In this document: in pieces, positions 1 to 64,000 of the stretch
How positions within the stretch are numbered: the first letter of the stretch is position 1
Layout: every line of letters starts with the position of its first letter
Origin: an uncultured Oscillospiraceae bacterium
GTDB lineage: Bacteria > Bacillota > Clostridia > Oscillospirales > Oscillospiraceae
NCBI GenBank assembly: GCA_947599875.1
Contig: CANQFV010000001.1
Span: 1-64,000, forward strand
Direction: 5' to 3'
DNA: 64,000 bases
The notes under the pieces: generated by a model
Seen by the model: only the letters and a program-made list of their open reading frames with translations
The model's database searches: none
What the model was told of the DNA's origin: nothing
Made by a program: the position numbers and the translations under genes

Positions 1-260
1 TTCCTTAGTCACACCAGTGTGCGCACTGGTGGTACAAAGAAACCGTCCCCGCTGTCCCACCTCCTCAGAAGACGGGATGTTCCTTCGTGAAAGGTGGGAC
101 TGAGGGACGGTTTTTGTCACAGGGGCCCCACGCAATCGTGATTGCGTGGGGAGAGGAGGAGCAAAGCCCACGCCTGAGCCGTCACGCTGGCGTGGCGGCG
201 AGGTTAAGCGGCTTTCGCGACGACGAAAAGAACCGTCCCTCTGTAACGCCGGGTCAAGGT
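1..260. repeat. Decayed REP-like palindromic repeats; no gene in 1-372
   Basis: No convincing gene lies before 373. The stretch is built of imperfect palindromes. ACCGTCCC(C) cores occur at about 39-66 and 229-245, and an inverted partner (GGGACGGT) lies at 92-115. A hairpin ACCAGTG-TGCG-CACTGGT lies at 13-30. A 12-bp perfect stem, CCCCACGCAATC with GATTGCGTGGGG, lies at 126-151. The same GGGGACGGTTC/GAACCGTCCCC core recurs at 9864-9914. The resemblance to REP palindromes mobilised by Y1 tyrosine transposases is an inference. No such transposase is present here. Confidence 0.6.
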
Positions 261-372
261 CCCCGGTCAGCAAAAGATGTCTCTAACACCGGCCTCCCTC
301 AGACGCACGATGCCGCCTTTTTCCTCACCACAATGTTGTCGCTTTTTCATTCTTCCCCGATTTTGGCTGTTC

Positions 373-1302
373 TCACAACAGCGCGGCGGCGGCGCCGTAG
401 ATGCCGGCGTCGTTTCCCAGGGAGGCCAGGAGGATGGGAGTATCCTTGCAGGCGTTGAAGGCCAGCTCCCGGTACCGCCGGGCGGTCATCTCGATCAGGA
501 TCCCGCCGGCGCGGGAGACGCCGCCGCCGATGACCAGGGCCTCCGGGTCCACCGTGGCGGCCACGCTGGCAAGCCCCAGGGCCAGGTAGTCGCAGTAGCG
601 GCCCGCGATCTCCAGAGCCAGGGCGTCGCCGGACTTGGCCGCGTCCCACACGGCCCGGGCGTCCACCTTTTCCACGGAGCGCAGAGCGGAGGGGGCGTCC
701 GAGGAGGCCAGCGCCTCCCGGGCCAAGCGGGCACAGCCCGTGGCGGAGGCGTACTGCTCCAGACAGCCCCGGTTCCCGCAGCCGCACCGGCGGGTCTCCC
801 GGGGATTTACCGGGATGTGGCCCAGCTCGCCCCCGGCCCGGTGCGCCCCGCGAAGGCACTTTCCGTCAAAGATGATGCCGCCGCCCACGCCGGTGCCCAG
901 GGTGACCAGGACAAGACTGGAGTACCCCTTGCCGCCGCCCTGCCAGTATTCGCCCATCGCGGCCATGTTGGCGTCGTTGTCCCCCACGGCCCGCAGGCCG
1001 GTGATCCGGGTAAGCTCACCGATCACGGGCACCCGCTTCCAGCCCAGATTCACCGCGTCCGCCGTCCCGTCGTCCCAGACCTGGCCGGGGACGCCGATGC
1101 CGATGCCAAGGCAGTCGTCCTTTTTCAGACCCCGCCCCTCCATCCGGAACAGGATGGAGCCGGCCATGTCCCGGGGGATGTTTTTGCCCCCTTCGCTCGT
1201 GTCCGTGGCGATCTCCCACTTGTCCAGAAGCTCCCCCTCCTGGGTGAAGAGACCCATTTTGACTGTCGTGCCGCCAAGGTCAACGCCAAAGCCGTATTTC
1301 AT
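373..1302 (-). CDS. glcK: ROK-family glucokinase
   Basis: Probable ATP-dependent cytosolic sugar kinase that phosphorylates glucose at C6 to feed glycolysis. The 309-residue length is normal for ROK kinases. The N-terminus holds the phosphate-binding DLGGTTVK motif (residues 8-15). GDNDAN near residue 108 carries the catalytic Asp. GTGVGGGII is the second phosphate loop, and CGCGNRGCLEQ near residue 175 is the ROK zinc motif with the Glu that contacts sugar. The ATG is preceded by an AAAGGA ribosome site. The gene ends next to the repeat-rich left edge of the window and is transcribed leftwards after the DUF6873/DUF3810 pair. Substrate preference (glucose, or another hexose or N-acylhexosamine) cannot be read from the sequence. 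Confidence 0.9.
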   Translation of the reverse strand: MKYGFGVDLGGTTVKMGLFTQEGELLDKWEIATDTSEGGKNIPRDMAGSILFRMEGRGLKKDDCLGIGIGVPGQVWDDGTADAVNLGWKRVPVIGELTRITGLRAVGDNDANMAAMGEYWQGGGKGYSSLVLVTLGTGVGGGIIFDGKCLRGAHRAGGELGHIPVNPRETRRCGCGNRGCLEQYASATGCARLAREALASSDAPSALRSVEKVDARAVWDAAKSGDALALEIAGRYCDYLALGLASVAATVDPEALVIGGGVSRAGGILIEMTARRYRELAFNACKDTPILLASLGNDAGIYGAAAALL

Positions 1303-1345
1303 GCGGAAAACTTCCTTTCTTAATGATTCCGGCGGGTTTGCCGCC

Positions 1346-1990
1346 CTAAAGCTGGATGACGGAGCCGATGTCCGTGAGCTTGTGATCCGGGAAATACCGG
1401 GGCGTCAGGCCCCGCTCCCGGATAAACGCGCAGATCCTCTGAAAATCCGGGTGGGCGGACAGATCCCCGTCAAAGACGATCTCCCCATCCACGCGCCCCG
1501 CCGCGCCGCCCAGAAAGCCCGTGTCGAAGCCCGGCAGCAGCACATGTCCCGCCTGCACCGGCAGAACGGACAGCTCTGGGATCCGGCTCAGCGCCGCGCC
1601 GATGCCGGCGTCGCAGGTGATAAAGCTCCTGTCGTCCACGGGCAGGCAGGAACAGCGGGTATACCCCTGGCGGACGTGGATCTCCCGAAAGCCCCGCTCC
1701 CGGCAGGCCCGCAAAATGGCGGGGTGGGTGATGTCCAGCCGGTGGATGAGAAACCCCCGGGTCACCACGGCGCACATGGCCGCGTTGTCCGGATAGGCGG
1801 GGGAGGGCGGGGCGCCCCCCGCCAGCACGGGGCCGTCCGCCCCGATTTTACAAAAGCGTAGATCGCCGTGGGACTCCACGCCGGGGCCGTACCGGGGGTC
1901 GTCCCGGACGAGATGCAGGTCGTGCCCCGCGGAGCGCAGGTATGCGCGCAGGGACGGGGAGGCCAGATGGGACAGGGCGACGCGGCTCAT
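1346..1990 (-). CDS. DUF6873-like protein (possible GME-fold)
   Basis: A 214-residue soluble protein with no signal peptide or membrane segment. The sequence resembles clostridial proteins annotated as DUF6873 family with a guanidino-modifying-enzyme fold. Recognition is from memory of the family pattern (the HxRQGYTRCSCLPV and ITCDAGI segments), so it is tentative. Conserved-looking Cys, His and Asp residues cluster in the middle (residues 100-130), which would fit an enzyme or amidinotransferase-like fold. No substrate is suggested. Its ATG overlaps the stop codon of the upstream DUF3810 gene (ATGA, 4 nt), so the two are probably translationally coupled. It sits 43 nt before the glucokinase start, making a three-gene leftward operon likely. 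Confidence 0.55.
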   Translation of the reverse strand: MSRVALSHLASPSLRAYLRSAGHDLHLVRDDPRYGPGVESHGDLRFCKIGADGPVLAGGAPPSPAYPDNAAMCAVVTRGFLIHRLDITHPAILRACRERGFREIHVRQGYTRCSCLPVDDRSFITCDAGIGAALSRIPELSVLPVQAGHVLLPGFDTGFLGGAAGRVDGEIVFDGDLSAHPDFQRICAFIRERGLTPRYFPDHKLTDIGSVIQL

Positions 1991-3120
1991 TCCGCCGCCT
2001 CGTATGCGTGCGCCATATCGGCGTAGTACTCCACCAGCAGGTTCACACAGGCGCCGTAGGAGCGGATGCCCAGCTCCTGCCCCTGGGCCTTCAGGTAGCC
2101 GTCGTACACCTTGGAGCTGACCTCCTCCACCTTGCCCTCAAACTGCTTCCAGTAGCTGTTGTTGTCGTTCCAGTCCACCCGCATGGGGCCGGTGATCAGA
2201 GCGCTCAGCTCATACCAGGCGTCCGGGTCGGCGGAGTACAGGGCGTTGGACAGATAGATGGAGCCGGCCAGAAGTCCGGAGTAGGCGTACACCGGGTCGC
2301 CGGAGGCGATGGCGGCGCGGATACCCACAAAATTGGCCTCCTGCTCGGAGGTGATGCCCTTCTGATGGGCCAGCTCGTGGCAGATGGTCTCCGGGATGAG
2401 ACAGCCGGGGGCGTCGATGTTGATATTGGACTCCGCGGAGAAGGGGAAGTAGACGCCGGTAAAGCCCATCCAGGAGGACAGGCGGCTTGTGAGGAACATT
2501 TTCTTCGGCACACGCGACTTCGCCGGCAGGAAGGGAAATTCAAAGCTCAGGTTTTCGTAGACGGTTTTGGACTTTTCAAGATATCCGTCCAGATCCTCCG
2601 CCCAGTGGCCCTCGTCGTCCCGCTTCACGTCCTGGGCGTACCGGGCGGCGTTTCGGATGAAGAGCTTTGTCACGGCGTACAGATCCTCCGTCTCCACCGG
2701 CCCACCCTCCATGCCGCTCTTCTCCGTGAAAGAGTCGGCTCGGTAGTCGATGGCGAAGAACCAGAGAAAGAAGTCAAACACGCACAAAAGCACCAGAAGG
2801 AGGGAGAGGATGCGCCTGCCGAATACCCGGAGGCTCCCCTGCGCCCTGGCCGTCAGCACCACCGTGCGTATCAGATACCACAGGAGGAACACCGCGGCGG
2901 CTATGTACTCCAGCTCCATAAAGGAGAAGGGGAGAAGGGACATCACCGCGCCCAGCCCCGCCTTTACCGGGCGGGAGAAATAGTTTGTCACAAAGTTGGC
3001 GGCCGGTTTTATGGGGGAGATAATGAGAAAGAGAAGCACCGGCAGGGCACATATGCCAAAAATCACCAGTCGCTTCAGGCCGGGACGCATTTTCTTTTCT
3101 TCCGTTTCCACAGGAGCCAC
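1987..3120 (-). CDS. DUF3810-family membrane protein with HExxH-like motif
   Basis: A 377-residue membrane protein. The first 110 residues hold about three hydrophobic segments (around residues 16-38, 60-80 and 95-115), followed by a soluble domain. That domain carries CHELAHQKGI and EQEANFVG. The HELAH sequence plus a downstream Glu is the zincin (HExxH...E) arrangement, so a membrane-anchored metallopeptidase activity is plausible. The match is to the DUF3810 family, whose function is not established. The start is uncertain. The longest frame opens with GTG at 3120, a second GTG follows at 3111 with a G-rich site better placed for it, and an ATG lies at 3090. A promoter at 3144-3172 fits any of the three. 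Confidence 0.7.
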   Translation of the reverse strand: MAPVETEEKKMRPGLKRLVIFGICALPVLLFLIISPIKPAANFVTNYFSRPVKAGLGAVMSLLPFSFMELEYIAAAVFLLWYLIRTVVLTARAQGSLRVFGRRILSLLLVLLCVFDFFLWFFAIDYRADSFTEKSGMEGGPVETEDLYAVTKLFIRNAARYAQDVKRDDEGHWAEDLDGYLEKSKTVYENLSFEFPFLPAKSRVPKKMFLTSRLSSWMGFTGVYFPFSAESNINIDAPGCLIPETICHELAHQKGITSEQEANFVGIRAAIASGDPVYAYSGLLAGSIYLSNALYSADPDAWYELSALITGPMRVDWNDNNSYWKQFEGKVEEVSSKVYDGYLKAQGQELGIRSYGACVNLLVEYYADMAHAYEAAE

Positions 3121-3143
3121 CCCCCAGTATCAGTCTTTCCCCT

Positions 3144-3172
3144 ATTCTAACATAAAGGAAGAAATTTTGGAA
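3144..3172 (-). promoter_or_regulatory. SigA-type promoter for the DUF3810-DUF6873-glcK operon
   Basis: On the minus strand, TTCCAA (3172-3167) and TAGAAT (3149-3144) are separated by 17 nt, with an upstream TG at the extended -10 position. It points leftwards into the DUF3810 gene. Confidence 0.55.
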
Positions 3173-3203
3173 CTGTAAATTTCTGAAACTCGGAGAAAAA
3201 GGA

Positions 3204-3232
3204 CTTTCTTTTTTCGGCGGATGTGGTATAAT
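3204..3232 (+). promoter_or_regulatory. Extended -10 promoter for the SLH deacetylase
   Basis: TATAAT at 3227-3232 is preceded by TGG (an extended -10) and a weak T-rich -35 near 3204-3209. Three copies of TCGACA follow at 3232, 3246 and 3256 within the presumed transcript start and leader. They could be an operator, but no partner regulator is suggested by context. Confidence 0.6.
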
Positions 3233-3292
3233 CGACACACAGAATTCGACACGGTTCGACATGCCGCGGATGAGGGAAAAGAGGTCTCGCTT

Positions 3293-5380
3293 ATGAGAAA
3301 ATGGATTTCGGTGGTCGCCGCCGTGCTTGTGGCGGCTCTCCTCACGGGGGCCGCGCCGGTGACGGGGCGGGTTCCCGGCGGGAACGGAGGGGAGGACTCC
3401 GCACTCATGCCGGGGGAGAACGTTGCCGACCGCGCCCCGGACGGGGTGGGGGAGGGAGCCGCCGCGCCGGGCGGAAACGCGTCTTCGGATGAGGATGCGG
3501 CCACCGTACCGGACGGGGATGTGGCCCCCGCGCCGGGGGAGGAGGATACTCCCGCTCCGGACACGGAGGAGGCCCTGCGGGCGGCGGAGCTGCTCAACGC
3601 CCTTGGCATTATGAGCGGCGTGGGCAAGAACCCGGACGGGAGCATAAACTACGCCCTGGACAAGGTGATCACCCGGCAGGAGACCGTGACCCTGATCGCC
3701 AGGGCCGCCGGATACGCCTGCAGCAAGGCCGATCCCGACTTCCCCCATCCCTTTACCGATGTCTCCGGCTTTGCCCAGGCCAGCGTTGGCTACGCGTACA
3801 GGAAGGGCATCACCAACGGCACCTCCGCCAGCACCTTCAACGCCTCCGCCCAGGTGACGGGCCGGGAGCTTGTGAGCTTCATGCTCAGGGCACTGGGCTA
3901 TGGGGAGGACTTTGACTGGCGGGAGGCCTGCGCCTTCGCCGACAGCATCGGCCTCACCGATGGGGAGCTGGGCAGGGGCCTGGAGCGCATCACCAGGGGC
4001 GACGCGGCCAAGGTCGTGCTGAAGCTCCTTGTGACCCCGCCCAAGGGTCTGCGGAAAAACTATCTCACCCGCCTTGTGGAGACCGGGGCCTTGTCCCGGG
4101 ACACGGTGACGGCGGCGGGGCTGTGGAGCAGTCTCTACCCCTATTCCTCCGACACCGTCACCGCCCAGGAGGCGGCTGAGAGATATAAGGACAGCCTGAT
4201 CACCGTGACGGCCAAGGACATCTTCCTGAAAGGCTCCTCCTTCCACGGCACAGTCCTGGCCCCCGGCGTGGCGGCCGCGCCCCTGGACGCGGTGAAGGGG
4301 TGCATGTACATGACCCTCACCGACAGCACCGGGGCGGAGCTGGAGTTTATGGGCATTTTAGGCCACGACCAGCAGCGCGGCCTTGTGTACATCGGCTTTA
4401 AATCCCGTGAGATCCCCTCAGGGGAGGAGGGGGAGAGCGCCGTCTTCCCCGTGCCTCTGTACGAGTCCCTGGCCCCGGCGGAGGGGGAAGAGGAGGGTTC
4501 AAATCCCTCCAACGCCGCGCCGGACGCGGATGAGCTTCTCTACGCCGTCTCCGATCTGGCCGTGGCCTTTGCCAGGGGGGAGACCATGTGCGCCCGCGCC
4601 GCCGCCATCGTCACCGACAGCCGGGGAGAGCTTATAGGGATCCAGACGGACACCGGCATTTGGACGCCGGAGGTACAGCTCGGCGCAGGCGCCGGACTGT
4701 ATGAGTACACCCGGGACAACTGGCCGGAGCTTCTGCCGCCGGTCTACCCCAGGGGGATCGACCCTGACAAGCCCATGACGGCCATTACATACGACGACGG
4801 TCCCCACGCCACCTACACGCCACAGCTTTTGGATCTGCTGGAGCAGTACGGCGCCGTGGCTACCTTCTTCGAGGTGGGCAGCCGCGTCCAGAAGTGGCCC
4901 CAGTTCATCCCCCGGATGGAGGCCCTCCACTGTGAGGTGGCCAACCACTCCTGGGATCACTCCACCCTGACCAAGCTCAGCCGCGACGGGGTCATCAGCC
5001 AGATCCAGCGCACCGACGCGGCCATTGAGGCCGTCACCGGCCACAAGGTGAACCTTGTCCGCTGCCCGGGAGGCTCCTCCAACGCCACCGTGGCGGGGGC
5101 CGTGGGACACCCCATCATCTACTGGACGATCGACACCAGGGACTGGGAGTCCAGAAATGCCGCCAAGGTCATCGCCCATGTGAAAAATGACCTGAAGGAT
5201 CTAAACGGCGCCATTATCCTGATGCACTCCTCCTACGCCACCACCGTTGAGGCGTCCCGGACGATCATCCCCTACATCCTGGACGGTGGATACCAGACAG
5301 TCACCGTCACGGAGATGGCTTTCTTCCGCGGGGTGGAGCTGGAAAACGGCAAGACCTATGTGAAATTCCCGGCCAAATAA
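3293..5380 (+). CDS. SLH-domain secreted polysaccharide deacetylase
   Basis: A 695-residue exported protein. The ATG at 3293 was chosen because GAGG lies 8 nt upstream and the following residues form a signal peptide (RK, then a hydrophobic core ending near TGAAP). An acidic, Pro/Gly-rich linker follows (residues 25-95). Next come SLH-type repeats (about 95-250; e.g. FTDVSGFAQASVGYAYRKG), which anchor proteins to the cell-wall polymer. A C-terminal NodB deacetylase domain occupies about 490-690. All five NodB motifs are visible: TYDDGPH, HSWDH, RCPGG, DTRDW and ILMHS, so metal-dependent deacetylation of peptidoglycan or another N-acetylated polysaccharide outside the cell is likely. The region 270-490 is not assigned. 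The gene ends just before a four-hairpin repeat. Confidence 0.92.
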   Translation: MRKWISVVAAVLVAALLTGAAPVTGRVPGGNGGEDSALMPGENVADRAPDGVGEGAAAPGGNASSDEDAATVPDGDVAPAPGEEDTPAPDTEEALRAAELLNALGIMSGVGKNPDGSINYALDKVITRQETVTLIARAAGYACSKADPDFPHPFTDVSGFAQASVGYAYRKGITNGTSASTFNASAQVTGRELVSFMLRALGYGEDFDWREACAFADSIGLTDGELGRGLERITRGDAAKVVLKLLVTPPKGLRKNYLTRLVETGALSRDTVTAAGLWSSLYPYSSDTVTAQEAAERYKDSLITVTAKDIFLKGSSFHGTVLAPGVAAAPLDAVKGCMYMTLTDSTGAELEFMGILGHDQQRGLVYIGFKSREIPSGEEGESAVFPVPLYESLAPAEGEEEGSNPSNAAPDADELLYAVSDLAVAFARGETMCARAAAIVTDSRGELIGIQTDTGIWTPEVQLGAGAGLYEYTRDNWPELLPPVYPRGIDPDKPMTAITYDDGPHATYTPQLLDLLEQYGAVATFFEVGSRVQKWPQFIPRMEALHCEVANHSWDHSTLTKLSRDGVISQIQRTDAAIEAVTGHKVNLVRCPGGSSNATVAGAVGHPIIYWTIDTRDWESRNAAKVIAHVKNDLKDLNGAIILMHSSYATTVEASRTIIPYILDGGYQTVTVTEMAFFRGVELENGKTYVKFPAK

Positions 5381-5401
5381 CGATTTTTCATCTTGAGATG
5401 A

Positions 5402-5575
5402 TGTCGAAAAAGCCCTGCGGGCTTTTTCGACAGAGGGGAACGTGCGGGGAATATCTCTGAATTTTGCGAAATTCAGAGATATTCCCCTGCCGTCACGCTG
5501 TGCGCACGGCCCAGAGGGCCGTACACTTGCGTGACAAGAGGGATTTTTTCCGACGCACATGTCGCCGGAAAAAAT
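5402..5575 (-). repeat. Four-hairpin intergenic repeat, copy A
   Basis: Copy A lies in reverse orientation. From left to right it contains four structures. (4) A 13-bp stem (5402-5414 with 5420-5432), flanked by A and T runs. (3) A 19-bp perfect stem (5446-5464 with 5469-5487) with loop TGCG. (2) A two-tier arm, GTCACGC/GCGTGAC (5492-5498, 5529-5535) enclosing ACGGCCC/GGGCCGT. (1) A stem ATTTTTTCCG/CGGAAAAAAT (5543-5552, 5566-5575) whose loop includes CACATGT. Related copies lie at 31932, 37632 and 50435. This copy separates two convergent genes. Confidence 0.9.
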
Positions 5576-5602
5576 GTTGAAATTGAGTTTTTTGACAAAC
5601 TG

Positions 5603-5640
5603 AAAAAGATGGCAGGCACTTTCGTGCCTGCCATCTTTTT
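5603..5640. terminator. Bidirectional intrinsic terminator
   Basis: A perfect 17-bp stem (5603-5619 with 5624-5640) with loop TTTC, A-run on the left and T-run on the right. It lies between the convergent deacetylase and AraC genes and should stop transcription from both sides. The AraC stop codon overlaps its right edge. Confidence 0.9.
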
Positions 5641-6451
5641 ATTCTTTTGGCGGGTCTCCTTCCCCGTGCGACAGCTTCCGGAAGGCCGTGGGGGACATGC
5701 CCGTCTCCGTCTTGAAGAAGCGGGAAAAGTTGTGGGCGTTTTCAAAGTTGAGGCAGGCGGCGATCTCCGCGATGGGATAATCGCTGTCCAGCAGCAGCCG
5801 TTTGGCCTCCCCCAGCCGCTCCTCCACCAAAAAGCGCTTCAGGGTGATCCCCTCCGTCCGGTGGAACACCGCCGACAGGTACTTCTCATGGTAGCCCAGC
5901 TCCCGCGCCATATCGCTCACCCGCACCTGGGAGAAGCGGTGCCACGCCGCGTAGCTGCGGATCCGCTCGCACAGAAGCTGGTTGCGGGATTTGGGGTCCC
6001 CGGAGGGGGGGTGGGCCTTCTGCTGACGGGCCAGCTCCAGCAAAAGCTCCGTGGCCAGGTAGTGGGACAGCGTCCCCCGATGCTCCCCGCTCTCCGCCAA
6101 GAAGAGGCGGGCTGCCAGGGCGGCCAGAGCCTCGCCGTCCGTGAACCGGCCCTGCTCGGGCAGGGAAAAATTCACAGGCGGCCGCGTCTCCGCCCGGAAA
6201 TGGAGCCAGTAAAAGCGGCACCGGCAGACCCGGGTGCCGTGCTGGAACCGGGTGGGGGACATGACGAAATACTCCCCGGCGCGGATATGGTACTCCTGAT
6301 GCTCGTCGGCGATGTAAAGCTCGCCCTCGGTGACGGCCATCAGCTCGTATTCAAAGAGCTGCCGAGACAGGTGCTTGAAGCCCTTCTCCGGCGCGACGAA
6401 TTCCCCGAACCACAGCATCTCCACGGGCCGGGCGAGATTGAAGTGCAGCAT
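5639..6451 (-). CDS. AraC-family transcriptional regulator
   Basis: A 270-residue cytosolic regulator. The N-terminal half (about 10-120) has the pattern of an AraC-type cupin sensor domain (GELYIADEHQEYHIRAGEYFVMSP). The C-terminal 100 residues hold two helix-turn-helix units (e.g. VSDMARELGYHEKYLSAVFHR and IAEIAACLNFENAHNFSRFFKTETGMSPTAFR). The ATG has AAAAGGT 5 nt upstream. It is divergent from the GH127 arabinofuranosidase, so the simplest reading is a local activator that senses an arabinose-type ligand and controls that gene. The ligand assignment rests on context only. Confidence 0.9.
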   Translation of the reverse strand: MLHFNLARPVEMLWFGEFVAPEKGFKHLSRQLFEYELMAVTEGELYIADEHQEYHIRAGEYFVMSPTRFQHGTRVCRCRFYWLHFRAETRPPVNFSLPEQGRFTDGEALAALAARLFLAESGEHRGTLSHYLATELLLELARQQKAHPPSGDPKSRNQLLCERIRSYAAWHRFSQVRVSDMARELGYHEKYLSAVFHRTEGITLKRFLVEERLGEAKRLLLDSDYPIAEIAACLNFENAHNFSRFFKTETGMSPTAFRKLSHGEGDPPKE

Positions 6452-6487
6452 ATTACCTTTTGAAACCCCCGAATGATGAAATGAGCT

Positions 6488-6516
6488 TTACAACCGCGCC
6501 TGTCACTCCCTATAAT
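6488..6516 (+). promoter_or_regulatory. SigA-type promoter for GH127
   Basis: TTACAA (6488-6493), a 17-nt spacer and a perfect TATAAT (6511-6516) in the 140-nt divergent gap. The leader runs about 70 nt to the ATG at 6592. An AraC-binding site would be expected around 6455-6490, but no clear repeat was seen. Confidence 0.7.
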
Positions 6517-6591
6517 ATAGGTAAATTCTACTACATGCCCCGGGAAAAGGCAAGAGAGAAGTGGGCAATTTGTATAAGGAGGGCTATCAAA

Positions 6592-9500
6592 ATGGAGAAC
6601 AACCGGAGAAAACGGACTGCGGCGAGGCTCATGGCGGCATTACTTTGTGTGACGCTGCTCGCCGGCGCCCTTGCCGGATGCGGCGGGAGGAACGACGGCG
6701 AGGATCCCGATGAACCCGCTCAGGACGATCCCCAGGACACCCCGGTGGACAATGTGGGGGCCATCACCTTCACCTCCCTTGCGGACGTGAAGATCACCGA
6801 CGAGTACGCCGTCAACGGCCTGGACAAGGAGATCCGGTATCTTCTGAGCCTGGACGCGGACAGGCTTCTTTACTGGTTCTTCAAAAACGCGGGCCTGGAG
6901 AGCGCCGCGTCCTCCTCCTACGGCGGGAACTGGGAGGGCGCCCTGATCGGCGGCCACACCCTGGGCCACTACCTCACCGCCATTTCCCAGGCCTACGCCA
7001 ACGCGGGGACATCGGACGCGGACAGGGCCGCCCTGGGAGAGCGGATCTCCTATATGGTGGACGCCCTGAGGAAGTGCCAGGAAAACGCGGTGAACGCCGG
7101 GGCAAAGGAGGGATTCCTCTGGGGGGCCAGGACGCTGGGGAACGTCCCGGAGATCCAGTTTGACAACGTGGAGAAGGGCCTGACCAACATCGGCACCCAG
7201 GCCTGGGTGCCCTGGTACACCATGCACAAGATCCTGGCCGGCCTCATCGACGTGTACACCCTCACCGGGAACGAGACGGCCCTGACCACCGCAAAAGCCC
7301 TGGGCGACTGGGTGTACGGGAGAGTTACGGCCTGGGACGCGGCCACCCGGAACCGGGTGCTGGCCATCGAGTACGGCGGCATGAACGACTGCCTCTATAA
7401 CCTGTACGCCGTCACCGGGGACGACCGCTACGCCGTGGCGGCCCATGTGTTTGACGAGCAGGCGCTTTTTGACAACATCCTCTCCGAAAAGGCCGATTAC
7501 CTGAACAACCTCCACGCCAACACCACCATTCCCAAGATCATCGGCGCCCTGAACCGCTACATGACCTGCCACGGCAGGACAGTGGACGGGGAGCAGGTGG
7601 ACGCCTCCGCCATGCTTGAGACGGCGGAGAAGTTCTGGACCCGGGTGGTGGAGCATCACACCTATATCACCGGCGGAAACTCCGAGTGGGAGCATTTCGG
7701 GCCGGACGACCGGCTGGACGCCGAGCGCACCAACGCCAACTGCGAGACGTGCAACACCTACAACATGCTGAAGCTCTCCCGGATGCTCTTCTCCGTCACC
7801 GGGGAGAAGAAGTACCTGGACTTCTACGAGAATACCTACTACAACGCCATCTGGTCCTCCCAGAACCCGGAGACGGGGGTGACCACCTACTTCCAGCCTA
7901 TGGCCACGGGCTACTTCAAGGTCTACTCCACGCCGGAGGGCAACTTCTGGTGCTGCACGGGCAGCGGCATGGAGAGCTTCACCAAGCTCAACGACAGCAT
8001 CTACTATGACGCCGGGGATGTGGTCTATGTGTCCCTGTACGTTTCCTCCGAGTATAAAAGCGGCAAGATCGCCTTCACCCAGACAGCCGACCTGGAAAAC
8101 TCCGACCAGGTGACCTTCACGGTGACAGAGGGCGAGGCCACGCTGTACCTGCGCGTCCCGGACTGGACGGGGAAATTTGAGGTGAGCTTAAACGGCGCGC
8201 CCTGTGAGGCCTCGGAGAGGGACGGCTTCGCCGCCGTGGCGGTGAAGACGGGGGACACCCTCACACTAACCCTGGAGAAGACAGTCACCGCCCACGCCCT
8301 GCCCGACGGGGAGAACACCTACGCCTTTAAATACGGCCCCTTCGTCCTGTCCGCGGAGCTTGGCGACAGGAACATGTCCACGGGCATCACGGGCGTCAAC
8401 GTCACCATCCCGGCGGCCAAGGATCTGGGGGAGCTTACCTCCGAGACCATCCCCGTGTCCCAGGGCACCGTGGAGGACTTTATGGCGGAGATCAACACCC
8501 ACATGAAGCCCGCCGGGGACGGGAAATTCACCCTGGAGGGGACAAAGGTCTCACCCCTGACCTACTCCGTCCACTTCCGCCAGTACACCCAGCGCTACGG
8601 CATCTACTTCACCTTCGCCGGATCGGAGGTGGAGGTACAAAAGCCCGTGGTCCCCTATGAGATGACCACGGTGGACACCGTCCAGCCCGGCTACGGGCAG
8701 TATGAGAAGACCATGCAGGACGACGGCTCCGTGGGCTCCACCTCCGACGCCGCCGCCGGCACCTCCCGCTACGCCCAGGAGGGCGGTTCCTTCACCTACT
8801 GGATGAAGGTTGTCCGGGGGGAGGAGAACTACCTGGTCTTTAACCTCCTGCGGGAGGACAACGGCAAGACCCTCCTCATCCGCTCCGGGGATACGGTCCT
8901 CTATCAGGAGACGCTGGCTTACACCGGCCAGTCCGACCTCTATGAGGTCAGCGTCCCCCTGCCGGAAGAGGTCGTGAACGCCGCGCAGACCATGACCTTC
9001 CTGGGGGAGGAGATCACGGATGTGATCCCCGTCACCGTCAGCGGCATTGACGGCGCGGCCTCCGCCAGACTTGGCTCCTTCGTCTACACCAGGCTCTTTA
9101 AAAACCACCTGGCTTATTATGTGGACTGTGGCGACTGGGATCCCGCCACCCTCTCCGACGGCGACTATTTTGGAAAATATAACTCCGTCACCGAGCAGGT
9201 CTACGGCGCGGATGCAGTCACCGGAATGATGTGGGGCATCTGGGACGACTCCGACCCCGGCACCGCCGGCGGCAAGGCGCCCCACGGCCTGTCCACCCCC
9301 AGCACCTGGGCCAACGAGCAGGTGGGCGGCGACGGCATCGACAAGACGGCCTCCAACCGCTACACCAAGAACCAGTATGAAAGCGGAGTGGATCGGAACC
9401 TCCACTACAAATTTGAGCTTGAGGACGGTGAATACACCGTGGTGGTGTATTTTGCCGACCCCTGGAGCTGCTCCAAGGATCCCGTCGTGGCCGCAAACGG

Positions 9501-9639
9501 TGAGACGGTGGTGGACGGCGCGCCCATCGCCCAGCCCGTGCAGTTCAAGGTCAACGTCACCGGCGGGGAGCTTGACCTGGACATCACAAGCGAGGACAAG
9601 TGCATCAACCTGTGCTATATTATGATACTGTTTGAGTGA
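6592..9639 (+). CDS. GH127 beta-L-arabinofuranosidase lipoprotein with C-terminal malectin-like domain
   Basis: A 1015-residue exported glycosidase. The ATG at 6592 has AAGGAGGG 8 nt upstream and starts a lipoprotein signal (LLAGALAGCG, lipobox Cys near residue 25). The core (about 60-680) is a DUF1680/GH127 (alpha/alpha)6 enzyme. In characterised GH127 enzymes a zinc is held by a Glu and three Cys, one of them the nucleophile. The matching residues here are E385 and C387 (in CETCNTYN) and C454-C455 (in WCCTGSGMES), so the active site looks intact. The last 170 residues (about 840-1015) resemble a malectin-like carbohydrate-binding module. It probably removes beta-linked arabinofuranose from plant glycoprotein glycans at the cell surface. 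Exact linkage specificity is unknown. Confidence 0.88.
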   Translation: MENNRRKRTAARLMAALLCVTLLAGALAGCGGRNDGEDPDEPAQDDPQDTPVDNVGAITFTSLADVKITDEYAVNGLDKEIRYLLSLDADRLLYWFFKNAGLESAASSSYGGNWEGALIGGHTLGHYLTAISQAYANAGTSDADRAALGERISYMVDALRKCQENAVNAGAKEGFLWGARTLGNVPEIQFDNVEKGLTNIGTQAWVPWYTMHKILAGLIDVYTLTGNETALTTAKALGDWVYGRVTAWDAATRNRVLAIEYGGMNDCLYNLYAVTGDDRYAVAAHVFDEQALFDNILSEKADYLNNLHANTTIPKIIGALNRYMTCHGRTVDGEQVDASAMLETAEKFWTRVVEHHTYITGGNSEWEHFGPDDRLDAERTNANCETCNTYNMLKLSRMLFSVTGEKKYLDFYENTYYNAIWSSQNPETGVTTYFQPMATGYFKVYSTPEGNFWCCTGSGMESFTKLNDSIYYDAGDVVYVSLYVSSEYKSGKIAFTQTADLENSDQVTFTVTEGEATLYLRVPDWTGKFEVSLNGAPCEASERDGFAAVAVKTGDTLTLTLEKTVTAHALPDGENTYAFKYGPFVLSAELGDRNMSTGITGVNVTIPAAKDLGELTSETIPVSQGTVEDFMAEINTHMKPAGDGKFTLEGTKVSPLTYSVHFRQYTQRYGIYFTFAGSEVEVQKPVVPYEMTTVDTVQPGYGQYEKTMQDDGSVGSTSDAAAGTSRYAQEGGSFTYWMKVVRGEENYLVFNLLREDNGKTLLIRSGDTVLYQETLAYTGQSDLYEVSVPLPEEVVNAAQTMTFLGEEITDVIPVTVSGIDGAASARLGSFVYTRLFKNHLAYYVDCGDWDPATLSDGDYFGKYNSVTEQVYGADAVTGMMWGIWDDSDPGTAGGKAPHGLSTPSTWANEQVGGDGIDKTASNRYTKNQYESGVDRNLHYKFELEDGEYTVVVYFADPWSCSKDPVVAANGETVVDGAPIAQPVQFKVNVTGGELDLDITSEDKCINLCYIMILFE

Positions 9640-9664
9640 CTGGCGAAAAAGGCCTAAAGGCCAC

Positions 9665-9829
9665 TGGCTTGAAAGGCCGCAGGGGCACGCTGGCTTGAAA
9701 GGCCACAGGAGTCTTCTGGCGCGGGAGCTTTCCGCGCCTCTCCTGTCCTGGCGGCAAGCCCCTGCGGCCTTCCAATGCCAATAGGACGCGGCAAGAGGGA
9801 TTTTTTGCGAGGCAAAGCACGGAGAAAGG
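9665..9829 (-). repeat. Four-hairpin intergenic repeat, internally deleted copy B
   Basis: Same orientation as copy A. The outer stem (9665-9686 with 9758-9780) matches the long outer stem of the copy at 37632, including TGGCTTGAAAGGCCGCAGG. The sequence then jumps directly to GACGCGGCAAGAGGGATTTTTT and half of hairpin 1. Arm 2 and hairpin 3 are missing, and hairpin 1 lacks its partner strand. TGGCTTGAAAGGCC is duplicated inside (9665 and 9691). It lies 3' of the GH127 gene in a 454-nt gap (9640-10093) with no coding content. Confidence 0.75.
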
Positions 9830-9863
9830 CGGCTTAAATCGTCCCCGGGGAGCCGGTGTTACA

Positions 9864-9914
9864 CGGGGACGGTTCTTTAGTCCCACCTGCGGTGTGACAA
9901 AAGAACCGTCCCCG
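9864..9914. repeat. GGGGACGGTTC palindrome (REP-like)
   Basis: A 15-bp perfect inverted repeat, CGGGGACGGTTCTTT (9864-9878) with its complement at 9900-9914, enclosing a smaller CACC/GGTG hairpin. The right arm and following bases (GTCCCCGCTGTCCCACCT) match the segment at 41-62 closely, so the two loci share one repeat family. Confidence 0.75.
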
Positions 9915-9985
9915 CTGTCCCACCTACTCAAAGGAACGGAAAAAGAGCGTTACCATCCATTCAATGCAGTTCGAGCGGCCCTTTC

Positions 9986-10030
9986 CGCACGTTCCCTTTA
10001 TTGGAAAAGCCCGCGGGGCTTTTTCGACAG
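9986..10030 (+). repeat. Fragment of the four-hairpin repeat
   Basis: CCGCACGTTCCCTT, then a stem GAAAAGCC/GGCTTTTTC (10004-10011, 10017-10025), then GACAGG. This is the 3' end (linker plus hairpin 4) of the element in the orientation opposite to copy B, about 160 nt away from it. No other parts are present. Confidence 0.65.
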
Positions 10031-10040
10031 GTTCAAAAGA

Positions 10041-10064
10041 GGGGGTATGGCAATCCATACCCCC
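10041..10064 (-). terminator. Intrinsic terminator of the GGGtGRT operon
   Basis: A 10-bp perfect stem GGGGGTATGG/CCATACCCCC with loop CAAT. On the minus strand it is followed by TCTTTTG, and it lies 30 nt past the GGGtGRT stop codon. Confidence 0.7.
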
Positions 10065-10093
10065 CTTTATGTATTTTTTTTGCTATGTGTGCC

Positions 10094-11095
10094 TTACTTA
10101 TTCAGAGCCTGGTCAACGGCCACGGCCACGGCGACGGTGGCGCCCACCATCGGGTTGTTGCCCATTCCCAGGAAGCCCATCATCTCCACATGGGCGGGGA
10201 CGGAGCTGGAGCCGGCGAACTGGGCGTCAGAGTGCATACGGCCCATCGTGTCGGTCATGCCGTAGCTGGCGGGGCCGGCGGCCATGTTGTCCGGGTGCAG
10301 CGTGCGGCCGGTGCCGCCGCCGGAGGCCACGGAGAAGTAGCGCTTGCCCTGCTCGATGCACTCCTTCTTGTATGTTCCGGCCACGGGGTGCTGGAAGCGG
10401 GTGGGGTTGGTGGAGTTGCCGGTGATGGACACGTCCACGCCCTCCTTGTGCATGATGGCCACGCCCTCACGCACGTCGTCGGCGCCGTAGCAGCGGACAG
10501 CGGCCCGCTCGCCCTTGGAGTAGGGGATCTCGCGGACGATCTTCAGCTCGCCGGTGTAGTAATCAAACTGGGTCTGCACATAGGTGAAGCCGTTGATGCG
10601 GGAGATGATCTGGGCGGCGTCCTTGCCAAGGCCGTTGAGGATGACCCTGAGGGGGGTCTTCCGGGCCTTATTGGCGTTGCGGGCGATGCCGATGGCGCCC
10701 TCGGCGGCGGCGAAGGACTCGTGCCCGGCCAGGAAGGCGAAGCACTTGGTGTCGTCCCGCAGGAGCATGGCGCCCAGATTGCCGTGGCCCAGGCCCACCT
10801 TGCGGTCGTCAGCCACGGAACCCTTGATGCAGAAGGACTGCAGGCCGATGCCGATGACCTCGGCTGCCTCGGCGGCGGACTTGACGCCCCGCTTCAGGGC
10901 GATGGCCGCGCCCACGGTGTAGGCCCAGCAGGCGTTCTCAAAACAGATGGGCTGGATGCCGCGAACGATGCCGTAGGCGTCTACGCCGGCGTCGTCGCAG
11001 ATCTTCTTCGCCTCCTCCAGGGAGGCGATGCCGTTCTCGTTGAGGACGGCATTGACGTTGTCGATTCTTCTCTCGTAGCTTTCAAAAAGAGCCAT
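10094..11095 (-). CDS. GGGtGRT protein
   Basis: A 333-residue cytosolic protein of the family named after its GGGTGRT motif, which is present here in the segment ASGGGTGRTLHPDNMAAG. The C-terminus (GFLGMGNNPMVGATVAVAVA) is also strongly family-like. No biochemical role is established to my knowledge. It has an AAGGAGG site before the ATG and follows the NifU-like gene by 18 nt in the same operon. The constant pairing with an Fe-S scaffold-like protein suggests a role in Fe-S or redox chemistry, but that is an inference. The codon use and GC content match neighbouring core genes. Confidence 0.9.
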   Translation of the reverse strand: MALFESYERRIDNVNAVLNENGIASLEEAKKICDDAGVDAYGIVRGIQPICFENACWAYTVGAAIALKRGVKSAAEAAEVIGIGLQSFCIKGSVADDRKVGLGHGNLGAMLLRDDTKCFAFLAGHESFAAAEGAIGIARNANKARKTPLRVILNGLGKDAAQIISRINGFTYVQTQFDYYTGELKIVREIPYSKGERAAVRCYGADDVREGVAIMHKEGVDVSITGNSTNPTRFQHPVAGTYKKECIEQGKRYFSVASGGGTGRTLHPDNMAAGPASYGMTDTMGRMHSDAQFAGSSSVPAHVEMMGFLGMGNNPMVGATVAVAVAVDQALNK

Positions 11096-11113
11096 TGTTT
11101 CGTCCTCCTTCTC

Positions 11114-11806
11114 TTATTCGTGGCGCGGGTCGATGTACTTGGCGGCGTCCTGGAAGCGGCCGTAGGTGCCGGTGGCGGCCTTCATGGCCTCGTTGGCATC
11201 GGTGCCCTTCTTGATAGCCTCCATCATCTTGCCGATATGGACAAACTCGTAGCCGATGATCTGGTTTTCCTCGTCCAGGGCCAGGCGGGTGATGTAGCCC
11301 TCGGTGAGTTCCAGATAGCGGGGACCCTTGGCCTTGGTGGCGAAGATGGTGCCCACCTGGCCGCGAAGGCCCTTGCCCAGGTCCTCCAGGGAGGCGCCGA
11401 CGACAAGGCCGCCCTCGGAGAAAGCGGACTGGCTGCGGCCGTAGACGATCTGCAAAAACAGCTCCCGCATGGCGGTGTTGATGGCGTCGCACACAAGGTC
11501 AGTGTTCAGCGCCTCCAGAATGGTCTTGCCGATGAGGATCTCGCCGGCCATAGCGGCGGAGTGGGTCATGCCGGTGCAGCCGATGGTCTCCACCAGGGCC
11601 TCCTCGATGATGCCGTTCTTCACGTTCAGGGTCAGCTTGCAGGCGCCCTGCTGGGGGGCGCACCAGCCAATGCCGTGGGTGAAACCGGAGATGTCCTTTA
11701 TCTCCTTGGCCTGGACCCACTTGCCCTCCTCGGGTATGGGGGCCGGGCCGTGATACGCGCCCTTGGCGACGGGACACATTTTTTCAACTTCAGCGGAATA
11801 GATCAT
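11114..11806 (-). CDS. NifU/IscU-like iron-sulfur scaffold protein
   Basis: A 230-residue protein with an IscU/NifU-type domain. Three Cys that match the scaffold ligands are visible in QGACKLTL, ETIGCTGMTHSA and DLVCDAINTA. The usual Asp after the first Cys (ACGD) is replaced (ACKL), so it is not a standard IscU. An N-terminal extension (residues 1-45) and a C-terminal extension (about 150-230, with EGYITRLALDEENQIIGYEFVHIG) are extra. The ATG at 11806 has GAAGGGA upstream; frames extending further lack a ribosome site. It is first in the operon with the GGGtGRT gene and has a consensus promoter. A specialised Fe-S assembly or carrier role is inferred. Confidence 0.85.
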   Translation of the reverse strand: MIYSAEVEKMCPVAKGAYHGPAPIPEEGKWVQAKEIKDISGFTHGIGWCAPQQGACKLTLNVKNGIIEEALVETIGCTGMTHSAAMAGEILIGKTILEALNTDLVCDAINTAMRELFLQIVYGRSQSAFSEGGLVVGASLEDLGKGLRGQVGTIFATKAKGPRYLELTEGYITRLALDEENQIIGYEFVHIGKMMEAIKKGTDANEAMKAATGTYGRFQDAAKYIDPRHE

Positions 11807-11869
11807 GTTGAACTCCCTTCTTTGTATGTTATTCGGCGGAGACCCGCCGGAAAGGTGTACCATGAGTGA

Positions 11870-11898
11870 ATTATACCAGCAAGGAAGGCCTGTGTCAA
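11870..11898 (-). promoter_or_regulatory. Consensus SigA promoter for NifU-like/GGGtGRT
   Basis: On the minus strand, a perfect TTGACA (11898-11893), a 17-nt spacer and a perfect TATAAT (11875-11870). It predicts strong constitutive expression. Confidence 0.9.
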
Positions 11899-12067
11899 TT
11901 CTTTAACGAGAAGGAAAATCAATTTTTCTCCGCCGGATCGGTTGACGGGAGGGGGTCCGGGGCTATAAAATAGCCCTTGGAAGCCAAACCGCCTCCCGTA
12001 TGCTCCGGGGAACCGGCCGGAGCGCGGGGCGGGGCGGACAGATGCCGGTACACAGGGGGATGAGCGC

Positions 12068-12901
12068 ATGAGCAATACGGTGGATCTGCACACCCACTCT
12101 ATGGCCTCCGACGGGACGGACAGCCCCCGGGAGCTGATGGCGAGGGCCGTGGCCCAGGGGATCACGACCCTCGCCCTCACCGACCACGACACGCTTTCCG
12201 GCGTTCAGGAGGCGCTGCGGGATATCCCCCGGGGGCTCAGGCTGGTGCCGGGGGTGGAGATGTCCTGCCGGGGCAGGGCGGGGAAGTGCCACATCCTGGG
12301 CCTGGGGGTGGATCCCCTGGCGCCGGAGCTTGTTAAGGCCGTTAAAGAGCTTGCCCGCCTGCGCCGGGAGAAGCTGGAGACGCGCATCCGCTTTCTTGCG
12401 GAGCGTGGGATAGATCTCCCCGCCGGGGAGCTTGAGAGTCTGCGCTGTGTCCCCTCCGCAGGGAAGCCGCACCTGGCGGGCCTGCTCATCAAGTACGGCT
12501 TTGCCGGGAACCGGGAGGAGGCCTTTCAGATCCTCCGGGGGTGCCGGACGGGGCGGGACAGGATCGGGGCGGAGAGCGCCGTTCAGGCCATTCTCGCCGC
12601 CGGCGGCATCCCCGTGTGGGCGCACCCCCGGGGCGGCGTGGACGAGACGGTGGGGGAGGCGGAGTTCCGGGCCCTGCTGCCGGAGCTTACTTCCTACGGC
12701 CTTGTGGGGCTGGAGTGCTTTTACTCCCTGTACCCCCTGGAGCTGTGCCGGGAGCTTGAGGCTGCCGCCCGGGAAAGGGACCTGCTCATCTCCGGCGGCA
12801 GCGACTACCACGGGAAAAATAAGACCGTCCCCCTGGGGAGGCTGTGCGCCCAGGGGGCGGAGATCCCTATGGAGGAGCTTTCAGTCCTGAAGGCCCTCTG
12901 A
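12068..12901 (+). CDS. PHP-domain phosphoesterase
   Basis: A 277-residue cytosolic metal-dependent phosphoesterase. The PHP motifs are in order: DLHTHSMASDG (residues 6-16), LTDHDT (about 38-43), GVEM (about 65), H at CHILG (about 78), HPRGG (about 187) and SGGSDYHG near the end. Layout and length match the YciV/RNase AM-type group (3',5'-nucleotide bisphosphate phosphatase or 5'-3' RNA trimming), which is the best guess at function. It stands alone between the divergent NifU-like promoter and the XRE-membrane gene. A GGGCTAT/ATAGCCC hairpin at 11960-11976 lies in its upstream gap. Confidence 0.85.
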   Translation: MSNTVDLHTHSMASDGTDSPRELMARAVAQGITTLALTDHDTLSGVQEALRDIPRGLRLVPGVEMSCRGRAGKCHILGLGVDPLAPELVKAVKELARLRREKLETRIRFLAERGIDLPAGELESLRCVPSAGKPHLAGLLIKYGFAGNREEAFQILRGCRTGRDRIGAESAVQAILAAGGIPVWAHPRGGVDETVGEAEFRALLPELTSYGLVGLECFYSLYPLELCRELEAAARERDLLISGGSDYHGKNKTVPLGRLCAQGAEIPMEELSVLKAL

Positions 12902-12908
12902 CCGGGAA

Positions 12909-12955
12909 ATTCTCGCGTTCCGGGAGTCATTCTCGGCCTTGGCGGTGGAATTCTC
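12909..12955 (+). promoter_or_regulatory. Three phased ATTCTC repeats upstream of the XRE-membrane gene
   Basis: ATTCTC occurs at 12909-12914, 12929-12934 and 12950-12955, spaced 20 and 21 bp, about two helical turns each. They lie just before TAGAAT (12969-12974), a possible -10. Binding by the downstream HTH protein is an inference. Confidence 0.35.
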
Positions 12956-12999
12956 TCTGACGCCAGGGTAGAATGAAGGCACAAAGGAGGCGTAAAGTC

Positions 13000-14319
13000 G
13001 TGGAAAAGAAAACCATCGGAAAACTGATAGCGGCCCTGCGAAAGGCCAACGGCATGACCCAGAAGGAGCTGGGGGAGAAGCTGTATGTCTCGGACAGGAC
13101 CGTCAGCCGCTGGGAGCGGGACGAGTGTACGCCGGAGCTTTCCCTGATCCCGGCCCTGGCGGAGATCTTCGGCATCACAGCCGACGAGCTTCTGCGGGGG
13201 GAGCGGAACAACCCGGAGCGGGACGACCCCGCCCCACAGGAGACGGCCGCCCGCCAGAGGGCAAAGAGCGAGAAGCAGGTCAGACTCATGCTGGACAGAA
13301 ATAAGCGGAAATTCCATAACCTCACCTTTGTATCCGTGGGGATCACCGTCCTGGGCCTTATTGCGGCCATCGCGGTGAACTCGGGGCTGAGCAGGGGCCT
13401 CTTCGCCTTCTGCCTCGCCGCCGCCTTCTGCGTGGCCAGTGAGATCTGCCAGCTGATCTTCACCGTCAACGCCCGGATCGGGGAGGACGAGGAGGATGAG
13501 GCGTATAACCAGGTGATCCGCAGGGCCAACGCCCACACGGCAAGGACAACCGTGGGGATCACCTTCGGCAATCTGGCCCTGCTGGCCTTTTGCCTGCCCC
13601 TGGTCACGGACATTGACGGGGCGAATTTCGGCATGACCTTCGCCCCCTGGGTGGAATCCGGCGCGGCCTTCGCCCTGGTGGCCCTTGTGGTGGGCTGGAT
13701 CCTCTATCTGCTCCTGGCCCAAAAGCCCCTCGTGAAGCTGGGCTGGCTGGAGAAGCCCTCGGGCTACCCTGTCCGGCTCTTTGCCAAATGCCTGCTGATC
13801 GGCGGGTGCGTCTTCCTCCTCATCGTCGCGGGGTATAACGCCCTGGAGTCCTACCTGAAAAGCCCCAAGGTGGTCACTGTGGAGTTTGACAACTGGCAGG
13901 AGTTTAAAAGCTATGTGGAGAGCGCCTACGACAGCTGGTATCAGGATATCGCCGCGGGTAACGTGATGCCCCCGGAGCCCGACGAGTGGATGGGTGCGGA
14001 GATCCTGCTCCCAGACACCGAGATACAGGATGATCAGGAGGAAGAGGAGCCATTTTATCCCCATAGGGTCAAAGCGGAATACCGCAACAGGGCCGGGGAG
14101 CTGATCTTCTCTTACTACTACAACCCCGACTTCTACAGATCCATCGAGATCCTGGAGACGGAGGACGGGCAGATCGAGAGCATAAGCGTGAGGGTCTTCA
14201 CCCAGCGGACAGACACCCAGCTTGCCGCGGTGCTTCCGGTGGCCCTGACGGCCCTGGATGTCCTCATCACCCTTGCGGTCTATATGATAAAGCTCCGAAA
14301 ATATAAAAAAGCCCTTTAG
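13000..14319 (+). CDS. XRE-type HTH regulator with multi-pass membrane domain
   Basis: A 439-residue protein starting at GTG 13000. AAAGGAGG ends 9 nt before that GTG and would lie inside the coding frame if the upstream ATG at 12973 were used. Residues 1-70 are an XRE/Cro helix-turn-helix (MTQKELGEKLYVSDRTVSRWERD). About five hydrophobic segments follow, then a soluble segment and a last membrane span near the C-terminus (LTALDVLITLAVYMIKL). Such HTH-membrane proteins are common in Clostridia, and their signals are mostly unknown. The acidic stretch DDQEEEEP lies in the soluble part. It may sense a membrane event and regulate its own gene through the ATTCTC repeats. Confidence 0.85.
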   Translation: MEKKTIGKLIAALRKANGMTQKELGEKLYVSDRTVSRWERDECTPELSLIPALAEIFGITADELLRGERNNPERDDPAPQETAARQRAKSEKQVRLMLDRNKRKFHNLTFVSVGITVLGLIAAIAVNSGLSRGLFAFCLAAAFCVASEICQLIFTVNARIGEDEEDEAYNQVIRRANAHTARTTVGITFGNLALLAFCLPLVTDIDGANFGMTFAPWVESGAAFALVALVVGWILYLLLAQKPLVKLGWLEKPSGYPVRLFAKCLLIGGCVFLLIVAGYNALESYLKSPKVVTVEFDNWQEFKSYVESAYDSWYQDIAAGNVMPPEPDEWMGAEILLPDTEIQDDQEEEEPFYPHRVKAEYRNRAGELIFSYYYNPDFYRSIEILETEDGQIESISVRVFTQRTDTQLAAVLPVALTALDVLITLAVYMIKLRKYKKAL

Positions 14320-14414
14320 CCGGAGTCCCAATTCAGCTTTATGTTCCCGGCCAAAGTGGGTTAATGTACATAAGGAAATTTATGGACAAATCAGGATATG
14401 GAGGTTGATATGAT

Positions 14415-14861
14415 ATGAAAAGATTTACAGCGTATATCTTATCGATTATATGTGTTTTTATCTTGGCCGGTTGTGCCGGAAATACAGATACACAAGATAA
14501 ACAATCGGAAAACGCTGGGTGGAATGGAAGACCCGTTTCTGCATACATCGGCGACGACGTTACCAAGGTCATAATAGAACATGGTCTGATGGGTCAATTG
14601 ACAAAGTGGAGCATCGAGGGCAACGACATAAGACCGTTGCAAGCATGGGCAAATGGATTGAAGTACGAAATTGCCGAATTTGAAAAGGGAAATACGCCGG
14701 CGGATACGGAAGGCGGGGAAACGTACAGCTTTGCACTGACAGGAGGCGTATATCCCGGCTTTGTCTACTGCAAATATGGCTCTGAAAAAGCCTATTTACA
14801 GATTGAGGGCTACTGGTATGTTGTAAACAATCCCTCTGACCCACCTGTTGAAGACCCATGA
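14415..14861 (+). CDS. Small lipoprotein of unknown function
   Basis: A 148-residue protein with a lipoprotein signal peptide (basic start, hydrophobic core, lipobox LAGC near residue 19) and GGAGGT 9 nt before the ATG. The mature part is acidic and unassigned; it includes GGETYSFALTGGVYPGFVYCKYG and a C-terminal NNPSDPPVEDP. The gene is clearly richer in A+T than its neighbours and uses codons such as ATA, TTA and AGA that are scarce elsewhere in the window, which suggests acquisition by transfer. It has no visible partner except the two small genes that follow. Confidence 0.75.
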   Translation: MKRFTAYILSIICVFILAGCAGNTDTQDKQSENAGWNGRPVSAYIGDDVTKVIIEHGLMGQLTKWSIEGNDIRPLQAWANGLKYEIAEFEKGNTPADTEGGETYSFALTGGVYPGFVYCKYGSEKAYLQIEGYWYVVNNPSDPPVEDP

Positions 14862-14872
14862 TCAACAGCCTC

Positions 14873-14925
14873 TTGACAAGTTTACTTGGCAGTGGTATCC
14901 TTATCTTGACAAGTAAACTTGTCAA
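14873..14925 (+). promoter_or_regulatory. Promoter with twin TTGACAAGT palindromic operators
   Basis: TTGACA (14873-14878), a 17-nt spacer and TATCCT (14896-14901) form a promoter. A perfect palindrome TTGACAAGT-AA-ACTTGTCAA lies at 14906-14925, over the predicted start site. A degenerate copy TTGACAAGT-TT-ACTTGGCAG lies at 14873-14892, over the -35. Their centres are 33 bp apart (about three turns). Autoregulation by the XRE gene at 15291 is the natural inference. Confidence 0.75.
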
Positions 14926-14945
14926 AATCTTCAGGAGGTGTTGGC

Positions 14946-15266
14946 ATGAAGAGAGACGAGATTTTGGAAAAAAGCAGGGGCGAATATAAAAACAGCGACC
15001 CCTACAGCGCGGACGTGAGAAAAACATACCTGCAAAGAGGGATGGCGGTAGTCCTTATCCTGTCGTTCGTGTTCTTTCTCACGGAGCTTTTCGTCAAAAA
15101 GAATCTGAATCTCGGATTCTTGGCGATAAACTTCGTAAGCTCAGCGGCGCTGAATTGGGCCGAGTATAAGCTGCACCCTCAAAAAACGCGCTTTGTCTTC
15201 GCGGTGATCGCTTCGGCTGCGGTGGTAATCGCGGCGGTGGGATATGTCATCTCTCTTTGTATCTGA
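14946..15266 (+). CDS. DUF6442-like small membrane protein
   Basis: A 106-residue protein with AGGAGGTG 6-8 nt before the ATG at 14946. The N-terminus is charged (EILEKSRGEYKNSDPYSADVRK). Three hydrophobic segments follow (about 30-46, 52-66 and 80-104). The pattern resembles the DUF6442 family, which usually lies beside a short XRE regulator, as it does here. Function is unknown. It is co-transcribed with the XRE gene from the operator-bearing promoter, 24 nt ahead of it. Confidence 0.7.
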   Translation: MKRDEILEKSRGEYKNSDPYSADVRKTYLQRGMAVVLILSFVFFLTELFVKKNLNLGFLAINFVSSAALNWAEYKLHPQKTRFVFAVIASAAVVIAAVGYVISLCI

Positions 15267-15290
15267 GTTCGAGGCGGACGGAGAGAAGCT

Positions 15291-15497
15291 ATGGACGACA
15301 GACTGATCTTAAAAAACCGCCTGAGGGAGGTTCGGACGGAGCAGGGACTTTCCCAACAGCAGCTGGCGGATATGGTGGGCGTATCCCGCAATACCATAAG
15401 CTCCATTGAGACGGGGCAATTCAATCCCACAGCGAAGCTGGCGCTGATCTTGTGCATTGCCCTGGATAAGAAATTTGAGGAACTGTTCTTCTTCTAA
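15291..15497 (+). CDS. Short XRE-family transcriptional regulator (YozG-like)
   Basis: A 68-residue single-domain Cro/CI-type helix-turn-helix protein. RLREVRTEQGLSQQQLADM begins the helix set, and VGVSRNTISSIETGQFNPT is the recognition part. The C-terminus (ALDKKFEELFFF) is typical of YozG-like regulators. It probably binds as a dimer to the palindromes at 14873-14925 and represses the DUF6442-XRE operon. A strong terminator follows directly. Confidence 0.9.
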   Translation: MDDRLILKNRLREVRTEQGLSQQQLADMVGVSRNTISSIETGQFNPTAKLALILCIALDKKFEELFFF

Positions 15498-15544
15498 AAC
15501 ACAACCCCGCCTCTTTCGTGAGAAGAGGCGGGGTTGTGTTTTTT
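15498..15544 (+). terminator. Strong intrinsic terminator
   Basis: An 18-bp perfect stem (15498-15515 with 15523-15540), loop TCGTGAG, then a T run. It ends the XRE operon and, being A-rich on its left side, can also serve the convergent M48 gene. Confidence 0.95.
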
Positions 15545-15567
15545 ATTGAAACTTAGGCTCACAAGTC

Positions 15568-16782
15568 TTACAGCGTCCGCTCTATGGCCGCGATGCGCTG
15601 GCTCAGGGTGGGATGGGAGTAGCTGAGCTTCACCAGGACGGGGGAGGGGGCCAGGTTGGCCAAACTGTCGCGGTTCAGCTTTTTCAGGGCCGTGATCAGA
15701 TCCCTGCCGTATCCCTCCTTCACGGCGTGGGCGTCGGCCCGGTACTCGGCGCGGCGGGATAGAGCGCTGGACGCCAGGGAGAACAGAGGCATGATCAGGG
15801 GCAGCTCGATGATGGAGGCCAGCACATAGGCGAAGCCGTAATTCACCCCGTCAAAGCCGAAGTCCGGGTAGATGGCCCCGGTGCGCACCGTCAGCCAGAT
15901 GGCCAGGACGATGAACACCACCTGCAGGACGGCGACGGGGGCGTTTTTCAGGGTGTCCTTGTGCAGGCCGTGGCCCAGCTCGTGGGCGAAGACGGCCACG
16001 ATCTCGTCGGGGGTCATGGTGTCGATCAGCGTGTCATAGAGGACGATGGTCTTCATCTTCCCCATGCCGGAGAAATAGGCGTTGGCCCGGGAGTCCCGCT
16101 TGGAGCCGTCCATGACCTGGATCTGACGGACGGTGTAGCCGTTTTTCGTCAGCAGCGCCGTCAGCTTTTCCCGCAGCTCCCCGTCGGGCAGGGGCGTGAA
16201 CTTGTTGTAGATCCTTGAAAAGAGGGGGTACAGCGCCGAGATCCCCAGGAGGATCACCGCCATGATGCCGGAGAACAGGAGAAGTGTCCAGTCCCCCAGG
16301 GCCTCATAGATGAGGATGAAGAGGCACACCAGCCCCACCGTGAGGGCGGTGGAGATGAGGTAGGACTTCACCTGATCCGCGAGGAACGTCTTCACGGTGC
16401 GCTTGTTAAAGCCGTATTTTTCGTCGATGACCATGCTGCTCACATAGCTGTAGACGCCGCCCATCAGGGCGTCCAGGGTCATGACGAAGAGGAGCAGCCA
16501 GATGGCCGACACATACACGTTCCCCGAGCGGGCGATCCTGGGCAGGACGTCAAGGGCCAGGAGGGCGAAGTAGACCACAAAGCCCGCCGCCGTGTTCACA
16601 AGATCCAGGGCGCAGTTCTCCCCGTGGTATTTCAGCCACGTTTTGTATTTTTCTCCGTCGTACACGTCCCGGACGTTCTCCGGCACCGGATTGTCCTTGG
16701 ATCTCCAGTCCAGATAGGAGAGGAGAAGCTCATAGAGGAACGTGACGGTGAAGAGCGCAAGGCCCAGAAGCTTAAAATTCAT
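15568..16782 (-). CDS. M48-family membrane metallopeptidase (Ste24/HtpX-like)
   Basis: A 404-residue zinc protease with several membrane spans (about 5-20, 65-85, 100-120, 145-170, 180-205 and later segments). The catalytic motif HELGHG lies near residues 264-269, and the third zinc ligand Glu is in SRRAEYRADAHA near residue 345. The arrangement matches CAAX-protease-1/Ste24-like M48A peptidases, which act in membrane-protein quality control or peptide processing. A TTG at 16785 directly precedes the chosen ATG; the GGGAGGGG site fits the ATG better. It follows the DUF4097 gene by 14 nt, so it is likely the last gene of the PadR operon. Confidence 0.9.
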   Translation of the reverse strand: MNFKLLGLALFTVTFLYELLLSYLDWRSKDNPVPENVRDVYDGEKYKTWLKYHGENCALDLVNTAAGFVVYFALLALDVLPRIARSGNVYVSAIWLLLFVMTLDALMGGVYSYVSSMVIDEKYGFNKRTVKTFLADQVKSYLISTALTVGLVCLFILIYEALGDWTLLLFSGIMAVILLGISALYPLFSRIYNKFTPLPDGELREKLTALLTKNGYTVRQIQVMDGSKRDSRANAYFSGMGKMKTIVLYDTLIDTMTPDEIVAVFAHELGHGLHKDTLKNAPVAVLQVVFIVLAIWLTVRTGAIYPDFGFDGVNYGFAYVLASIIELPLIMPLFSLASSALSRRAEYRADAHAVKEGYGRDLITALKKLNRDSLANLAPSPVLVKLSYSHPTLSQRIAAIERTL

Positions 16783-16796
16783 CAAAACCCCTCCCT

Positions 16797-17885
16797 TTAC
16801 CGAAAATCAACGGAGATATCCCCGGACATGGACTGGATCCGGACGAGATTGGGGCCGCTGTCCGGGCGGCCGGACACGTTCACGCTCCCGGCGCTGGCCT
16901 TGGCCGCCACGGCGTACAGGCTGTCGGGGCCGGGCAGGGTGAGCTGGACGTCGCCGCTGACGGTCTCGAGATTCACGCCCCCGCAGGGGAGGGACAGCTC
17001 CAGATCCAGATCGCCTGACACGGCGGTGGTGCTGAGCCGGTTGGCGGCGGCCAGATTTTCTCCGTCCACGTCGCCGCTGACGGAGAGGGCCGTCAGGACG
17101 CCGGTTTTTACGCCGCTCAGATCGGTGTCCCCGGAGACGGTGTTGAGGCTGACCTCCGGGGCGGAGACATCCTGGAGCGTCACATCCCCCGAGGCCGTGG
17201 ACAGGCTGACCTTCCCCCGGGAGACGACCCTCTCCGCCGTCACGTCCCCGTCGGCCAGCTTGACGGACAGGGCCTCCAGGGTCACATCCCGGCACTCCAC
17301 GCTTCCGGAGGCGGAGTTTATGCTGACGGCGGCGTGGGAGCCTTCCGGGATCAAAATCTTCAGCTGGAGCCTGACGGAGAAGACCTTGGAGAAGCTGGGG
17401 ATGGACACGGAGAAGCTCCTGCCGAAGACTTCAAAATTCATGGTCTCCACCTGGGCGCTCTGCCTGCTCCTGACCCGCCGGACGGTGACTGTCTCCTCCC
17501 CGGTGATCTGGTAGTACCACCGGTCGCAGGCGGTGTGCTGGATGTGGATGTCCCCGTCCGGCGAGGGGAGGATGAGGATGTCCCCGGAGGTGTCAAAAAC
17601 GTCGATCTTCCGCACCGCCGCCGGGGAGAACACACGCTCCTGCGTATCGGGCGCGGCGTCCGTCTCGGCCTGGGTCTCGTTTCCCGACTCCCAGGCGGAG
17701 CGGGCCTCCCGGATGATGTCGTCCAGGTCCCCCACGGCGGCGACGGCGTCCTCCTCGCTCATGCCGTCCTCCATCCGGTCGTCAATGGCCTGGTCGTAAA
17801 AGGCCACCAGCCGGCGGATCTCGTCCGGGTCTGTGTGGAAACGAAGCTCCCGGCAAAGTTTATCCAGAAATTCAGCTTTTTTCAT
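16797..17885 (-). CDS. DUF1700/DUF4097 envelope-associated protein
   Basis: A 362-residue protein. The N-terminal 75 residues form an acidic helical domain like that of DUF1700 proteins (FLDKLCRELRFHTDPDEIRRLVAFYDQ, then MSEEDAVAAVGDLDDI). The C-terminal 270 residues are DUF4097-type beta-strand repeats, with recurring VSGDV/TASGDVT units. No clear signal peptide is present. Its ATG (AAGGAGG upstream) overlaps the end of padR by 14 nt, so translation is coupled. PadR-DUF1700/DUF4097 pairs are frequent in Firmicutes and are thought to respond to envelope stress; the actual role is not known. Confidence 0.85.
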   Translation of the reverse strand: MKKAEFLDKLCRELRFHTDPDEIRRLVAFYDQAIDDRMEDGMSEEDAVAAVGDLDDIIREARSAWESGNETQAETDAAPDTQERVFSPAAVRKIDVFDTSGDILILPSPDGDIHIQHTACDRWYYQITGEETVTVRRVRSRQSAQVETMNFEVFGRSFSVSIPSFSKVFSVRLQLKILIPEGSHAAVSINSASGSVECRDVTLEALSVKLADGDVTAERVVSRGKVSLSTASGDVTLQDVSAPEVSLNTVSGDTDLSGVKTGVLTALSVSGDVDGENLAAANRLSTTAVSGDLDLELSLPCGGVNLETVSGDVQLTLPGPDSLYAVAAKASAGSVNVSGRPDSGPNLVRIQSMSGDISVDFR

Positions 17886-18195
17886 AGTCTGCTCCTCCTT
17901 TGATGTACTCATAGGCCCGGGTCACGTCCTCCCACTCCGTGAGGAACGCGTCGATCCGGCGCCTGCCGGTGTTTGTGATGGAATAATATTTTCGGAGCCG
18001 TCCGTTATGCTCCCGGCTCTCCACCGTCAAGGCCCCGGAGGTCTCCAAGCGCTTGAGAATGGGGTAGAGGGTGGACTCGCTCATGACCACATAGGGGGAG
18101 ATGTCCTTGATAATCTGATAGCCGTAGGACTCCCCCTCCGTCAGCGCTTTCAGGACACAGACCTCCAGTATCCCGCGCCGCAGCTGCGTATCCAT
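17872..18195 (-). CDS. PadR-family transcriptional repressor
   Basis: A 107-residue winged-helix regulator. The N-terminal domain (residues 1-85) shows the PadR signature: LRRGILEVCVLKALTEGESY, then MSESTLYPILKRLETSG, then RKYYSITNTGRR. The C-terminal helix for dimerisation is short. The ATG has AAGGAGGT upstream. It is the first gene of an operon with the DUF4097 gene and probably the M48 protease. A perfect inverted repeat covers its promoter, so it very likely represses its own operon. Confidence 0.95.
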   Translation of the reverse strand: MDTQLRRGILEVCVLKALTEGESYGYQIIKDISPYVVMSESTLYPILKRLETSGALTVESREHNGRLRKYYSITNTGRRRIDAFLTEWEDVTRAYEYIKGGADYEKS

Positions 18196-18213
18196 TGCAG
18201 CACCTCCTTACGC

Positions 18214-18247
18214 ATAATACTATATAACACATAGTATTATATGTCAA
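18214..18247 (-). promoter_or_regulatory. padR promoter overlapped by a perfect inverted-repeat operator
   Basis: On the minus strand, TTGACA (18247-18242), a 17-nt spacer and TATAGT (18224-18219). A perfect 10-bp inverted repeat, ATAATACTAT (18214-18223) with ATAGTATTAT (18231-18240) and a 7-nt spacer, covers the -10 and most of the spacer. This matches the AT-rich dyads bound by PadR proteins and predicts tight autorepression. Confidence 0.9.
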
Positions 18248-18306
18248 GGGGTATTTTCATATTTTCGCCGCAAAAGCGAAATTTTTGTAAAAAATGAAAT
18301 AGGCTA

Positions 18307-18335
18307 TTCCAATTTTGGCGAAGATATATTATACT
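18307..18335 (+). promoter_or_regulatory. Probable promoter of the pyrH cluster
   Basis: A weak TTCCAA (18307-18312), a 17-nt spacer and TATACT (18330-18335), about 48 nt before the pyrH start, within an unusually AT-rich 130-nt gap. Confidence 0.5.
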
Positions 18336-18382
18336 GTAAGCTAAACAACCGCAAAATATTGTGGGGAGGAAGGTAACTGCGT

Positions 18383-19102
18383 ATGGGAAACGGGAAGCCT
18401 GTCTATAAGCGGGTGCTTTTAAAGCTGTCCGGCGAGGCTCTGGCTGGGGAGAGGGGCTTCGGCCTGGACTTCAAGGTCATTGAGAGCGTCTGCCAGGTGG
18501 TGAAGGAATGCTCCCAGATGGGGGTGGAGATCGGCATCGTTATCGGCGGCGGCAACTTCTGGCGCGGCGTCAAGGACGGCGGCGGCTTCATGGAGCGCAC
18601 CCGGGCCGACCACATGGGGATGATGGCCACGGTGATGAACTGCCTGGCTGTGGCCGACGTGCTGGAGCATATGGGCGCGGAGGTTCGTGTCCAGACGGCG
18701 GTGCAGATGAGTTCCATCGCGGAGCCGTACATCCGGCTGAAGGCCGACAAGCACCTGAAGAAGGGGCGCATCGTCATCTTCGGCTGCGGCACCGGCAGCC
18801 CCTACTTCTCCACGGACACCGCGGCGGTGCTGCGGGCGGCGGAGATCAACGCGGACGTGATCCTGCTGGCCAAGAATGTGGACGGCGTATACTCCGCCGA
18901 CCCCAAGCTGGACCCGGACGCGGTGAAGTTCGACCACATCTCCTATGACGACGTGCTGGCAAAGCACCTGGCCGTCATGGACAGCACGGCCACCAGCCTG
19001 AGCATGGACAACAACATCCCGGTGCTGCTCTTCGCCCTGAAGGACCCCGTGAACATCAAGCGGGCCATTCTGGGGGAGAAGATCGGGACCGTGGTCAAAT
19101 AA
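18383..19102 (+). CDS. pyrH: UMP kinase
   Basis: A 239-residue bacterial UMP kinase of the amino-acid-kinase fold. It makes UDP from UMP and ATP in pyrimidine synthesis and acts as a hexamer in the cytosol. Family signs are [14 protein letters not shown] at the N-terminus, the nucleotide loop [10 protein letters not shown], the UMP region [13 protein letters not shown] and [12 protein letters not shown] near the ATP site. It opens the classic Firmicutes cluster pyrH-frr-uppS. The usual upstream rpsB-tsf genes are absent, so it has its own promoter. Confidence 0.98.
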
Positions 19103-19192
19103 TCAGGGCGCGGCCTTACGGCGCGTGGACGCCGGAATTGCGAAAAATGAGCTTTTGTGTGGACACACTTTAAATTTAAAGGAGGATAAACC

Positions 19193-19756
19193 ATGTACAC
19201 CGACGACGCTGCCTTCAAGGAATATCTTGACAAGATGAACAAGACCATTGAGGCGCTGGAGAGCCAGTACGCCACCGTCCGTGCCGGACGGGCCAACGCT
19301 GCCGTCCTCAACCACCTGCGGGTGGACTACTACGGCGTCCCCACGCCCATCAACCAGGTGGGGACCGTGTCCTCCCCCGATCCCAGGACCCTGGTGATCC
19401 AGCCCTGGGATAAGAGCCTCCTCAAGCCCATCGAGAAGGCCATCCTCTCCTCGGACATCGGCATCAATCCCCAGAACGACGGCACCCTCATCCGCCTTGT
19501 GTTCCCCCAGCTCACGGAAGAGCGCCGGGCCGACCTGATCAAGCAGGTGCGCAAATACGCCGAGACCGCCAAGACGGCCGTGCGCAACGTGCGCCGGGAC
19601 GCCAACGAGAAATTCAAGAAAATGCAGAAGACCAGCGAGGTCACGGAGGACGATCTGAAGCTTATGGAGAGAGACCTTCAGACCATGACTGACGATTACA
19701 TCAAGAAGGTGGACGACGTGACCGCCAAAAAAGAGAAGGAACTGACATCCATCTGA
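19193..19756 (+). CDS. frr: Ribosome recycling factor
   Basis: A 187-residue protein that, with EF-G, splits post-termination ribosomes. The whole sequence matches RRF: ATVRAGRANAAVLNHLRVDYYG, then INQVGTVSSPDPRTLVIQPWD, then a long helical arm with RRDANEKFKKMQK and a C-terminal DDYIKKVDDVTAKKEKEL. AAAGGAGG lies 8 nt before the ATG. Its stop codon overlaps the uppS start (TGATG), so the two are coupled. Confidence 0.98.
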   Translation: MYTDDAAFKEYLDKMNKTIEALESQYATVRAGRANAAVLNHLRVDYYGVPTPINQVGTVSSPDPRTLVIQPWDKSLLKPIEKAILSSDIGINPQNDGTLIRLVFPQLTEERRADLIKQVRKYAETAKTAVRNVRRDANEKFKKMQKTSEVTEDDLKLMERDLQTMTDDYIKKVDDVTAKKEKELTSI

Positions 19757-20490
19757 TGGCCGGAACAGGGAGTAAGCAAATAACGGCGGGGCAGGGAAAC
19801 GGCCTGCCCCGTCATATTGCGATTATTATGGACGGAAACGGCCGGTGGGCGCAAAAGCGGGGCCTGCCCCGCACGGCGGGACACGCCGCGGGGGCGGAGA
19901 CCTTCCGGCGCATCGCCTCCTACTGCCGGGATCTGGGGGTGGAATACCTCACCGTCTACGCCTTTTCCACGGAAAACTGGAAGCGCTCGGCGGAGGAGGT
20001 CTCCGCCATTATGGGACTTTTGAAGAAGTACCTGGAGGAGGCCATCCGGAAGATGCGCCGGGAGAATGTGCGCATCCGCGTCCTGGGGGACCTCACCCCC
20101 CTGTCCCCGGAGCTTCGGGAGCTGATAGCCCGGGTGGAGGCCATTGACGAGACGCTGGAGACACACACCCAGGCGAACCTGTGTGTCAATTACGGGGGCA
20201 GGGACGAGATCGTCCACGCCGTCCGGGCCTGGCAGGCCGACCCCTGTCACGGGGAGCTTACGGAGGAGGAGCTTTCCCGCTACCTCTACACCGCCGGTAT
20301 GCCGGATCCGGACCTGGTCATCCGCCCCAGCGGGGAGGAGAGGATCTCCAACTTCCTCCTCTGGCAGTCGGCCTACGCGGAATTTTACTTCACGGACACG
20401 CTGTGGCCGGATTTTACGGAAAAGGACATGGACGCGGCGATCGCGGCCTACCGATCCCGTGACCGCCGTTACGGCGGGGTGAAAAAGTAA
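19756..20490 (+). CDS. uppS: Isoprenyl transferase (undecaprenyl diphosphate synthase)
   Basis: A 244-residue cis-prenyltransferase that condenses isopentenyl diphosphate units onto farnesyl diphosphate to build the C55 carrier lipid of cell-wall synthesis. Motifs: HIAIIMDGNGRWAQKRG (catalytic Asp), YAFSTENWKR, NYGGRDEI and RPSGEERISNFLLWQSAYAEFYF. The length is typical. The start overlaps the frr stop by one base. Two other isoprenoid genes (dxr, ispG) lie further along the same cluster. Confidence 0.98.
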   Translation: MAGTGSKQITAGQGNGLPRHIAIIMDGNGRWAQKRGLPRTAGHAAGAETFRRIASYCRDLGVEYLTVYAFSTENWKRSAEEVSAIMGLLKKYLEEAIRKMRRENVRIRVLGDLTPLSPELRELIARVEAIDETLETHTQANLCVNYGGRDEIVHAVRAWQADPCHGELTEEELSRYLYTAGMPDPDLVIRPSGEERISNFLLWQSAYAEFYFTDTLWPDFTEKDMDAAIAAYRSRDRRYGGVKK

Positions 20491-20502
20491 GGAGTGGGAT
20501 CC

Positions 20503-21549
20503 ATGATAAAGCCCCCGCGTCTGCGCCCGGGCGACACCTGCGCCATTGTCAGCCTCTCCGAGGGGACACTGGGGGAGCCTTGGGCCATCCACAAGCTCAC
20601 GATCGCCAAAGAGCGCCTGGAGCGGGACTTCGGCCTCCAGGTCCGGGTCATGCCCAACGCCCTCCGGGGCAGGCAGTACCTCTATGACCACCCGGAGGCG
20701 AGGGCCTCCGATCTCATGGACGCCTTCCGGGATCAGAGCGTCAAGGCCGTCTTCAACGCCATCGGCGGGGACGACACCATAAGGCTCCTGCCCTACATCG
20801 ACTTTGACGTTCTCCGGAAAAATCCCAAGATCTTCACGGGCTTTTCCGACACCACCACCAACCACTTTATGATGTTCAAGGCCGGCCTCGTCTCCTACTA
20901 CGGGGCCAGCGTCATGACGAATTTTTCGGAGTATGTCAAAATAAACGATTACACCGACACCATGATCCGCAAGACCCTCTTTGATCCCCCGGCGACCCTG
21001 GAGATCCCGTCGGCCCCCTACTGGTACGACGACGAGGATCCAAAGATCTGGTGGAGCGAGGAGAATATGAATACCCCCAAGCCCTACCACCCGGAGGAGA
21101 TCGGCTATGAGATCCTCCAGGGGACAGGGACCGTGGAGGGGGAGCTTTTAGGCGGGTGCATTGACGTCTTTGTGGAGCTTTTGGGGACGCCCCTCTGGCC
21201 CACAAGGGAGCATTGGGCGGGGAAGCTCATGTTTCTGGAGACCAGCGAGAACGACACCTCCTGTGAGCTTCTTACCCGGTATCTTCGCAATTTCGCCGCC
21301 CAGGGGCTGTTTGACGTCATCCGGGGCATCATCGTGGGCAAGCCCGCGAGACGGAGCAAATACGAGCCGTACAAAGAGGTCTACCGGAAGGTGGTGGGCG
21401 GGGAGGCCGGACACCCGGAGCTTCCCATTCTCTACAACGTGAACATCGGCCACGCCGAGCCTATCGGCGTCCTCCCCATCGGCGTTCGTGCCCGGCTGGA
21501 CGCGGACAAAAAGACCCTGACGCTCTTAGAACCCGCCACGGCGGGGTGA
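20503..21549 (+). CDS. S66-family peptidase (LD-carboxypeptidase/MccF-like)
   Basis: A 348-residue serine peptidase of family S66. The ATG at 20503 was chosen because AAGGAG lies 9 nt upstream; a GTG at 20494 would overlap that site. The N-terminal half has LRPGDTCAIVSLS and FNAIGGDDTIRLLPYID, and the nucleophile elbow GFSDTTTNH carries the catalytic Ser near residue 110. The C-terminal part holds the Glu and His (LETSEN, NIGHAEP). S66 enzymes either trim the peptidoglycan tetrapeptide or cleave microcin C-like compounds, and the sequence looks closer to the MccF group. It sits, unusually, inside the uppS-cdsA interval. Confidence 0.88.
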   Translation: MIKPPRLRPGDTCAIVSLSEGTLGEPWAIHKLTIAKERLERDFGLQVRVMPNALRGRQYLYDHPEARASDLMDAFRDQSVKAVFNAIGGDDTIRLLPYIDFDVLRKNPKIFTGFSDTTTNHFMMFKAGLVSYYGASVMTNFSEYVKINDYTDTMIRKTLFDPPATLEIPSAPYWYDDEDPKIWWSEENMNTPKPYHPEEIGYEILQGTGTVEGELLGGCIDVFVELLGTPLWPTREHWAGKLMFLETSENDTSCELLTRYLRNFAAQGLFDVIRGIIVGKPARRSKYEPYKEVYRKVVGGEAGHPELPILYNVNIGHAEPIGVLPIGVRARLDADKKTLTLLEPATAG

Positions 21550-21657
21550 AACCGGCGCGATAATTCTGACGGGCTTTCGGCGCTGGGGAGAGCGTGCGGG
21601 TATTTTTCAAGGTATCAAAGTATCTCAAGGGGAAATAATGCGAGAGAAGGTTAGTTT

Positions 21658-22479
21658 ATGCTTTTGACAAGGACAATTATGGCGGCGGTGATGATCGCCC
21701 TGCTGCTGGTGTTGACGCTGTGGCTGGCGCCGGTGTGGATGGCCGCCGTCATCGCCCTTCTGGGCTTTATCGGCGTCTATGAGCTGATGCGCACCGTGGG
21801 GGACACGAAAAATCCCCGGCATTTTATCTGGCCCGGCCTCACCGCCGCCGCCATCCCCCTGGGCTTTTACTTCGGCTGCGGGGAGCTTTGCCTGCGGATC
21901 AGCCTCACCTTTTTGATGGTGATCCTCTTTGCGGAGGCCGTCTTCACCTACGGCACGGAAAAGCCGGTGAAGTTCCAGACCGTCCTGTCCGGCTTCTTCG
22001 GCGGGATCCTGATCCCGGTGTGCCTGTCCGCCCTCTTGCAGCTGCGGATGATGGAGAACGGCGGACTTTTAGTCATCATGGCCTTCGTCATCACCGCTAT
22101 GTCCGACACCGGCGGGTATTTCGGCGGGATGTTCTTCGGCAAGCACAAGGGCGTTTTGAAGTGCAGCCCCCATAAGTCCCTGGAGGGCTTTATCGGCAGC
22201 TTTCTCTTCGGGATCATCGGCATCCTCATCTTCGGCGTCATAATGGACAAGGCCGTTGACATACCCGTTCATTACGGGCTTCTCGTCCTCTACGCCGCCC
22301 TGGGAAACGTCACCACCCAGATCGGGGATCTGGCCTTCTCGGTGATCAAGCGGGAACACGGCATCAAGGACTACGGCAACCTGATCCCCGGCCACGGCGG
22401 GGTGCTGGACAGGTTTGACAGCATCATCTTCACCGCGCCGCTGGTGTATCTGCTGGTCTCGTATATCCCGGCGCTCTGA
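21658..22479 (+). CDS. cdsA: Phosphatidate cytidylyltransferase
   Basis: A 273-residue integral membrane enzyme with about eight hydrophobic helices that makes CDP-diacylglycerol from phosphatidic acid and CTP. The C-terminal half has the signature SDTGGYFGGMFFGKHKG, then SPHKSLEGFIGSFLFG, then GDLAFSVIKREHGIKDYGNLIPGHGGVLDRFDS (in parts). AGAGAAGG lies 6 nt before the ATG. It ends at the base pair where dxr-coding sequence begins, continuing the cluster order of other Firmicutes. Confidence 0.97.
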   Translation: MLLTRTIMAAVMIALLLVLTLWLAPVWMAAVIALLGFIGVYELMRTVGDTKNPRHFIWPGLTAAAIPLGFYFGCGELCLRISLTFLMVILFAEAVFTYGTEKPVKFQTVLSGFFGGILIPVCLSALLQLRMMENGGLLVIMAFVITAMSDTGGYFGGMFFGKHKGVLKCSPHKSLEGFIGSFLFGIIGILIFGVIMDKAVDIPVHYGLLVLYAALGNVTTQIGDLAFSVIKREHGIKDYGNLIPGHGGVLDRFDSIIFTAPLVYLLVSYIPAL

Positions 22480-22493
22480 TGGAGAAAACCCAC

Positions 22494-23627
22494 ATGAAGA
22501 CACTGACCGTCCTTGGCTCCACCGGCTCCATCGGCACCCAGACCCTGGAGGCCGCGGAGCTTCTGGGCTTTACCATACGCGCCCTCACGGGGAACAGGAA
22601 CGTGAAGCTCCTGGAGGAGCAGGCCAGAAAATTTCACCCCCAGGCCGTGGCAATGGCGGATAAGGGCGCGGCGGCGGAGCTGAAGACGCGCCTTGCCGAC
22701 ACCCCCGTCCGGGTGCTGTCCGGCACGGAGGGGGTTTGCGCCTGCGCCGGCATGGAGGCGGACATTGTGGAGTCCTCCCTTGTGGGGGTGGCGGGCCTTC
22801 TGCCCACAATGGCGGCCATCAGGGCCGGCTCCCGGCGGATCGCCCTGGCCAATAAGGAGACGCTTGTCTGCGCCGGGGGGATCGTCACCCGGGAGATAGA
22901 GAAAAAGAACTGTCAGCTGATCCCGGTGGATTCGGAACACTCCGCCATCTTCCAGTGCCTCAGGGCGGGGCAGGGGCGGGAGGTAAAGCGGATCCTCCTC
23001 ACCGCCTCCGGCGGGCCGTTTCTCCGGCTGCCGGAAGAGGAGCTGGCCCGGGTCACGCCGGAGCTGGCCCTCCGGCACCCCAACTGGGACATGGGGGCCA
23101 AGGTGACCATCGACTCCGCCACCATGATGAACAAGGGCCTTGAGGTCATAGAGGCCATGTGGCTCTTCGGCGTGGAGGCGGCGCGGATCACACCGGTGGT
23201 CCACCCCCAGAGCATCCTCCACTCCGCTGTGGAGTTTGCGGACAACTCGGTCATCGCCCAGATGGGGGTCCCGGATATGCGCCTGCCCATCCAGCTGGCG
23301 CTGACCTGGCCGGAGCGTCTGCCCTCCCTGGCCGGGGAGCTGGATCTGACGAGGATCGGGACGCTGACCTTTGAAAAACCGGATCTCCACCGGTTCCCCT
23401 GCCTGAAGCTGGCGCTGGAGACGGCGGGTCGCAGGGACGCGGCCCCGGCGGTGATGAACGCCGCCAACGAGGTGTCCGTCCGGGCCTTTCTGGAGGGCAG
23501 GATCGGCTTTACCCGCATCCCGGAGATCATCCAGGGGGCAGTGGAGAAACTGGGCAATTCCCCCGCGCAGTCGGTGGAGGACATCCTGGCCGCCGACGCC
23601 CGGACGCGGGAAATCGTAAAGGTGTGA
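22494..23627 (+). CDS. dxr: 1-deoxy-D-xylulose 5-phosphate reductoisomerase
   Basis: A 377-residue NADPH enzyme that converts DXP to methylerythritol phosphate, the committed MEP step of isoprenoid synthesis. It shows the N-terminal nucleotide loop VLGSTGSIGTQ, the metal and substrate region LIPVDSEHSAIFQCL, and TASGGPF with NMGAKVTIDSATMMNKGLE-type residues. The ATG at 22494 has GGAG 9 nt upstream and gives the usual family N-terminus (MKTLTVLG). An earlier ATG at 22479 overlaps the cdsA stop but lacks a ribosome site, so it is less likely. Confidence 0.97.
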   Translation: MKTLTVLGSTGSIGTQTLEAAELLGFTIRALTGNRNVKLLEEQARKFHPQAVAMADKGAAAELKTRLADTPVRVLSGTEGVCACAGMEADIVESSLVGVAGLLPTMAAIRAGSRRIALANKETLVCAGGIVTREIEKKNCQLIPVDSEHSAIFQCLRAGQGREVKRILLTASGGPFLRLPEEELARVTPELALRHPNWDMGAKVTIDSATMMNKGLEVIEAMWLFGVEAARITPVVHPQSILHSAVEFADNSVIAQMGVPDMRLPIQLALTWPERLPSLAGELDLTRIGTLTFEKPDLHRFPCLKLALETAGRRDAAPAVMNAANEVSVRAFLEGRIGFTRIPEIIQGAVEKLGNSPAQSVEDILAADARTREIVKV

Positions 23628-23631
23628 CACA

Positions 23632-24681
23632 ATGTATATTCTCATCGCGATCCTGGCCTTCGGCGTACTCATCGCCATACACGAGTTCGGCCACTTTATT
23701 GTGGCCAAGGCGTGCCATGTGAAGGTCAACGAATATTCCATCGGCATGGGGCCGGCCCTTCTGAAAAAGCAGGGGGAGGAGACCCTGTACTCCCTGCGCC
23801 TCCTGCCCATCGGCGGCTACTGCGCGATGGAGGGGGAGGACGAGGACACCGGCGACGAGCGGGCCTTCTCCCGGCAGAGCGCCTGGAAGAAGATCCTCAT
23901 CTTAGTGGCCGGTGCGGGGATGAATTTCCTCCTGGGCTTTTTGATCGTGGCGTTTTTGTATTCCAACGCCTCCGGCTTTGTCACAAACCAGGTGGTGGAG
24001 CTGGCCGACGGCTTTCAATACGCGGAAAACGGCATTCAGGCGGGGGACCGGATCTACTCCATCGACGGACACCGGGTGTTCTACTCCTCGGATTTCTCCA
24101 CCTATATGCAGAGGGCCGGGGACACCGTAGACATGGTGGTGATCCGGGACGGGGAGAAGGTGACGCTCCGGGATTACGGCCTAAAGCCGGCGAAGTATGA
24201 CGACGGCTACCGCTACGGCCTGTCCTTCGGCACGGTGAAGGCGGATTTTGGGCAGCGGCTGAAATATACCTGCTACACCAGCTGGAACTTTGTGCGCATG
24301 GTGTGGATGGGCCTATCAGACCTGGTGACGGGCGCGGTGGGCCTGCGGGAGATGTCCGGCGTCGTGGGCATTGTGGGCGCCATCAATGAGGTGGGCCAGC
24401 AGACGCAGGCCCAGACACAGTCCGTATGGGCCGCCCTGCAGGAGATCTTCTACCTGGTGGCGTTTATCGCCGTGAACCTGGCGGTGATGAACCTCTTGCC
24501 CATCCCCGCCCTGGACGGGGGACGGATCTTCTTCCTCCTGATTACCCTGGTGGCGGAGAAGATCTTCAGAAAGAAACTGGATCCCAAGTATGAGGGCTAC
24601 GTCCACGCCGCCGGTATGGTGGTGCTTCTGGGGCTGATGGCCGTCATCATGGTCAGCGACATCATCAAGATCATAAGGTAG
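23632..24681 (+). CDS. rseP: Site-2 protease RseP
   Basis: A 349-residue intramembrane zinc metalloprotease (M50). HEFGH in the first helix (residues 20-24) and NLLPIPALDGGRIFF in the C-terminal part (Asp zinc ligand) mark the active site. A PDZ domain lies between them (about 120-190; ENGIQAGDRIYSIDGHRV). Such enzymes cut anti-sigma factors and leftover signal peptides within the membrane. The ECF/anti-sigma pair at 48.5-50.3 kb is a possible client, though this is only an inference. It is tightly packed between dxr and ispG. Confidence 0.97.
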   Translation: MYILIAILAFGVLIAIHEFGHFIVAKACHVKVNEYSIGMGPALLKKQGEETLYSLRLLPIGGYCAMEGEDEDTGDERAFSRQSAWKKILILVAGAGMNFLLGFLIVAFLYSNASGFVTNQVVELADGFQYAENGIQAGDRIYSIDGHRVFYSSDFSTYMQRAGDTVDMVVIRDGEKVTLRDYGLKPAKYDDGYRYGLSFGTVKADFGQRLKYTCYTSWNFVRMVWMGLSDLVTGAVGLREMSGVVGIVGAINEVGQQTQAQTQSVWAALQEIFYLVAFIAVNLAVMNLLPIPALDGGRIFFLLITLVAEKIFRKKLDPKYEGYVHAAGMVVLLGLMAVIMVSDIIKIIR

Positions 24682-24685
24682 CGGC

Positions 24686-25732
24686 ATGACAAGACAGATC
24701 AGTGTTGGAAAGGTGAAAATAGGGGGCGGCGCCCCGGTCACGGTGCAGTCCATGTGTACCACCCCGACGGAGGATGTGGAGGCCACAGCCGCCCAGATCC
24801 TCCGGCTGGAGAGGGCCGGATGCGACATCATCCGTGTGGCCGTGCCGGATATGGCGGCGGCCCGGGCTGTCGGGGAGATCAAAAAGCGGATCCATATCCC
24901 CCTGGTGGCGGATATTCATTTTGACTACCGCCTGGCCCTGGCGTGCCTGGACGGCGGCGTGGACAAGGTGCGTTTAAACCCCGGAAACATCGGCTCGGCC
25001 CAGCGGGTGCGTGAGGTCGCCCGCGCCTGTGAGGCACGGCATGTGCCCATCCGGGTGGGGGTGAACTCCGGCTCGGTGGAGCGGGAGCTTTTGGCAAAAT
25101 ACGGCGGCCCCACGGCGGAGGCGATGGTGGAAAGCGCCCTGGGGCATGTGAGACTGTTGGAGGACGTGGGCTTTTCGGATATCTGCGTCTCGGTGAAGTC
25201 CTCCACGGTCACACGCACGGTGGAGGCGTACAGGCTCCTGTCCCGCGCCTGCCCCTACCCCCTGCATCTGGGGGTCACGGAGGCGGGGACGGAGTACCTG
25301 GGTACCGTCAACTCCGCCGTGGGCATCGGCACACTGCTCAGCGAGGGCATCGGCGACACCGTCCGCGTGTCCCTCACCGCCGACCCGGAACGGGAGGTGG
25401 AGGCGGGCATCGCCATTTTAAAGGCCGCCGGGAAGCGCTCCGGCGGCGTGAGGTTCGTCTCCTGCCCCACCTGCGGCAGGACGAGGATCGACCTTGTCAC
25501 GCTGGCCCGGCAGGCGGAGGAGCGTCTGAAGGGTGTGAACAGGGACATCACCGTGGCCGTTATGGGCTGCGCCGTCAACGGGCCTGGAGAGGCCAGGGAG
25601 GCGGATTTCGGCATCGCCGGCGGCGTGGGGGAGGGGCTTTTGTTCAAAAAGGGACAGATCGTGAAAAAGCTCCCCTATGACCGGCTTTGTGACGGCCTTC
25701 TCGCGCTGATTGAGGAGACGGAAGATGAGTGA
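24686..25732 (+). CDS. ispG: (E)-4-hydroxy-3-methylbut-2-enyl-diphosphate synthase (flavodoxin)
   Basis: A 348-residue [4Fe-4S] enzyme of the MEP pathway that converts MEcPP to HMBPP. The N-terminal TIM barrel starts with VKIGGGAPVTVQSMCTTPTED. The Fe-S ligands are in SCPTCGRTRIDL (two Cys) and VMGCAVNGPGEAREADFGIAGG (third Cys, and the Glu ligand after GPG). Length fits the compact bacterial form. The stop codon overlaps the polC start by 8 nt. With dxr and uppS it shows that isoprenoid genes are grouped here. Confidence 0.97.
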   Translation: MTRQISVGKVKIGGGAPVTVQSMCTTPTEDVEATAAQILRLERAGCDIIRVAVPDMAAARAVGEIKKRIHIPLVADIHFDYRLALACLDGGVDKVRLNPGNIGSAQRVREVARACEARHVPIRVGVNSGSVERELLAKYGGPTAEAMVESALGHVRLLEDVGFSDICVSVKSSTVTRTVEAYRLLSRACPYPLHLGVTEAGTEYLGTVNSAVGIGTLLSEGIGDTVRVSLTADPEREVEAGIAILKAAGKRSGGVRFVSCPTCGRTRIDLVTLARQAEERLKGVNRDITVAVMGCAVNGPGEAREADFGIAGGVGEGLLFKKGQIVKKLPYDRLCDGLLALIEETEDE

Positions 25733-28700
25733 GAGCGGAAAAATCAGACTGCTGGACATGTTCCCGGAGCTTGCCGCCTGCGGCGCCCCGGACTTTGTGC
25801 TGTCTAACGGGAACGTGCGGGAGGCCACGGTAGACAGGGAGAGCAGGACGATCGAGCTTTTCGCGGATTTTCCCGGCGCCGTGCCGCCCATGTACATATC
25901 CATGATGGAGCGCACCATCGCCGCGGAGTACGGCCTTGACGCCGTGAGGATCCACGCCGCCTGGCCGGAGTCCGTGAAGGCGGCTAAGAGCGTGGCCCGG
26001 GATAACCGTGAGCAGCAGGCGGCCCTGTTCGGGAGACTCGTGCGGGCCGACACCACGCCGATGGAGGCCTTGAATCTGGAATCGGGCCGGGTCAGCGTCA
26101 CGGGGAAGGTCTTCGCCGTGAACAACCGGGAGCTGAAAAACGGCGCCGTTGTGATGAGCTTTGATATGACCGACGGCACAGGCTCTGTGCGCGTCTCCAA
26201 ATACATGACCGACCCCAATATGAAGAAGGCGGCCGCCGCCGTAAAGCCGGGGATGACCCTGACGTGTCAGGGGGATATCACCTTCAACCGGTTCGACAAC
26301 GATATCGTCCTGGATCCCCGGGCCGCCGCCCCCGCCCCCGCCGCGCCCGTGCGGGAGGACACGGCCGGGGAGAAGCGGGTGGAGCTTCACCTGCACACCA
26401 AGATGTCCGCGATGGACGCCCTCACCGACACGGGGGAGGTGATCCGCCGCGCCATCGCCTGGGGACACCCGGCCATCGCCATCACCGACCACGGGGTGTG
26501 TCAGTCCTTCCCGGACGCCATGAAGGCGGCGGGGGACAAGATCAAGGTCATCTACGGCGTGGAGGGCTACTACGTCAACGACGTGGATGACAAGCTGGGG
26601 GTTTACGGGCAGGGGGACGCCGGACTTTCCGGGGATTTTGTGGCCTTCGATACGGAGACCACCGGCCTTGACAGCGTAAACGACCGGCTCATCGAGATCG
26701 GCGCCGTGCTGTTCCATGAGGGGAAGGAGGCGGACCGCTTCCAGACCTTTGTGGATCCCAAGCGCCCCATCTCCCAGGAGATCACCTCCCTCACCGGCAT
26801 CACTGACGACATGGTCTCCGGCGCCCCGGACGAGGAGACGGCCGTCAGGGCGTTTTTAGATTTCGTGGGCGGCAGGCCCATGTGCGCCCACAACGCCAGC
26901 TTTGATTTGGGCTTTATGACGGAGACGTGCCTCAGACACGGCATGGATTTTCACCCCCTGTGCGCCGACACGGTGGCCCTGTCCCAGGGGATGATCCCGG
27001 GGCTTAAAAACTATAAGCTGGACGTGGTGGCCATCAAGCTGGGCCTGCCGGACTTTAACCACCACCGGGCATCCGACGACGCCCTGACCTGCGGGCTGAT
27101 TTTCGACGCCCTGGTCGGGAAGCTCCGGGAGGCGGGGCTGGAGAGCTACTCCCAGGTCAACGCCTATCTCGTCCCCCTCCGGCGCTCCGCCGCGGAACAC
27201 AGGCGGGTGCGGGCGCAGCATATCATCGTCCTGGCCAGGAACCAGCTGGGGATCAAGAACCTGTACAAGATCGTGACAGCCAGTCACCTGGAGCATCTGC
27301 GGGGCAACCCCATCATGCCCAAGAGCCTGATCATGGAGCATCGGGAGGGGCTGATCATCGGCTCGGCCTGCGAGGCGGGGGAGATCTTCCAGCTCATCGT
27401 GGACCACCGCAGCCGGGAGGAACAGCGCCGGCTGGGGGCGTTTTACGACTATCTGGAGGTTCAGCCCCTGTGCAACAACTCCTTTATGCTCACCGGGGAC
27501 AAGCCCCGGGCCTCCAGCGAGGAGGATCTGAAAAACTTCAACCGCCGGGTGGTGGAGCTGGCCCGGGAGCTGGACAAGCCCGTGGCGGCCACGGGGGACG
27601 TACATTTCCTGGATCCGGAGGACGAGATCTTCCGCCACGTTCTCCTGTGCGCCAAGGAATTTGAGGGCGGGGACAGGCCCCTGCCCCTGTACTTCCGCAC
27701 CACCGACGAGATGCTCCGAGAGTTTGACTACCTGGGGGAGGAGCTGGCCCGGGAGCTGGTGATCACCGCCCCCCGAAAGATCGCGGAGATGTGCGAGACC
27801 GTGCGGCCTCTGCCCCCGGCGGGCACGCTTTACCCGCCGAAGATCGAAAACTCCGAGGAACAGCTGAAGAGCCTGGTGTACAACCGGATGCATGAGCTTT
27901 ACGGGGAGAACCCGCCGGAGATCGTCACCGCCCGGGTGGAGCAGGAGCTTCACGACATCCTGTCCCGCCACTACGACGTGATCTACATGTCCGCCCAGAA
28001 GCTGGTGCAGGACTCCTTGAACCACGGCTACCTGGTGGGTTCCAGGGGGTCAGTGGGGTCGTCCATCGTGGCCTTCCTCTCCGGCATCACGGAGGTCAAC
28101 TCCCTGCCGCCCCACTACAGGTGTCCCAACTGCCGGCACACGGAGTTTGTTCTGGATCATGTGTACGGCTGCGGGGCGGATATGCCCGACAAGACCTGCC
28201 CGGAGTGCGGCACGCAGTACGTCAAGGACGGCTTTGACATCCCCTTTGAGACCTTTTTGGGCTTCGGGGGGGACAAGGTGCCGGATATTGACCTGAACTT
28301 CTCCGGCGAGTACCAGGCCAACGCCCACAAGTACACCACGGAGCTTTTCGGCGCAGACCACGTCTTCCGCGCCGGGACCATCGGCACCGTGGCGGAAAAG
28401 ACGGCCTACGGCTATGTGAAGAAGTACCTGGAGCGCACGGGGCGAACCGCCAGCCGGGCGGAGGAGAGCCGCCTTGCCCTGGGGTGCGTGGGCGTGAAGC
28501 GCACCACCGGACAGCACCCCGGCGGCCTTGTGGTCATCCCCCAGGATATGGAGATCTCCGACTTCTGCCCGGCCCAGCACCCGGCAGACGACGCGGATAC
28601 GGATATCATCACCACTCATTTTGAGTATCACTGCATGGAGGACAACCTGCTGAAGCTGGACGAGCTTGGCCACGACGACCCCACCATGATCCGGATGCTG

Positions 28701-29723
28701 GAGGACATGACGGGCCTGGACGCCAAGAAGATCCGTCTGGACGACCCGGAGACGATGGGGATCTTCAAATCCGCCGCCCCCCTGGGGCTTTCGGACGACG
28801 ACCCCATCATCGGCAAGACCGGCACCATCGGCATCCCCGAATTCGGCACCGGCTTCACCCGGCAGATGCTGGTGGACACCCAGCCGGAGAACTTTGACAC
28901 CCTGGTTCGCCTCTCCGGCTTCTCCCACGGCACGGACGTGTGGCTGGGCAACGCCAAGGATCTGATCACCTCCGGCACCGCCTCGGTTCGGGAGACGGTG
29001 GGCTGCCGCGACGATATCATGCTCTACCTCATCTCCCGGGGCATGGATCCGAAGCTGAGCTTCAAGATTATGGAGAACGTGCGAAAGGGGCGGGTGAAAA
29101 AGGGCGGCTTCCAGGAGGGGTGGGTGGACACCATGAAGGCCCACGGCGTCCCCGACTGGTATATCGACTCCCTGGCCAAGATCGCCTACCTCTTCCCCAA
29201 GGCCCACGCGGTGGCCTATGTGATGATGGCCTTCCGCATCGCCTGGTTCAAGGTCCACAGGCCCCTGGAATTTTACGCGGCGTACTTCTACAGGCGCAGC
29301 CAGAAGGGGGGCTTTGACGCTGTGATGATGTGCCAGGGGGCGGAGAAGGCCGCCGCGGCCATCCGGGCCATCAAGAACAACCCGGACGCCACGGACAAGG
29401 ACGACGATCTGATGACCACCCTTGAGGCGTGCTGGGAGTTTTATAAACGCGGGTTTGAATTTTTACCTATTGACCTTTATAAGTCCGACGCGTTAAAATT
29501 CAAGGTGGAGGACGGCAAGCTCCGGCCCCCCTTTGTGGCCATCTCCGGCCTGGGGGACGCGGCGGCGCAGGATCTGGCCGACCACAGGCTGGACAAGGAG
29601 TTCGTCTCCGTGGAGGAGCTGAGCCTCAGCTGTACCAAGGTATCAAAAACACATATCGAACAGCTCAAATCCCTTGGCGCTCTGGGGGGCCTCCCGGAGA
29701 CCAGTCAGATTTCGCTGTTTTAA
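25725..29723 (+). CDS. polC: DNA polymerase III PolC-type alpha subunit
   Basis: A 1332-residue replicative polymerase with built-in proofreading, the hallmark replicase of Firmicutes. The ATG at 25725 has GAGGAG 7 nt upstream; a TTG at 25710 lacks one. Domains in order: a short N-terminal domain, an OB fold (about 105-190), PHP part 1 (VELHLHTKMSAMDAL, about 222), DnaQ-type exonuclease (FVAFDTETTGLDS, about 308), PHP part 2, a zinc finger (CPNC and CPEC, about 798-835) and the palm with PDIDLNFSG (about 852), which supplies two catalytic Asp. A C-terminal HhH region follows. It is shorter than the roughly 1430 residues of B. subtilis PolC, mainly at the N-terminus. Confidence 0.98.
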   Translation: MSESGKIRLLDMFPELAACGAPDFVLSNGNVREATVDRESRTIELFADFPGAVPPMYISMMERTIAAEYGLDAVRIHAAWPESVKAAKSVARDNREQQAALFGRLVRADTTPMEALNLESGRVSVTGKVFAVNNRELKNGAVVMSFDMTDGTGSVRVSKYMTDPNMKKAAAAVKPGMTLTCQGDITFNRFDNDIVLDPRAAAPAPAAPVREDTAGEKRVELHLHTKMSAMDALTDTGEVIRRAIAWGHPAIAITDHGVCQSFPDAMKAAGDKIKVIYGVEGYYVNDVDDKLGVYGQGDAGLSGDFVAFDTETTGLDSVNDRLIEIGAVLFHEGKEADRFQTFVDPKRPISQEITSLTGITDDMVSGAPDEETAVRAFLDFVGGRPMCAHNASFDLGFMTETCLRHGMDFHPLCADTVALSQGMIPGLKNYKLDVVAIKLGLPDFNHHRASDDALTCGLIFDALVGKLREAGLESYSQVNAYLVPLRRSAAEHRRVRAQHIIVLARNQLGIKNLYKIVTASHLEHLRGNPIMPKSLIMEHREGLIIGSACEAGEIFQLIVDHRSREEQRRLGAFYDYLEVQPLCNNSFMLTGDKPRASSEEDLKNFNRRVVELARELDKPVAATGDVHFLDPEDEIFRHVLLCAKEFEGGDRPLPLYFRTTDEMLREFDYLGEELARELVITAPRKIAEMCETVRPLPPAGTLYPPKIENSEEQLKSLVYNRMHELYGENPPEIVTARVEQELHDILSRHYDVIYMSAQKLVQDSLNHGYLVGSRGSVGSSIVAFLSGITEVNSLPPHYRCPNCRHTEFVLDHVYGCGADMPDKTCPECGTQYVKDGFDIPFETFLGFGGDKVPDIDLNFSGEYQANAHKYTTELFGADHVFRAGTIGTVAEKTAYGYVKKYLERTGRTASRAEESRLALGCVGVKRTTGQHPGGLVVIPQDMEISDFCPAQHPADDADTDIITTHFEYHCMEDNLLKLDELGHDDPTMIRMLEDMTGLDAKKIRLDDPETMGIFKSAAPLGLSDDDPIIGKTGTIGIPEFGTGFTRQMLVDTQPENFDTLVRLSGFSHGTDVWLGNAKDLITSGTASVRETVGCRDDIMLYLISRGMDPKLSFKIMENVRKGRVKKGGFQEGWVDTMKAHGVPDWYIDSLAKIAYLFPKAHAVAYVMMAFRIAWFKVHRPLEFYAAYFYRRSQKGGFDAVMMCQGAEKAAAAIRAIKNNPDATDKDDDLMTTLEACWEFYKRGFEFLPIDLYKSDALKFKVEDGKLRPPFVAISGLGDAAAQDLADHRLDKEFVSVEELSLSCTKVSKTHIEQLKSLGALGGLPETSQISLF

Positions 29724-29774
29724 TGTTAGGGGAGCAGGAAGCCTTTTGACCAAACGACCATAGGGGGTTAAAAC

Positions 29775-31856
29775 ATGAGTGAAGAACTGGAAAAAGTCAT
29801 GCCCGGGTGGCACACCGAGGGCGTTCTGGGTTCAGGCGCCTTTGGGACGGTATATCTGGCGCGGCAGGACGACAAGGACGGAGACGGCGCCTTCTGCGCG
29901 CTGAAGGTCATCCGTGTCCCGCCCCAGAGAGAGGCGGTGGACAACGCCGTGAAGCTGGGGATCGGCCTGGATCTCCTGTCCACCTATTTTGGGAAATTTA
30001 AAAACGACCTCACCTGGGAGCTGACCATGTACAAGACGGTGAAATCCGTCCATCTGGCCCCGGTGGAGGAGTTTGCCGCCGTGGACTACGACGGCCCCGG
30101 CTGGACGGGCTACATCCGCACGGGGATCTACACTCCCATCGGCGTCTACTACGAGAAGACGCCGCCCACGCCGGAGGACGCCGCCCGGATGGGGCTGGAG
30201 CTGTCCTCGGCTCTGGAGACCCTGGAGCATTACGCCATGATCCACGGGGAGATCAAGCCGGAGAACGTGATGGTCACGGACGCCGGGAGCTTCGTCCTCA
30301 CCGATCTCGGCCTGCGCCGCTGCCTGGAGAAGGCGGGAAGCGGGATTTTCGGCACGGAGGAGGACGGCTTTGAGGCCCCGGAGCTGGGCCAGGACAGAAC
30401 CTGCACCGCCCAGACGGACATCTACTCCCTGGGCGCCCTGATGTGCTGGGCCGCCAACGGCGGCTCCATGCCCCCCAACCGGGATCCCGGCCTGATCCGG
30501 GATATAGACCCGGCTCTGGAGGCCGTGATCCGCAAGGCGATGGCCGCGGACCCGGCTCAGAGGTATACCTCCGCTTCCCAGCTCCGGCAGGAGCTGGAGC
30601 GCACCGGCCTTGGGAAAAAGCCGGCCCGCCGCGCAATGGCCGCGGCCGCCGCGTTTGACGCGGTGAAGCGCAACGGCGGCGCCGTGAAGGCCCGCCCCGC
30701 CGCCCAGGAGCGGCCCGCCCCCCGCGCCGCGGCGCCCGATAAGCCCGCCGCCCCCCGCGGGGAGGAGGAGATGCCTGCCGCGGACACCGTGACGCAGAAG
30801 CCCCGGAGATCCGTCGCCGGTATCGCCATCGGCGTGATCGCGGCGCTGCTCATCATCGCCGTCGTGGCCGCCATCTGGCTGCCCGGCAGGAACGGGGATC
30901 CCGGCAAGGAGGACGACGGCCCCAACCACGGGATCATCTACCCGAACCCCAATGAAGAGGATCAGAACCCTAATGATGATGATCAGAACCCCAATGACGG
31001 GGAGCAGACCCCCGGCGAGGATCAGAACCCCAATGATGGGGAGCAGAATCCCGGCGATGATCAGAACCCCAATGACGGGGAGCAGAATCCCGGCGAGGAT
31101 CAGAACCCCAATGATGGGGAGCAGAACCCCGGCGAGGATCAGAACCCCGGTGGGGAGCAGACCCCCGGTGAGGAACAGAACCCCGGTGGAGAGCAGAATC
31201 CCGGCGAGGAGCAGAATCCCGGCGGACAGGACGATGAGCCGGATACGCCCACAAGGCCGGAGGCGGTGAACAACGACATCCTGTTCCCCTCCGACACAAA
31301 GCTCATCACCCGTGACGACTTAGAGGGGAAGACCAGATCCCAGGTGAGTATGCTCATCAACGAGATCTACGCCCGCCACGGATACATCTTCGGGAAGGGC
31401 GGCGAGACCCAGACATACTTCAACTCCCAGAAGTGGTACACGCCGGTGACGGACGACGCCAGCAAGGTGACGCCGCTCTTTAACGCCACCGAGAACGCCA
31501 ACATCAAGACCCTCACCGACTACCAGCGGGAGAAGGGCTGGCGCGGCGGCGGCACGACCTCCAAGCCCTCCGAGCCGGAGGAGAACACCTACATATTCCC
31601 CTCTGACACCACGCTGGTGACCAGGGCGGATCTGGAGGGCAAGACCCAGCGCGAGGTGACGCTGATGCTCAACGAGATCTTCGCCCGCCACGGGTACATC
31701 TTCTCCACCGACTACCTGAAGGAGTACTTCGAGAGCCAGGCCTGGTACAAGCCGGTGACAAACTCCGCCTCCGTGGTCACCAAGGCCTTCAACGACATCG
31801 AGCAGGCCAACTCCAGCTTTATCAACAAGTACATGCACGAGATGGGCTGGAGATAA
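29775..31856 (+). CDS. Membrane Ser/Thr kinase-like protein with two YARHG domains
   Basis: A 693-residue single-pass membrane protein. Residues 10-280 are a protein-kinase fold: G-loop GSGAFGTVY (19-27), Lys44 in ALKVI, and DLG at 177-179. The catalytic loop reads HGEIKPEN (157-164), so the normally invariant catalytic Asp is Glu159. Activity is therefore doubtful. A basic and Ala/Pro-rich linker and one membrane helix (about 348-371) follow. Outside lies a repeat tract of NPNDGEQNPGEDQ-like units (about 390-485), then two YARHG domains (YARHGYIFG and FARHGYIFS, around 530 and 635), extracellular modules of unknown ligand. It looks like a PknB-style receptor. A 50-nt gap separates it from polC. 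Confidence 0.9.
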   Translation: MSEELEKVMPGWHTEGVLGSGAFGTVYLARQDDKDGDGAFCALKVIRVPPQREAVDNAVKLGIGLDLLSTYFGKFKNDLTWELTMYKTVKSVHLAPVEEFAAVDYDGPGWTGYIRTGIYTPIGVYYEKTPPTPEDAARMGLELSSALETLEHYAMIHGEIKPENVMVTDAGSFVLTDLGLRRCLEKAGSGIFGTEEDGFEAPELGQDRTCTAQTDIYSLGALMCWAANGGSMPPNRDPGLIRDIDPALEAVIRKAMAADPAQRYTSASQLRQELERTGLGKKPARRAMAAAAAFDAVKRNGGAVKARPAAQERPAPRAAAPDKPAAPRGEEEMPAADTVTQKPRRSVAGIAIGVIAALLIIAVVAAIWLPGRNGDPGKEDDGPNHGIIYPNPNEEDQNPNDDDQNPNDGEQTPGEDQNPNDGEQNPGDDQNPNDGEQNPGEDQNPNDGEQNPGEDQNPGGEQTPGEEQNPGGEQNPGEEQNPGGQDDEPDTPTRPEAVNNDILFPSDTKLITRDDLEGKTRSQVSMLINEIYARHGYIFGKGGETQTYFNSQKWYTPVTDDASKVTPLFNATENANIKTLTDYQREKGWRGGGTTSKPSEPEENTYIFPSDTTLVTRADLEGKTQREVTLMLNEIFARHGYIFSTDYLKEYFESQAWYKPVTNSASVVTKAFNDIEQANSSFINKYMHEMGWR
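30944..31229 (+). repeat. In-frame tandem repeat in the kinase linker
   Basis: Repeats built of 6- and 7-codon units such as CAGAACCCCAATGACGGGGA and GAGCAGAATCCCGGCGAGGA encode the acidic Pro/Asn/Gly linker. Copies differ mainly at third positions, so selection on the protein is likely. Length changes between strains are expected. Confidence 0.85.
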
Positions 31857-31878
31857 AAACCGCAAAAAGCCGTGCGGG

Positions 31879-31905
31879 CGTCGCCCGCACGGCACAAAAA
31901 GTCCG
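31879..31905 (-). terminator. Intrinsic terminator of the DUF362 gene
   Basis: An 11-bp stem GCCGTGCGGGC/GCCCGCACGGC. On the minus strand it is followed by TTTTTGCGGTTTTT, so it acts on leftward transcription from the DUF362 gene. No T run follows on the plus strand. Confidence 0.65.
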
Positions 31906-31931
31906 GCATCTCAAAAAATCTCAAATTCAAT

Positions 31932-32105
31932 ATTTTTCCCAAGGACATGTGCCTTGGGAAAAATCCCTTATGTCACGCAAGTGTGCGGCCCTGCGGGCCG
32001 TGCGCGCAGCGTGACGGCAGGGGAATTTTTCTGAATTTCGCAAAATTCAGAAAAATTTCCCGCACGCATCCCCATTGGTTAAAAAGGCCGCAGGCCTTTT
32101 TAACC
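31932..32105 (+). repeat. Four-hairpin intergenic repeat, copy C
   Basis: Forward orientation. (1) A 13-bp stem ATTTTTCCCAAGG (31932-31944) with its complement (31952-31964) and loop ACATGTG. Linker TCCCTTAT. (2) Arm GTCACGC/GCGTGAC (31972-31978, 32009-32015) enclosing CGGCCC/GGGCCG. (3) A stem of 18 bp with one bulge (32021-32038 with 32043-32061) and loop CGCA. (4) A 13-bp stem GGTTAAAAAGGCC/GGCCTTTTTAACC (32077-32105), a likely bidirectional terminator. It fills the gap between the convergent kinase and DUF362 genes. Confidence 0.92.
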
Positions 32106-32108
32106 AGG

Positions 32109-33236
32109 TTACATTCCTTTTAGTCCCCGTTTGACGGAAATGGCGTGTACCGGGCACATCTCCTGACAGCAGAAGCAGGAGATGCAGTTTTTCCGGGGCA
32201 TACCGGCCTTCTTATCCGTGATTTTGATGATCTTCTGGGGGCAGCTCTCGGCGCACTTGCCGCAGCCTACGCATTTTGTCCGGTCCACCTTGGGGTAGGA
32301 GCGCAGGAGCGTGTCCAGGACGAACTCCGCCGGTTTCCGGAGGAACCGGGGCACCGCGTCGTCAAAGCCCGTGCTTTTCACGGTGTCCGGCAGGCGGAAG
32401 GCGGGGGAGCAGGGGGAGAACCGATCCCCCGTCACCGTGATCTCCTCCGGGAGCAGGCCCCTCTGACGGGCGGCCCTCAGGTGGGGGATCTCCCGGGGGT
32501 CCAGGCCCATAAAGCCCACGGCCGTGACATCCAGGGCGTACACATCCCGGCTTGCCAGAGTGAGGCCCGTATGCTTCACCGTGCCGCCGCCGGGGCCGTT
32601 CCCCTCCATCGAGTCCACGGCGTCAAGGAGCGTTATCTGGGGCTTTACCGTCTGGCAAAGCTCGCACAGCATCCCCACAAAGGCGTCCAGATCCGGACAG
32701 CGCCGGTGCATATCGGGCTTTTGCAGGCCGGGGATGACGCCGAACAGGTTCTTGACCCCGGCGGAGACGGTTGTCATGGCGTGGGTCTTCAGCTTAGGCA
32801 GATTGATGATGTAGTCCGCCTCCAGGATGGGGGTAATGATATTGAAGCTCTTCACGGAGGACCCCTCCGGCGCGTGCCTTGTGCCGAAGGTGAAGTCCTG
32901 GTTGAGGTACTCCTGGATCCCCGGGGTCTTGTACCCGGAGACGGCGTAGACGTTGCGCATATATTCGGCGGTGAAAAGGCCGCCGGAGCTTTCCGCCACC
33001 ACAAGGTTGGTAAAGCCGCGCTCCGTGAGCCACCGGATCACGGCCCTGAGGACGGCGGGATTTGTGGTGACGCCGGCCTCCGGTTTCTTCCCGTAGAGGA
33101 GATTGGGCTTTATGGCGATGCGTGTCTCCGGTGTCAGGTCGCCGGCGACGCCCAGAGCCTCAAAATGCCGGCAGACGGCGGCGTACACAAGCTCCCCGTC
33201 GTAGGAGTCCACCAGGACGGCGTTTACTGTGGACAT
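32109..33236 (-). CDS. DUF362 protein with C-terminal 4Fe-4S ferredoxin domain
   Basis: A 375-residue cytosolic protein. The ATG at 33236 has GGAGGTGG 5 nt upstream, and a promoter lies before it; the open frame continues upstream only by chance, antisense to two real genes. Residues 1-290 are the DUF362 domain (IAIKPNLLYGKKPEAGVTTNPAVL, NLPKLKTHAMTTVSAGVKNLFGV in parts). The C-terminus holds two ferredoxin clusters (CVGCGKCAESCP and CISCFCCQEMCP). DUF362-ferredoxin proteins are widespread in anaerobes, and their reaction is unknown. An electron-transfer role is likely. Confidence 0.88.
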   Translation of the reverse strand: MSTVNAVLVDSYDGELVYAAVCRHFEALGVAGDLTPETRIAIKPNLLYGKKPEAGVTTNPAVLRAVIRWLTERGFTNLVVAESSGGLFTAEYMRNVYAVSGYKTPGIQEYLNQDFTFGTRHAPEGSSVKSFNIITPILEADYIINLPKLKTHAMTTVSAGVKNLFGVIPGLQKPDMHRRCPDLDAFVGMLCELCQTVKPQITLLDAVDSMEGNGPGGGTVKHTGLTLASRDVYALDVTAVGFMGLDPREIPHLRAARQRGLLPEEITVTGDRFSPCSPAFRLPDTVKSTGFDDAVPRFLRKPAEFVLDTLLRSYPKVDRTKCVGCGKCAESCPQKIIKITDKKAGMPRKNCISCFCCQEMCPVHAISVKRGLKGM

Positions 33237-33264
33237 GGTTTCCACCTCCGCAAAATTTTTCTCG

Positions 33265-33293
33265 ATTGTATCACATTCACGGTCGGATTGCAA
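33265..33293 (-). promoter_or_regulatory. Promoter of the DUF362 gene
   Basis: On the minus strand, TTGCAA (33293-33288), a 17-nt spacer and TACAAT (33270-33265), about 30 nt before the ATG. Confidence 0.7.
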
Positions 33294-33338
33294 TCCCCGC
33301 GGGGATCTGTCCGGGAAACCGTCAGCTGAGAGGTACTT

Positions 33339-34442
33339 ATGACGATTGGTTTTTGCGCCCCCTGCCTTTTCGGATTGGAGGGGCCTTTGGGAAACGAGCT
33401 GAGGCACATGGGCTTTTCCGATGTGCGCGGGGAGAACGGCAGAGTCCTCTTCCGCGGACGTGAGGAGGACATCGCCGCGGCCAATATCCGCAGCCGCTTT
33501 GCCGAGCGGATCCTCCTGGAGGTGGGCCGCTTCCGGGCCGACACCTTCGACGGCCTCTTTGAGGGCGTCCGCGCCCTGGAGTGGGAGAGATTCATCCCCA
33601 AAAACGGGGCGTTTCCGGTGAAGGGCTGGAGCCTGGAGTCGGGCCTCCACTCCGTGCCGGACTGCCAGGCCGTTATCAAGAAAGCCGTGTCGGTGCGCCT
33701 GGGGGAGAAGTACGGCCTTGCGTGGCTGCCGGAGGACGGGCCGCTGTACCAGATCCGCTTCTCCCTGATGAACGACGAGGCGGCGCTGTATCTGGACACC
33801 TCCGGCGTGGGACTTCACAAGCGCGGCTACCGTCCGGCCCAGGTGCAGGCGCCGCTTCGGGAGACGCTGGCCGCGGCCTTGGTGGACATGGCCGGCTACC
33901 GGGGCAGGGGGGACTTTGCCGACCCCTTCTGCGGCAGCGGCACCGTGGCTATCGAGGCGGCCCTGGCCGCCAAGGGCAGGGCGCCGGGGCTTGGCCGGAG
34001 CTTCGCGGCGGAGGCCTGGCCCAACTTCTCCGTCCCCTGGGAGGAGGCGCGGCGGCAGGCCCGGGCCAGGGAATTTGACCGGCCCTACTCCATCCTGGCC
34101 TGCGACATCGACCCCAAGGCCGTGGAGATCGCCCGGCAGAACGCCAAAAGGGCCGGGGTGGAGAAGCTCCTGCGCTTTGAGGTGTGCGACGCCGGAAAAT
34201 TCCGCCGGAGGACGGAGGGCGGCGTCATCGTCACCAATCCCCCCTACGGGGAGCGGCTTCTGGATCTGCGGGAGGCGCGGCGGATCGTGGGGGAGTTCGG
34301 CCGGGCCATGAGGGACCTGCCCGGCTGGCAGGTGAACATCATCTCCTCCGACCAGGAGCTGGAGCGGGTCTACGGCCGCCGGGCCAGGAAGGTGCGCAAG
34401 CTCTATAACGGCATGATCCGGTGCGGCTACTTCATGTTCTGA
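33339..34442 (+). CDS. Class I SAM-dependent rRNA methyltransferase (THUMP/RlmL-type)
   Basis: A 367-residue enzyme of the YpsC/RlmL group that methylates a guanine N2 in 23S rRNA. The N-terminal 160 residues include a THUMP RNA-binding domain (ADTFDGLFEGVRALEWERFIP and later strands). The C-terminal Rossmann domain has the SAM loop DFADPFCGSGTVAIEAAL and the catalytic NPPYGERL motif typical of N-methyltransferases. GAGAGG lies before the ATG. It is divergent from the DUF362 gene and followed by a lipid kinase. The exact target base cannot be told from sequence alone. Confidence 0.92.
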   Translation: MTIGFCAPCLFGLEGPLGNELRHMGFSDVRGENGRVLFRGREEDIAAANIRSRFAERILLEVGRFRADTFDGLFEGVRALEWERFIPKNGAFPVKGWSLESGLHSVPDCQAVIKKAVSVRLGEKYGLAWLPEDGPLYQIRFSLMNDEAALYLDTSGVGLHKRGYRPAQVQAPLRETLAAALVDMAGYRGRGDFADPFCGSGTVAIEAALAAKGRAPGLGRSFAAEAWPNFSVPWEEARRQARAREFDRPYSILACDIDPKAVEIARQNAKRAGVEKLLRFEVCDAGKFRRRTEGGVIVTNPPYGERLLDLREARRIVGEFGRAMRDLPGWQVNIISSDQELERVYGRRARKVRKLYNGMIRCGYFMF

Positions 34443-34499
34443 TGAGGAACCCCTCACGGGACCTGAGAGAAATACAAAAGCAAGCGAGGCGGGATGGAT

Positions 34500-35456
34500 A
34501 TGCGGTATCTCTTTATCATAAACCCCGTTGCCGGGGGAAAGAAAAACGACAAATCTGCTGTGCGGGAGAAGATCCTCCAGGCTCTTGCCGGACGGGAGGA
34601 GCCTTACGAGATCTACGAGACCGTGGCGGTGATGGACGCGGCGGAGAAGGTGAAGCGCGAGGCCATCAAGGGGGACGAGCTGCGGGTCATCGCCTGCGGC
34701 GGGGACGGCACGCTGTCGGAGTGCGCCCACGGCGCGGCGGGGTTCCGGAATGTGGCCGTCACCCACTACCCCTGCGGCACGGGGAACGACTTTGTGCGCA
34801 TGTTCGGCCCGGACGCCCGCCTCTTCTCCGATCTGGACGCCCTGCTTGACGGCCATCCGGCGCCGATGGACATCATGGACGTAAACGGCCGCAAGTGCCT
34901 GAACATCGCCTCCGTGGGCATCGACGCCAGGGTGGGCATCGACGTCCACAAGTACTCTAAGATCCCGGTGATCGGCGGGGCGGGGGGCTATGTGATCTCC
35001 CTCATCGTCAACGTGATCAAGGGCATCAACCGGCACTTTCGCATCCAGGTGGAGGGGGAACAGCTGGACGGCCGCTTCGCCCTGGTGTGCATGTGCAACG
35101 GCCAGTATTACGGCGGCGGCTTCAACCCCACAAGGACGGCCGTGCCGGACGACGGCGTTCTGGATATCCTCATCGTCAGGGAGGTGTCCCGCCTCACCCT
35201 GGCAAGGCTCCTTAAGGTCTACGCCTCCGGCGGCTACGCGCAGCATCCGGAGTACATCCGCTACATCCCCGGGCGGCGCATCGCCATCGAGGACGACAGG
35301 GAGTTCTCCGTCAGCATCGACGGGGAGGCCCTGCGCACAAAGCGGGCGGAATTCCGCCTTGACCGGGGCGGCGTCAACTTCCTCTACCCCAAGGGATGCC
35401 GCACTGTGAGCGAAATTGTTAATTTAGCGGATTTTGCCCAGCAAAAGTCCCTATAA
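34500..35456 (+). CDS. Diacylglycerol/lipid kinase family protein
   Basis: A 318-residue DAGK-type kinase (DgkB/YegS/BmrU group) acting at the membrane face on lipids such as diacylglycerol. Motifs: FIINPVAGG at the start, VIACGGDGTLSECAHG (nucleotide and metal site, about 60-75), and THYPCGTGNDFVRMFG. The ATG at 34500 was preferred over that at 34494 because GAGGCGGG lies 6-7 nt before it. It recycles diacylglycerol in many Gram-positives. The C-terminal half is the beta-sandwich lipid-binding domain (ISIDGEALRTKRAEFRL in part). Confidence 0.92.
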   Translation: MRYLFIINPVAGGKKNDKSAVREKILQALAGREEPYEIYETVAVMDAAEKVKREAIKGDELRVIACGGDGTLSECAHGAAGFRNVAVTHYPCGTGNDFVRMFGPDARLFSDLDALLDGHPAPMDIMDVNGRKCLNIASVGIDARVGIDVHKYSKIPVIGGAGGYVISLIVNVIKGINRHFRIQVEGEQLDGRFALVCMCNGQYYGGGFNPTRTAVPDDGVLDILIVREVSRLTLARLLKVYASGGYAQHPEYIRYIPGRRIAIEDDREFSVSIDGEALRTKRAEFRLDRGGVNFLYPKGCRTVSEIVNLADFAQQKSL

Positions 35457-35473
35457 TATGTGTAAAATGACTA

Positions 35474-35502
35474 TTGCGTAAATTCCCCAAGTGCGGTATG
35501 AT
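35474..35502 (+). promoter_or_regulatory. groESL SigA promoter
   Basis: TTGCGT (35474-35479), a 17-nt spacer and TATGAT (35497-35502). The predicted start falls at the edge of the CIRCE operator. Confidence 0.85.
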
Positions 35503-35511
35503 ATAGACAAT

Positions 35512-35538
35512 TTAGCACTCCGGTAAAATGAGTGCTAA
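35512..35538 (+). promoter_or_regulatory. CIRCE operator (HrcA binding site)
   Basis: A perfect CIRCE element: TTAGCACTC, a 9-nt spacer, GAGTGCTAA. It is the binding site of the heat-shock repressor HrcA and lies directly downstream of the promoter, 114 nt before groES. hrcA itself is outside the window. Confidence 0.98.
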
Positions 35539-35652
35539 AACCCGGGAAAGTACGGCTCCGCCGCCTGTCCCGTTCCCCCGCGCCCCGGCCGCTCCGGGGG
35601 TGGGGCAAAGACCGTTAAACATTTTATTTTTCATATGGGAGGCAAAACCAGC

Positions 35653-35937
35653 ATGAAGCTCAAACCTTTGGCAGACAGAGTCATCATCAAGCGCGTTCCG
35701 GCAGAGGAGACCACCAAGAGCGGCCTTATCCTCACCAGCTCCGCCCAGGAGAAGCCCCAGGTCTATGAGGTCGTGGCCGTTGGCCCCGGCGGTTTCATTG
35801 ACGGGAACGAGGTGGAGATGGAGGTCGAGGTCGGCGATAAGGTCATCACCGGCAAGTATACCGGCACCGAGGTGAAGTTTGAGGGCGAGGAGTACACCAT
35901 CGTCAAGCAGAGCGAGATCCTCGCTGTTGTGGAGTAA
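35653..35937 (+). CDS. groES: Co-chaperonin GroES
   Basis: A 94-residue lid of the GroEL folding chamber. The start at 35653 gives the family N-terminus (MKLKPLADRVIIKR) with GGGAGG 10 nt upstream; an ATG at 35635 precedes that site and is not used. The mobile loop (ETTKSGLILTSSAQEKPQ) and DKVITGKYTGTEVKFEGEEYTIVKQSEILAVVE (in parts) are canonical. Expression should be heat-induced through the CIRCE element. Confidence 0.98.
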   Translation: MKLKPLADRVIIKRVPAEETTKSGLILTSSAQEKPQVYEVVAVGPGGFIDGNEVEMEVEVGDKVITGKYTGTEVKFEGEEYTIVKQSEILAVVE

Positions 35938-35983
35938 TTTTCCGGCATCACACGGGAAAATCAGGCAATCTGAATCGAATTAG

Positions 35984-37621
<1,638 letters not shown>

Positions 37622-37631
37622 AAACTAAAAC

Positions 37632-37863
37632 TGGCTTGAAAGGCCGCAGGGATTTGACCGTGCGGAGGCTTTCAGCGGCTTTTCGAGCTTTTGCGTAACT
37701 CCTGCGGCCTTTCAATGCCAAGGGGACGCGTGCGAAAGACCCGGCGTGAATTCTGCGGAATTCACGCCGGGTCTTTCTGCCGCCGCGCTGCAGCGCACGC
37801 CCAAGGGCGCACGTTTGCGCGGCAAGAGGGATTTTTTCCAAGGCACATGTCCTTGAAAAAAAT
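37632..37863 (-). repeat. Four-hairpin intergenic repeat, copy D
   Basis: Reverse orientation, the longest copy. (4) An outer stem of about 19 bp (37632-37650 with 37701-37720) with a 50-nt loop. (3) A 19-bp perfect stem (37735-37753 with 37758-37776) with loop TGCG. (2) Arm GCCGCGC/GCGCGGC (37782-37788, 37817-37823) enclosing CGCCC/GGGCG. (1) A stem ATTTTTTCCAAGG (37831-37843) with 37851-37863, loop CACATGT, one mismatch. It starts 11 nt past groEL. Confidence 0.9.
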
Positions 37864-37919
37864 AATTGAAATGGGGGGAGCGGGGACGGGGCTTGTCCGG
37901 TGTCTGTAAGAGTCCCCCT

Positions 37920-38026
37920 GTAGGGGCCGATGACCTCATCGGCCCGGGCGGGTTGGGAGACAGAGCGGTTGCGTTAAGATAGAAAACTTTAAAATTTGCC
38001 GTAGGGGCCGCCGCCCACGGCGGCCC
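37920..38026 (+). repeat. Two GTAGGGGCCG hairpin repeats
   Basis: GTAGGGGCCG begins both units. Unit 1 (37920-37946) has a perfect 10-bp stem GGGCCGATGA/TCATCGGCCC. Unit 2 (38001-38027) has a 9-bp stem GGGCCGCCG/CGGCGGCCC. The stems differ, yet both remain paired. Short repeats of this look are frequent between genes in gut Firmicutes; their function is unknown. Together with copy D they occupy most of the 753-nt gap between groEL and rpe. Confidence 0.7.
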
Positions 38027-38162
38027 GTGTCGTTGATTGAGGGCCGCAAAATAAACGGAGGAGGGCGGTGTGCGTCCCCGTGTCACACCGGCCCACCTCA
38101 GACGCATCCCCTTGGCGTTTGAAGCCCGTCTCTCGGGCTTTAAAGCCAGCCTTCGTCCCTAT

Positions 38163-38198
38163 TTAGAATTTGGAGGCCCTTGGGCCTTCAAATTCTAA
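38163..38198. terminator. Long hairpin upstream of the rpe promoter
   Basis: A 17-bp stem with one mismatch (38163-38179 with 38182-38198) and a TT loop. It ends 2 nt before the rpe -35. Its role as terminator or repeat end is unclear because only a short T run follows. Confidence 0.45.
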
Positions 38199-38199
38199 C

Positions 38200-38229
38200 T
38201 TGACGGGCACAAGATGTTGGGGGTATAAT
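38200..38229 (+). promoter_or_regulatory. rpe-recR promoter
   Basis: TTGACG (38200-38205), an 18-nt spacer and a perfect TATAAT (38224-38229). The transcript would have a leader of about 139 nt with two GC-rich hairpins: GGCGGC/GCCGCC inside GGGAG/CTCCC near 38258-38290, and AGCCGG/CCGGCT near 38303-38324. Confidence 0.75.
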
Positions 38230-38374
38230 CGTGTAAGACAAACAACACCCGGCGGGGGCGGGAGAGGCGGCATGCCGCCCGGGCCTCCCACCCCTATATG
38301 AAAGCCGGTCGGCGCCGGCCGGCTGATGTATTTTATGTCGGGACAGCCTTTCAAGTTACGGAGGGTGGACAAGC

Positions 38375-39025
38375 ATGGTAAAGATAGCGCCGTCCATACT
38401 GGCGGCGGATTTCACAAGACTCGGGGAGGATATCCGATCTGTGGAGTCCGGGGATCTTCTGCATTTTGACGTGATGGACGGGGTGTTCGTCCCCAACATT
38501 TCCTTTGGACTTCCTGTCATCAAGGACGTGCGCCGGGTGACGGATATGCCCCTGGACGTCCATCTGATGATCGTGAACCCCATTAAATATGTGGAGCGCT
38601 TTGCCGCGATGGGGGCGGATATCATCACGATCCATGTGGAGTCGGACACGCCGGAGAACACCCGTATGGCCCTGGAGCGGATCCGCTCCGCCGGGAAGAG
38701 GGCAGGGCTGTCCCTGCGGCCGGCCACGCCCGTCAGCGCCCTGGAGCCGTTTGCCCATCTTTTGGACAACATCCTCATTATGGCGGTGGAGCCGGGCTTC
38801 GGCGGCCAGCACTTTATGGACGGCACGCCGGAGAAGATCGCCGATGCCGCACGCCTGGCCGCCGCCCTGGATCACCCCTGCGATGTGGAGGTGGACGGCG
38901 GCGTGAACCACCAGACGGCAGGGATCTGCGTCAAGGCCGGGGCCACTGTGCTTGTGGCGGGGAGCGACGTGTTTGCCTCCGCGGACAGGGCCGCCGAGAT
39001 CAGATATTTGAGAGGTGCCTTATGA
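38375..39025 (+). CDS. rpe: Ribulose-phosphate 3-epimerase
   Basis: A 216-residue TIM-barrel enzyme that interconverts ribulose 5-phosphate and xylulose 5-phosphate in the pentose phosphate pathway. Motifs: KIAPSILAADFTRLGED, HFDVMDGVFVPNISFGLPV (metal-binding His and Asp), DVHLMIVNP, VEPGFGGQHF and EVDGGVNHQT. The length is standard. Its last four bases overlap the recR start (ATGA), an uncommon partner that ties sugar metabolism to DNA repair by co-translation only. Confidence 0.97.
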   Translation: MVKIAPSILAADFTRLGEDIRSVESGDLLHFDVMDGVFVPNISFGLPVIKDVRRVTDMPLDVHLMIVNPIKYVERFAAMGADIITIHVESDTPENTRMALERIRSAGKRAGLSLRPATPVSALEPFAHLLDNILIMAVEPGFGGQHFMDGTPEKIADAARLAAALDHPCDVEVDGGVNHQTAGICVKAGATVLVAGSDVFASADRAAEIRYLRGAL

Positions 39026-39621
39026 GCTTTTTTCCGTCGGCCCTTGACGACCTTGTGGAGAAATTCGCCTCCCTCCCCGGCGTGGGCCTGAAATCCGCCC
39101 AGAGGATGGCGTTCCACATCCTGTCCCTCTCCGATGAGGAGGCCGGGGACTTCGCCAGGGCCATTCTCAACGCCAAATCCAACGTCCACACCTGCCCCGT
39201 GTGCCAGAACCTCACGGATCAGGAGGAGTGTTCCATCTGCCGCTCCGCCGCCCGGGACGGGGAGGTGATCTGCGTCGTCACAAGCCCCAAGGACGTGGCG
39301 GCCATTGAGCGGGCCAGGGAGTATAACGGAAAGTACCACGTTCTCCACGGGGTCATCTCGCCCCTGAACCACATCGGCCCGGACGACATCCGCATCAAGG
39401 AGCTGGTGGACCGCGTGGCCGGCGGCCAGATCCGGGAGGTCATTATGGCCATGAACCCGGACACGGAGGGGGAGACTACCGCCAAATATATCTCCCGCCT
39501 TTTAAAGCCCTTCGGCGTAAAGGTGACGAGACTGGCCTACGGGATTCCCGTGGGCGCAAGCCTGGAATTTGCCGATGACGCCACCCTTATGCGCGCCCTG
39601 GAGGGACGGCAGGAAATCTAA
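39022..39621 (+). CDS. recR: Recombination mediator protein RecR
   Basis: A 199-residue DNA-repair protein that helps load RecA with RecF/RecO. It has the N-terminal HhH motif (LPGVGLKSAQRMAFHIL), a four-Cys zinc finger (CPVCQNLTDQEECSIC), a TOPRIM domain (EVICVVTSPKDVAAIERA) and a Walker-B-like C-terminus (MAMNPDTEGETTAKYI). It overlaps rpe by 4 nt. The common partner dnaX is absent from this window. A clear terminator follows. Confidence 0.98.
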   Translation: MSFFPSALDDLVEKFASLPGVGLKSAQRMAFHILSLSDEEAGDFARAILNAKSNVHTCPVCQNLTDQEECSICRSAARDGEVICVVTSPKDVAAIERAREYNGKYHVLHGVISPLNHIGPDDIRIKELVDRVAGGQIREVIMAMNPDTEGETTAKYISRLLKPFGVKVTRLAYGIPVGASLEFADDATLMRALEGRQEI

Positions 39622-39623
39622 GA

Positions 39624-39651
39624 AAAAACACCCGCAATAACGGGTGTTTTT
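39624..39651. terminator. Intrinsic terminator after recR
   Basis: An 11-bp stem AAAAACACCCG/CGGGTGTTTTT with loop CAATAA. The A and T arms make it work in either direction. Confidence 0.9.
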
Positions 39652-39661
39652 ATTTCTCCGC

Positions 39662-39690
39662 TTGCCAAAAATGGGATTGTCATGTATAAT
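39662..39690 (+). promoter_or_regulatory. Promoter of the TrmH-family methylase
   Basis: TTGCCA (39662-39667), a 17-nt spacer and a perfect TATAAT (39685-39690). The leader holds a 15-bp stem with one mismatch (39739-39753 with 39781-39795) before the chosen start. Confidence 0.8.
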
Positions 39691-39816
39691 CGGTACAAAT
39701 CTTGTAAATAGTGGGAGCTTTTGTCAAAGAACATCCTGAGCGCCCGGGCCGCGGGGATGGAGGGGGGTACTCTTCCGCAGCGCGGCCGGGGCGCTGAGAA
39801 AGCTTGGTGTGCGCAT

Positions 39817-40581
39817 ATGATGACGATCACGAGCCGAAAAAATCCCCGCGTGGCACATTTTAAGAAATTGGCCGCCTCCGGGGAATATAGATACGCCTGC
39901 GGGGAGTATATCTGCGATGGGTGGAAGCTCTACGGCGAGGCGCAAAAGTGGGGCGCCGCCATCCGGGAGATCATGGTCACCCAGGGGCAGGAGGGGACGT
40001 ATCCCCCCGGGGCGCAGGTGTACCTGGTGACGCCGGAGGTGATGGAGGCCGCCTCCCCCATGAGAACCCCCCAGGGGATCGTCTTTACGGTGGAGATCCC
40101 GGAGACCCCCGATGAGGTGGAGCTTGCCGGGGCGCTGATCTTGGAGAATATCCAGGACCCGGGGAACGTGGGGACCGTTCTGCGCACGGCCAACGCCTTT
40201 GACATCCCCCTGGTGGCGCTGGTTGGCTCCTGCGCCGACGTGTGGAGTCCCAAGACGGTTCGGGCGTCGATGGGTGCGGTCTTCCGCCAGAGAACGGCGC
40301 GGCTGACCCTCCCGCGGCTTGCGGAGCTTTCCGCCGGCGTGCCCATCTACGGCGCGGCGCTGAGGGAGGACGCCCGGGACATCCGGACGCTGGCGCTTGG
40401 CCGCGCCGCCGTGGCGGTGGGGAATGAGGGTTCCGGCCTGTCCCGGGAGCTGCTGGGGCTTTGCGCCGGGACGGTGATCATTCCCATGAGTCCACGGTGC
40501 GAATCCTTAAACGCCGCCGTGGCGGCGTCCCTTGTGATGTGGGAGATGGCCCGGGGGAGATTACCGGGGCAGGACAGATAG
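39817..40581 (+). CDS. TrmH/SpoU-family RNA 2'-O-methyltransferase
   Basis: A 254-residue SPOUT methyltransferase of the TrmH/RlmB type. An N-terminal substrate-binding domain (SRKNPRVAHFKKLAASGEYRY) precedes the knotted SAM domain with all three motifs: NIQDPGNVGTVLRTANAF, VAVGNEGSGLS and IPMSPRCESLNAAVAASLVM. The start is uncertain. The ATG at 39817 gives the family N-terminus but only a weak ribosome site. A TTG at 39721 would add 32 unlike residues. The target rRNA or tRNA site is not known. It is followed by dprA after 39 nt. Confidence 0.9.
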   Translation: MMTITSRKNPRVAHFKKLAASGEYRYACGEYICDGWKLYGEAQKWGAAIREIMVTQGQEGTYPPGAQVYLVTPEVMEAASPMRTPQGIVFTVEIPETPDEVELAGALILENIQDPGNVGTVLRTANAFDIPLVALVGSCADVWSPKTVRASMGAVFRQRTARLTLPRLAELSAGVPIYGAALREDARDIRTLALGRAAVAVGNEGSGLSRELLGLCAGTVIIPMSPRCESLNAAVAASLVMWEMARGRLPGQDR

Positions 40582-40620
40582 GACAGTATACCGTACAGAG
40601 AGAGAAAGGGGGCGCCGCCC

Positions 40621-41892
40621 GTGGCGGAGCTGAAATACTGGCTGTGGTTTTCGGAGATACGCGGCATCCCGCGTCAGGATCTGCTGGCGGTGCTGGAGCA
40701 TTTCGGCTCGCCGGAGGAGGTGTATTTCGCCGGGGAGGCGGAGTACAGGAATATCCTCTCCCAGGGCTGGGAGCCCCTGCTGAACAAGAGCATGGGGGAG
40801 GTGCGGGGGATCCTCCGGTGCTGTGAGGAGAACGGCTTTTCCGTCCTCACGATGCAGGACTCCCAATACCCCTCGCGCCTGAAAAACATCTACGACCCGC
40901 CCTTTGTCCTCTATGTGAAGGGGAAGCTTCCGGATCTGAACAACGAGGCCGCCGTCGCCGTGGTGGGCACCCGCAGCTGTACGCCCTACGGTGTGGTGAC
41001 GGCGGAGAAGCTGAGCTACGAGATGGCCCGGTGCGGGGGCACCGTCGTCACGGGCCTTGCCAGGGGCATCGACACGGCCGCCGCCAAGGGCGCCCTCCGG
41101 GCAGGGGGCAAGGTCATCGGCGTGCTGGGCTGTGGGCTGGATATCGTCTACCCCCGGTCAAACGAGTCGCTTTTTGAGGATGTGGCCGCCACCGGGGCCA
41201 TTATCACGGAGTTCAAGCCCGGGACGCCGCCGGAGGGGCGCAACTTCCCCATACGCAACCGGATCCTCTCCGGGATCTCCCTGGGGGTGACGCTGATCGA
41301 GGCGCCGGAGCGCTCCGGCGCGCTGATCACCGCCGGGCTTGCCCTGGAGCAGGGCAGGGACGTTTTCGTGGCGCCGGGGAATATCGACGCGCCCTCCTGC
41401 CGCGGCTCCAACGGCCTCCTTAAGGAGGGGGCATACCCGGTTTTCTCCGGGTGGGATATTATGAGCCAGTACGCCGCCGCCTTCCCGGACAAGATCCGGG
41501 ACCCCGACGGGGTGAAGCTCCGGGCCTTGGATAACGACGCCCGGGACGCCCTGGTGGAGGGGGAGATGGCCGAGGCCGGGAAGAGGGCGGCGAAAAAGCC
41601 CGCCCCCGAAAAGGCGCCCAAGCCGGAAAATCGGGAGAAGACGACAAAAAAAGGCATTGACAACGATAAAGAGCCGGGTTATATTGAAATACCGGTGGAT
41701 CCGGAGTCCCTGACCCTGGATGAGCGCTCTGTTCTGGAGGCTTTTCACGGCAAGACCCATGTGGACGACCTGATTTCCGGCTCCGGACTTCCCGCCCAGG
41801 CGGTGATGTCGGCTCTGACCATGCTGGAGATCCAGGGGCTGATCGCCCAGGAGCCGGGGAAATATTTCACGCCGCACTTTAAATTGACCTAA
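40621..41892 (+). CDS. dprA: DNA-processing protein DprA
   Basis: A 423-residue protein that binds single-stranded DNA and loads RecA during natural transformation. The GTG start has AAAGGGGG 8 nt upstream. Domains: an N-terminal HhH/SAM-like part (1-100), the Rossmann DprA domain (VVGTRSCTPYG, VTGLARGIDTAAAKGAL, GVLGCGLDIVYPRSN; about 115-300), an Ala/Lys/Pro-rich linker, and a C-terminal winged helix (LDERSVLEAFHGKTHVDDLI). It is next to topA, as in many Firmicutes. No other competence genes lie here. Confidence 0.96.
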   Translation: MAELKYWLWFSEIRGIPRQDLLAVLEHFGSPEEVYFAGEAEYRNILSQGWEPLLNKSMGEVRGILRCCEENGFSVLTMQDSQYPSRLKNIYDPPFVLYVKGKLPDLNNEAAVAVVGTRSCTPYGVVTAEKLSYEMARCGGTVVTGLARGIDTAAAKGALRAGGKVIGVLGCGLDIVYPRSNESLFEDVAATGAIITEFKPGTPPEGRNFPIRNRILSGISLGVTLIEAPERSGALITAGLALEQGRDVFVAPGNIDAPSCRGSNGLLKEGAYPVFSGWDIMSQYAAAFPDKIRDPDGVKLRALDNDARDALVEGEMAEAGKRAAKKPAPEKAPKPENREKTTKKGIDNDKEPGYIEIPVDPESLTLDERSVLEAFHGKTHVDDLISGSGLPAQAVMSALTMLEIQGLIAQEPGKYFTPHFKLT

Positions 41893-42003
41893 ATCACCCC
41901 ATGACCTGCGCCGGCCGGATGCGCCGGCGCCCAAGGCCCCCCGTCAGCGGCCGGCCGCTGGCAGCTCCCCTGAGGGGGAGGAACAGGAAAGGATCATAAT
42001 TCA
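41893..42003. other. GC palindromes between dprA and topA
   Basis: CAGCGGCCGGCCGCTG (41945-41960) is a perfect 16-nt palindrome, followed by CAGCTCCCCTGAGGGGGAG. The latter resembles short intergenic repeats common in Oscillospiraceae. No promoter is evident. Confidence 0.4.
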
Positions 42004-44259
42004 ATGGCAAACGGTAAAAATCTTGTAATTGTGGAGTCTCCGGCCAAGGCCAAGACCATCGGGAAGTACCTGGGGCCGGACTACAAGGTGACGGCCTCTA
42101 TGGGCCATCTGCGGGACCTGCCCAAGTCCACCCTGGGGGTGGATATCGACGCGGGCTTCATCCCCGACTATCAGCCTGTGAAGGGGCGGGAGGAGACCAT
42201 CCGGGAGCTGGAGAAGGCCGCCAAGGCGTCCTCCCGGGTGTATCTGGCCACCGACCCGGACCGGGAGGGGGAGGCCATCAGCTGGCACCTGAAGGAGCTT
42301 CTCCACATCCCGGACGACCAGGTCTACCGGGTGACCTTTAACGAGATCACCAAGAGAGTGGTGAGCGAGAGCATCAAGCACCCCCGGCCCATCGATCAGG
42401 ATCTGGTGGACGCCCAGCAGGCGCGGCGGATCCTTGACCGGATCGTGGGGTACAAGCTGTCGCCCCTCCTGTGGACGAAGCTGAAGTACGGCCTCTCCGC
42501 CGGGCGCGTCCAGTCCGTGGCCACAAGGCTCGTTGTGGACCGGGAGGAGGAGATCCGCGCCTTTGTGCCGGAGGAATACTGGAATCTGGAGGCCCGCGTC
42601 CGGCACAGCTCCGGCACGGCCTTTAACGCCAAATATTTCGGCGTCAACGGGAAGAAGACGGAGCTTCACAGCGCCCAGGACGTGGACGCGGTGGAGCGGG
42701 ATGTAAAGGGCGCCCCCTTTGTGGTGGACAGCGTGAAGCGCAAGGACACCAAGCGCTCGCCCGCACCCCCCTTCATCACCTCCACCCTCCAGCAGGAGGC
42801 CAGCCGGAAGCTGAATATGACCCCCCGGCGCACAATGGCCCTGGCCCAGCAGCTGTATGAGGGCGTGGATATCGAGGGCGAGGGCACCGTGGGTCTCATC
42901 ACCTACATGCGTACCGACTCCCTGCGCCTTTCGGAGGAGGCGCTGGCCGCCGCCGGCCCCCTGATCAGGAGCCGTTACGGGGACGCCTACTACCCCGGCT
43001 CCCCCAGGCGCTTTAAGAACAAAAGCTCGGCTCAGGACGCCCACGAGGCCATTCGCCCCTCCGTTCCGGAGCTTACGCCGGAGCGGGTGCGGGGCAGCCT
43101 TCAGGCCGAACAGTATAAGCTCTACCGGCTCATCTGGAACCGGTTTATCGCCAGCCAGATGGAGTCCGCCGTCTACGACAGCGTGACGATGGACATTGTC
43201 TCCGCCGGCCATACCTTCCGCTCCAGCTATCAGGCCCTGAAATTCCCGGGCTTTACGGCGGTGTACGAGGAGGGCCGGGACGAGGAGAACGACGAGCGGC
43301 AGCTGGAGCTGCCGGTTCTCAAGGAGGGGGAGGAGGTCAAGCTCCTGGAGCTGATCCGGGAGCAGAAATTCACCCAGCCCCCCACCAGATACACCGAGGC
43401 CACCCTGATCCGGGAGATGGAGGAGACTGGCATCGGCCGGCCCTCCACCTACGCACCCACCATTTCCACCATCCTTGACCGGGAATATGTGGTCAAGGAC
43501 GGGAAATATCTGAAGCCCACCCCCCTGGGCCAGGTGGTGACCGCGCTGATGAAGGAGCGCTTCGCCGACATCGTCTCCCCCGGCTTCACCGCCAATATGG
43601 AGGCGACCCTGGACAGCGTGGAGAAGGGGGAGCGGCCCTGGCAGCAGGTTTTGGGCGAGTTCTACGGCGGCTTCTCCAAGAGCCTCTCGGAGGCGGAGAC
43701 GGCCCTGGCCGGGGAACACATCAAGATCCCCGACGAGGTGACGGAGGAGATCTGCCCGGAGTGCGGCAGGAAGCTCGTGGTCAGATCCGGCCGCTACGGA
43801 CGCTTTTTGGCGTGCCCCGGGTATCCGGAGTGTACCTTCACAAAGCCCATCGTCATTGAAATGCCCGGGAAGTGCCCCAAGTGCGGCTCCCGCATCTTAA
43901 AGCGCACCTCCAAAAACGGCTACACCTACTACGCCTGCGAAAGGCGGGAGTGCGGCTTTATGACCTGGGACGTGCCGGTGCAGGACAACTGCCCGGAGTG
44001 CGGCCACACCATGTTCAAAAAATCCGGCAGGGGCTTTAACAAGCCCTTCTGCATCAACGAAAAATGCTCCCGCTTTGTCCCGGAGGACAAGCGGGGCTAC
44101 CGCCGCCGCTCCGCCGGAACCGGGGAGGAACCCGGCAAGACCGGGGAGGAGACGGCGGCGGCCGAGGAGAAGAAGCCCACTGCCAAAAAGCCGGCGGGGC
44201 GGAAGACCGGGGCCAAAAAGCCCGCCGGCACACGGAAGAAATCCGGGGCGGAGAGCTGA
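42004..44259 (+). CDS. topA: DNA topoisomerase I
   Basis: A 751-residue type IA topoisomerase that relaxes negative supercoils. The TOPRIM domain (VIVESPAKAKTIGKYLG, then ATDPDREGEAISWHL) and catalytic Tyr301 in GLITYMRTDS are present. Three C-terminal zinc-ribbon units lie at about 583-695 (CPECGRKL, CPKCGS with CERREC, CPECGHTM). The last 50 residues are a Lys/Ala-rich basic tail (e.g. KKPAGRKTGAKKPAG) that probably holds DNA. AAAGGA lies before the ATG. The stop overlaps the trmFO start (TGATG), the same gene order as B. subtilis. Confidence 0.98.
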   Translation: MANGKNLVIVESPAKAKTIGKYLGPDYKVTASMGHLRDLPKSTLGVDIDAGFIPDYQPVKGREETIRELEKAAKASSRVYLATDPDREGEAISWHLKELLHIPDDQVYRVTFNEITKRVVSESIKHPRPIDQDLVDAQQARRILDRIVGYKLSPLLWTKLKYGLSAGRVQSVATRLVVDREEEIRAFVPEEYWNLEARVRHSSGTAFNAKYFGVNGKKTELHSAQDVDAVERDVKGAPFVVDSVKRKDTKRSPAPPFITSTLQQEASRKLNMTPRRTMALAQQLYEGVDIEGEGTVGLITYMRTDSLRLSEEALAAAGPLIRSRYGDAYYPGSPRRFKNKSSAQDAHEAIRPSVPELTPERVRGSLQAEQYKLYRLIWNRFIASQMESAVYDSVTMDIVSAGHTFRSSYQALKFPGFTAVYEEGRDEENDERQLELPVLKEGEEVKLLELIREQKFTQPPTRYTEATLIREMEETGIGRPSTYAPTISTILDREYVVKDGKYLKPTPLGQVVTALMKERFADIVSPGFTANMEATLDSVEKGERPWQQVLGEFYGGFSKSLSEAETALAGEHIKIPDEVTEEICPECGRKLVVRSGRYGRFLACPGYPECTFTKPIVIEMPGKCPKCGSRILKRTSKNGYTYYACERRECGFMTWDVPVQDNCPECGHTMFKKSGRGFNKPFCINEKCSRFVPEDKRGYRRRSAGTGEEPGKTGEETAAAEEKKPTAKKPAGRKTGAKKPAGTRKKSGAES

Positions 44260-45569
44260 TGGAGGTCACTGTCGTAGGGGCGGGCCTTGCCGGGTGCGAG
44301 GCCGCGTGGCAGCTGGCCTGCCGCGGCATCCCGGTGACGCTCTATGAGATGAAGCCCCACCGCCGTTCCCCCGCCCACGTCAGCGACTCCTTTGCGGAGC
44401 TTGTCTGCTCCAACTCCCTGCGCTCCGACGAGCTGACAAACGCCGTGGGCCTTTTGAAGGCGGAGATGCGCGCCCTGGGCTCCGTGATTATGAGCTGTGC
44501 CGACGCCCACCGGGTCCCGGCGGGGGGAGCCTTGGCCGTTGACCGGGAGGGGTTCTCCCGGGCCGTCACGGAATCGGTCATGTCCCACCCCCTGATCACG
44601 GTGAGGGGGGAGGAGGTGACGCGCATCCCCCCGGGACGTGTGATCATCGCCACGGGGCCGCTGACTGACGGGGCGATGGCGGAGGAGATCGGCAGGCTCT
44701 GTCCCGGGACGGATCTCCACTTTTTCGATGCCGTGGCGCCCATCGTCACCTTGGAGAGCGTGGATATGGACTCCGCCTGGTTCGCCTCCCGGTACGACAA
44801 GGGGACGGCGGATTATGTAAACTGCCCTCTGGACAGGGAGACCTACGAGGCCTTTGTCCGGGAGCTGCAAACCGCCCAGGAGGCGGAGCTTCACGGGTTT
44901 GAGGACTCCGGTGTTTTTGAGGGGTGTATGCCCGTGGAGGTCATGGCCAGAAGGGGCATGGACACCCTGCGCTACGGGCCCTTAAAGCCGGTGGGGCTTC
45001 CCGATCCCAGGACGGGCCGGGAGCCGTATGCCGTGGTGCAGCTGCGGATGGACAACGCCGGCGGGACCCTCTACAACATGGTGGGGTTCCAGACGCACCT
45101 GAAATTCCCGGAGCAGAGGCGGGTGTTCTCCATGATCCCGGCCCTGCGCAGCGCGGAGTTTGTCCGCTACGGGGTGATGCACCGCAACACCTATCTCAAC
45201 TCCCCCGTGCTGCTGGACAGGTACTACCGGCTGAAAAGCCAGCCGCGCATCTCCTTCGCCGGGCAGATGACCGGCGTGGAGGGGTACATAGAGTCCGCCG
45301 CTTCCGGGATGCTGGCGGGGATCGAGACGGCCCGGGAGATCCTGGGCCTGGAGCCGGCGGATTTCCCGGCGGAGACGGCCATCGGCGCCCTGGCGCTGTA
45401 TGTGTCCGGCGGGAGCGTGGGGGATTTCCAGCCCATGAATATCAATTTCGGTATCATCTCCCCCCTGGGGTACAGGGTGAAGGGCAAGCGCAACAAAAAC
45501 GCCGCCATATCCCAGCGGAGTCTGGAGATCATAGAGGGGATGAAAATTGGCCTGCCGGCGGGCAGATAG
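44259..45569 (+). CDS. trmFO: Methylenetetrahydrofolate-tRNA-(uracil-5-)-methyltransferase TrmFO
   Basis: A 436-residue FAD and folate-dependent enzyme that makes 5-methyluridine-54 in tRNA. The start ATG overlaps the topA stop and gives the expected N-terminus with the FAD loop VVGAGLAGCEAAWQLA. LYEMKPHRRSPAH, LVCSNSLRSDEL, and the end motif GDFQPMNINFGIISPL are diagnostic. CPLDRETYEAFV includes the conserved Cys region. An open frame upstream of 44259 exists in the topA coding region but is not used. Confidence 0.98.
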   Translation: MEVTVVGAGLAGCEAAWQLACRGIPVTLYEMKPHRRSPAHVSDSFAELVCSNSLRSDELTNAVGLLKAEMRALGSVIMSCADAHRVPAGGALAVDREGFSRAVTESVMSHPLITVRGEEVTRIPPGRVIIATGPLTDGAMAEEIGRLCPGTDLHFFDAVAPIVTLESVDMDSAWFASRYDKGTADYVNCPLDRETYEAFVRELQTAQEAELHGFEDSGVFEGCMPVEVMARRGMDTLRYGPLKPVGLPDPRTGREPYAVVQLRMDNAGGTLYNMVGFQTHLKFPEQRRVFSMIPALRSAEFVRYGVMHRNTYLNSPVLLDRYYRLKSQPRISFAGQMTGVEGYIESAASGMLAGIETAREILGLEPADFPAETAIGALALYVSGGSVGDFQPMNINFGIISPLGYRVKGKRNKNAAISQRSLEIIEGMKIGLPAGR

Positions 45570-45643
45570 CCTGTGGCCGCCGTTTTCCCGGAGCCGGAGC
45601 GGGCTCCGGCCCGTATAAATAAGCCAAGAGAGAAGGGGCATAG

Positions 45644-46690
45644 ATGAAGATTATCGTAGACGCTATGGGCGGAGACAACGCGCCCTTGGAGATTGTCAAG
45701 GGGGCGCTTCTGGCCGCCAAGGAGCTGGAGACGGAGATCACCCTGGTGGGCCGCGGGGAGGAGATCCTCCGCTGTCTCCAGGAGCTGGGGGAGGCGGATC
45801 TGCCCTCCAACGTGGAGATCGCCGATGCCCGCCAGGTGGTGGAGATGGAGGACGACCCGGCCACAGTGACCAAGGTCAAGGCGGACTCCTCTATGACCGT
45901 GGGCCTCAAGCTTTTGCGGGACGGCAAGGCGGACGCTATGGTCTCCGCCGGCTCCACCGGGGCGCTGCTGTCCGGCGCCACGCTGGTGGTGAAGCGCATC
46001 CGCGGCGTGCGCCGCGCCTGCCTCGCCCCCATGATCCCCACCCCCGCCAACGGGGGCACGCTGATGGTGGACGTGGGCGCCAACGCCGAGTGTACGCCGG
46101 AGTATCTTCTCCAGTTCGCCTTTATGGGCTACTACTTTGTCAAGAGCTTCAAGGGCGTATCCAACCCCCGGGTCGGCCTTCTCAACATCGGCACGGAGGA
46201 GACAAAGGGGAGCGAGCTGTACCGGGAGACGTACAAGCTCCTGAAGAGGGCCGGGGATGAGGGCCGCATCAACTTCGTGGGCAATATCGAGGCCAGGGAA
46301 GTGATGAACGGCGTCTGCGACGTGCTGGTGTCCGACGGCTTTACCGGCAACGTGCTGTTGAAATCCATTGAGGGGATGGGCATCTTCTTCATGCGGGAGC
46401 TGAAGGGTATGCTGAAAAAGAACGCCCTGTCCTCCGTGGCGGCGCTGATCCTGAAGAAGGATCTGATGAACCTGAAAAAGCTGGTCAGCTCCGACGAGGT
46501 GGGCGGCACGGCCCTCCTGGGCATCCAGAAGCCCGTGATCAAGGCCCACGGCTCCTCGGACGCCTACGCCATACGCTCGGCCATCCGCCAGGCCGTCAAT
46601 GCCGCCAAGAGCGACGCCGCGGCCATGATCGCGGAGAATATCGAATACATGAAGGTGGACGCCGCGGGCGCCGCCCCCGCGAAGGAGTAA
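45644..46690 (+). CDS. plsX: Phosphate acyltransferase PlsX
   Basis: A 348-residue enzyme that turns acyl-ACP into acyl-phosphate for the first acylation of glycerol 3-phosphate. It starts IIVDAMGGDNAPLEIVKGAL and has SAGSTGALL, IGTEETKGSELYRETYKLL and SDGFTGNVLLKSIEG. It is followed by rnc after 2 nt. In many Firmicutes acpP (sometimes with fabD/fabG) separates plsX from rnc; none is here. fapR and rpmF are also absent upstream. The 74-nt gap before it has a CCGGAGCC/GGCTCCGG hairpin. Confidence 0.97.
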   Translation: MKIIVDAMGGDNAPLEIVKGALLAAKELETEITLVGRGEEILRCLQELGEADLPSNVEIADARQVVEMEDDPATVTKVKADSSMTVGLKLLRDGKADAMVSAGSTGALLSGATLVVKRIRGVRRACLAPMIPTPANGGTLMVDVGANAECTPEYLLQFAFMGYYFVKSFKGVSNPRVGLLNIGTEETKGSELYRETYKLLKRAGDEGRINFVGNIEAREVMNGVCDVLVSDGFTGNVLLKSIEGMGIFFMRELKGMLKKNALSSVAALILKKDLMNLKKLVSSDEVGGTALLGIQKPVIKAHGSSDAYAIRSAIRQAVNAAKSDAAAMIAENIEYMKVDAAGAAPAKE

Positions 46691-46692
46691 GG

Positions 46693-47367
46693 ATGGACAA
46701 CCTGGAAAGCCGCATCGGCTACACTTTTACCAATAAGGAGCTTTTGCGCAACGCCCTGACCCACTCCTCCTGGTCAAACGAGAACCGGGGCCTGGGCGTC
46801 CCCTGCAACGAGCGTCTGGAGTTTTTGGGGGACGCCGTGGTGGGCTTTATCGTGGCGGAGTATCTGTACCACAAGTTCCCGAATCTGCCGGAGGGGAAGA
46901 TGACCCGCCTGCGGGCGGAGCTTGTGTGCGAGCGGGGTCTGGATTTTGTGGCCGATGAGATCGGGCTTGGCCAGCATCTCCTCCTGGGCCGCGGGGAGGA
47001 GACAACCGGCGGCAGGGCGCGCTCCTCCATCAAGGCCGACGCCGTGGAGGCCCTGATCGCCGCCATGTATCTGGACGGCGGCATCCAGGTGCCCAGGGAG
47101 TTTGTGCGCCGGTTCATTCTGGCCCCCTTTGAGGCGGGACAGAACGTGAAGGAGCGGGACGCCAAAAGCGAGCTTCAGGAGCTTGTCCAGCGCAAGAACG
47201 GCCAGATTTTGGAATACATCCCCGTGGGGGAGGACGGCCCGGACCACATGAAGGTCTTCACCGTGGAGGTTCGCCTCAACGGGGAGGTGGTCTCCACCGC
47301 CAGGGGGCGGAGCAAGAAGGAGGCCGAACAGCACGCCGCCGCCGCGGCGTTGGAGGCGCTGCGATGA
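46693..47367 (+). CDS. rnc: Ribonuclease III
   Basis: A 224-residue double-strand-specific endonuclease that processes rRNA precursors and structured mRNAs. The catalytic signature NERLEFLGDAVVGFIVAEYL and the later acidic pair (KADAVEALIAAMYLDGG) are present. A dsRNA-binding domain fills residues 150-224 (DAKSELQELVQRKNGQILEY, then RSKKEAEQHAAAAALEAL). It overlaps the next gene by 4 nt. The hairpin-rich repeats of this window are natural candidates for its substrates, if transcribed. Confidence 0.98.
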   Translation: MDNLESRIGYTFTNKELLRNALTHSSWSNENRGLGVPCNERLEFLGDAVVGFIVAEYLYHKFPNLPEGKMTRLRAELVCERGLDFVADEIGLGQHLLLGRGEETTGGRARSSIKADAVEALIAAMYLDGGIQVPREFVRRFILAPFEAGQNVKERDAKSELQELVQRKNGQILEYIPVGEDGPDHMKVFTVEVRLNGEVVSTARGRSKKEAEQHAAAAALEALR

Positions 47368-48371
47368 CCCCCCGCAGACATATCATCCCCGTCTTTGTGC
47401 CCCATCTGGGGTGCCCGCATATGTGCGTCTTCTGCAACCAGCGGCGCATCTCCGGCTCGGAGAGGCCCGCCGCGCCGGAGGACGTGGTCAGAGCCGTCAC
47501 ACAGGGCCGCGCCTGTCTCCCGGAGGGGAGGGGAGCGACCCTGGCTTTCTACGGGGGGAGCTTTACCGCCATCCCCGCCCGGCTTCAGGAGGCTCTGCTG
47601 GAGGCGGCGCAGCCTTTTTTGCGGGACGGGACTTTGCGGGATATCCGCCTGTCCACCAGGCCCGACGCCATCGATCCCCAGGTGATCCGCCGCCTTGCCC
47701 GGTACGGCGTGGGCACGGTGGAGCTGGGGATCCAGTCGATGGATCCGGAGGTTCTGCGCCTGTCCGGGCGGGGACACACGCCGGAGGACGCCCGCCGCGC
47801 CGCTAAAATGGTGCGGGAGGCGGGCTTTGAGCTGATTTTGCAGATGATGACCGGCCTCCCCAGCGACACCCCGGAGAAGAGCCTTTACACCGCCCGGGAA
47901 TTTGCGGCCCTCCGGCCCCACGGGGTGCGGGTCTACCCCACCGTGGTGGTGCGGGACACGCCCCTTTTTGACCTGTGGCAGGTGGGACTTTACCGGGAAC
48001 ACACGGTGGAGGACGCGGTGGAGCTTTGCGCCCGGATCGGCGATATCTTTGACGGCGCCGGTATCCCGGTGATCCGCATGGGCCTGAATCCCACCCGGGA
48101 GCTGAGCGACGGGGGAGCGGCGGCGGGCGCCTACCACCCGGCCCTGGGGGAGCTGGTGCTGGCAAGACGCTACCTTTGGCGGGAGCGGGCGCTGTTGACC
48201 CGGGAGGACAGGGGCGCCGCCGTCACCTTCGCGGTGAAAACCGGCCGCGTCTCCGCCGCCCTGGGGCAAAAGCGGTGCAACGCCGCGGCCCTGGCACAGG
48301 AATTCGGCGTCACCGGCGTGAAGATCGTCCAGCGCGACCTCCCCGACCTTGCGGTGGAGCGCGTGGAGTGA
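47364..48371 (+). CDS. Elp3-like radical SAM protein
   Basis: A 335-residue radical SAM protein. The Fe-S site is CPHMCVFC (three Cys as CxxxCxxC, residues 17-24), followed by FYGGSFTAIP, TRPDAIDP and VELGIQSMDPEVL, the pattern of Elp3/TIGR01212-like proteins. It lacks the acetyltransferase domain of true Elp3. Such genes often sit beside rnc and smc in Firmicutes. A tRNA-modifying role is possible, but no substrate is known. Its ATG overlaps the rnc stop (ATGA). Confidence 0.9.
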   Translation: MTPRRHIIPVFVPHLGCPHMCVFCNQRRISGSERPAAPEDVVRAVTQGRACLPEGRGATLAFYGGSFTAIPARLQEALLEAAQPFLRDGTLRDIRLSTRPDAIDPQVIRRLARYGVGTVELGIQSMDPEVLRLSGRGHTPEDARRAAKMVREAGFELILQMMTGLPSDTPEKSLYTAREFAALRPHGVRVYPTVVVRDTPLFDLWQVGLYREHTVEDAVELCARIGDIFDGAGIPVIRMGLNPTRELSDGGAAAGAYHPALGELVLARRYLWRERALLTREDRGAAVTFAVKTGRVSAALGQKRCNAAALAQEFGVTGVKIVQRDLPDLAVERVE

Positions 48372-48387
48372 AAAACCGGGAAATATG

Positions 48388-48430
48388 AACCGCCTGCGCA
48401 CCGGATTCCCAGTGATAAGGGCGGTTTTTT
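48388..48430 (+). terminator. Probable terminator after the radical SAM gene
   Basis: AACCGCC (48388-48394) pairs with GGCGGTT (48420-48426) across a 25-nt loop and is followed by T6. It is weaker than the others listed because of the short stem and large loop. Confidence 0.55.
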
Positions 48431-48533
48431 GCTTTTCAGAAATTTTCAGTCTGATTTTTTTCAAAAATGCGGTAAGCTTTTGGCGAAAACCGCGTCTTAC
48501 CAGGTGAAAGGCCTTTCAATCGGAGGTGGCAGG

Positions 48534-49067
48534 ATGGAGGATCGGGAAATCGTCGAGCTGTACTGGGCGCGGGATGAGCGGGCGATCGGGGAGAGCCGGG
48601 AGAAGTACGGCCCCCTCCTCGCCTCCTTCGCCCGGCGGTTCGTGGGGGAGGAGGACGCGGAGGAGTGCGTCTCGGACGCGTATCTGCGGGCCTGGAACGC
48701 CATCCCGCCGGAGAGACCGGAGAACCTCCGGGCCTATTATGCCAAGATCCTCCGGAACCTCTGCCTTGACCGGCTGCGCCGGGACAGGGCGCACAAGCGG
48801 GACGACCGGATCCTGGAGGTGACAGACGAGCTTCAGGCCGTGGCCCCGGATTCGGTACTGGAGAAGGTGACGGCGCAGGAGCTTTCGGATTATGTAAACC
48901 GATTCCTCCGCACCCTGTCCCGCCGGGACGGGGACATCCTCATCCGCCGGTGCTTCTGGGCGGAGAGCGTGGGGGAGATCGCCAGACGCTACTCCATGCG
49001 TCCCAACGCCGTATCCGTCAGCCTCACCCGCAGCCGGAGGAAGCTGGCGGAGTATCGGAGTATCTGA
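48534..49067 (+). CDS. ECF-type RNA polymerase sigma factor
   Basis: A 177-residue sigma-70-family protein with only regions 2 and 4. The ATG at 48534 has GGAGGTGG 4-5 nt upstream. Region 2 covers about 10-85 (ASFARRFVGEEDAEECVSDAYL, then AYYAKILRNLCLDRLRRDR). Region 4 covers about 115-175 (LSRRDGDILIRRCFWAESVGEIARRYSM, then VSVSLTRSRRKLAEY). It probably transcribes an envelope-stress regulon and perhaps its own gene. The next gene encodes a membrane protein that may be its anti-sigma factor. The leader has competing inverted repeats at 48469-48501. Confidence 0.93.
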   Translation: MEDREIVELYWARDERAIGESREKYGPLLASFARRFVGEEDAEECVSDAYLRAWNAIPPERPENLRAYYAKILRNLCLDRLRRDRAHKRDDRILEVTDELQAVAPDSVLEKVTAQELSDYVNRFLRTLSRRDGDILIRRCFWAESVGEIARRYSMRPNAVSVSLTRSRRKLAEYRSI

Positions 49068-49086
49068 GAAAGGAAGGACTGATTCC

Positions 49087-50349
49087 ATGAGCGATAGGAG
49101 CGATAAGCTGTTTCAGGCTTTTACCGGGCTTGATCAGGATCTGCTGGAGCGGGCGGAGAGGAGACCGGCCAGGCGGGCGCCGCTCCTCTGGGTGGGCGCC
49201 GCTGCGGCCTGCCTGGCCCTGTGCCTGTTTCTGCCCCATTTCACACCGGCCCGGCCGGGGAACATCCAAAACGACCCGCCCCTTGACACGGAAAATCCCG
49301 GGAAACCTGACGGTTCCGAAGAGCCGGACGATCCCGGAAAGCCGGACGATCCCGGAAAGCCGGACAACCGCCCGCCCCAGGAGCAGGGGGAGGGGCCGGC
49401 GGACCCGGGTCCCTCCGGGGAGACTTGGCCCTCCGAGGAGCCGCCGTATCTCGTCTACAACGACGCCCGGGGCGCGGAGCCGGCGAACACCCCGGAGCCT
49501 GTGCGGACGCCCATGTCCGCCTGGCAGCTGGAGCTGTGCTGGTCTGCCGATTGTCCCACGGCGTTTTTGGAGCCGGGGGAGGAGGACAGGTGGTATTATG
49601 ACAGCAATTTGTCCGGGGAGGTCTGGTACCGGGAGGACGGAACCGTTCGGTGCCTGTGCCTTACCTACCGCAGTCTGGAATGGGACGTGCCCGTGACCGT
49701 GACCCTGAGTCCCACCAGCTCCCCGGAGCCATCGGGATGCGTCCTGCACCCGAATACGCAGCCGGAGATCAGCCCGGTGGGATCGCTGTCCTGTGCCGCC
49801 TACCGGTGGGAGTGCGGCGGGGACGTTGCGCTGCTGGTGGAGTTCACTGCGGGGGACGTCCTCTATCAAGTGAAGGCCCGGACGGAGCCGGACAGGGAGT
49901 GGCAGGCGGCGGAGGTGGTGCTTACTGCCGTGACGTCCCTCCAGGACGTGGTGGGCCGCACGCCGGATCTCTCCGCTTTCGTCATGGGCGACCCCACCAG
50001 CGGACGCCTCACGGGGGAGAACAGTGTCCGGCTGCTGACCCTGGCGGATAACCGGGAGGGGACGGATGCCCTTGTGATCTTCCGGGACGGGCGGGTGTTC
50101 CTCCAGCGCCCCGGAGAGGCCCGGTTGACCGTTTTCCGGGGTACTCTGTCCCACGAAAGCCTTCTGCGCCTGCGGGAGCTGCTGTCCTCCGCCCCCCAGG
50201 GGGAGGAGGGGGAGCTTGCCCTCACGGCCTACGACCCCTGGAACCAGCAGCTGTGGACATCCGGCGGCAGCTCCGCCTCCGGCGGGATCGCCGAAATTCT
50301 GAGCCTCCTCCGGGAGGATCAGATCCCGTTGCCGGACTATGACCTCTGA
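49087..50349 (+). CDS. Single-pass membrane protein, possible anti-sigma factor
   Basis: A 420-residue protein with a short cytosolic start (DKLFQAFTGLDQDLLERA), one membrane helix (about 31-50, PLLWVGAAAACLALCLFL), a Pro/Asp/Gly linker with PDDPGKPDDPGKP repeats (about 65-120), and an unassigned outer domain. Position directly after the ECF gene (19-nt gap) is the reason to suspect an anti-sigma or sigma-coupled sensor. The 30-residue cytosolic part is small for a classic anti-sigma domain, so a different regulatory link is possible. RseP at 23.6 kb could process it. Confidence 0.7.
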   Translation: MSDRSDKLFQAFTGLDQDLLERAERRPARRAPLLWVGAAAACLALCLFLPHFTPARPGNIQNDPPLDTENPGKPDGSEEPDDPGKPDDPGKPDNRPPQEQGEGPADPGPSGETWPSEEPPYLVYNDARGAEPANTPEPVRTPMSAWQLELCWSADCPTAFLEPGEEDRWYYDSNLSGEVWYREDGTVRCLCLTYRSLEWDVPVTVTLSPTSSPEPSGCVLHPNTQPEISPVGSLSCAAYRWECGGDVALLVEFTAGDVLYQVKARTEPDREWQAAEVVLTAVTSLQDVVGRTPDLSAFVMGDPTSGRLTGENSVRLLTLADNREGTDALVIFRDGRVFLQRPGEARLTVFRGTLSHESLLRLRELLSSAPQGEEGELALTAYDPWNQQLWTSGGSSASGGIAEILSLLREDQIPLPDYDL

Positions 50350-50434
50350 CCCTCCAAATAAGAAAGAAGAAATCGATAACCCCTACGCCGATTCAAATAT
50401 CGCATAACTCCAATTTCCCGCTCCCCCATCCAAT

Positions 50435-50628
50435 ATTTTTTGCGGGGCTTTGCCTCGCAAAAAATCCCTTTTGCCGCGCAAGTGTGCGGCCCTTCGGGCC
50501 GTGCGCGCAGCGCGGCAGGAAGAGGGGGCGTGAATTTCGCAAAATTCACGCCCCCTCTTCCGCACGTTCCCTTGGCAGAAAAAGGCTGGATGCTTTCTCT
50601 CCGGAGAAAGCATCCAGCCTTTTTCGCC
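50435..50628 (+). repeat. Four-hairpin intergenic repeat, copy E
   Basis: Forward orientation. (1) A stem ATTTTTTGCGGGGC (50435-50448) with 50452-50465; one G-T wobble, loop TTT. (2) Arm TGCCGCGC/GCGCGGCA (50472-50479, 50510-50517) enclosing CGGCCC/GGGCCG. (3) A 20-bp perfect stem (50518-50537 with 50542-50561), loop CGCA. (4) A 22-bp perfect stem (50578-50599 with 50604-50625), flanked by A and T runs. It occupies most of the 383-nt gap between the ECF partner gene and smc, which otherwise holds only the smc promoter. Confidence 0.92.
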
Positions 50629-50650
50629 AGCCGAATTAACAAATAATTCA

Positions 50651-50678
50651 TTGCAAAATCCGCCGTCTGTGATATACT
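50651..50678 (+). promoter_or_regulatory. smc promoter
   Basis: TTGCAA (50651-50656), a 16-nt spacer and TATACT (50673-50678) with TGA before it, an extended -10. It lies just past the four-hairpin repeat. Confidence 0.75.
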
Positions 50679-50732
50679 GTACATTTAGACTGGAATACTG
50701 TGCGTAACGCAAGATATGGGAGTGCAAGGCCA

Positions 50733-53700
50733 TTGTATTTTAAGGCGCTTGAGATGAGGGGATTTAAATCCTTTCCGGAGAAAACCGTCCTCACCTTTGA
50801 AAAACCCCTGACGGCCATTGTGGGGCCAAACGGGAGCGGAAAATCCAATATTGCCGACGCGATCCAGTGGGTCATGGGCGAGCAGTCCACCCGTGCCCTC
50901 CGGGGCGGGAAGATGGAGGACGTGATCTTCGGCGGGACGGAAAAGCGCGGCCAGGTGGGGTACGCCGAGGTGTCCCTGACCCTGGACAACACCGACAGGC
51001 GTCTTGGCGGGGAGAGCGACGAGATCCAGGTGACCCGCCGGTACTACCGCTCCGGGGAGAGCGAGTACTACATAAACAGAAAGCCCGTCCGCCTGAAGGA
51101 CATCAACGAGCTGTTTATGGACACGGGCCTTGGCCGGGACGGCTATTCCATCATCGGCCAGGGGAAGATCGACTCTATTCTCTCCGCCCGCAGTACGGAC
51201 AGGCGGGAGATCTTTGAGGAGGCGGCGGGCATCTCCCGCTTCCGCCACAGGAAAGAGGAGTCGGAGAAGAAGCTGGAGCGGGCCGACGAGGATCTGACCC
51301 GCGTCAACGATAAGATCGCGGAGCTTGAGCTTCAGGTCGAGCCTCTGCGCCGCCAGTCGGAGGTGGCCAAGCGCTATCTCATTTTGCGGGACGAGCTGCG
51401 GGGGCTGGAGATCTCCCTGTGGATGAACGACCTGGAGAACATCGCCCAGCGCACCAAGGCCCTGCAGGAGGAGTCCATCCACACCGCCGGGGAGCTGGAG
51501 CGGGCCAGGGACGAGCTTCAAAAGCTCTACGCCGCCGGGGAGGAATTTGCCCGGAGGATGCGGGAGAAGGACGTGGAGGCCGAGTCCGTCCGGGAGCAGG
51601 CCGGCCGGAAGGAGCTGGCCGTCTCCGAGGAGGAGAATCAGGCCGCCATCCTGCGGACAAGCGTCGGCCACATCCGGGAGAACATCGACAGGCTCCGGGA
51701 GGAGCTGGAGCTTCGGGACAGCCGCAGCTCCAACCTCACCCAGCAGATCGACGAGCGCTGGGCCAGGATCCGTGAGATCGACCGGGAAAAGGATCGGATC
51801 GCGCAGGGGATGGAGGAGCTTCGCAAAAGCACCGAGGAGCTGTTCCGCGGCCAGGGGGACGTGGACCGGGAGATGACCCGGCTCACCGGACGCCTGAGCG
51901 AGATCAGCGACCAGCTGGAGTCCGCCAGGCTCCGCCTGTCCTCCCTGACGGCGTCCTCCCAGGAGATGGGGGGCCGCCGGGAGACCCTTGAGACGGAGCT
52001 TGCCGCCCAGCGCCAGAGGCTGGAGGAGGCCAGGGGCGAGGCGGAGGCCAACGATAGGGCCTTGGCCCAGGGGCAGGAGAGCGTCCAATCCCTGACCAAC
52101 GTGTGCCGGGGCTACGAGCTGCGCGCCCAGGGCCTCCGGGGCAGGGCGGAGAGGAGCGCGGAGAGGCTTACGAATACCCAGATGGAGGCCAACGCCGTCC
52201 GCTCCCGCCGCCAGATGCTCCAGGACATGGAGCGGGAGTACGAGGGCTACTCCAAGGCCGTGAAAACCGTGATGCGCGACGCCCAGAGGGGCGTCCTGCG
52301 GGGGATCCACGGCCCCGCCGGGGAGCTGATAAAGACAGATAACCGTTACGCGCTGGCTGTGGAGACGGCCCTGGGCGCGGCGGTGCAGAATATCATCGTG
52401 GCCACGGACACCGACGGGAAAAACGTGATCAACCACTTAAAGCGCACCGACGCCGGCCGGGTGACGCTGCTGCCCATGAATGTCATCCACGGCACGCGCC
52501 TGAGTGAGCGGGGGCTGGAGAACGAGAACGGCTTCGAGGGCGTGGCCTTCGACCTGGTGAGCTTTGACGAGAGATACAGGGACATCTACATGAACCTCCT
52601 GGGGCGCACGGCCGTGGCGTCGGATATGGACAGCGCCCTGTCCATCGGGAGAAAATACGGCCACAGATTCCGCATCGTCACCCTGGACGGCCAGGTCATC
52701 AACGCCGGAGGCTCCATGACAGGGGGAAGCGTATCCAAAAATACGGGTATACTCTCCAGGGCCAACGAGCTGAAGGCGCTGGAGGAGCGGGAGAAGAAGC
52801 TGGACGCGGAGCTTGAGCGGGTGAGGGCGGAGAGCGAGGAGATCAAAAGATCCCTGTCCGCCGCGGAGTACGAACTGGGCGTGGCGTCGGAGGAAAAGCG
52901 GGAGGCGGAGAACAACGTCGTCAAGCTGTCCGCCGCCGGGGAGCATTACGACCTGCTCCTGTCCACGCTGACGGAGCGTCTGGGGGAGCTGGAGCGGGAG
53001 CGGGAGGACATCGGCGGCCGCACGCAGGACGCCCTCGCCGCGCAGAAGGAGCTGAAGGAGAAGATTCAGGCTCTCACCGGGGAATCCGCCGGGATCCAGG
53101 AGGAGATAGACGCCGGCACACAGGGCCGGGAGGAGCTTTCCAAGCGGCGTGAGGAGATCGCCGCACGGGAGGCGGAGCTTCGGGAACAGCGGGCCGGTCT
53201 GGAGGCGGAGGCCGCCGGGGCGGAAAAGACCGTGGAGGAGCTTACGCGCCTGCGGGAGGAGCTTGCCGGGGACCGGGCCGGACAGGAGTCGGCCATCGCC
53301 ATGCAGGAGTCCCGGGCCGCCTCGCTGGAGGAGGAGATCGCCGTCCACACCGGCAGGGCCGGGGTGCTTCGCGGGGAGGCGGACGCCCTCCGGGAGAAGC
53401 TGGCCGCCATCACCGGGGAGAAGCTGGAGATCGAGGCGGAGCGCTCCCGGGGCGACAAGCAGCTCCAGGAGAAGAACAACGCCCTATTGGATCTTGAGCG
53501 GGAGGCCGCCAGGATCCAGAACCGGATCGAGGCCTCCGACATGGAGGAGAAGCAGATTATCGACAAGCTGTGGGAGGGGTACGGCCTCACCCGCTCCGCC
53601 GCGATGGAACAGCGGCTGGAGCTTACCAGCGTCCCCCAGGCCAAGCGCCGCACCGGGGAGCTGAAGCGGGAGATGGGATCCCTTGGCACGCCGAATCTGG

Positions 53701-54299
53701 GGGCCATTGAGGAATTTGAGCGGGTGAACACCCGCTACACCTACCTGACCGATCAGCGGGACGATATCGACAAGGCGCGGCGGGAGCTGCTGGGGATCAT
53801 CGGGGATATCACCGGCTCGATGGAGAAGATCTTCACGCAGGAGTTTGAGCGGATCAACCAGGGCTTCCAGCAGACCTTCCTGGAGCTGTTCGGCGGGGGC
53901 CGGGCCAGCCTGAGTCTGGAGGACCCGGACGACGTGCTTGGTTCCGGCATCGAGATCAAGGTACAGCCGCCGGGGAAGACCCTGAAGACCATTACGCTTC
54001 TCTCCGGCGGGGAGAAGGCCTTTGTGGCGATCGCGCTGTACTTCGCCATTTTGAAGGTGCGGCCCACGCCCTTCGTCGTCATGGACGAGATCGAGGCGGC
54101 GCTGGACGACGCCAACGTCATCAAGGTGGCGGGCTACATGCGGGGACTGACGGAGAAGACGCAGTTTCTCACCATCACCCACCGGCGCGGCACGATGGAG
54201 GAGGCCGACGTCCTATACGGCGTCACCATGCAGGAGCAGGGCGTCTCCAAGGTTCTGGTCATTGACCTGGACGAGGCGGAGAAATCCATCGGAAAATAG
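50733..54299 (+). CDS. smc: Chromosome segregation protein SMC
   Basis: A 1188-residue condensin ATPase that compacts and separates chromosomes with ScpA/ScpB. The start is the TTG at 50733. It gives the family N-terminus (MYFKALEMRGFKSF), and GGGAG lies 10 nt upstream; a GTG at 50700 would add 11 unlike residues. Walker A is GPNGSGKSNI (about 31-40). Long coiled coils flank the hinge (about 490-690; TALGAAVQNIIVATD and later glycines). The C-terminal head has the ABC signature LSGGEKAFVAIALYFAIL and Walker B VMDEIEAALDD. ftsY follows, as in many Firmicutes. Confidence 0.98.
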   Translation: MYFKALEMRGFKSFPEKTVLTFEKPLTAIVGPNGSGKSNIADAIQWVMGEQSTRALRGGKMEDVIFGGTEKRGQVGYAEVSLTLDNTDRRLGGESDEIQVTRRYYRSGESEYYINRKPVRLKDINELFMDTGLGRDGYSIIGQGKIDSILSARSTDRREIFEEAAGISRFRHRKEESEKKLERADEDLTRVNDKIAELELQVEPLRRQSEVAKRYLILRDELRGLEISLWMNDLENIAQRTKALQEESIHTAGELERARDELQKLYAAGEEFARRMREKDVEAESVREQAGRKELAVSEEENQAAILRTSVGHIRENIDRLREELELRDSRSSNLTQQIDERWARIREIDREKDRIAQGMEELRKSTEELFRGQGDVDREMTRLTGRLSEISDQLESARLRLSSLTASSQEMGGRRETLETELAAQRQRLEEARGEAEANDRALAQGQESVQSLTNVCRGYELRAQGLRGRAERSAERLTNTQMEANAVRSRRQMLQDMEREYEGYSKAVKTVMRDAQRGVLRGIHGPAGELIKTDNRYALAVETALGAAVQNIIVATDTDGKNVINHLKRTDAGRVTLLPMNVIHGTRLSERGLENENGFEGVAFDLVSFDERYRDIYMNLLGRTAVASDMDSALSIGRKYGHRFRIVTLDGQVINAGGSMTGGSVSKNTGILSRANELKALEEREKKLDAELERVRAESEEIKRSLSAAEYELGVASEEKREAENNVVKLSAAGEHYDLLLSTLTERLGELEREREDIGGRTQDALAAQKELKEKIQALTGESAGIQEEIDAGTQGREELSKRREEIAAREAELREQRAGLEAEAAGAEKTVEELTRLREELAGDRAGQESAIAMQESRAASLEEEIAVHTGRAGVLRGEADALREKLAAITGEKLEIEAERSRGDKQLQEKNNALLDLEREAARIQNRIEASDMEEKQIIDKLWEGYGLTRSAAMEQRLELTSVPQAKRRTGELKREMGSLGTPNLGAIEEFERVNTRYTYLTDQRDDIDKARRELLGIIGDITGSMEKIFTQEFERINQGFQQTFLELFGGGRASLSLEDPDDVLGSGIEIKVQPPGKTLKTITLLSGGEKAFVAIALYFAILKVRPTPFVVMDEIEAALDDANVIKVAGYMRGLTEKTQFLTITHRRGTMEEADVLYGVTMQEQGVSKVLVIDLDEAEKSIGK

Positions 54300-54329
54300 C
54301 GGTGAGGGATAAGGAAGAAGGAGGATACT

Positions 54330-55235
54330 ATGGGATTTTTTGACAAGATCAAAGAGGGGCTTTCCCGGACGAAGCAGAACATGACCAATAAGCTCAACTC
54401 CGCCATCGCCTCTTTTACCGGGGAGAATGAGGAGTTCTTCGAGGAGCTGGAGGAGCTGCTCATCATGTCCGACGTGGGGGCGGAGGTCTCCATGCAGGCG
54501 GTGGAGGAGCTGCGCCAGGAGGTGAGCCGACGGGGCCTGCGCGGCGGGGACGAGGTTCGCGGGGCCTTGAAGGAGATCCTGGCCGGGAAGCTCCAGGGCG
54601 GCGGCCGGCTGCGGCTGGAGACCGTGCCGTCGGTGATCTTAGTGGTGGGGGTCAACGGCGTGGGAAAGACCACCACCATCGGGAAGCTGGCCCTGGAACT
54701 GAAAAACCAGGGGAAAAAGGTGCTGCTGGCGGCGGGGGACACCTTCCGCGCCGCGGCGGCGGAGCAGCTTGGTATCTGGGCGCAGCGCTCCGGCGCGGAT
54801 TTTGTCCGGCACGAGGAGGGCTCCGACCCGGCGGCGGTGGTTTTTGACGCCATCTCCGCGGCCAAGGCCAGGGGCACGGACGTGATCATCGTGGACACGG
54901 CCGGGAGACTCCACAACAAGTCCAACCTGATGAACGAGCTGAACAAAATAAGCCGGGTCATTGACCGGGAGCTTCCCGACGCCGACCGGGAGACGCTGCT
55001 TGTCCTGGACGCCACCACGGGGCAGAACGGCTTGGCCCAGGCGGAGGAATTTCGCAAATCCGCCGGCCTCACCGGGATCGTCCTCACAAAGCTGGACGGC
55101 ACGGCCAAGGGGGGCATCGTCTTCGCCATCGCCCAGAGGCTGGGCGTGCCGGTGCGCTATGTGGGCGTGGGCGAGCAGGCGGACGACCTGATCCCCTTCG
55201 ACCCGGAGGAGTTCGCCCAGGCCCTGCTTGGCTGA
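54330..55235 (+). CDS. ftsY: Signal recognition particle receptor FtsY
   Basis: A 301-residue SRP-family GTPase that docks ribosome-nascent-chain complexes on the Sec translocon. GTPase motifs: GVNGVGKTTTIGKLA (G1), DTFRAAAAEQL, VDTAGRLHNKSNLM (G3), TKLDGTAKGG (G4) and GVGEQADDLIPF. The acidic A domain is almost absent; the protein begins close to the N domain, as in short Gram-positive Fts[10 protein letters not shown] lies before the ATG. Confidence 0.98.
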   Translation: MGFFDKIKEGLSRTKQNMTNKLNSAIASFTGENEEFFEELEELLIMSDVGAEVSMQAVEELRQEVSRRGLRGGDEVRGALKEILAGKLQGGGRLRLETVPSVILVVGVNGVGKTTTIGKLALELKNQGKKVLLAAGDTFRAAAAEQLGIWAQRSGADFVRHEEGSDPAAVVFDAISAAKARGTDVIIVDTAGRLHNKSNLMNELNKISRVIDRELPDADRETLLVLDATTGQNGLAQAEEFRKSAGLTGIVLTKLDGTAKGGIVFAIAQRLGVPVRYVGVGEQADDLIPFDPEEFAQALLG

Positions 55236-55269
55236 GAGCTGGGGCCGACAGCGGGAAAGGAGCGTATCC

Positions 55270-55884
55270 ATGCAGATCATTTTAGCGTCCAATAACAAAG
55301 ACAAGCTCCGGGAGGTCACGGAGATCCTGGCCCCCCTGGGCATCGAGGTCATCTCCCAGAGGCAGGCGGGACTGCGCATCGAGGCGGAGGAGAACGGCCG
55401 GACCTTTCAGGAGAACGCCAGGATCAAGGCCAGGGCCGCGATGGAGCTTACGGGCAAGCCCTGCGTGGCGGACGACTCCGGCATTGAGATCAACGCGATG
55501 GGCGGCGGGCCGGGGATCTTCTCCTCCCGCTATTGCGGGGATCTCTCCTACGCCGAGACGTGTCAAAAGATCATCACCATCGTCAACTGCTGTGACGACC
55601 ACGACCGGGGGGCCAGATTCCGCTGCGCGGTTGTCTGCTGCTTCCCCAACGGGGACGAGATCGTCGCCCAGGGCGCCGTGGAGGGGGAGATCGGCATGAG
55701 GATCGAGGGGAAGAACGGCTTCGGCTACGACCCCATCTTCATCCCCTGCGGGATGAAGCACTCGATGGCGTGCCTCACCGACCAGGAGAAGAACGAGATC
55801 TCCCACCGGGGCAGGGCTTTCCGAGAATTTGCCGAGAAGCTCCGGGCCTATATGGAAGAACATCCGGAGGAACAAAAGGAGTAA
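55270..55884 (+). CDS. rdgB: XTP/dITP diphosphatase (RdgB/HAM1 family)
   Basis: A 204-residue house-cleaning enzyme that hydrolyses non-canonical purine triphosphates such as dITP and XTP to keep them out of DNA. Motifs: ILASNNKDKLREVTEIL, ENARIKARAAMELTGKPCVADDSGIEI and EGKNGFGYDPIFIPCG, with SHRGRAFREF near the end. The ATG at 55270 has AAAGGAG upstream; a TTG at 55228 is an unlikely start. It lies 6 nt before yhbY. Confidence 0.97.
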   Translation: MQIILASNNKDKLREVTEILAPLGIEVISQRQAGLRIEAEENGRTFQENARIKARAAMELTGKPCVADDSGIEINAMGGGPGIFSSRYCGDLSYAETCQKIITIVNCCDDHDRGARFRCAVVCCFPNGDEIVAQGAVEGEIGMRIEGKNGFGYDPIFIPCGMKHSMACLTDQEKNEISHRGRAFREFAEKLRAYMEEHPEEQKE

Positions 55885-55890
55885 GGGACA

Positions 55891-56187
55891 ATGTTGACAA
55901 GCAGGGAGAGAGCAAAGCTCAGGGGCCTGGCCAATCCCTTGGAGCCCATTTTGATCGTGGGCAAGGGCGGCGTGACGGAGGCCGTCTGCCAGGAGGCGGC
56001 CCGGGCCTTGAACACCCGGGAGCTGGTGAAGGGCCGGGTGCTGGAGTCGTCGCTTCTGACGGCCAGAGAGGCCTGCGACAGGATCTGCTCCGCCGTGGGG
56101 GCGGAGGGCGTCCAGGCCATCGGCTCCAAATTCGTGATTTTCAAGGAAAATAAGGATCTTCCCCAGGAGAAACGGATAAAAATATAG
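55891..56187 (+). CDS. yhbY: YhbY-family CRM-domain RNA-binding protein
   Basis: A 98-residue single CRM domain protein that associates with pre-50S ribosomes. The signature LTSRERAKLRGLANPLEPILIVGKGG (in parts) includes the conserved GKGG loop; GAEGVQAIGSKFVIFKENK completes the fold. Such genes usually precede nadD in Firmicutes, and it does here with a 15-nt gap. Confidence 0.95.
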   Translation: MLTSRERAKLRGLANPLEPILIVGKGGVTEAVCQEAARALNTRELVKGRVLESSLLTAREACDRICSAVGAEGVQAIGSKFVIFKENKDLPQEKRIKI

Positions 56188-56202
56188 AAAAGCAGGGATG
56201 AT

Positions 56203-57369
56203 ATGAAAATAGGGATTTTCGGGGGGACGTTCAATCCGCCGCACGCGGGCCACGTCAGGGCCGCCGCGGAGTGTGTCTGGGCCTTGGGGCTGGACAGGCT
56301 CCTGGTCATTCCCGACGCCGTGCCGCCCCATAAGATGCTGGCGGACAACTCCCCCGACGAAAAAACCAGGCTCCGGCTGTGCCATATCGCCTTTGACGGG
56401 GTGAAGCACGCCCGGGTATCCGACATGGAGATCAAGCGCGGCGGCAAAAGCTACACCGTGGAGACGCTGCGCCGGGTGAGAAGAAAGTACCCCGGGGCTA
56501 AGCTCTTCCTCCTGATGGGCACCGATATGGCCCTGTGCTTTGAGGAGTGGCGGGAGTTCAGGGAGATCATCACCCTCGCGACCCTTGTCTTCTTCAAAAG
56601 GCGGGACGGGGAGGACGAGGTGCTTCAGGAGGCGGTGGAGAAGCTCACCGCCCAGTACGGCGCCAACGTGAGGACCGTGGAGTTTGACGGGGTCGAGGCC
56701 TCCTCCACGGACGTGCGCGCCCTGCTGCCCAAGAGGCGCGGCCGGGAGCTTTTGACGGAGGACATCTACCGGGAGATCATCCGCCGCCGTCTCTACGGCG
56801 CCAGACCGGATTTTGACTGGCTCCGGGAGAAGGCCTACGCCATGCTGGAGCCAAAGCGGGTATCCCATGTGGCCGGGTGCGAGGAGGAGGCCGTCCGTCT
56901 GGCCCGGCGGTGGGGGGCTGACGAGGAGAAGGCCCGGGAGGCCGCCATCCTCCACGACGTGACAAAAAAAGAAAAGCTGGACGAACAGTTGCGCCTTTGC
57001 GCAAAATATGGTATCATACTTGACGAAGTGGAGCGGACGGAGAGCAAGCTCCTCCACTCCAAAACCGGCGCCGGCATAGCCAAATACGAATTCGGCTGTG
57101 ACGATGAGGTGGCCGGGGCCATTTTCTGGCACACCACCGGCAAGGAGGACATGTCCCTGCTGGAGAAGGTGATCTACATGGCCGATTATATAGAGCCAAA
57201 CCGGGATTTTGACGGGGTGGAGGCCCTGCGCGCCGCGGCCTATGAGGATCTGGACCGGGCGCTGGAGATGGGCTTTCGCATGAGCATAGAGGACATGGAG
57301 TCCAGGGACATCGTCCCCCACGCCAGGACCCTTGGAGCGCTTGCGTGGATAAGAAAGGATAACGGGTAA
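56203..57369 (+). CDS. nadD: NadD-YqeK fusion: nicotinate-nucleotide adenylyltransferase and HD hydrolase
   Basis: A 388-residue fusion. Residues 1-200 are NadD, which makes deamido-NAD from nicotinate mononucleotide and ATP; GIFGGTFNPPHAGHVRAA holds the HxGH site and EASSTDVRALL the end motif. Residues 205-388 are a YqeK-type HD-domain hydrolase of Ap4A: RVSHVAGCEEEAVRLA, then AAILHDVTKKEK with the HD pair, and IFWHTTGKEDMSLLEKVIYMADYIEPNRDF in parts. These are separate neighbours in B. subtilis. Translation is continuous without a frameshift. Joining NAD synthesis and Ap4A removal in one chain is the odd point. Confidence 0.95.
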   Translation: MKIGIFGGTFNPPHAGHVRAAAECVWALGLDRLLVIPDAVPPHKMLADNSPDEKTRLRLCHIAFDGVKHARVSDMEIKRGGKSYTVETLRRVRRKYPGAKLFLLMGTDMALCFEEWREFREIITLATLVFFKRRDGEDEVLQEAVEKLTAQYGANVRTVEFDGVEASSTDVRALLPKRRGRELLTEDIYREIIRRRLYGARPDFDWLREKAYAMLEPKRVSHVAGCEEEAVRLARRWGADEEKAREAAILHDVTKKEKLDEQLRLCAKYGIILDEVERTESKLLHSKTGAGIAKYEFGCDDEVAGAIFWHTTGKEDMSLLEKVIYMADYIEPNRDFDGVEALRAAAYEDLDRALEMGFRMSIEDMESRDIVPHARTLGALAWIRKDNG

Positions 57370-57371
57370 AG

Positions 57372-59108
57372 ATGAAGCTCTTCGGTTCAAGCAAAGCATC
57401 AAAGCACAGCGGCGGCGCCAGGCCCCAGGCCTCCGGCGGGAACAGGCGTCCCGCCTCCGGCTCCGCCCAGCACCCCTCAACAAGGTCTGCCTCCGGCGGC
57501 GCATCCCACAAGAGGAAGAAGAAGGGGATGCCCGCGGGTGTCAGGGCGCTTGTGGTGGTGTTGGCTGTTGTGATCTCCCTGGCGGCGGTGGGGGCCGTGT
57601 GGCTCAAGTCCGCCAAGCCCCCGAAGGTCACGACGGACATGAATGACCCCCTGAAGGACAACCCCCCGGACGACTCATCACAGGACGGCAGCGGCGGGGG
57701 ACACAGCTCCTTCGGCGGCTCCCTGGGCGACGACCCCACGGTGACGGACGCCCCCGGCGATGAGGAGCAGGAGAATGTCCCCGCCTCCCGCGTCCCCGGC
57801 GTGTACACATTCCTTGTGGCGGCCCGGGACAAGGTCGGCTCCAATACCGACGCCATCATGGTGGCCAAGTTCGACACGAACGACTACTCCCTGAACGTGG
57901 TGAGCATCCCCCGGGACACCCTGGTGAACGTCTCCACCCGCAACAAGAAGGTGAATGCCCTCTACGCCAACGGCAAGGAGGAGGGGCTTGTCAACGGCAT
58001 CGCCAACCTCATCGGGTATAAGCCGGACTTCTACGGCATCATCCGCCTGGACGCCATTGAAAAGATCGTGGACGCCATCGGCGGGGTGAAGTACAACGTG
58101 CCCCAGAACATGGACTACGACGACCCTGCTCAGAATCTGCACATCCACTTCAAGAAGGGCCTCCAGACGCTGAACGGTGAGCAGGCGGTGGAGTACATGC
58201 GCTACCGCAAGGGCTACGCCAACCAGGATCTGGGCCGCATCCACGCCCAGCAGGAGTTTTTGACCACAATGGCCAGCCAGATCCTGGCCAATAAGTCAAA
58301 GGTGCCCGTCACTACCCTGGTGAATATCGTGGTCAAGGACGTGAACACCAGTCTGGGCCTCAGCGAGTGTACCTGGTTTGCCAAGGAGCTTTTGAAGATG
58401 GACGCCGAGAACATCCACTTCTACACCATGCCCGGCGAGTGGTACGGCAATATCAAAGGCTCCGGCTATCAGGTCATCGACACGGAGGAGTGGATCCGTA
58501 TGGCCAATGATTACCTGAATCCCTTCGATAAGGATCTGCAGGAGAAGAACTTCGACATCATCTCCGTCAACTCCTCCAACAGGCTCTACGCCACCAGCGG
58601 CTATATCCGCACGGAGTCCTGGCGGAACAACACCTCCATCAAGAGCGGGACTACTACCACCACCAAGCCCTCTACCCCCTCCACCCCGTCCACCCCCTCC
58701 ACCCCGGAAACCCCGTCCACGGAGGAACCGGGCGGTGAGGAGACCCCCGGCGGTGAGGAGACCCCCGGCGGCGAAGTGACTCCCGGTGGAGAGGAGAATC
58801 CCGGTGGTGAGGAGATCCCCGGCGGCGAGGAGAATCCCGGCGGGGAAATGACCCCCGGCGGTGAGACGACACCCGGTGGGGAGGAGACCCCCGGCGGTGA
58901 GACGACTCCCGGTGGGGAGACGACCCCCGGCGGCGAGGAGAATCCCGGTGGGGAGGAGAACCCCGGCGATGAGACGACCCCCGGTGGGGAGGAGAATCCC
59001 GGCGGCCAGGACGATCCCGGCCAGCGGCCGGAGACCGGCGGCACGGCGGCGCAGGGGGAGGACGACCCTCCCGCCCAGGCCCCCGACGCGGGGGAAAACG
59101 CCGCGTGA
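57372..59108 (+). CDS. LCP-family (LytR-CpsA-Psr) wall-polymer transferase
   Basis: A 578-residue membrane-anchored protein with a basic cytosolic start, one membrane helix (about 57-75), an acidic linker, and an LCP domain (about 145-400). The domain has NTDAIMVAKFDTND, VSIPRDTLVNV and YMRYRKGYANQDLGRIHAQQ, including the conserved Arg and Asp residues that bind the polyprenyl phosphate. LCP enzymes attach anionic polymers to peptidoglycan outside the cell. The last 140 residues are a low-complexity tail of PGGEET/ENPGGE units. It starts 3 nt after nadD-yqeK, and rsfS follows, so it interrupts the usual yqeK-rsfS order. Confidence 0.95.
   Translation: MKLFGSSKASKHSGGARPQASGGNRRPASGSAQHPSTRSASGGASHKRKKKGMPAGVRALVVVLAVVISLAAVGAVWLKSAKPPKVTTDMNDPLKDNPPDDSSQDGSGGGHSSFGGSLGDDPTVTDAPGDEEQENVPASRVPGVYTFLVAARDKVGSNTDAIMVAKFDTNDYSLNVVSIPRDTLVNVSTRNKKVNALYANGKEEGLVNGIANLIGYKPDFYGIIRLDAIEKIVDAIGGVKYNVPQNMDYDDPAQNLHIHFKKGLQTLNGEQAVEYMRYRKGYANQDLGRIHAQQEFLTTMASQILANKSKVPVTTLVNIVVKDVNTSLGLSECTWFAKELLKMDAENIHFYTMPGEWYGNIKGSGYQVIDTEEWIRMANDYLNPFDKDLQEKNFDIISVNSSNRLYATSGYIRTESWRNNTSIKSGTTTTTKPSTPSTPSTPSTPETPSTEEPGGEETPGGEETPGGEVTPGGEENPGGEEIPGGEENPGGEMTPGGETTPGGEETPGGETTPGGETTPGGEENPGGEENPGDETTPGGEENPGGQDDPGQRPETGGTAAQGEDDPPAQAPDAGENAA
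58727..59020 (+). repeat. In-frame tandem repeat in the LCP tail
   Basis: Repeats of 5 to 6 codons such as CCCGGCGGTGAGGAGA encode ETPGGE and ENPGGE units. The composition is close to that of the kinase linker at 30944-31229, although the two genes are unrelated. Copy number is likely to vary between strains. Confidence 0.85.
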
Positions 59109-59162
59109 CGGGTAAAGACGTACTTAATTTCAGGTAAAAATTTGATTACAAGGAGGCCCCTC

Positions 59163-59522
59163 ATGCTTACACCAAGAGAGATGGCGGACATCGCCGTAAA
59201 GACCCTGGATTCCAAAAAGGCGGAAAATATCAAGGTTCTCGAGACGAGAGACGTGACGGTGCTGGCCGACTATTTTGTCATCTGCACGGCCGGCAACGTG
59301 ACCCACATCAAGACGCTTGCCGACGAGGTGGAGAAGGCCCTGGAGGATCAGGGGGAGAAGCCCCTGCGCACAGAGGGATACCACGGCGGCGGATGGATCC
59401 TTGTGGATTTCGGATGCCTTGTGATCCACATCTTCACCGACGAGACGAGAAAATTCTACAACCTTGAGCATCTGTGGGGCGACGCGCCCCAGGTGGATAT
59501 CAGCGGCCTGATCGCCCAGTAA
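59163..59522 (+). CDS. rsfS: Ribosome silencing factor RsfS
   Basis: A 119-residue protein that binds uL14 and blocks subunit joining in starvation. AGGAGG lies 6 nt before the ATG at 59163; a TTG at 59142 is discarded. Signatures: LDSKKAENIKVLETRDVTVLADYFVI (in part), GGWILVDFGCLVIHIFTDETRKFYNLEHLWGDAP (in part). It sits in the usual nadD-yqeK-rsfS neighbourhood and leads directly into leuS. Confidence 0.97.
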   Translation: MLTPREMADIAVKTLDSKKAENIKVLETRDVTVLADYFVICTAGNVTHIKTLADEVEKALEDQGEKPLRTEGYHGGGWILVDFGCLVIHIFTDETRKFYNLEHLWGDAPQVDISGLIAQ

Positions 59523-59557
59523 ATCACCGCCCCAGCGGGCTGAGGAGATAAGAAACC

Positions 59558-62092
59558 ATGAAGTATGATTTTGCAAAAATCGAGAAAAAATGGCAGGACA
59601 TCTGGGAGGAGGAGCGCCCCTTCCGGGCGGAGACCGATTCCGATAAGCCCAAATTCTACGGTCTTATCGAGTTCCCGTATCCCTCGGGAGACGGCCTGCA
59701 TGTGGGCCACCCCAGGCCCTACACGGCGATGGACATCATCGCCCGGAAGCGCCGGATGGAGGGGTACAACGTCCTTTTCCCCATCGGCTTTGACGCCTTC
59801 GGCCTGCCTACGGAGAATTTCGCCATCAAGAACCACGTCCATCCCCACGACGTGACGAAGCGGAACATCGCCCGCTTCACCCAGCAGCTGAAGATGCTGG
59901 GCTACTCCTTCGACTGGGATCGGGTGGTGGACACCACGGATCCGGAGTATTACAAGTGGACCCAGTGGATCTTTATCCAGATGTTCAAGAAGGGCCTGGC
60001 CTATAAGTCCCACATGCCCGTGAACTGGTGTACCAGCTGCAAGTGCGTCCTGGCCAACGAGGAAGTGGTCAACGGCGTCTGCGAGCGGTGCGGCAGCGAG
60101 GTGGTGCGCCGGGAGAAGAGCCAGTGGATGCTGAAGATCACGGCCTACGCCCAGCGCCTGCTGGACGATTTGGACGATGTGGACTTTATCGACCGGGTCA
60201 AGACCCAGCAGCGCAACTGGATCGGCCGCTCCGTCGGCGCGGAGGCGGACTTTGACACCACCGAGGGGGACAAGCTGCGGATCTTCACCACCCGCCCCGA
60301 CACCATGTTCGGCGCCACCTACATGGTCATCTCCCCCGAACACGCCATTTTGAAAAAATGGGCGCCTAAGTTTGAAAATCCCCAGGAGATCGCCGATTAC
60401 CAGGCCGCCGCCGCCAGAAAGTCCGACTTTGAGCGCACCGAGGTGGCCAAGGACAAGACCGGCGTGGAGATCAAGGGCGTGCGGGCCATCAACCCCGTAA
60501 CCGGGAAGCAGATCCCCATCTACATCTCCGACTACGTCCTGGCTACCTACGGCACCGGCGCCATTATGGCCGTTCCGGCCCACGACGAGCGGGACTGGGA
60601 CTTCGCCAAGAAATTCGGCCTGCCCATCATCGAGGTGGTCAAGGGCGGCGACGTGGAAAAGGCCGCCTTCACCGACTGCGAGACCGGCGTCATGGTGAAC
60701 TCCGGCTTTTTGGACGGACTCACTGTGGAGCAGGCCAAGAAGAAGATCACCCAGTGGCTCACGGACAACGGCGTGGGCTGTGAGAAGGTGAACTTCAAGC
60801 TGCGAGACTGGGTCTTCTCCCGCCAGCGCTACTGGGGCGAACCCATCCCCATTGTCCACTGCCCCAAGTGCGGCTACGTCCCCGTGCCGGAGGAGGAGCT
60901 GCCCCTGCGCCTGCCGGAGGTGGAGAACTACGAGCCGACCGATGACGGGGAAAGCCCCCTCTCCAAGATGACCGACTGGGTGAACACCACCTGTCCCCAC
61001 TGCGGCGGCCCGGCCAAGCGCGAGACGGACACCATGCCCCAGTGGGCCGGCTCCAGCTGGTATTTCCTGCGGTACATGGATCCCCACAACCACGACGCCC
61101 TGGCCTCCAAGGAGGCCCTGGCCTACTGGTCGCCGGTGGATTGGTACAACGGCGGCATGGAGCATACAACGCTCCACCTGCTCTACAGCCGTTTCTGGCA
61201 TAAGTTCCTCTACGACATCGGCGTGGTGCCCACCAAGGAGCCTTACGCCAAGCGCACCAGCCACGGCATGATCCTGGGCCTCAACCCCCACGCCTTTGAG
61301 AACCTGTCCGACCAGGAGCGGGAGGCGCTTGTCTCCCAGTACGGCGGGGAGGAGGGGGCCAGGGCCCACCTTCTGGAGAAGTACGGCGAGATGTCCATCC
61401 ACCCCATCGTCAAGATGTCCAAGTCCCTGGGGAACGTGGTGAACCCCGACGACGTGGTCAAGACCTACGGCGCCGACACCCTGCGCACCTACATCATGTT
61501 CCTGGGCGACTTTGAGAAGGCCGCCCCCTGGCAGGACAACGCCGTCAAGGGCTGCAAGCGGTTTTTGGACAGGATCTGGAACATGGCCGAGCAGCGCATC
61601 GGCGGGGACGAGAAGCTCAGCCCGGCCAATGAGGCCGCTGTCAACCGCACCATCAAGAAGGTGGGGGAGGACATCGACTCCATGAAGTTCAACACCGCCA
61701 TCGCCAGCCTCATGGCCCTGGTGAACGCCTTCTCCGAGAACGCCCCGTCCCGCGGGGATATCCGCGCCCTTCTCACGCTGCTGTCCCCCTTCGCCCCCCA
61801 CATCGCCGAGGAGCTTTGGGAGATCCAGGGCTTTGAGGGCCGGGCGGCCGACGCGGCGTGGCCCGCGTATGACGAGAGCAAGATGGTGGAGAGCCGCAAG
61901 GAGATCGCCATCCAGATCAACGGCAAGCTCCGCGCCACAGCCGTGGTGCCCGTGGACGCCGGGGACGACACAGTCCTGGACATCGTCAAGAGCCAGGACA
62001 AGGTGGCCAAGGCCCTGGAGGGAATGGAGATCGTCAAGACCATCGTGGTGAAAAACAAGCTGGTGAACCTTATTCTTCGCCCCGCAAAATAA
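59558..62092 (+). CDS. leuS: Leucyl-tRNA synthetase
   Basis: An 844-residue class I aminoacyl-tRNA synthetase that charges tRNA-Leu. The HIGH motif is HVGH in [15 protein letters not shown] (about residue 49). The CP1 editing domain (about 220-400) has [19 protein letters not shown] and [15 protein letters not shown]. The KMSKS loop lies near 620 ([15 protein letters not shown]). The C-terminal anticodon and tRNA-binding parts are complete. The 35-nt gap from rsfS leaves no room for a T-box leader, so leucine-tRNA control is not visible. Confidence 0.98.
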
Positions 62093-62106
62093 AAAGCAAT
62101 TTCTTA

Positions 62107-62135
62107 TTGACAATCGGGCGGGAAGTCATTATAAT
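62107..62135 (+). promoter_or_regulatory. Consensus SigA promoter of rpsU
   Basis: A perfect TTGACA (62107-62112), a 17-nt spacer and a perfect TATAAT (62130-62135), giving a short leader of about 60 nt. Confidence 0.93.
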
Positions 62136-62202
62136 AGTCAATGCTGAATTGAAGCTTTCGGCAAAGATTAAAGATCGCATGTGTCGGAGGGAGGGGAAAT
62201 AG

Positions 62203-62388
62203 ATGTCAGAAGTCCATGTGAAGGAAAACGAGTCTCTGGACAGTGCGCTGAAGAGATTTAAGCGCAACTGCGCCAAGGCGGGCGTCCTCGCCGACCTCCG
62301 GAAGAAGGAGTATTACCAGAGTCCTTCCGTCAAGCGCCGCAAGAAGTCTGAGGCGGCTCGCAAGAACAAGAACAAGCGCTACTATTAA
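62203..62388 (+). CDS. rpsU: 30S ribosomal protein S21
   Basis: A 61-residue basic small-subunit protein. [22 protein letters not shown] is the S21 signature, followed by [29 protein letters not shown] in parts. It is a one-gene unit between a consensus promoter and a strong terminator, which fits high expression. The common partners yqeY or dnaG are absent. Confidence 0.97.
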
Positions 62389-62395
62389 AAAACTT

Positions 62396-62428
62396 TCAAT
62401 CCGGCCACCCCTGGCCGGATTGAGTTTT
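62396..62428 (+). terminator. Intrinsic terminator of rpsU
   Basis: A 12-bp perfect stem TCAATCCGGCCA/TGGCCGGATTGA with loop CCCC, followed by GTTTT. Confidence 0.92.
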
Positions 62429-62465
62429 AACCTTCTCCCTTTTACATTTTAACGAGGTGAAAATT

Positions 62466-63314
62466 ATGCCGGAACAGTACGAAATCGTCAGAAAAAGGGC
62501 GCTTACGCCGGATATAACAAGCATTTCCGTTTACGCGCCCCTGATCGCGAGGAAGGCCAGAGCGGGGCAGTTCATCATCCTCCGCGCCGGCCATGACGGG
62601 GAGCGGATCCCCCTTACCGTCTCCTCCACCCAGGGGGATCTTGTCACCGTGGTGTTCCAGAAGGTGGGGGACTCCACCATGACCCTGGACGAGATCCCGG
62701 AGGGCGGGTGCCTCACGGACTTCGTGGGGCCGCTGGGCCTGCCCACGCCTGTGGACGGGGTAAAGCGCGCCGCCGTGGTGGGCGGCGGATTGGGCTGTGC
62801 CATCGCCCTGCCTGTGGCCAAGGCGCTCCACGACGCCGGGGCACAGGTTGACCTTATCGGCGGCTTCAGGACGAAGGACATCGTGATCCTGGAGGAGGAT
62901 ATGGCCCGGGCCTGCGATAACCTGTATATCTGCACGGACGACGGCTCCTACGGCTACAGCGGCTTCACCACGGGCAAGCTGGAGGAGCTTCTGAGATCCG
63001 GGGAGAAGTACGACCGGGTGTACGCCATCGGGCCTCTGGTAATGATGAAATTTGTCTGCCGCCTGACAAAGGGCTACGACATCCCCACCATCGTCAGCAT
63101 GAACCCCATTATGATCGACGGTACCGGGATGTGCGGCTGCTGCCGGGTGACGGTGGACGGCCAGGTGAAATTCGCCTGTGTGGACGGGCCGGACTTTGAC
63201 GGCCACAAGATCGACTTTGACGAGACCATCGCCCGCGCCGCCACTTATAAGGAATTTGAGCAGCGCAGGCGGGAGAACCACAAATGCAGATTGGAGGGGA
63301 TGAACAATGGCTGA
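62466..63314 (+). CDS. NfnA-like FAD/NAD-binding [2Fe-2S] oxidoreductase subunit
   Basis: A 282-residue flavoprotein of the sulfide/dihydroorotate-dehydrogenase-like group. GAGGTG lies 6 nt before the ATG at 62466; the GTG at 62457 is inside that site. It has an FAD-binding barrel (ARAGQFIILRAG, GERIPLTVSS), an NAD-binding domain (AAVVGGGLGCAIALPVAKAL) and a C-terminal [2Fe-2S] site (GTGMCGCCRVTVDGQVKFACVDGP in parts). With the next gene it forms the two subunits of NADH-dependent ferredoxin:NADP oxidoreductase or glutamate-synthase-like enzymes used by anaerobes to balance NAD, NADP and ferredoxin. Confidence 0.92.
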   Translation: MPEQYEIVRKRALTPDITSISVYAPLIARKARAGQFIILRAGHDGERIPLTVSSTQGDLVTVVFQKVGDSTMTLDEIPEGGCLTDFVGPLGLPTPVDGVKRAAVVGGGLGCAIALPVAKALHDAGAQVDLIGGFRTKDIVILEEDMARACDNLYICTDDGSYGYSGFTTGKLEELLRSGEKYDRVYAIGPLVMMKFVCRLTKGYDIPTIVSMNPIMIDGTGMCGCCRVTVDGQVKFACVDGPDFDGHKIDFDETIARAATYKEFEQRRRENHKCRLEGMNNG

Positions 63315-64000
63315 CATGACGCCGGAGAAGACGAAAATGCCGGAGCAGGCGCCGGAGGTGAGGAACAAGAACTTCCTGGAGGTTGCCCAGGGCTACACGC
63401 CGGAGCTGGCCCAGAAGGAGTCCCAGAGGTGCCTGGGGTGCAAGAATCCCCGGTGCGTGGAGGGGTGCCCCGTTAACGTGCCCATCCCGGAGTTTATCGG
63501 CGCCGTCCAGCGCGGGGATATGGAGGGGGCCTACAGGGCCATCTCCCGGGCCAACGCCCTTCCCGCCGTGTGCGGCCGCGTCTGTCCCCAGGAGAGCCAG
63601 TGCGAGGGCCGCTGTGTCCGCGGCATCCGCGGCGAGAGCGTGGGGATCGGCCGCCTGGAGCGGTACGTCGCCGACTGGGCGCTGGAAAACGGCGTGTCAA
63701 GCGACGAGATGGATCCCCCAAACGGCCACAAGGTGGCCGTGGTGGGTTCAGGCCCCGCGGGCCTCACCTGCGCCGGGGAGCTGGCGAAAAAGGGCTACTC
63801 CGTCACCATCTTCGAGGCTTTCCATGTGGCTGGCGGCGTGTTGAGCTACGGGATCCCGGAGTTCCGCCTGCCCAAGTCTATCGTGGAAAAAGAGGTGGCC
63901 AACTTGGAGCGCATGGGCGTGGAGATCCGCCTCAACATGGTGATCGGCAAGATCATGAGCATCGACGATCTCTTTGAGAGCGGCTATGAGGCCGTCTTTA
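63307..64000 (+). CDS. NfnB/GltA-type NADPH-dependent oxidoreductase, 5' part (cut by window end)
   Basis: The first 231 residues of a GltA-type flavoprotein that runs off the right edge. The ATG at 63307 overlaps the end of the NfnA-like gene by 8 nt, so the two are coupled. The N-terminus carries two 4Fe-4S sites, CLGCKNPRCVEGCPVNVPIP and CGRVCPQESQCEGRCV. The FAD loop VAVVGSGPAGLTCAGELAKKG and GGVLSYGIPEFRLPK follow. It is annotated as glutamate synthase small subunit in many genomes, but with an NfnA partner and no large subunit here, NfnB of the electron-bifurcating transhydrogenase is the better guess. Confidence 0.92.
   Translation, partial: MADMTPEKTKMPEQAPEVRNKNFLEVAQGYTPELAQKESQRCLGCKNPRCVEGCPVNVPIPEFIGAVQRGDMEGAYRAISRANALPAVCGRVCPQESQCEGRCVRGIRGESVGIGRLERYVADWALENGVSSDEMDPPNGHKVAVVGSGPAGLTCAGELAKKGYSVTIFEAFHVAGGVLSYGIPEFRLPKSIVEKEVANLERMGVEIRLNMVIGKIMSIDDLFESGYEAVF

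Follow-up and report, generated by a model that had tools for sequence, protein, structure and literature searches.

The staphylococcal elements IS1272 and TnSha1, both of the IS1182 family, target DNA hairpins of unrelated sequence, several of which are confirmed terminators, and their insertion deletes the hairpin wholly or partly, without duplication (PMC5678879, PMC4923244). In one branch of the model drawn by Wan et al., the joins are made at the 5′ feet of the cruciform and would leave the entire stem-loop duplicated (PMC5678879, PMC4923244). Among small intergenic elements, SPRITE resembles rho-independent terminators, and SPRITE, BOX and RUP cluster and insert into one another, according to a review (PMC10969869).

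Here, we describe a four-hairpin intergenic repeat from an uncultured Oscillospiraceae bacterium. Its sequence makes it very probable that this repeat is a MITE, inserted by an IS1182-type DDE transposase at terminator hairpins and duplicating the hairpin in the process.

Copies in the window and across the genus

The window is the whole analysed stretch of 64,000 nucleotides. The initial annotation had placed four full copies in it, at 5402-5575, 31932-32105, 37632-37863 and 50435-50628, with a common plan of hairpins 1 to 4 and their linkers. All are present at these places and align over hairpins 1 to 4 (Table 1). A covariance model finds exactly these copies in the 64-kb window and no fifth, with scores of 127-163 bits and E-values of 4e-40 to 5e-31. 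Hairpin 4 is variable in length, at about 30 to 90 nt. The claim that copies occur in both orientations and only between genes also holds well, as both strands are used and, genome-wide, just 5 of the 140 copies extend into a gene call. The limits given at first capture the four-hairpin plan, but intact elements reach past both outer hairpins, 1 and 4, as far as a pair of terminal inverted repeats, which had gone unnoticed.

Table 1. Four-hairpin copies and associated features in the window
Feature	Position	Strand	Details
Copy A	5403-5602	-	covariance model, 162.6 bits
Copy A, hairpin 4	5403-5432	-	
Copy A, hairpins 3, 2 and 1	inside 5441-5578	-	core
Copy A, terminal inverted repeat	5588-5602	-	hairpin 1 side, CAGTTTGTCAAAAAA
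Terminator-like hairpin	5603-5640		AAAAAGATGGCAGGCAC-TTTC-GTGCCTGCCATCTTTTT; adjoins the inverted repeat of copy A on the outside
Degraded mosaic	9640-10040		hairpin-4-like ends CTGGCGAAAAAGG, CTGGCTTGAAAGGCC; further end GGAAAAGCCCGCGGGGCTTTTTCGACAGG; sequence and covariance model
Mosaic, hairpin-1-like piece	about 9797-9827		
Copy B (singled out by the initial annotation)	31929-32106	+	covariance model, 161 bits
Copy B, hairpin 1	31933-31963	+	
Copy B, hairpin 2	about 31971-32016	+	
Copy B, hairpin 3	about 32017-32063	+	
Copy B, linker			CGCACGCATCCCC
Copy B, hairpin 4	32077-32105	+	stem GGTTAAAAAGGCC/GGCCTTTTTAACC
Copy C	37632-37866	-	covariance model, 127 bits
Copy C, core	37729-37866	-	
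Copy C, hairpin 4	37632-37721	-	long; end CTGGCTTGAAAGGCCGC
Copy D	50432-50630	+	covariance model, 127.9 bits
Copy D, core	50432-50566	+	
Copy D, hairpin 4	50574-50629	+	GGCAGAAAAAGG...CCTTTTTCGCC

The four copies differ in their ends. Copy A is intact on the hairpin 1 side and lacks the outermost bases on the hairpin 4 side; the terminator-like hairpin next to it occupies the position of a target hairpin, with the second copy missing on the opposite side. Copy B, located between two genes that converge on it and end at 31856 (+) and 32109 (-), has degenerate ends, and no hairpin duplication was seen in its flanks. Copies C and D are of the kind without inverted repeats; copy C stands directly behind a groEL-like gene (ending at 37621) and is followed by filler repeats of the type found in mosaic islands. 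The covariance model detects no full copy in the degraded mosaic. Elsewhere in the window, long open reading frames contain 18-bp tandem repeats (30939-31261 and 58691-59077) that are related in sequence between both places.

A search of the genome and its relatives had been proposed with the initial annotation. With a covariance model of hairpins 1 to 3 (built from 32 copies, with 138 positions and 49 pairs), the 2.73-Mb genome yields at least 150 copies, all with E ≤ 6e-19; the number is a lower bound, and the stretches around the matches gave 155, a few of them degraded or in doubly covered sequence. Matches are also present in 30 of the 33 remaining genus genomes. None of three genomes from other genera of the family matched, and 1 of 23 from other families of the order gave weak matches. 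Among the exact-core matches listed, the named records are all uncultured Oscillospiraceae MAGs with isolate names of the form 'Lapin-...', which suggests a rabbit gut source. The phage and plasmid collections contained no match to the repeat. The annotation had recognised no known RNA family, in agreement with zero Rfam matches in the window at gathering score; at permissive thresholds, copy B gave only sub-threshold chance hairpin matches, mostly to microRNA models. The weak relatives (L088 1501-1633 in G042, a member of another family, and L083-L085 and L089) keep hairpin 1 with a loop of ACATGTG or GCGTGTAC, and several have an upstream CGCAGAGTTCGC hairpin; they possibly represent an older, wider family.

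Ends, target hairpins and parent elements

Intact copies are non-coding, 202-210 bp long and bounded by the terminal inverted repeats CAGTTTGTCAAAAAACTC / CAGCCTGTCGAAAAAGCC. The inverted repeat pattern has 35 matches in the own genome, with pairs 205-206 bp apart, and a reversed-pattern control has none. Adjoining both ends is a direct repeat that forms a hairpin of its own, and its sequence differs from locus to locus. Across all loci analysed, such a repeat touches both ends in 47 of the 89 elements that have both, compared with 1 of 1766 shuffled pairings; when the own genome is taken by itself, a repeat score of ≥14 is reached by 11 of its 138 copies (control, 1 of 409). Nearly all duplications are 15-36 bp long and fold as complete hairpins, many of them identical on both sides. 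Where an insertion has both a duplication and a nearby gene, it lies at a gene 3′ end in 35 of 37 cases. At one locus (L287, 733-1032) a 300-bp element is flanked by hairpins with reverse-complement loops, as if one had been flipped. The gene at the C2 insertion site is carried by few relatives.

The ends of the repeat recur in autonomous elements. Matches to the IS1182 transposase family (NCBIfam NF033551) are found in 16 of 34 genus genomes, eight of them over the curated cut-off. Seven complete IS1182-family elements of 1496-1648 bp, which form two groups about 42% identical in protein, occur in genus-mates; they are bounded by ends of this kind, and each lies between two perfect copies of a complete hairpin (21-31 bp). 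The element at L153 ends in CAGTTTGTCAAAAAA on both sides, a 15/15 match to the hairpin 1-side end of the MITE, and its transposase, with DUF772 (PF05598) and DDE (PF13751) domains, scores 384.6 bits against a cut-off of 270 (NF033551). In a shortened variant (L086, in G029), the terminal sequences are those of the second group (GTCGACAAA), and the flanking hairpin is duplicated.

It is the inverted repeats and hairpin duplications, common to the repeat and its parents, that lead us to read it as an IS1182-ended MITE at terminator hairpins. Intact copies are too short to hold a transposase gene, the parents being 1.5-1.65 kb in size, and the IS1182-type transposase of a parent would mobilise them in trans. 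This enzyme would act on the target hairpin, presumably by a chemistry that copies the whole hairpin to each side. The evidence on movement consists of sequence traces. Three observations weigh against the MITE reading: the interior is conserved, which a MITE does not need; the hairpin 1-side end is recognisable in only about 30 of 140 own copies; and no IS1182 transposase was found in the own genome. The family had been annotated as of unknown nature, which no longer applies to the intact copies, since these read as MITEs with IS1182-family ends. The suggestion of a non-autonomous element moved in trans was right in essence, given those ends and the hairpin duplications; as to its proposed transfer as single-stranded DNA, the traces suggest instead a DDE enzyme that acts on target hairpins.

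About 110 of the 140 own copies (roughly 75-80%) have no clear hairpin 1-side end; many of these terminate on the hairpin 4 side in CTGGCGAAAAAGG or CTGGCTTGAAAGGC and join, on the hairpin 1 side, filler made of other hairpin repeats. They may be older, eroded or rearranged derivatives, and a common origin with the intact copies is likely because both have the same interior. A possible, though distinctly less favoured, alternative is that the copies without inverted repeats, which are the majority and include C and D, belong to a separate element or island family sharing the four-hairpin module, taken up from it by the IS1182 MITE or the reverse. Such a family would suit the arrangement of close pairs (<1.5 kb apart), 12 of 14 of which face outward around non-coding filler, and also the outer end CTGGCG/CTGGCTT, which is unlike CAGCCTGTCG, and the island borders read, where no hairpin duplication was seen. 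It fits less well with the identical interior, with a hairpin 4-side end that resembles the IS1182 end except for the outermost bases, and with the existence of intermediate ends (L009, L014 and L015). The idea that outward-facing pairs enclose a transposase gene was discarded, the filler being non-coding. Non-coding mosaic islands of ∼1 kb (L105 1137-2055, L097 303-1403 and L106 1159-2035) have an outward-facing four-hairpin copy at either border and, in between, several other kinds of repeated hairpin.

The conserved interior and its genomic context

Pairing in the interior is conserved far above chance. Across 146 distinct own-genome copies, 98.5% of pair cells are standard (83.4% in column shuffles), the covariation score is 0.438 (0.151 in shuffles) and 30 pairs show two-sided changes; these counts are not independent, because the copies share descent. 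Hairpin 3 changes from copy to copy, nearly without intermediate states, and shows no strand preference (G-U 20, A-C 18), as expected for a DNA palindrome. Hairpin 2 keeps U-G pairs on one strand, and the RNA of the + strand is the more stable of the two in 133 of the 139 own copies and in 27 of the 28 from other genomes, all related by descent; the strand bias of hairpins 1 and 2 in the own genome comes from five column pairs. Template switching that alters both sides in concert was considered for hairpin 3 and for the duplications that have diverged at C2 and C20; it is not claimed because most differences between duplication copies are one-sided.

We suggest only tentatively that the interior is a working part of the element, either as a strand-specific RNA or single-stranded DNA structure for IS1182 targeting or transposition, with the one-stranded U-G pairs of hairpin 2 retained in different species, or as a means of making insertions harmless. 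If this is true, every insertion would turn one terminator hairpin into six, all new possible targets, and the element would breed hairpins and build mosaic islands.

The strong covariation, the one-sided U-G pairs with the more stable + strand, and the terminator-like hairpin 4 would also suit a structured non-coding RNA with its end at hairpin 4, either a small RNA or a 3′ RNA, that is kept and spread for host regulation. We consider this unlikely in view of the inverted repeats and hairpin duplications, which are traces of a transposon, and of the lack of strand bias in hairpin 3. Furthermore, no promoter-like site was found around copy B and the hairpin 1 side has no gene-end preference in the own genome (58 versus 54), so that no steady source of transcription is seen. 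An RNA-only reading of the G-U bias is weakened by the balance in hairpin 3 and by the few column pairs involved; for hairpin 2 an RNA reading may still apply, because the bias recurs in other species.

In 115 of 136 own copies, the hairpin 4 side is turned toward a gene 3′ end, and the hairpin 1-3 core ends at a median distance of 69 nt from the stop codon. With an A-tract, a GC stem and a T-tract, hairpin 4 has the sequence make-up of a bidirectional terminator, and it plausibly acts as one beside stop codons. This would probably make insertion behind a gene tolerable and favour retention, copies being kept because hairpin 4 ends the neighbouring gene. Between tandem genes, hairpin 4 points toward the gene end in 46 standing copies versus 13; an origin of this bias in targeting is not claimed, the ratio among copies with a target duplication being 10 versus 5 (p=0.30, not significant).

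A comparison of filled and empty sites, also suggested at the outset, is available behind groEL, the site of copy C, where different species have a full element, a remnant or the native terminator only. Three of these sites share their downstream promoter: L181 (G012) and L185 (G019), which are empty, and L182 (G001), which has a remnant, consisting of hairpins 4 and 1, between the stop codon and a terminator of the same kind as theirs. Also behind groEL, a four-hairpin copy at L193 (G031) seems to be split between hairpins 2 and 1 by a repeat starting ATACTAATATCC, which is found at other loci too.

Finally, the high copy number, palindromic structure, extragenic position and mosaic islands recall REP/BIME-like palindromes, which a Y1 (RAYT) transposase mobilises in the form of single-stranded DNA, an explanation we regard as highly improbable: the locus of the only Y1_Tnp (Y1/HUH) gene of the genome has other, GGACGGTTCTTT hairpin repeats and no four-hairpin copy, and Y1 transposition would not be expected to leave target duplications of such length. 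A different hairpin repeat, GGGACGGTTCTTT(A/T)GTC with its inverted partner (window 9866-9912; L309 845-1800), surrounds that gene; it has 74 sites in 297 kb, is frequent in islands, and probably represents a REP-like family served by a RAYT-type transposase of its own.

Comparison with described elements

Targeting of hairpins by IS1182 elements is already known, with published cases that delete the hairpin. What appears to be new is the outcome read here from the sequences, duplication of the whole hairpin, which has been published only as a model. There are dozens of such natural insertions, many with identical duplications, in which the target hairpin is what has been duplicated, regardless of how long it is or how it reads. 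They would make the cruciform-foot model of IS1182 transposition, which has existed only as a drawing, directly testable, with a DDE transposase that reads DNA shape. The MITE reading would also explain the origin of many intergenic hairpins of this uncultured gut genus, through a mobile element that inserts at terminators and seems to bring one along itself.

The four-hairpin elements share with IS1272 and TnSha1 an IS1182-family transposase and hairpin targets; the hairpin is deleted there and duplicated whole here, and the two papers describe no MITE derivative (PMC5678879, PMC4923244). Within the family defined by NF033551, with transposases in eight genus-mate genomes, the repeat would be a derivative without a transposase gene. 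SPRITE, BOX and RUP of Streptococcus pneumoniae are likewise small, non-coding and intergenic, but differ in sequence and host, and the passages considered make no mention of a hairpin-length target duplication (PMC10969869). REP/BIME sequences with RAYT are similarly palindromic, extragenic, mosaic and high in copy number (PMC2817692); in contrast to these, the four-hairpin elements are bounded by terminal inverted repeats and long hairpin duplications, and their parent is of the DDE type.
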